NCBI GenBank assembly: GCA_007122555.1
Contig: SKTL01000152.1
Coordinates: 1-10,466 of the forward strand
Source: Thermomicrobiaceae bacterium
GTDB lineage: Bacteria; Chloroflexota; Chloroflexia; Thermomicrobiales; Thermomicrobiaceae
Direction of reading: 5' to 3'
DNA length: 10,466 nt
The notes beneath the pieces are model-generated. The model was given only the letters and a program-made list of their open reading frames with translations, was not told the origin of the DNA and ran no database searches. Shown one piece after another: positions 1-10,466 of the stretch. The first letter of the stretch is position 1. The number at the start of each line of letters is the position of its first letter. A program made the position numbers and the translations under genes.

Positions 1-684
1 ACGCCGGCAACGCTCGAGGCAATCAGCATTGTCAGTCGGGAGCTGGAAGGCAAGATGCCGTTGATCGGCTTCGCCGGCGGACCGTTCACCGTCGCCAGCT
101 ATATGATCGAAGGCGGAAGCTCCCGAAACTATCTCCATATGAAGGGGCTCATGTACGGACAGCCGAAGATCTGGGACCGTCTCATGACGAAGCTGTCCGA
201 TATGACCGCGAGGTACTTGCTTGGCCAGATTCGGGCCGGCGCCAGCGCAGTGCAGATATTTGATTCGTGGGCCGGGGCGCTCAGCCCGCATGACTACCGG
301 GAGCGGGTACTGCCCTATGTCCAGCGGATCGTCGATGAAATCAAGCCGACCGGCGTGCCGACGATCGTCTTTGGCACCAGTACGGCGGGTCTGCTCTCCA
401 CATTTGCCGAACTCGGCACTGATGTTGTCGGGGCGGACTGGCGCATCGATATGCAATCGGCATGGAGCCTTATTGGCCACGACCGGGCGATCCAGGGGAA
501 TCTCGATCCGGCGTTGCTCTTTGGCCCGCGTGACGAGCTGGACCGGCAGGTGCGGAGAATTCTCGGTGAAGTGTCTGGGCGATCCGGACACATCTTCAAC
601 CTGGGCCATGGCATCCTGCCTGAAACGCCAGTTGAGAATGTTCGCTTCGTTGCCGAGCGCGTTCACGAACTGACCCGGCGGTAG
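1..684 (+). CDS. hemE: Uroporphyrinogen decarboxylase, 5' end missing
   Basis: This is the C-terminal 227 residues of HemE, which decarboxylates the four acetate side chains of uroporphyrinogen III to give coproporphyrinogen III in the cytoplasm. The reading frame is open from base 1, so the gene begins upstream of the window; full-length family members have about 340-360 residues. Visible family signatures are GFAGGPFTVASYMIEGG (positions 67-117), the VQIFDSWAGALSP block (about 250-288), the VGADWRIDM and QGNLDPALL segments (about 427-516), and the C-terminal GHIFNLGHGILPETP segment (about 586-633). The N-terminal catalytic region with the essential aspartate lies outside. It ends 36 bases before hemH and is evidently the first visible gene of a hemE-hemH-hemY operon, the order known from Bacillus subtilis. 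Identity is very secure. Confidence 0.96.
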   Translation, partial: TPATLEAISIVSRELEGKMPLIGFAGGPFTVASYMIEGGSSRNYLHMKGLMYGQPKIWDRLMTKLSDMTARYLLGQIRAGASAVQIFDSWAGALSPHDYRERVLPYVQRIVDEIKPTGVPTIVFGTSTAGLLSTFAELGTDVVGADWRIDMQSAWSLIGHDRAIQGNLDPALLFGPRDELDRQVRRILGEVSGRSGHIFNLGHGILPETPVENVRFVAERVHELTRR

Positions 685-704
685 TCAGGCTTTCATCATT
701 CACA

Positions 705-713
705 GAGGAGGAG
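705..713 (+). promoter_or_regulatory. Shine-Dalgarno of hemH, decides the start
   Basis: AGAGGAGGAG lies about 7 bases before the ATG at 721. Its strength argues that translation really starts there, so the acidic extension is part of the ferrochelatase and not a misannotated leader. Confidence 0.85.
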
Positions 714-720
714 TTCCAGA

Positions 721-2097
721 ATGGCCGACAACCAGGATCGCAAACAGAAACAGGAACAAGACGCTGAAGCGCAGGACGCGCTCGTCTCCGACGAGGACGA
801 AACGGTCACCGGCGCCCCAATGGAGACTGAAGAGGAAGACCCGGATCTCGATTCCGAGACCGACGACGATGATGATGATGACGACACTGAAGATGACGAC
901 GACGAGGACTTGCCCGACAGTGATGAACCGGTCGAACTCTCGGCGCAGGTGGAGCCAGAGGGTGAGGACGCCTCTCCATCGACGAATGGTTCCGAAGAAC
1001 CGTCCGAGGAAACTCCAGTCGAATCCGCCGCCGAAGCGCCAGAAGACGAGAAGCAGCCGGCCGCCGGCTCCTCGAAGAAGGACAGGAAGAAGTCCGAACC
1101 GGAGATTACCGAGCACATCGGGGTGATCCTGATGGCGTATGGAGGCCCGGATAAGCTGGACGACGTGCCGGATTACCTTCTCGATGTCCGCAGCGGCCGA
1201 CCGATGGAGCAGGAGCTCATCGATGAATTCGTTGAGCGCTACCGGGAAATCGGAGGACGCTCGCCGATTCTGGAGCTGACCCAAGCTCAGGCCAAAGGGG
1301 TTGAAAAAGCGCTTAACAACCGCAAGGCCAAAGAAGCCGGCATCAAGTACACGACGTACGTCGGTATGCGGCACTGGAATCCCTACATCCGGGATGTCGT
1401 TCCGCAGATTGTGGAAGACAAGGTCGACAAGCTCGTCGGCATTGTGATGGCGCCGCATTACTCCAAGATGAGCGTCGGCAAGTACATGGAACAGCTGCGC
1501 GAAGGGCTGGAAAAGGCCGGATCCGAGATCCCCGTGTTCGAGGTCCACAGCTGGAAAGATCAGCCGATGTTCATCTCCGGCGTGTCTTCCCGCATTCGGG
1601 ACGCGCTGCGGAAGTACCCGTCCGATATCCGCAAAGAAGTGCCGATCGTCTTCACGGCGCATAGTCTGCCCACCCGGATTCTGGAGTGGGGCGACGAGTA
1701 TCCGGACGAGATTCGGGTGTCCGTCGAAATGGTTGCCGATCGGGTTCGGCAGCGACACTGGCGATTCGCCTTCCAGAGCCAGGGCGCGTCTGCTGAGCCG
1801 TGGCTGGGCCCGGAAGTCGAAGAGACGCTGGAAGACCTGGCCGCCGAGGGCTTCAAACACGTGCTGATGGTGCCGATCGGGTTCGTCTGCGATCACGTCG
1901 AGATCCTCTACGACGTGGATATCGAGCACAAAGCGCATGCCGAGAAGCTCGGGATGGAACTCAGCCGGATCAAGTCGCTCAACGATGGACCGATGCTCTG
2001 CCGGGCCGTCGCCGAGGCAGTCCGCAAGGCGCACGATCCGACTCACGTCAGTGAAGATGCCGAGGCGGAACTGGCCGGCGTGGGCGATGAGGACTAG
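721..2097 (+). CDS. hemH: Coproporphyrin ferrochelatase with long acidic N-terminal extension
   Basis: The protein has 458 residues, about 130-150 more than usual bacterial ferrochelatases. The catalytic domain starts near residue 131 (EHIGVILMAYGGP). It contains the FTAHSLP motif with catalytic His314 and the GFVCDHVEILYD motif with Glu394, the two residues used for iron insertion. Tyr140 in LMAYGGP corresponds to Tyr13 of B. subtilis HemH, the residue typical of coproporphyrin ferrochelatases (CpfC); protoporphyrin enzymes have Met there. Only two cysteines (390, 427) are seen in the domain, so the [2Fe-2S] cluster of some actinobacterial enzymes is unlikely. Residues 1-130 are low-complexity: Lys/Gln-rich, then an almost pure Asp/Glu run (about 37-70), then Glu/Pro/Ser, then a basic KKDRKK hinge. 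The start is fixed by the strong Shine-Dalgarno at 705-713, and no good internal start exists before the fold begins. It lies 36 bases after hemE and 3 bases before hemY. Confidence 0.95.
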   Translation: MADNQDRKQKQEQDAEAQDALVSDEDETVTGAPMETEEEDPDLDSETDDDDDDDDTEDDDDEDLPDSDEPVELSAQVEPEGEDASPSTNGSEEPSEETPVESAAEAPEDEKQPAAGSSKKDRKKSEPEITEHIGVILMAYGGPDKLDDVPDYLLDVRSGRPMEQELIDEFVERYREIGGRSPILELTQAQAKGVEKALNNRKAKEAGIKYTTYVGMRHWNPYIRDVVPQIVEDKVDKLVGIVMAPHYSKMSVGKYMEQLREGLEKAGSEIPVFEVHSWKDQPMFISGVSSRIRDALRKYPSDIRKEVPIVFTAHSLPTRILEWGDEYPDEIRVSVEMVADRVRQRHWRFAFQSQGASAEPWLGPEVEETLEDLAAEGFKHVLMVPIGFVCDHVEILYDVDIEHKAHAEKLGMELSRIKSLNDGPMLCRAVAEAVRKAHDPTHVSEDAEAELAGVGDED

Positions 2098-2100
2098 CCG

Positions 2101-3540
2101 GTGAGCGATTACGGCGACCGTCATGCCGTCATCATCGGCGGGGGAATCGCCGGGCTGGCGGCAGCCTGGCGATTGCAAGCGCAGCGCGCCGCGGAGGGAG
2201 CTGACTACCGGATTACGCTGGTTGAGGCGAGCGATCGGCTCGGCGGCAAGCTCTACACCGAGCGGTGCGACGGGTTAACGATCGAATCGGGGCCGGATTC
2301 CTTCCTTTCCTATAAACCGGCCGCCATCCAGCTCGCGCGTGAGCTCGGTATCGAGGACCGGATCATCGGCACGCGCGACACCGGCGACGGGACGTTCATC
2401 TTGCGGGATGGCCGGCTGGAGCCCCTTCCGGAAGGTATCACGATGCTGGTGCCGACGAAGCTGAAGCCGCTTGCGAAGAGCCGTTTGCTCTCTCTGCGCG
2501 GCAAAGCCCGCATGGCTGCCGAGTATCTCGTTCCCGCCAGAGAAGATGACGACGACGAATCGATCGGCTCGTTTATCTCCCGACGTCTCGGGCGAGAAGC
2601 GTTCGAGCATATGGCGCAACCGCTGCTCTCGGGCATCTTTGCCGGTGACGCCGACCAGCTCAGCCTTGCCGCGACGTTTCCCCGGTTACGGGATATCGAG
2701 CGCAAGCACGGCGGACTGGTCCGGGGAATGCTGAACCAGCGCCGGGAAGCGCGCTCCGGAAACAACGCCGCCCCGCAGTCTTCCTATCCGCCGTTTGTCT
2801 CCTTCGCCGGCGGGATGGGCGAGCTCACCGATTCCCTGGTGGAACGGCTGGGTAACGTCGATCTCCGGACCGGGGCGGCCGTTGAACGGATCGAGCAAGC
2901 CGAATCTGGGTACCGGCTGCAGTTGGCTGGCGGGGAGTTCCTCGAGGCGGATGCAGTGCTTCTGGCGACGCCGGCGTATGTTGCGGCGGACCTGCTTGAG
3001 CTTCTCGATGGCGAGATCAGCGCGATGCTGCGGCGCATCCCGTATGTCTCAACGGCGACGATTTCACTCGCGTTTCGGGCATCGGATGTTCAGGGGCTGC
3101 AGGCTGGCCGCGGTTTCGTCATCCCCCATGTTGAAAATCGGGAACTGACGGCTGTGACCTGGGCCTCGAACAAGTTTGATGGCCGCGCGCCGGGAGGAAC
3201 GGCGTTGCTGCGCACATTCGTCGGACGGGCTGGCCGCGAAGGCGCCGTTGACCTCCCGGACGACCAGTTGCTGACGATCGTGCGACGTGAGCTTCAGCAG
3301 ATACTGGGAATTGAGACGGCGCCAATCGTCAGCCGAATCCAGCGCTGGAGACGGGCGATGCCGCAGTACGTTGTGGGACATGTTGATCGGCTGGAGCAGG
3401 TTGATCAGCGTATGCAGCGGCTCCGCGGTCTTGCATTGCTCGGCGCCGCATACCGGGGCGTAGGCATTCCGGACTGCATCGAAAGCGGAAACCGGGCAGC
3501 GGAGAGCGCGCACCAGTATCTTCACCGCAACGTGACATAA
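2101..3540 (+). CDS. hemY: Coproporphyrinogen III / protoporphyrinogen oxidase (HemY, CgoX type)
   Basis: This FAD-dependent oxidase has 479 residues, the normal length for HemY (about 470). It would remove six electrons from coproporphyrinogen III (monoderm pathway) or protoporphyrinogen IX, using oxygen. The N-terminal dinucleotide fold has GGGIAGLAAAWRL (residues 13-25), followed by LVEASDRLGGKLYT (40-53) and GPDSFL (64-69). FAGGMGELTDSL (about 235-246) and the C-terminal GAAYRGVGIPDCIESGNRAAE (about 447-470, second FAD contact) are also typical. It starts with GTG 3 bases after the hemH stop, which implies translational coupling; the ribosome binding site (GAGG in the hemH end) is weak. 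Because it sits beside a CpfC-type ferrochelatase, coproporphyrinogen is the more likely substrate; this is inference from context. No clear terminator follows the stop. Confidence 0.93.
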   Translation: MSDYGDRHAVIIGGGIAGLAAAWRLQAQRAAEGADYRITLVEASDRLGGKLYTERCDGLTIESGPDSFLSYKPAAIQLARELGIEDRIIGTRDTGDGTFILRDGRLEPLPEGITMLVPTKLKPLAKSRLLSLRGKARMAAEYLVPAREDDDDESIGSFISRRLGREAFEHMAQPLLSGIFAGDADQLSLAATFPRLRDIERKHGGLVRGMLNQRREARSGNNAAPQSSYPPFVSFAGGMGELTDSLVERLGNVDLRTGAAVERIEQAESGYRLQLAGGEFLEADAVLLATPAYVAADLLELLDGEISAMLRRIPYVSTATISLAFRASDVQGLQAGRGFVIPHVENRELTAVTWASNKFDGRAPGGTALLRTFVGRAGREGAVDLPDDQLLTIVRRELQQILGIETAPIVSRIQRWRRAMPQYVVGHVDRLEQVDQRMQRLRGLALLGAAYRGVGIPDCIESGNRAAESAHQYLHRNVT

Positions 3541-3679
3541 CGCATAGCTCGAAACCTGACCTTGTTGCGAGAATCAGCGACCGTTCGACTTGTCTGATAC
3601 CGTTGTTCCGGTGCGGTTAACGACATGTCGGCGCGTCGTATGCCGAATGCCGCTTGCTGTGTGAACACGCCATGTGGAC

Positions 3680-3707
3680 TTGACTGTAGGCGCATGAGGT
3701 GTTAAGT
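3680..3707 (+). promoter_or_regulatory. Candidate sigma-70-type promoter of the betaine cassette
   Basis: TTGACT (3680-3685) and TTAAGT (3702-3707) are 16 bases apart and match the -35 and -10 consensus at five and four positions. The -10 lies inside the inverted repeat GTTAA-gtgt-TTAAC (3701-3714). Transcription would begin near 3714 and give a leader of about 240 bases. A rival -10 is TATTAT at 3816-3821, which lacks a good -35. Confidence 0.4.
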
Positions 3708-3719
3708 GTTTAACGCACC
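3698..3719. promoter_or_regulatory. Inverted repeat over the -10 region, operator candidate
   Basis: GGT-GTTAA-gtgt-TTAAC-gc-ACC is an imperfect dyad: a perfect 5-bp core (3701-3705 with 3710-3714) and a 3-bp outer arm (3698-3700 with 3717-3719). Its place over the promoter candidate suggests repressor binding. No regulator gene is in the window. Confidence 0.35.
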
Positions 3720-3720
3720 G

Positions 3721-3755
3721 CTGGTCGCAAGTTGATCGCACAGGTGAGCGACCAG
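3721..3755 (+). other. 8-bp perfect hairpin in the leader region
   Basis: CTGGTCGC (3721-3728) and GCGACCAG (3748-3755) pair perfectly across a 19-base loop. No U-tract follows, so it is not a normal terminator. If the promoter at 3680 is used, this hairpin opens the transcript. Confidence 0.45.
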
Positions 3756-3863
3756 TCAGGTCGAAATACACGAGTGTCTGTCGCGCCCGGATTTCGGGAA
3801 CTGGACGCACTCGGCTATTATCAAGGGTTCTGAACATACCCGCTTTGTTGAGTCTTTATCTAT

Positions 3864-3944
3864 CTGGATTCGCGGCGTTTGCCGCGTCGTCTCAGACAAG
3901 CAGACGGATCCAGCGCACGGCTTTCTGTACGGACTTTTAGAAGG
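3864..3944 (+). ncRNA. Three-way-junction leader RNA with possible Shine-Dalgarno sequestration
   Basis: Three stems nest without gaps. P1 is CTGGAT (3864-3869) with ATCCAG (3908-3913). P2 is CGCGGC (3871-3876) with GCCGCG (3881-3886), loop GTTT. P3 is CGTCT (3888-3892) with AGACG (3902-3906), extendable by a U-G pair (3887/3907), loop CAGACAAGC. Only one base, 3870, is left unpaired in the junction. Seven bases downstream, CTTTCT (3921-3926) can pair with AGAAGG (3939-3944), the Shine-Dalgarno of the next gene. The same element, as GCTTTCTG (3920-3927), is complementary to the P3 loop (3893-3901) except for one bulged C. These are pairings read by eye; ligand and function are unknown, and I recognise no known riboswitch class. 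Confidence 0.45.
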
Positions 3945-3951
3945 GAAGAAG

Positions 3952-4788
3952 ATGATGGCCAGGGACGTGATCTCAGAGAATGTCTCCACCACACAAGCGT
4001 ATTATGATGGCCCCGCAAGCGAAATCTACAAGAACATCTGGGGCGACAACCTTCACATGGGAATTCCGCCGCGAGAGGGCGCCAGCCTTCAGGAGGCGAT
4101 GGATAACACCAACACCATCATGGCCGAAGCCGCGAACCTGACGCCGGACGTCCGGGTAATTGACCTCGGTTGCGGCTACGGGTCGACCGCTCGGTACATT
4201 GCGTCCAAGTATGGCTGCGAAGTGATCGGCCAGACGATCTCCAACGAGGAGCTCAAGCTGGCGAGAGAACGCGCGGGGACTTCCGACGCGCGTCATCTGC
4301 TCACTTTCGAGTGGGGCGACTTCCATAATATCGAATATCCCGACGCTTCGTTCGACGTTGTCTGGAGCCAGGAAGCGTTCCTGCACGGCGCGGACAAGAA
4401 CAAAATCCTCAGCGAGTGCTACCGCGTCCTCAAGCCTGGTGGCACGCTTATCTTCAGCGATATTCTGGTTCGCCGAGATACCCCGCGGGCGGATCGGGAA
4501 CGCATCTATGCACGGCTGAGCACCGTCGACATCTGGGATTTCCCCGACTACGAAGAAGGCCTCAAACAGCATGGGTTTGACGTGCTGAAGGCCGAAGATC
4601 ATTCCCAGTATGTCGCTCCCACCTATGGCGGTGTGGTCAGCAAGGTGCGCGAGAACCGCTCGGAGCTGATCGAACGAATCGGCGACGAGACGGTTGACAA
4701 GACGATCGCTGCGCTCGACTTCTGGGTTGAGTCAGCGAACGCCGGCAAGGTTGGCTGGGGTATTTTCCTGGCGAAAAAGCCGAGCTAG
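3952..4788 (+). CDS. Sarcosine/dimethylglycine N-methyltransferase
   Basis: This SAM-dependent class I methyltransferase has 278 residues and matches the SDMT family, which methylates sarcosine to dimethylglycine and then to glycine betaine in the cytoplasm. The N-terminus TTQAYYDGPASEIYKNIWG is characteristic. The SAM loop is VIDLGCGYGSTARYIA (69-84), SQEAFLHGADK (139-149) forms the region near the substrate, LKPGGTLIFSD (160-170) is the late motif, and the protein ends in GWGIFLAKKP. It is followed after 105-111 bases by the glycine/sarcosine enzyme, so the pair covers the full route from glycine to betaine. Two adjacent ATGs (3952, 3955) are possible; the Shine-Dalgarno AAGGGA at 3941-3946 fits both and slightly favours 3955 (277 residues). 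Translation may be controlled by the structured leader. Distinction from related sterol or tocopherol methyltransferases rests on these motifs and on the neighbour. Confidence 0.88.
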   Translation: MMARDVISENVSTTQAYYDGPASEIYKNIWGDNLHMGIPPREGASLQEAMDNTNTIMAEAANLTPDVRVIDLGCGYGSTARYIASKYGCEVIGQTISNEELKLARERAGTSDARHLLTFEWGDFHNIEYPDASFDVVWSQEAFLHGADKNKILSECYRVLKPGGTLIFSDILVRRDTPRADRERIYARLSTVDIWDFPDYEEGLKQHGFDVLKAEDHSQYVAPTYGGVVSKVRENRSELIERIGDETVDKTIAALDFWVESANAGKVGWGIFLAKKPS

Positions 4789-4806
4789 CGACGGGTTTTC
4801 CGTCGC
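4788..4806 (+). other. Hairpin at the end of the SDMT gene, no U-tract
   Basis: GCGACGG (4788-4794) and CCGTCGC (4800-4806) form a perfect 7-bp stem with loop GTTTT, beginning on the last base of the stop codon. The missing U-run suggests an mRNA end-stabiliser, processing site or partial terminator. Confidence 0.5.
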
Positions 4807-4818
4807 GAGTTGAAATTT

Positions 4819-4875
4819 CCCTGTCCCGGACGTCAGGTGCGTTCGGCAGGCGGCAGGGACACGTATTTTTCGTAT
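4819..4875 (+). terminator. Possible attenuator before the GSMT gene
   Basis: CCGGACG (4826-4832) and CGTTCGG (4840-4846) pair over 7 bp with one G-U and a 7-base loop. Around it either CCCTG/CAGGG (4819-4823, 4854-4858) or TGTCCC/GGGACA (4822-4827, 4856-4861) can form. A T-rich run with five T at 4866-4870 follows closely, so partial transcription termination inside the operon is possible. A weak internal promoter could also lie here; I see no clear one. Confidence 0.35.
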
Positions 4876-4899
4876 TCCGTTTTGTGAAAGGGTTTGTCC

Positions 4900-5673
4900 A
4901 TGAACGCCTCACCAAGGTCCGAAGACTTGACACGAGATCTCTATCAGGATGAGTACACGCCTGATTTCGTAGATCGATGGGACGAACTCATCAACTGGAA
5001 GGCTCGCTGGGAGTCCGAAGGTGGCTTCTTCCAGGATATTCTGCGGAACTACGAGGCGGCCAGGGTGCTCGACGCAGCCTGCGGTACCGGTTTCCACACC
5101 GTAATGCTGGCGCGTGACGGCTTCGACGTTACTGGTGCTGACGGCAGCGCCGAAATGGTGGGCAAGGCTCGCGAGAATGCCCAGCGGGCCGGCATCCCTG
5201 AGCTTCCGGTTGTTGAAGCCGAATGGACAACGATGTCCGAATCGTTCCCGAACCAGACGTTCGATGCGATTATCGTCCTGGGCAACGCCTTCACGCACCT
5301 CTTTGATGAGGGTGATCGCAAGAAGGCGCTGAAGCAGTTCTACTCGATGCTGAGCGACGACGGGGTTGTCATCATCGACCATCGCAACTACGACAAGATT
5401 CTGGACAAGGATTACGACAACAAGCACCAGCATTACTATCTGGGCGAGAACGTCAACGCCTTTCCGGAAGAAATCACGAGCGAATATGTCCGGATGAAGT
5501 ACGAGTACACCGATGGCTCGTCCTATCACCTGACGATGTGCCCGATCCGCCAGAACTACGTGACGGAGCTGCTGCGCGATGCCGGCTTCCAGAACATCCG
5601 GCGGTACGGCGATTTTGAAGCCGAATATAGCTTCTATGACCCGGACTTCATCATCCAGGTCGGAACGAAGTAA
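4900..5673 (+). CDS. Glycine/sarcosine N-methyltransferase
   Basis: The protein has 257 residues and belongs to the GSMT family, which methylates glycine to sarcosine and on to dimethylglycine with SAM. Signatures are [23 protein letters not shown] (22-44), the SAM loop [15 protein letters not shown] (56-70), [10 protein letters not shown] (77-86), and the substrate-side [11 protein letters not shown] (158-168), where the arginine corresponds to the carboxylate-binding arginine of this family. The C-terminal RYGDFEAEY...DPDFIIQV block is also typical. The start is ATG 4900, preceded by GAAAGGG at 4886-4892 with 7 bases spacing. A TTG at 4894 in the same frame is too close to that site to be used. 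It works with the upstream SDMT: the two together make glycine betaine, an osmoprotectant. Family assignment is strong; activity on sarcosine in addition to glycine is known of the family, not shown here. Confidence 0.92.
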
Positions 5674-5681
5674 ACGACCGC

Positions 5682-5703
5682 GCCCGGGCAACGGCGCCCG
5701 GGC
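5682..5703 (+). other. GC-rich hairpin between GSMT gene and metK
   Basis: GCCCGGGC (5682-5689) is repeated at 5696-5703. Since it is self-complementary, the two copies form a perfect 8-bp stem with a 6-base loop (AACGGC), 8 bases after the GSMT stop. No U-tract follows, so full termination is doubtful. Confidence 0.55.
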
Positions 5704-5736
5704 TGGCGCACTTCAGAGGCTGAGATCGTTTATTGA

Positions 5737-5748
5737 GTGGTTAACCAC
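5737..5748. promoter_or_regulatory. 12-base perfect palindrome just before the metK ribosome binding site
   Basis: GTGGTTAACCAC is a perfect 12-base palindrome ending two bases before the AAGGGG ribosome binding site (5751-5756). Its GGTTAAC core also occurs upstream of the SDMT gene at 3615-3621. It may be an operator; as RNA it would form only a small hairpin. Confidence 0.35.
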
Positions 5749-5767
5749 GAAAGGGGTATTGCCCAAA

Positions 5768-6997
5768 ATGAGTTTGAGTTTTGCACAATCACCGTCATTT
5801 CTGTTCACGTCTGAGTCTGTGACGGAAGGCCATCCGGACAAGGTCTGTGACCAGGTTTCGGATGCCGTGCTCGATGAAATCATGAAGCACGACCCGGAAG
5901 CCCGTGTTGCCTGCGAGACCGTTGCGGGGAACGATGTGGTGATCGTGGTCGGTGAGATCACCACGAAGCACAAATTTGATGTTGAAAAAATCGTCCGTAA
6001 CACCTTGCGCAAGATCGGCTACACCAACCCGGATCACGGGATTGATGCTGACAACTGCCGGGTTGACGTCCATCTGCACGCGCAGTCGCCGGACATCAAC
6101 GCTGGCGTCAGTGAGTCGTTCGAGACGCGCTCCAACGGCCACGTGACTGAAGAAGACGTCGCCAAGATCGGCGCCGGCGACCAGGGTATGATGGTCGGGT
6201 TCGCCTGTGACGAGACGCCGGAGCTGATGCCGCTGACGATGGCGCTGTCGCACCGGTTGACCCGCCAGCTGGCGAAGGTCCGTCACGACGGCGTGCTGGA
6301 CTACCTCGGCCCGGACGGCAAGTCGCAGGTGACCGTTGAGTATGCCTATGGCAAGCCGAAGCGGATTCACACCATCATCCTGAGCACGCAGCACAGCCCG
6401 GATGTCGCCGATGAGAAGATGTTTGCGGACCTCCGCAAGCATGTCATCGATCCGGTAATCCCATCCGAGTTGCTCGATGATGACACGATTTTCTACTACA
6501 ACCCGAGCGGTCGCTTCGTTGTTGGCGGCCCGACGGGCGACGCTGGTCTGACCGGCCGGAAGATCCTGGTTGATACCTACGGCGGCGTCGCCCGCCACGG
6601 CGGCGGCGCATTCTCCGGTAAGGATTCGACCAAGGTCGACCGCACCGGCGCCTATGGCGCTCGCTACGTCGCCAAGAACATCGTGGCCGCCGGCCTGGCC
6701 GAGCGCGCCGAACTGCAGGTCTCCTACGCGATCGGCGTCTCCAGCCCGATCAGTGTGAACATCGAGACGTTCGGCACGGAGAAGGTCAGCCCGGAGCTGA
6801 TCAACAAGCTGGTCGAGGAACACTTCGACCTGCGACCGGGCGCGTTGATCCGCGATCTGAACCTGCGCAGCCCGATCTTCCAGGACACCGCGGCATATGG
6901 TCACTTCGGCCGCCCGGACCTTGATCTGCCGTGGGAGCGCACCGACAAGGCGGATCTCCTGCGCGAGGCTGCACAGGCTCAAGCGGTGGCCCGGTAG
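5768..6997 (+). CDS. metK: S-adenosylmethionine synthetase
   Basis: MetK joins methionine and ATP to SAM in the cytoplasm, releasing phosphate and pyrophosphate. The 409-residue protein has all family marks: [21 protein letters not shown] (16-36) with the catalytic His22, [16 protein letters not shown] (135-150), and the glycine-rich phosphate loop [15 protein letters not shown] (278-292), followed by [12 protein letters not shown] (300-311). Length is slightly above the usual 380-400. ATG 5768 is chosen because the conserved region begins soon after it and AAGGGG lies at 5751-5756; a TTG at 5759 is too close to that site, and the open frame further upstream overlaps the GSMT gene. Lying 94 bases after the two SAM-consuming methyltransferases, it probably supplies their cofactor. 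It may be the only metK or a second, cassette-specific copy; this window cannot tell. Confidence 0.97.
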
Positions 6998-7001
6998 CCA
7001 G

Positions 7002-7092
7002 TTGTCATTCCCGCCATCCGGCGGGACCCGAAGACCCCGTCTTCGACAATTCCCGGATGCTGATTACCCCTCTCCCGGTGCCGGGAGAGGGG
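7002..7092. repeat. Cluster of three perfect hairpins, REP-like intergenic repeat
   Basis: Three perfect inverted repeats follow one another after metK: TCCCGCC/GGCGGGA (7009-7015, 7020-7026), CGAAGAC/GTCTTCG (7029-7035, 7039-7045, loop CCC) and CCCCTCTCCCGG/CCGGGAGAGGGG (7067-7078, 7081-7092). TTGTC (7002-7006) and GACAA (7045-7049) can close around the first two. The segment ATTCCCG is repeated at 7007-7013 and 7049-7055. Such CCCTCTCCC...GGGAGAGGG blocks are common dispersed intergenic elements in GC-rich genomes; it may also weaken transcription after metK. Confidence 0.6.
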
Positions 7093-7183
7093 GCCGGGGA
7101 TACGGTGCGTTCAGGCTGAAGTTATGGTGCGAACGTGGCGGATACGAATCTGACGTGACATCCGACGTTTTGTAATGCAATTC

Positions 7184-7189
7184 GATAAT
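7184..7189 (+). promoter_or_regulatory. Possible -10 box before the MTHFR-like gene
   Basis: GATAAT resembles a -10 element, in a locally AT-rich stretch 24 bases before the GTG start. The upstream sequence (TCCGAC at 7161-7166) is a poor -35, so an own promoter for this gene is only a possibility. The leader would be about 17 bases. Confidence 0.3.
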
Positions 7190-7212
7190 CTGATCCGGGA
7201 AATGAGGGAGCC

Positions 7213-8121
7213 GTGGCTTCGATAGCACTCGAGCTCGTACCGGCGGCGAAAACGAACGGGCAGGAAACGACGCTCAAAGAGGGGCGCACCGTTCGCGATA
7301 AGCTGGAAAAAGCCGGTATTCTGAATGATATCAATACAATAATGATCCCCCAGGTCATCTCGGAGGATGAGTTCCGCCCGGTTGAACTGGAAGCGAAGCT
7401 TGACCCGATCGACACCAAGCGCTACCTGAGCCAGGTGCTGCCGGTCGACTATATCGCCACGCAGGTGACGGTGTACACGCCGATGGAGCAGCTCCGAGAG
7501 CGTGCTCTTCAGCTGCAACGCGAGGGCATCAACCGGGTGATCTTTGTCGGCGCTCCGCGCGTCGAGAACGAGCGCATGGTCGGACCAACCCCGCCGGAGG
7601 CGATCAGCGGGCTGCGGGACATCATTCCGTCCTGCGGAGTGATTCTGATTCCCACGCGTGAGTCAGAGGTTGATCGGTTCGCGGCCAAGGTAAATGCCGG
7701 GGCTACCTTCGGGAACTCCCAGCTGTTGTTTAGCGACTACATGGGGACATTCCTGGGCGATCTCGCGCAGAAGACCGAAGAGCGTCCCGAGATCATGCTC
7801 ACCTTTGGCTATGTGCCGAAGGCCGAAACCAAGGTCGGGCTGTTCGAATGGATGATCTGGGATGACCAGCCGGTCGTTCGCGATGAGATCGAGTTCGTGA
7901 AGAACATTGCCGACAAGCCCTTTGCCGAGAAGAAGGAAAAGCTGGTCGATCTCTACAAGCGTGTCATCGACGGCGTTCATCGACATGACTTTCCGATCGG
8001 AGTGCAGTTCTCGATCCCGTACGGCATTTCCGGCCCGGCGTTCGAGACATTCTCCGAGATGCTGGAAGTCTGGTCGCCGCAGCGTCAACCTGTCGGCGCT
8101 GGCAGTCGAGGTGATGACTAG
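7213..8121 (+). CDS. Methylenetetrahydrofolate reductase-like protein, non-canonical type
   Basis: The protein has 302 residues with the pattern of a single TIM barrel. It lacks the usual MetF wording but resembles, from memory, the non-canonical mycobacterial MTHFR (Rv2172c type). Shared blocks are IALELVP (4-10), ATQVTVYTP (82-90), INRVIFVGAPR (106-116), GVILIPTRESEVDRFAAKVNAGATFGNSQLLFSDY (142-176), PEIMLTFGYVPKAE (192-205), DLYKRVIDGV (246-255) and PAFETFSEMLEVWSP (275-289). The expected reaction is 5,10-methylene- to 5-methyl-tetrahydrofolate, which feeds methionine synthase. As the last gene of the betaine cassette, behind metK, this role makes sense. The start is GTG 7213 with GAGGGAG at 7204-7210 rather close; no other in-frame start is near. 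A strong terminator follows. Alternative: another flavin-free folate or methyl-transfer barrel protein of the same superfamily. Confidence 0.72.
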   Translation: MASIALELVPAAKTNGQETTLKEGRTVRDKLEKAGILNDINTIMIPQVISEDEFRPVELEAKLDPIDTKRYLSQVLPVDYIATQVTVYTPMEQLRERALQLQREGINRVIFVGAPRVENERMVGPTPPEAISGLRDIIPSCGVILIPTRESEVDRFAAKVNAGATFGNSQLLFSDYMGTFLGDLAQKTEERPEIMLTFGYVPKAETKVGLFEWMIWDDQPVVRDEIEFVKNIADKPFAEKKEKLVDLYKRVIDGVHRHDFPIGVQFSIPYGISGPAFETFSEMLEVWSPQRQPVGAGSRGDD

Positions 8122-8172
8122 CACCTGCTGAGCGAGTTCGCGGACACGTCAAGACAGCCGCCCTGAACGGGC

Positions 8173-8207
8173 AAGCCCCCGGACAACGACGTCCGGGGGT
8201 TTCTCCA
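8173..8207 (+). terminator. Rho-independent terminator after the MTHFR-like gene
   Basis: AAGCCCCCGGAC (8173-8184) pairs with GTCCGGGGGTTT (8191-8202) over 12 bp including one G-U, with loop AACGAC, followed by a short pyrimidine-rich tail (TTTCTCC). It ends the betaine cassette 52 bases after the stop codon. In the opposite direction the tail is poor, so it serves mainly the plus strand. Confidence 0.85.
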
Positions 8208-8267
8208 TATACGGCGTTCGACGGGAACGGATCGGCGTTCACCGTTCAGCAGTTCTGAGAACCGAAT

Positions 8268-8873
8268 TTAGCTCTCCACCAGCGTGGTGTACACGATGAG
8301 GCGGTGGTCGTACATATCAGTATCGAGATCCCAGGCGCCTTCACAGGTGACCAGGTTCAGGTTGTACTCCTCGGTGTCGCCGAAGATCTTGCGAGAGTCC
8401 GCATCGTCGATGTGAACCAGTTCGATCTCGACAACCTCGAACTCAAGTTCTTCATCGTCTTCGGTGATAACCCGCACCAGATCGCCCAATTCGAGCTCCC
8501 GGAGCTCAAAAAAGACAGCCGGCCCGCTGAACGAATCATAGTGACCAGCGATCACGGCGTTGCCCTGTTCGCCAGGTCTCGGTCCGAGTTCATACCAGGC
8601 GACGTTTTCCCATTCCTTGGGCACGTCCATCCGGCCCTGGTCATCCTGCTCGACGTGTTCGACTTCAGCGTCGACATCGATCAGATCGATCTGAAAGCGC
8701 GCTGGTTTAGCAGGCGGCTCGTCTGTGTCGCGCGTTTCAGCCACCGGTTCCGCGGTCGGCTCTGGCGTCGGCGTCGGATCACGATCTGACCGGCTCAAGC
8801 ATGCGCTCAGCGCGAGCATTGCGACGAGTGCGATAACGAGCGATACGATCCTGACGTTCAGGGTGTGATTCAT
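8268..8873 (-). CDS. Sortase with lipoprotein signal peptide
   Basis: The 201-residue protein is a single-domain sortase, a cysteine transpeptidase acting outside the membrane. All three catalytic residues are visible: His111 in AVIAGHYD, Cys177 in NLVTCEG and Arg191 in DHRLIVYTT. The N-terminus is a hydrophobic signal (residues 8-24) ending in the lipobox LSAC, so cleavage before Cys25 and lipid attachment are predicted. A Pro/Thr/Glu-rich linker (about 32-57) follows. Most sortases are held by an uncleaved transmembrane helix; a lipid anchor is less usual. The domain resembles small class D/E/F sortases; I cannot fix the class. No LPXTG-type substrate is in the window. It is transcribed towards the cassette terminator and stands alone. 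A weak ribosome binding site (AGGCAG) precedes the ATG. Confidence 0.88.
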   Translation of the reverse strand: MNHTLNVRIVSLVIALVAMLALSACLSRSDRDPTPTPEPTAEPVAETRDTDEPPAKPARFQIDLIDVDAEVEHVEQDDQGRMDVPKEWENVAWYELGPRPGEQGNAVIAGHYDSFSGPAVFFELRELELGDLVRVITEDDEELEFEVVEIELVHIDDADSRKIFGDTEEYNLNLVTCEGAWDLDTDMYDHRLIVYTTLVES

Positions 8874-8943
8874 CTGCCTGTTGATCTCTCATGTGAAAAG
8901 GTGCTGCGTGTGTTGAGCATCACAAACGACGCCCGTCACCAGA

Positions 8944-8949
8944 AATATA
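8944..8949 (-). promoter_or_regulatory. Possible -10 box of the sortase gene
   Basis: Read on the minus strand this is TATATT, about 70 bases before the sortase ATG. No good -35 lies at the right distance, so this is only a candidate. The sortase gene may also be read through from the dehydrogenase gene upstream. Confidence 0.25.
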
Positions 8950-9053
8950 CCGTACAGCGCGTCTGATCTTGCTCCCGACGGCAGTTGATTGGGAGTAATG
9001 AGCTATCCGGATGAGTCGCGAGCGCCGAGGCCGGCAATACTCGTCCTTCATCG

Positions 9054-9066
9054 GCCGATCATCGGC
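9054..9066. promoter_or_regulatory. Short dyad in the gap between dehydrogenase and sortase genes
   Basis: GCCGAT-c-ATCGGC is a perfect 6-bp inverted repeat around one base, too tight for an RNA hairpin and therefore more like a protein site. The rest of the 268-base gap (8874-9141) shows no gene; a weak stem TCCTGA/TCAGGA (9109-9114, 9132-9137) behind the dehydrogenase stop could aid termination on the minus strand. Confidence 0.2.
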
Positions 9067-9141
9067 AGCCGAACACGAGCGAGCGTGCATGCAAAACGGC
9101 ATCGACGATCCTGAGATGGCAGAGGAGCAAATCAGGACCTG

Positions 9142-9906
9142 TCAGCGCGCGGTCCAGCCGAGATCGACTTGCCAGGTCGCCCCGGTGACGCCGCCCGCTC
9201 TGTCCGAGGCCAGAAAGGCGATGACATCGGCGACCTCTTCCGGCTGCAGCGCTCGTTTGATTGCGGCCGGCGCCAGCAATGACTGCTCCAGCGCCGTCTC
9301 GCGATCGACGTTCATTGATTCAGCCAGGGCGTCGAGCTGTCCATCAGTTAGTGGGGTTTTGGTGTATCCGGGACAGACCGCATTGACCGTGATGCCCTGT
9401 TCGCCGCCTTCAACGGCGCCAGCGCGCGTCAATCCAATGAGGCCGTGCTTGGCGGCGATGTAGCTTGACTTGAACGGTGAGGCGATGAGTCCGTGCACCG
9501 AGGATACGTTGACCACCCGGCCCCAGCCGGCCTGCCGCATGCCCGGCCAGGCGTACTTCATGAGCAGGAACGGCGCGGTCAGCATCAGCGCCTGCAAGTT
9601 GTCCCAGACGTCTTCCGGGAACTTCTCGATCGAATCAATATGCTGGAAGCCCGCATTATTGATGAGAATCTGCACCGCGCCGAGCTGCGCCGCGGTCCGG
9701 TCGGTCGCATCGCGGCAGCCCTGCCGGGTTGAGAGGTCAGCCTGGACGAATGATGCGCCGATCTCCTGCGCGGCAGCCTCGCCGGCGTCCTGATTGATAT
9801 CAACAATCATGACGTCGGCGCCGTCATTTGCCAGAGCCCGGGCCGTCGCTTTCCCGATCCCGCTGGCTCCGCCGGTTACCAGCGCCACACGTTTCTTTGC
9901 CGTCAT
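9142..9906 (-). CDS. 3-Hydroxybutyrate dehydrogenase (short-chain dehydrogenase)
   Basis: The protein has 254 residues, a classical SDR. It would interconvert 3-hydroxybutyrate and acetoacetate with NAD, a step of polyhydroxybutyrate or ketone-body use. The Rossmann loop is TGGASGIGKA (11-20), the NNAG motif is at 83-86, and the catalytic Ser136, Tyr149 and Lys153 are present in VVNVSSVHGL and SSYIAAKHG. Blocks typical of 3-hydroxybutyrate dehydrogenases are GFQHIDSIEKFPEDVWD (86-102), SVHGLIASPFKSSYIAAKHG, NAVCPGYTKTPL (175-186) and the GWTAR end. The position of the fourth SDR active-site residue, usually Asn in ALNL-type segments, seems to be Met108 (ALML). The ATG follows a very strong Shine-Dalgarno (AGAGGAGGA on the minus strand, 9911-9919). 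It is divergent from the gene at 10030. No other polyhydroxybutyrate gene is nearby. Confidence 0.9.
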   Translation of the reverse strand: MTAKKRVALVTGGASGIGKATARALANDGADVMIVDINQDAGEAAAQEIGASFVQADLSTRQGCRDATDRTAAQLGAVQILINNAGFQHIDSIEKFPEDVWDNLQALMLTAPFLLMKYAWPGMRQAGWGRVVNVSSVHGLIASPFKSSYIAAKHGLIGLTRAGAVEGGEQGITVNAVCPGYTKTPLTDGQLDALAESMNVDRETALEQSLLAPAAIKRALQPEEVADVIAFLASDRAGGVTGATWQVDLGWTAR

Positions 9907-10029
9907 CGAGTCCTCCTCTGGTCAGGGACAATTGATTCAGTTTCTATTCTCGAAAGGTCACGCGCGAGTACCGGGCTGGTAAGGTTCGCCAGAGCATTGT
10001 GACACAGTTCTTACTGGGAAAGCGCCGCC
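9907..10029. other. Divergent intergenic region
   Basis: These 123 bases separate two divergent starts and must hold both promoters. An AT-rich part at about 9928-9952 probably contains the dehydrogenase promoter, but I find no pair of boxes close to consensus on either strand. On the plus side GGGAAAG (10016-10022) is the likely ribosome binding site of the next gene. Confidence 0.4.
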
Positions 10030-10466
10030 ATGACATCTCAACCCACAGCCGAGCGGAAACCCCCAGCCAGGTTGCTCTATGCAATGCAGCAGCAGATCGT
10101 GGCGACTTTTGATGAGGCGGACTGGATCGAGCTCGGCTACTTCGCCGGTGTTCCGGAGCTGATACGCACTGACGAAGTCCTGTTGACCGCGTTGCGTTCC
10201 GGGGATCGAGCCTATCGCCTGCGGGTTTTCGAGGCGCTGGAATCGCTTCTGCAGCATCGGCATCCGGATGAGCTTGTGGAGTATTTGAAGCTTCCGGAAT
10301 GGCTTGCCGGACATGATCCAGCGCTCGGTCGCGAGCTGTTTATCAATGGCGACGTTTCCCCGCTTGATGAACTGGCGCGGGCGGCAATATCCGGACATAT
10401 CCCGGAGCTGACTCGCCAGATCGGACGCATCCGGCGGACTGCTTCGACGGACCCGGAAGTTGCGAT
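10030..10466 (+). CDS. Unrecognised helical protein, 3' end outside the window
   Basis: An open frame of 145 codons begins at ATG 10030 and runs off the edge without a stop. The ribosome binding site GGGAAAG lies 7 bases upstream, and codon use resembles the other genes, which supports it over the minus-strand frame in the same place. I do not recognise the family. The visible part looks all-helical and cytoplasmic: no signal peptide or membrane segment, a disordered start (residues 1-13), then amphipathic segments around LLYAMQQQIVATF (15-27), DWIELGYFAGVPELI (31-45), RLRVFEALESLLQ (63-75), DELVEYLKLPEWLAGHD (80-96) and LARAAISGHIPELTRQIGRI (115-134). This could be an N-terminal helical adaptor domain before an effector or enzyme domain, but that is a guess. 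Confidence 0.72.
   Translation, partial: MTSQPTAERKPPARLLYAMQQQIVATFDEADWIELGYFAGVPELIRTDEVLLTALRSGDRAYRLRVFEALESLLQHRHPDELVEYLKLPEWLAGHDPALGRELFINGDVSPLDELARAAISGHIPELTRQIGRIRRTASTDPEVA

Follow-up and report, generated by a model that had tools for sequence, protein, structure and literature searches.

A conserved leader with a covarying hairpin precedes a putative betaine operon in one genus of Thermomicrobiaceae

Comparative genomics has reportedly yielded operon-specific candidate structured leaders, each confined to a single operon of a single clade and containing covarying hairpins. The leader described here, from a genome of the Thermomicrobiaceae, resembles these candidates in that covarying hairpins lie in a non-coding leader of one operon and one clade; it differs from them in being represented by just five genomes, or about four independent sequences because two of the five rows of the alignment are nearly identical, and in that no class is named for it. 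The SAM-I riboswitch (RF00162) is comparable as a cis leader ahead of genes of the methionine/SAM cycle, but it has no match at the leaders of this operon, either in the window (the whole stretch of 10,466 nucleotides that was analysed) or in the operon loci of four relatives (L031-L034). The Na+-I riboswitch (DUF1646 motif) is described in passages of PMC9337991 as occasionally associated with osmoprotectant genes, and for this reason its logic would suit a betaine operon. The associated genes named in the best 12 of 14 places of that article are dapB, ablA, and eam, with no GSMT or SDMT seen among them there; Na+-I also differs from the present case in having no match in the window or in the leaders of the relatives. 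Among the literature matches listed, taken by their titles and abstract openings, no article dealt with an RNA leader ahead of GSMT/SDMT genes.

On the forward strand of the window, a non-coding gap of 411 bases (3541-3951) separates the end of hemE, hemH, and hemY from the SDMT-like, GSMT-like, metK, and MTHFR genes downstream. Further upstream, the ferrochelatase encoded at 721-2097 is extended at its N terminus by about 130 residues with a very high Asp/Glu content, and its Pfam domain starts at residue 133. Genes were named from NCBIfam and Pfam profiles and from the nearest solved structures. The gene that begins with the ATG at 3952 (3952-4788) resembles sarcosine/dimethylglycine N-methyltransferase (SDMT; NF041675, 176.8 bits for a cut-off of 550; PDB 2o57, E 9.5e-31) and the next one (4894-5673) glycine/sarcosine N-methyltransferase (GSMT; NF051855, 306.1 bits for a cut-off of 350; PDB 5gwx, E 6.4e-78); both are called only "-like" because they score under the cut-offs of the curated models. 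They are followed on the same strand by the operon copy of metK, encoding S-adenosylmethionine synthetase (5768-6997; TIGR01034, 540.7 bits, above cut-off), and by a methylenetetrahydrofolate reductase gene of the PF19345 type (MTHFR; 7213-8121, 273.6 bits). These profile and structure matches support the naming of the four genes in the preliminary description of this DNA. A strong inverted repeat (CCCCTCTCCCGG/CCGGGAGAGGGG, 7067-7092) lies between metK and the MTHFR gene, and a strong hairpin 3' of the latter (8173-8202) is a possible operon terminator, with a T run of only three bases that is paired inside the predicted stem.

The comparison set consists of five genomes of one genus, i.e., the window genome and its relatives G001-G004, and in all five SDMT, GSMT, and metK lie downstream of the leader (MTHFR falls outside this count). 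GSMT was found in none of the other 16 family genomes searched and, at E values up to 1e-40, in 4 of 400 sampled genomes of the phylum, three of which belong to this genus. The fourth (G406, locus L081) is a member of the same class, and its GSMT, unlike that of this genus, scores above the curated cut-off (486.6 bits).

The preliminary description had placed a structured leader ahead of the betaine genes and had looked to homologous leaders for covarying base pairs. In our alignment of the five leaders such covariation is clear for one hairpin and weaker for its neighbours; separate MAFFT alignments of the HA and HB regions misplaced G004, and these, together with the H0 alignment, were excluded from the counts. 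The best-supported helix is HA (CTGGTCGC/GCGACCAG, 3721-3755, forward strand, like all features of the leader), in which 33 of the 35 cells of its seven pairs are paired and four of the seven pairs have changed on both sides. No shuffle out of 500 reached its covariation score or its percentage of paired cells, 19 reached its count of both-side changes, 86 reached its number of pair types, and versions of the helix slid along the alignment were paired in 11-52% of cells. A scan for helices of at least five contiguous pairs in all five sequences, spanning no more than 60 and with at least two both-side changes, returned HA as the one qualifying helix of the leader, and any such helix appeared in 3 of 1000 column-shuffled leaders. 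The same scan found none in 1658 control columns counted from the SDMT start codon (four helices there had a single both-side change), a region that is an imperfect yardstick because it is better conserved than the leader (mean column identity 0.87 versus 0.77).

Neither HB nor H0 passes the scan that HA passes. HB is a 43-nucleotide hairpin (3771-3813) with an outer stem CGAGTG/CACTCG and an inner stem CCCG/CGGG; 28 of the 30 cells of the outer stem are paired and the MAFFT alignment shows a both-side change at one pair, the middle stem is paired in just 66.7% of cells, and G004 forms the outer stem in another register (CGTGAG/CTCACG). RNAalifold also calls a weak hairpin, HC (GGGT/ACCC, 3825-3841), of which one of the four pairs is broken in two of the five genomes and none has changed on both sides. 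Taken jointly, H0, HA, and HB are paired in 90.8% of 120 cells, versus 28.8-44.0% for slid versions, and include six pairs changed on both sides, a count reached by 4 of 500 shuffles; their pair types were reached by 252 of 500 and are no better than chance. By folding energy none of the five leaders stands out (z from -0.41 to -1.36 for the whole leader and from -0.66 to -2.13 for the first 160 nucleotides); positions 3700-3960 of the window have z -2.02.

Upstream of HA lies a highly conserved block that runs from the TTGAC at 3680 to 3719 and includes the inverted repeat H0. Its start, TTGAC(T/G)GTA...CAT(A/G/C)AG (3680-3697), is conserved in all five genomes, and conservation drops off upstream of it; this segment may be either the -35 region of a promoter or the 5' part of a leader RNA. 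A scan of 3200-4300 returned no sigma-70 site, which says little because shuffles average merely 0.5 sites. H0 itself (3698-3719) is an imperfect inverted repeat, GGTGTTAA/TTAA..CACC, whose arms are offset by one base and whose pairs belong to the RNAalifold consensus. It could be an RNA hairpin or a DNA operator. The RNA reading is slightly favoured because variation mostly keeps the pairing, as G-U; one cell is broken, in the window, and no pair has changed on both sides.

The leader appears to be specific to this operon. A covariance model of H0-HA-HB (R1) gave one match per genome, at the operon leader, in all five genomes of the genus, and in 56 other genomes of the order a single weak match (G008, E 0.0035), which lies inside an open reading frame; weak relatives of the leader may be missed because the search used the stricter Infernal filters and scored a limited number of candidates per genome. 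Pattern searches of the genus for additional copies, whether of H0 or of the leader, found none; they are not exhaustive because each pattern missed some of the five variants, one giving no match at all, one fitting the window only, and another, with up to 3 mismatches, recovering the leaders of three of the five genomes. A short match to the leader on another contig of the window genome falls in what is, by eye, an apparent RNA polymerase gene and was taken as chance, as were the other short matches from that search. Leader conservation, covariation in HA, and occurrence ahead of this operon alone in the genomes searched are the demonstrated part of this work. Comparison with Rfam, which had been proposed as a check, gave no convincing family: for the window, Rfam 15 (4227 models, E up to 5) returned two sub-cut-off matches, both far from the leader, and for the operon loci of the four relatives (E up to 1) two matches, both below cut-off. 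One match, to Ysr100, is antisense over the leader of L033 (E 0.19, 28.5 bits for a cut-off of 47) and was regarded as chance. Positions 3200-4300 of the window contain no site resembling an intrinsic terminator (shuffles average 0.7).

The structure originally proposed lies further downstream. It is a three-way junction at 3864-3913, built of P1 (3864-3869/3908-3913), P2 (3871-3876/3881-3886), and P3 (3888-3892/3902-3906), and all 17 base pairs given for these helices are present in the window and are Watson-Crick. Junctions with helices of at least five Watson-Crick pairs and linkers of at most one nucleotide appeared in none of 1000 dinucleotide shuffles of the leader, and in 97 of 1000 when G-U was permitted, in a test that is post hoc and concerns a structure picked by eye. 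The junction is the minimum free energy (MFE) fold of 3864-3913 taken alone and of 3847-3933. The MFE of the 120-nucleotide region (3841-3960) is another fold, a single hairpin extending P2, and the energy of this region is ordinary (z -0.13; 77 of 200 shuffles are equally or more stable). Forcing the junction costs 0.6 kcal/mol in 3841-3960 and in the 261-nucleotide context 3700-3960, and 1.7 kcal/mol in 3860-3930, with pair probabilities of P1 and P3 of about 0.23-0.39 in the first two contexts and about 0.10-0.12 in the third. P2 alone has a probability near 1 in every context. The junction is thus predicted to be a minority conformation in wider contexts.

The relatives, which have the same operon, do not share this fold. 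The same scan, with or without G-U, found no comparable junction in any of the four; P1 keeps its pairing in 12 of their 24 cells, with the pair 3867-3910 broken in all four, and P1 and P3 jointly in 23 of 40. Mapped on the alignment, P1 alone is paired in 60% of 30 cells (reached by 98 of 500 shuffles), with a covariation score reached by 27 of 500. The whole junction does better, being paired in 76.5% of 81 cells (21 of 500 shuffles). It has six pairs with both-side changes (42 of 500), and its covariation score is matched by only 6 of 500 shuffles and exceeds that of every slid version. These counts run against our reading, but we do not take them as support because the structure was derived from a single row of the alignment (a bias about which the tool itself warns), because the invariant core of P2 supplies 25 of the 62 paired cells, and because no relative has six consecutive P1 pairs. 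On the scan of the relatives, the breakage of P1, the shuffle counts of P1 alone, and the minority folding, we rejected this junction as a conserved aptamer; it would be a local, non-conserved fold of the window genome alone.

Within the junction, P2 stands apart. Its core, GCGGC-GTTT-GCCGC (3872-3885), has five inner pairs that are paired in 25 of 25 cells and identical in all five genomes, with a GATT loop in the relatives. Further exact copies of the relatives' 14-base form, two per genome, occur in G002 and in G003, but not in G001, G004, or the window genome (G000). P2 could be a DNA operator. The P3 hairpin (3888-3906) is replaced at the same place in the relatives by hairpins of unrelated sequence, of 8 bp in G001 and 10 bp in G004, and by an interrupted stem in G002 and G003. 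These hairpins are individually weak (shuffle P 0.127 in the window, 0.054 in G001, and 0.019 in G004), and by the same shuffle rule none qualifies in G002 or G003.

The Shine-Dalgarno sequence (SD) AGAAGG (3939-3944) can be read directly and is kept in all five genomes, and it and the candidate anti-Shine-Dalgarno CTTTCT (3921-3926) have the letters first reported. The preliminary description held that CTTTCT pairs either with the SD or with the loop of P3, each pairing excluding the other; both are possible on paper in the window and neither is supported by the relatives. The CTTTCT/SD helix is paired in 26 of 30 cells (all six pairs in three genomes, five in G004, and three in G001), has no covarying pair in the five-leader alignment, and is hardly better paired in register than when slid by three columns (86.7% versus 83.3%). 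For the helix of the P3 loop with CTTTCT, 25 of 40 cells are paired (17 of the 32 that belong to the relatives), and no both-side change appears in that alignment. The five leaders share no conserved pair of alternative helices by which the SD would be covered in one state and exposed in the other, and for lack of covariation in either helix we rejected the competing SD pairings as a conserved switch. The RNAalifold consensus pairs the SD with the pyrimidine tract 5' of P2 instead, and we regard both SD pairings as loose pyrimidine-purine matches. Covariation in homologous leaders was thus found in HA and, more weakly, in HB, and was not seen in the anti-SD and loop helices.

The signal to which such a leader might respond is probably not SAM, one of the ligands initially suggested. 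SAM is unlikely because a second metK lies outside the operon in four of the five genomes (G001-G004; L086-L089) and because SAM-I riboswitches are used elsewhere in three of the five. The draft of the window genome (84.63% complete) has the operon copy of metK only. In all four relatives the second metK adjoins ahcY, an assignment backed by a profile in G001 and made by eye in the other three (G002-G004). SAM-I precedes metX in G001, G003, and G004 (metX assigned by profile in G001 and G004 and by eye in G003), and it precedes ahcY-metK only in G001, among the three genomes in which the upstream stretch is covered; the contig of G004 stops inside ahcY. The operon metK would serve specifically to provide the methyl groups of betaine, and a SAM-dependent off-switch before the operon would then work against that role. 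Osmotic or ionic conditions would be a likelier input than SAM. The isolate codes suggest a soda-lake habitat.

We favour, at an even chance, the reading of the 411-base gap as a genus-specific, structured 5' cis-regulatory leader of the SDMT-GSMT-metK-MTHFR operon. Its parts would be the hairpins HA and HB, the inverted repeat H0, the invariant short hairpin P2, and a terminal pyrimidine tract able to cover the SD. The leader would be transcribed and control the operon in cis, acting on ribosome access through a loose pairing of the SD with a pyrimidine tract (CTTTCT at 3921-3926 or the tract 5' of P2), and its input would be a trans-acting factor or the osmotic or ionic conditions of the cell. 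The main competitor is control at the level of transcription, in which 3680-3719 would be a core promoter with H0 as its operator, P2 perhaps a second operator, and an RNA that folds and senses nothing. We consider this possible, though doubtful: the sharp upstream end of conservation at TTGAC, the near-palindromic H0 with no second copy found, and the inner stem of P2, which never varies, as expected of a protein site, all fit it, but there is no recognisable -10 hexamer, the sigma-70 scan is empty (weak evidence), the arms of H0 are shifted by one base against each other, with RNA pairing preserved through G-U at most of the changed positions, and the covariation of HA is left unexplained.

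A new riboswitch class sensing a metabolite or an ion, with H0-HA-HB as the aptamer and P2, P3, and the SD as a freely changing expression platform, is rather unlikely. It would account for a conserved block followed by covarying stems, for the fast-changing hairpins between that block and the SD, and for the presence of a single-pathway biosynthetic operon downstream; it is at odds with a distribution in one genus with one copy per genome, with the few conserved unpaired bases within HA or HB, and with the lack of an expression platform common to the relatives. Absence of any regulation, i.e., an ordinary non-coding spacer with chance helices, would agree with the few sequences, the weak folding z-scores, and the helices first described not being conserved, and yet is very improbable, since the covariation of HA stands against two nulls and the conserved block does not look coding (only in the window does the SDMT frame stay open far ahead of its start). 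The translational riboswitch as first proposed, with the P3 loop and the SD competing for CTTTCT, has on its side a complete and tight all-Watson-Crick junction close to the MFE and a covariation score that few shuffles reach. Its absence from the relatives, the poor retention of P1 and P3, the ease with which shuffles equal the pairing of P1, and the lack of covariation in both competing helices mean that, as a conserved mechanism, it does badly by the very covariation standard set for it, and it is the reading we find hardest to credit. From the sequences compared, a genus-specific structured leader spanning about 3680-3951 is the better-supported object: covariation backs a leader structure ahead of the betaine operon, and places it in HA and, more weakly, HB, upstream of the segment (3864-3951) where it was first drawn. 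This leader is probably not a SAM riboswitch.

The relevant target for this operon has accordingly shifted to 3680-3952, beyond 3864-3951 alone. It seems improbable to us that H0-HA-HB forms the aptamer of a riboswitch not yet described and restricted to this clade, or else an RNA thermometer or ion sensor; if true, it would couple de novo betaine synthesis, with its own SAM synthetase, to the osmotic state, and would do so independently of the SAM-I circuit found before the housekeeping ahcY-metK in one genome. If the leader regulates the operon, it would show how, in bacteria of this genus, a costly osmolyte pathway equipped with its own metK and MTHFR is uncoupled from SAM repression.
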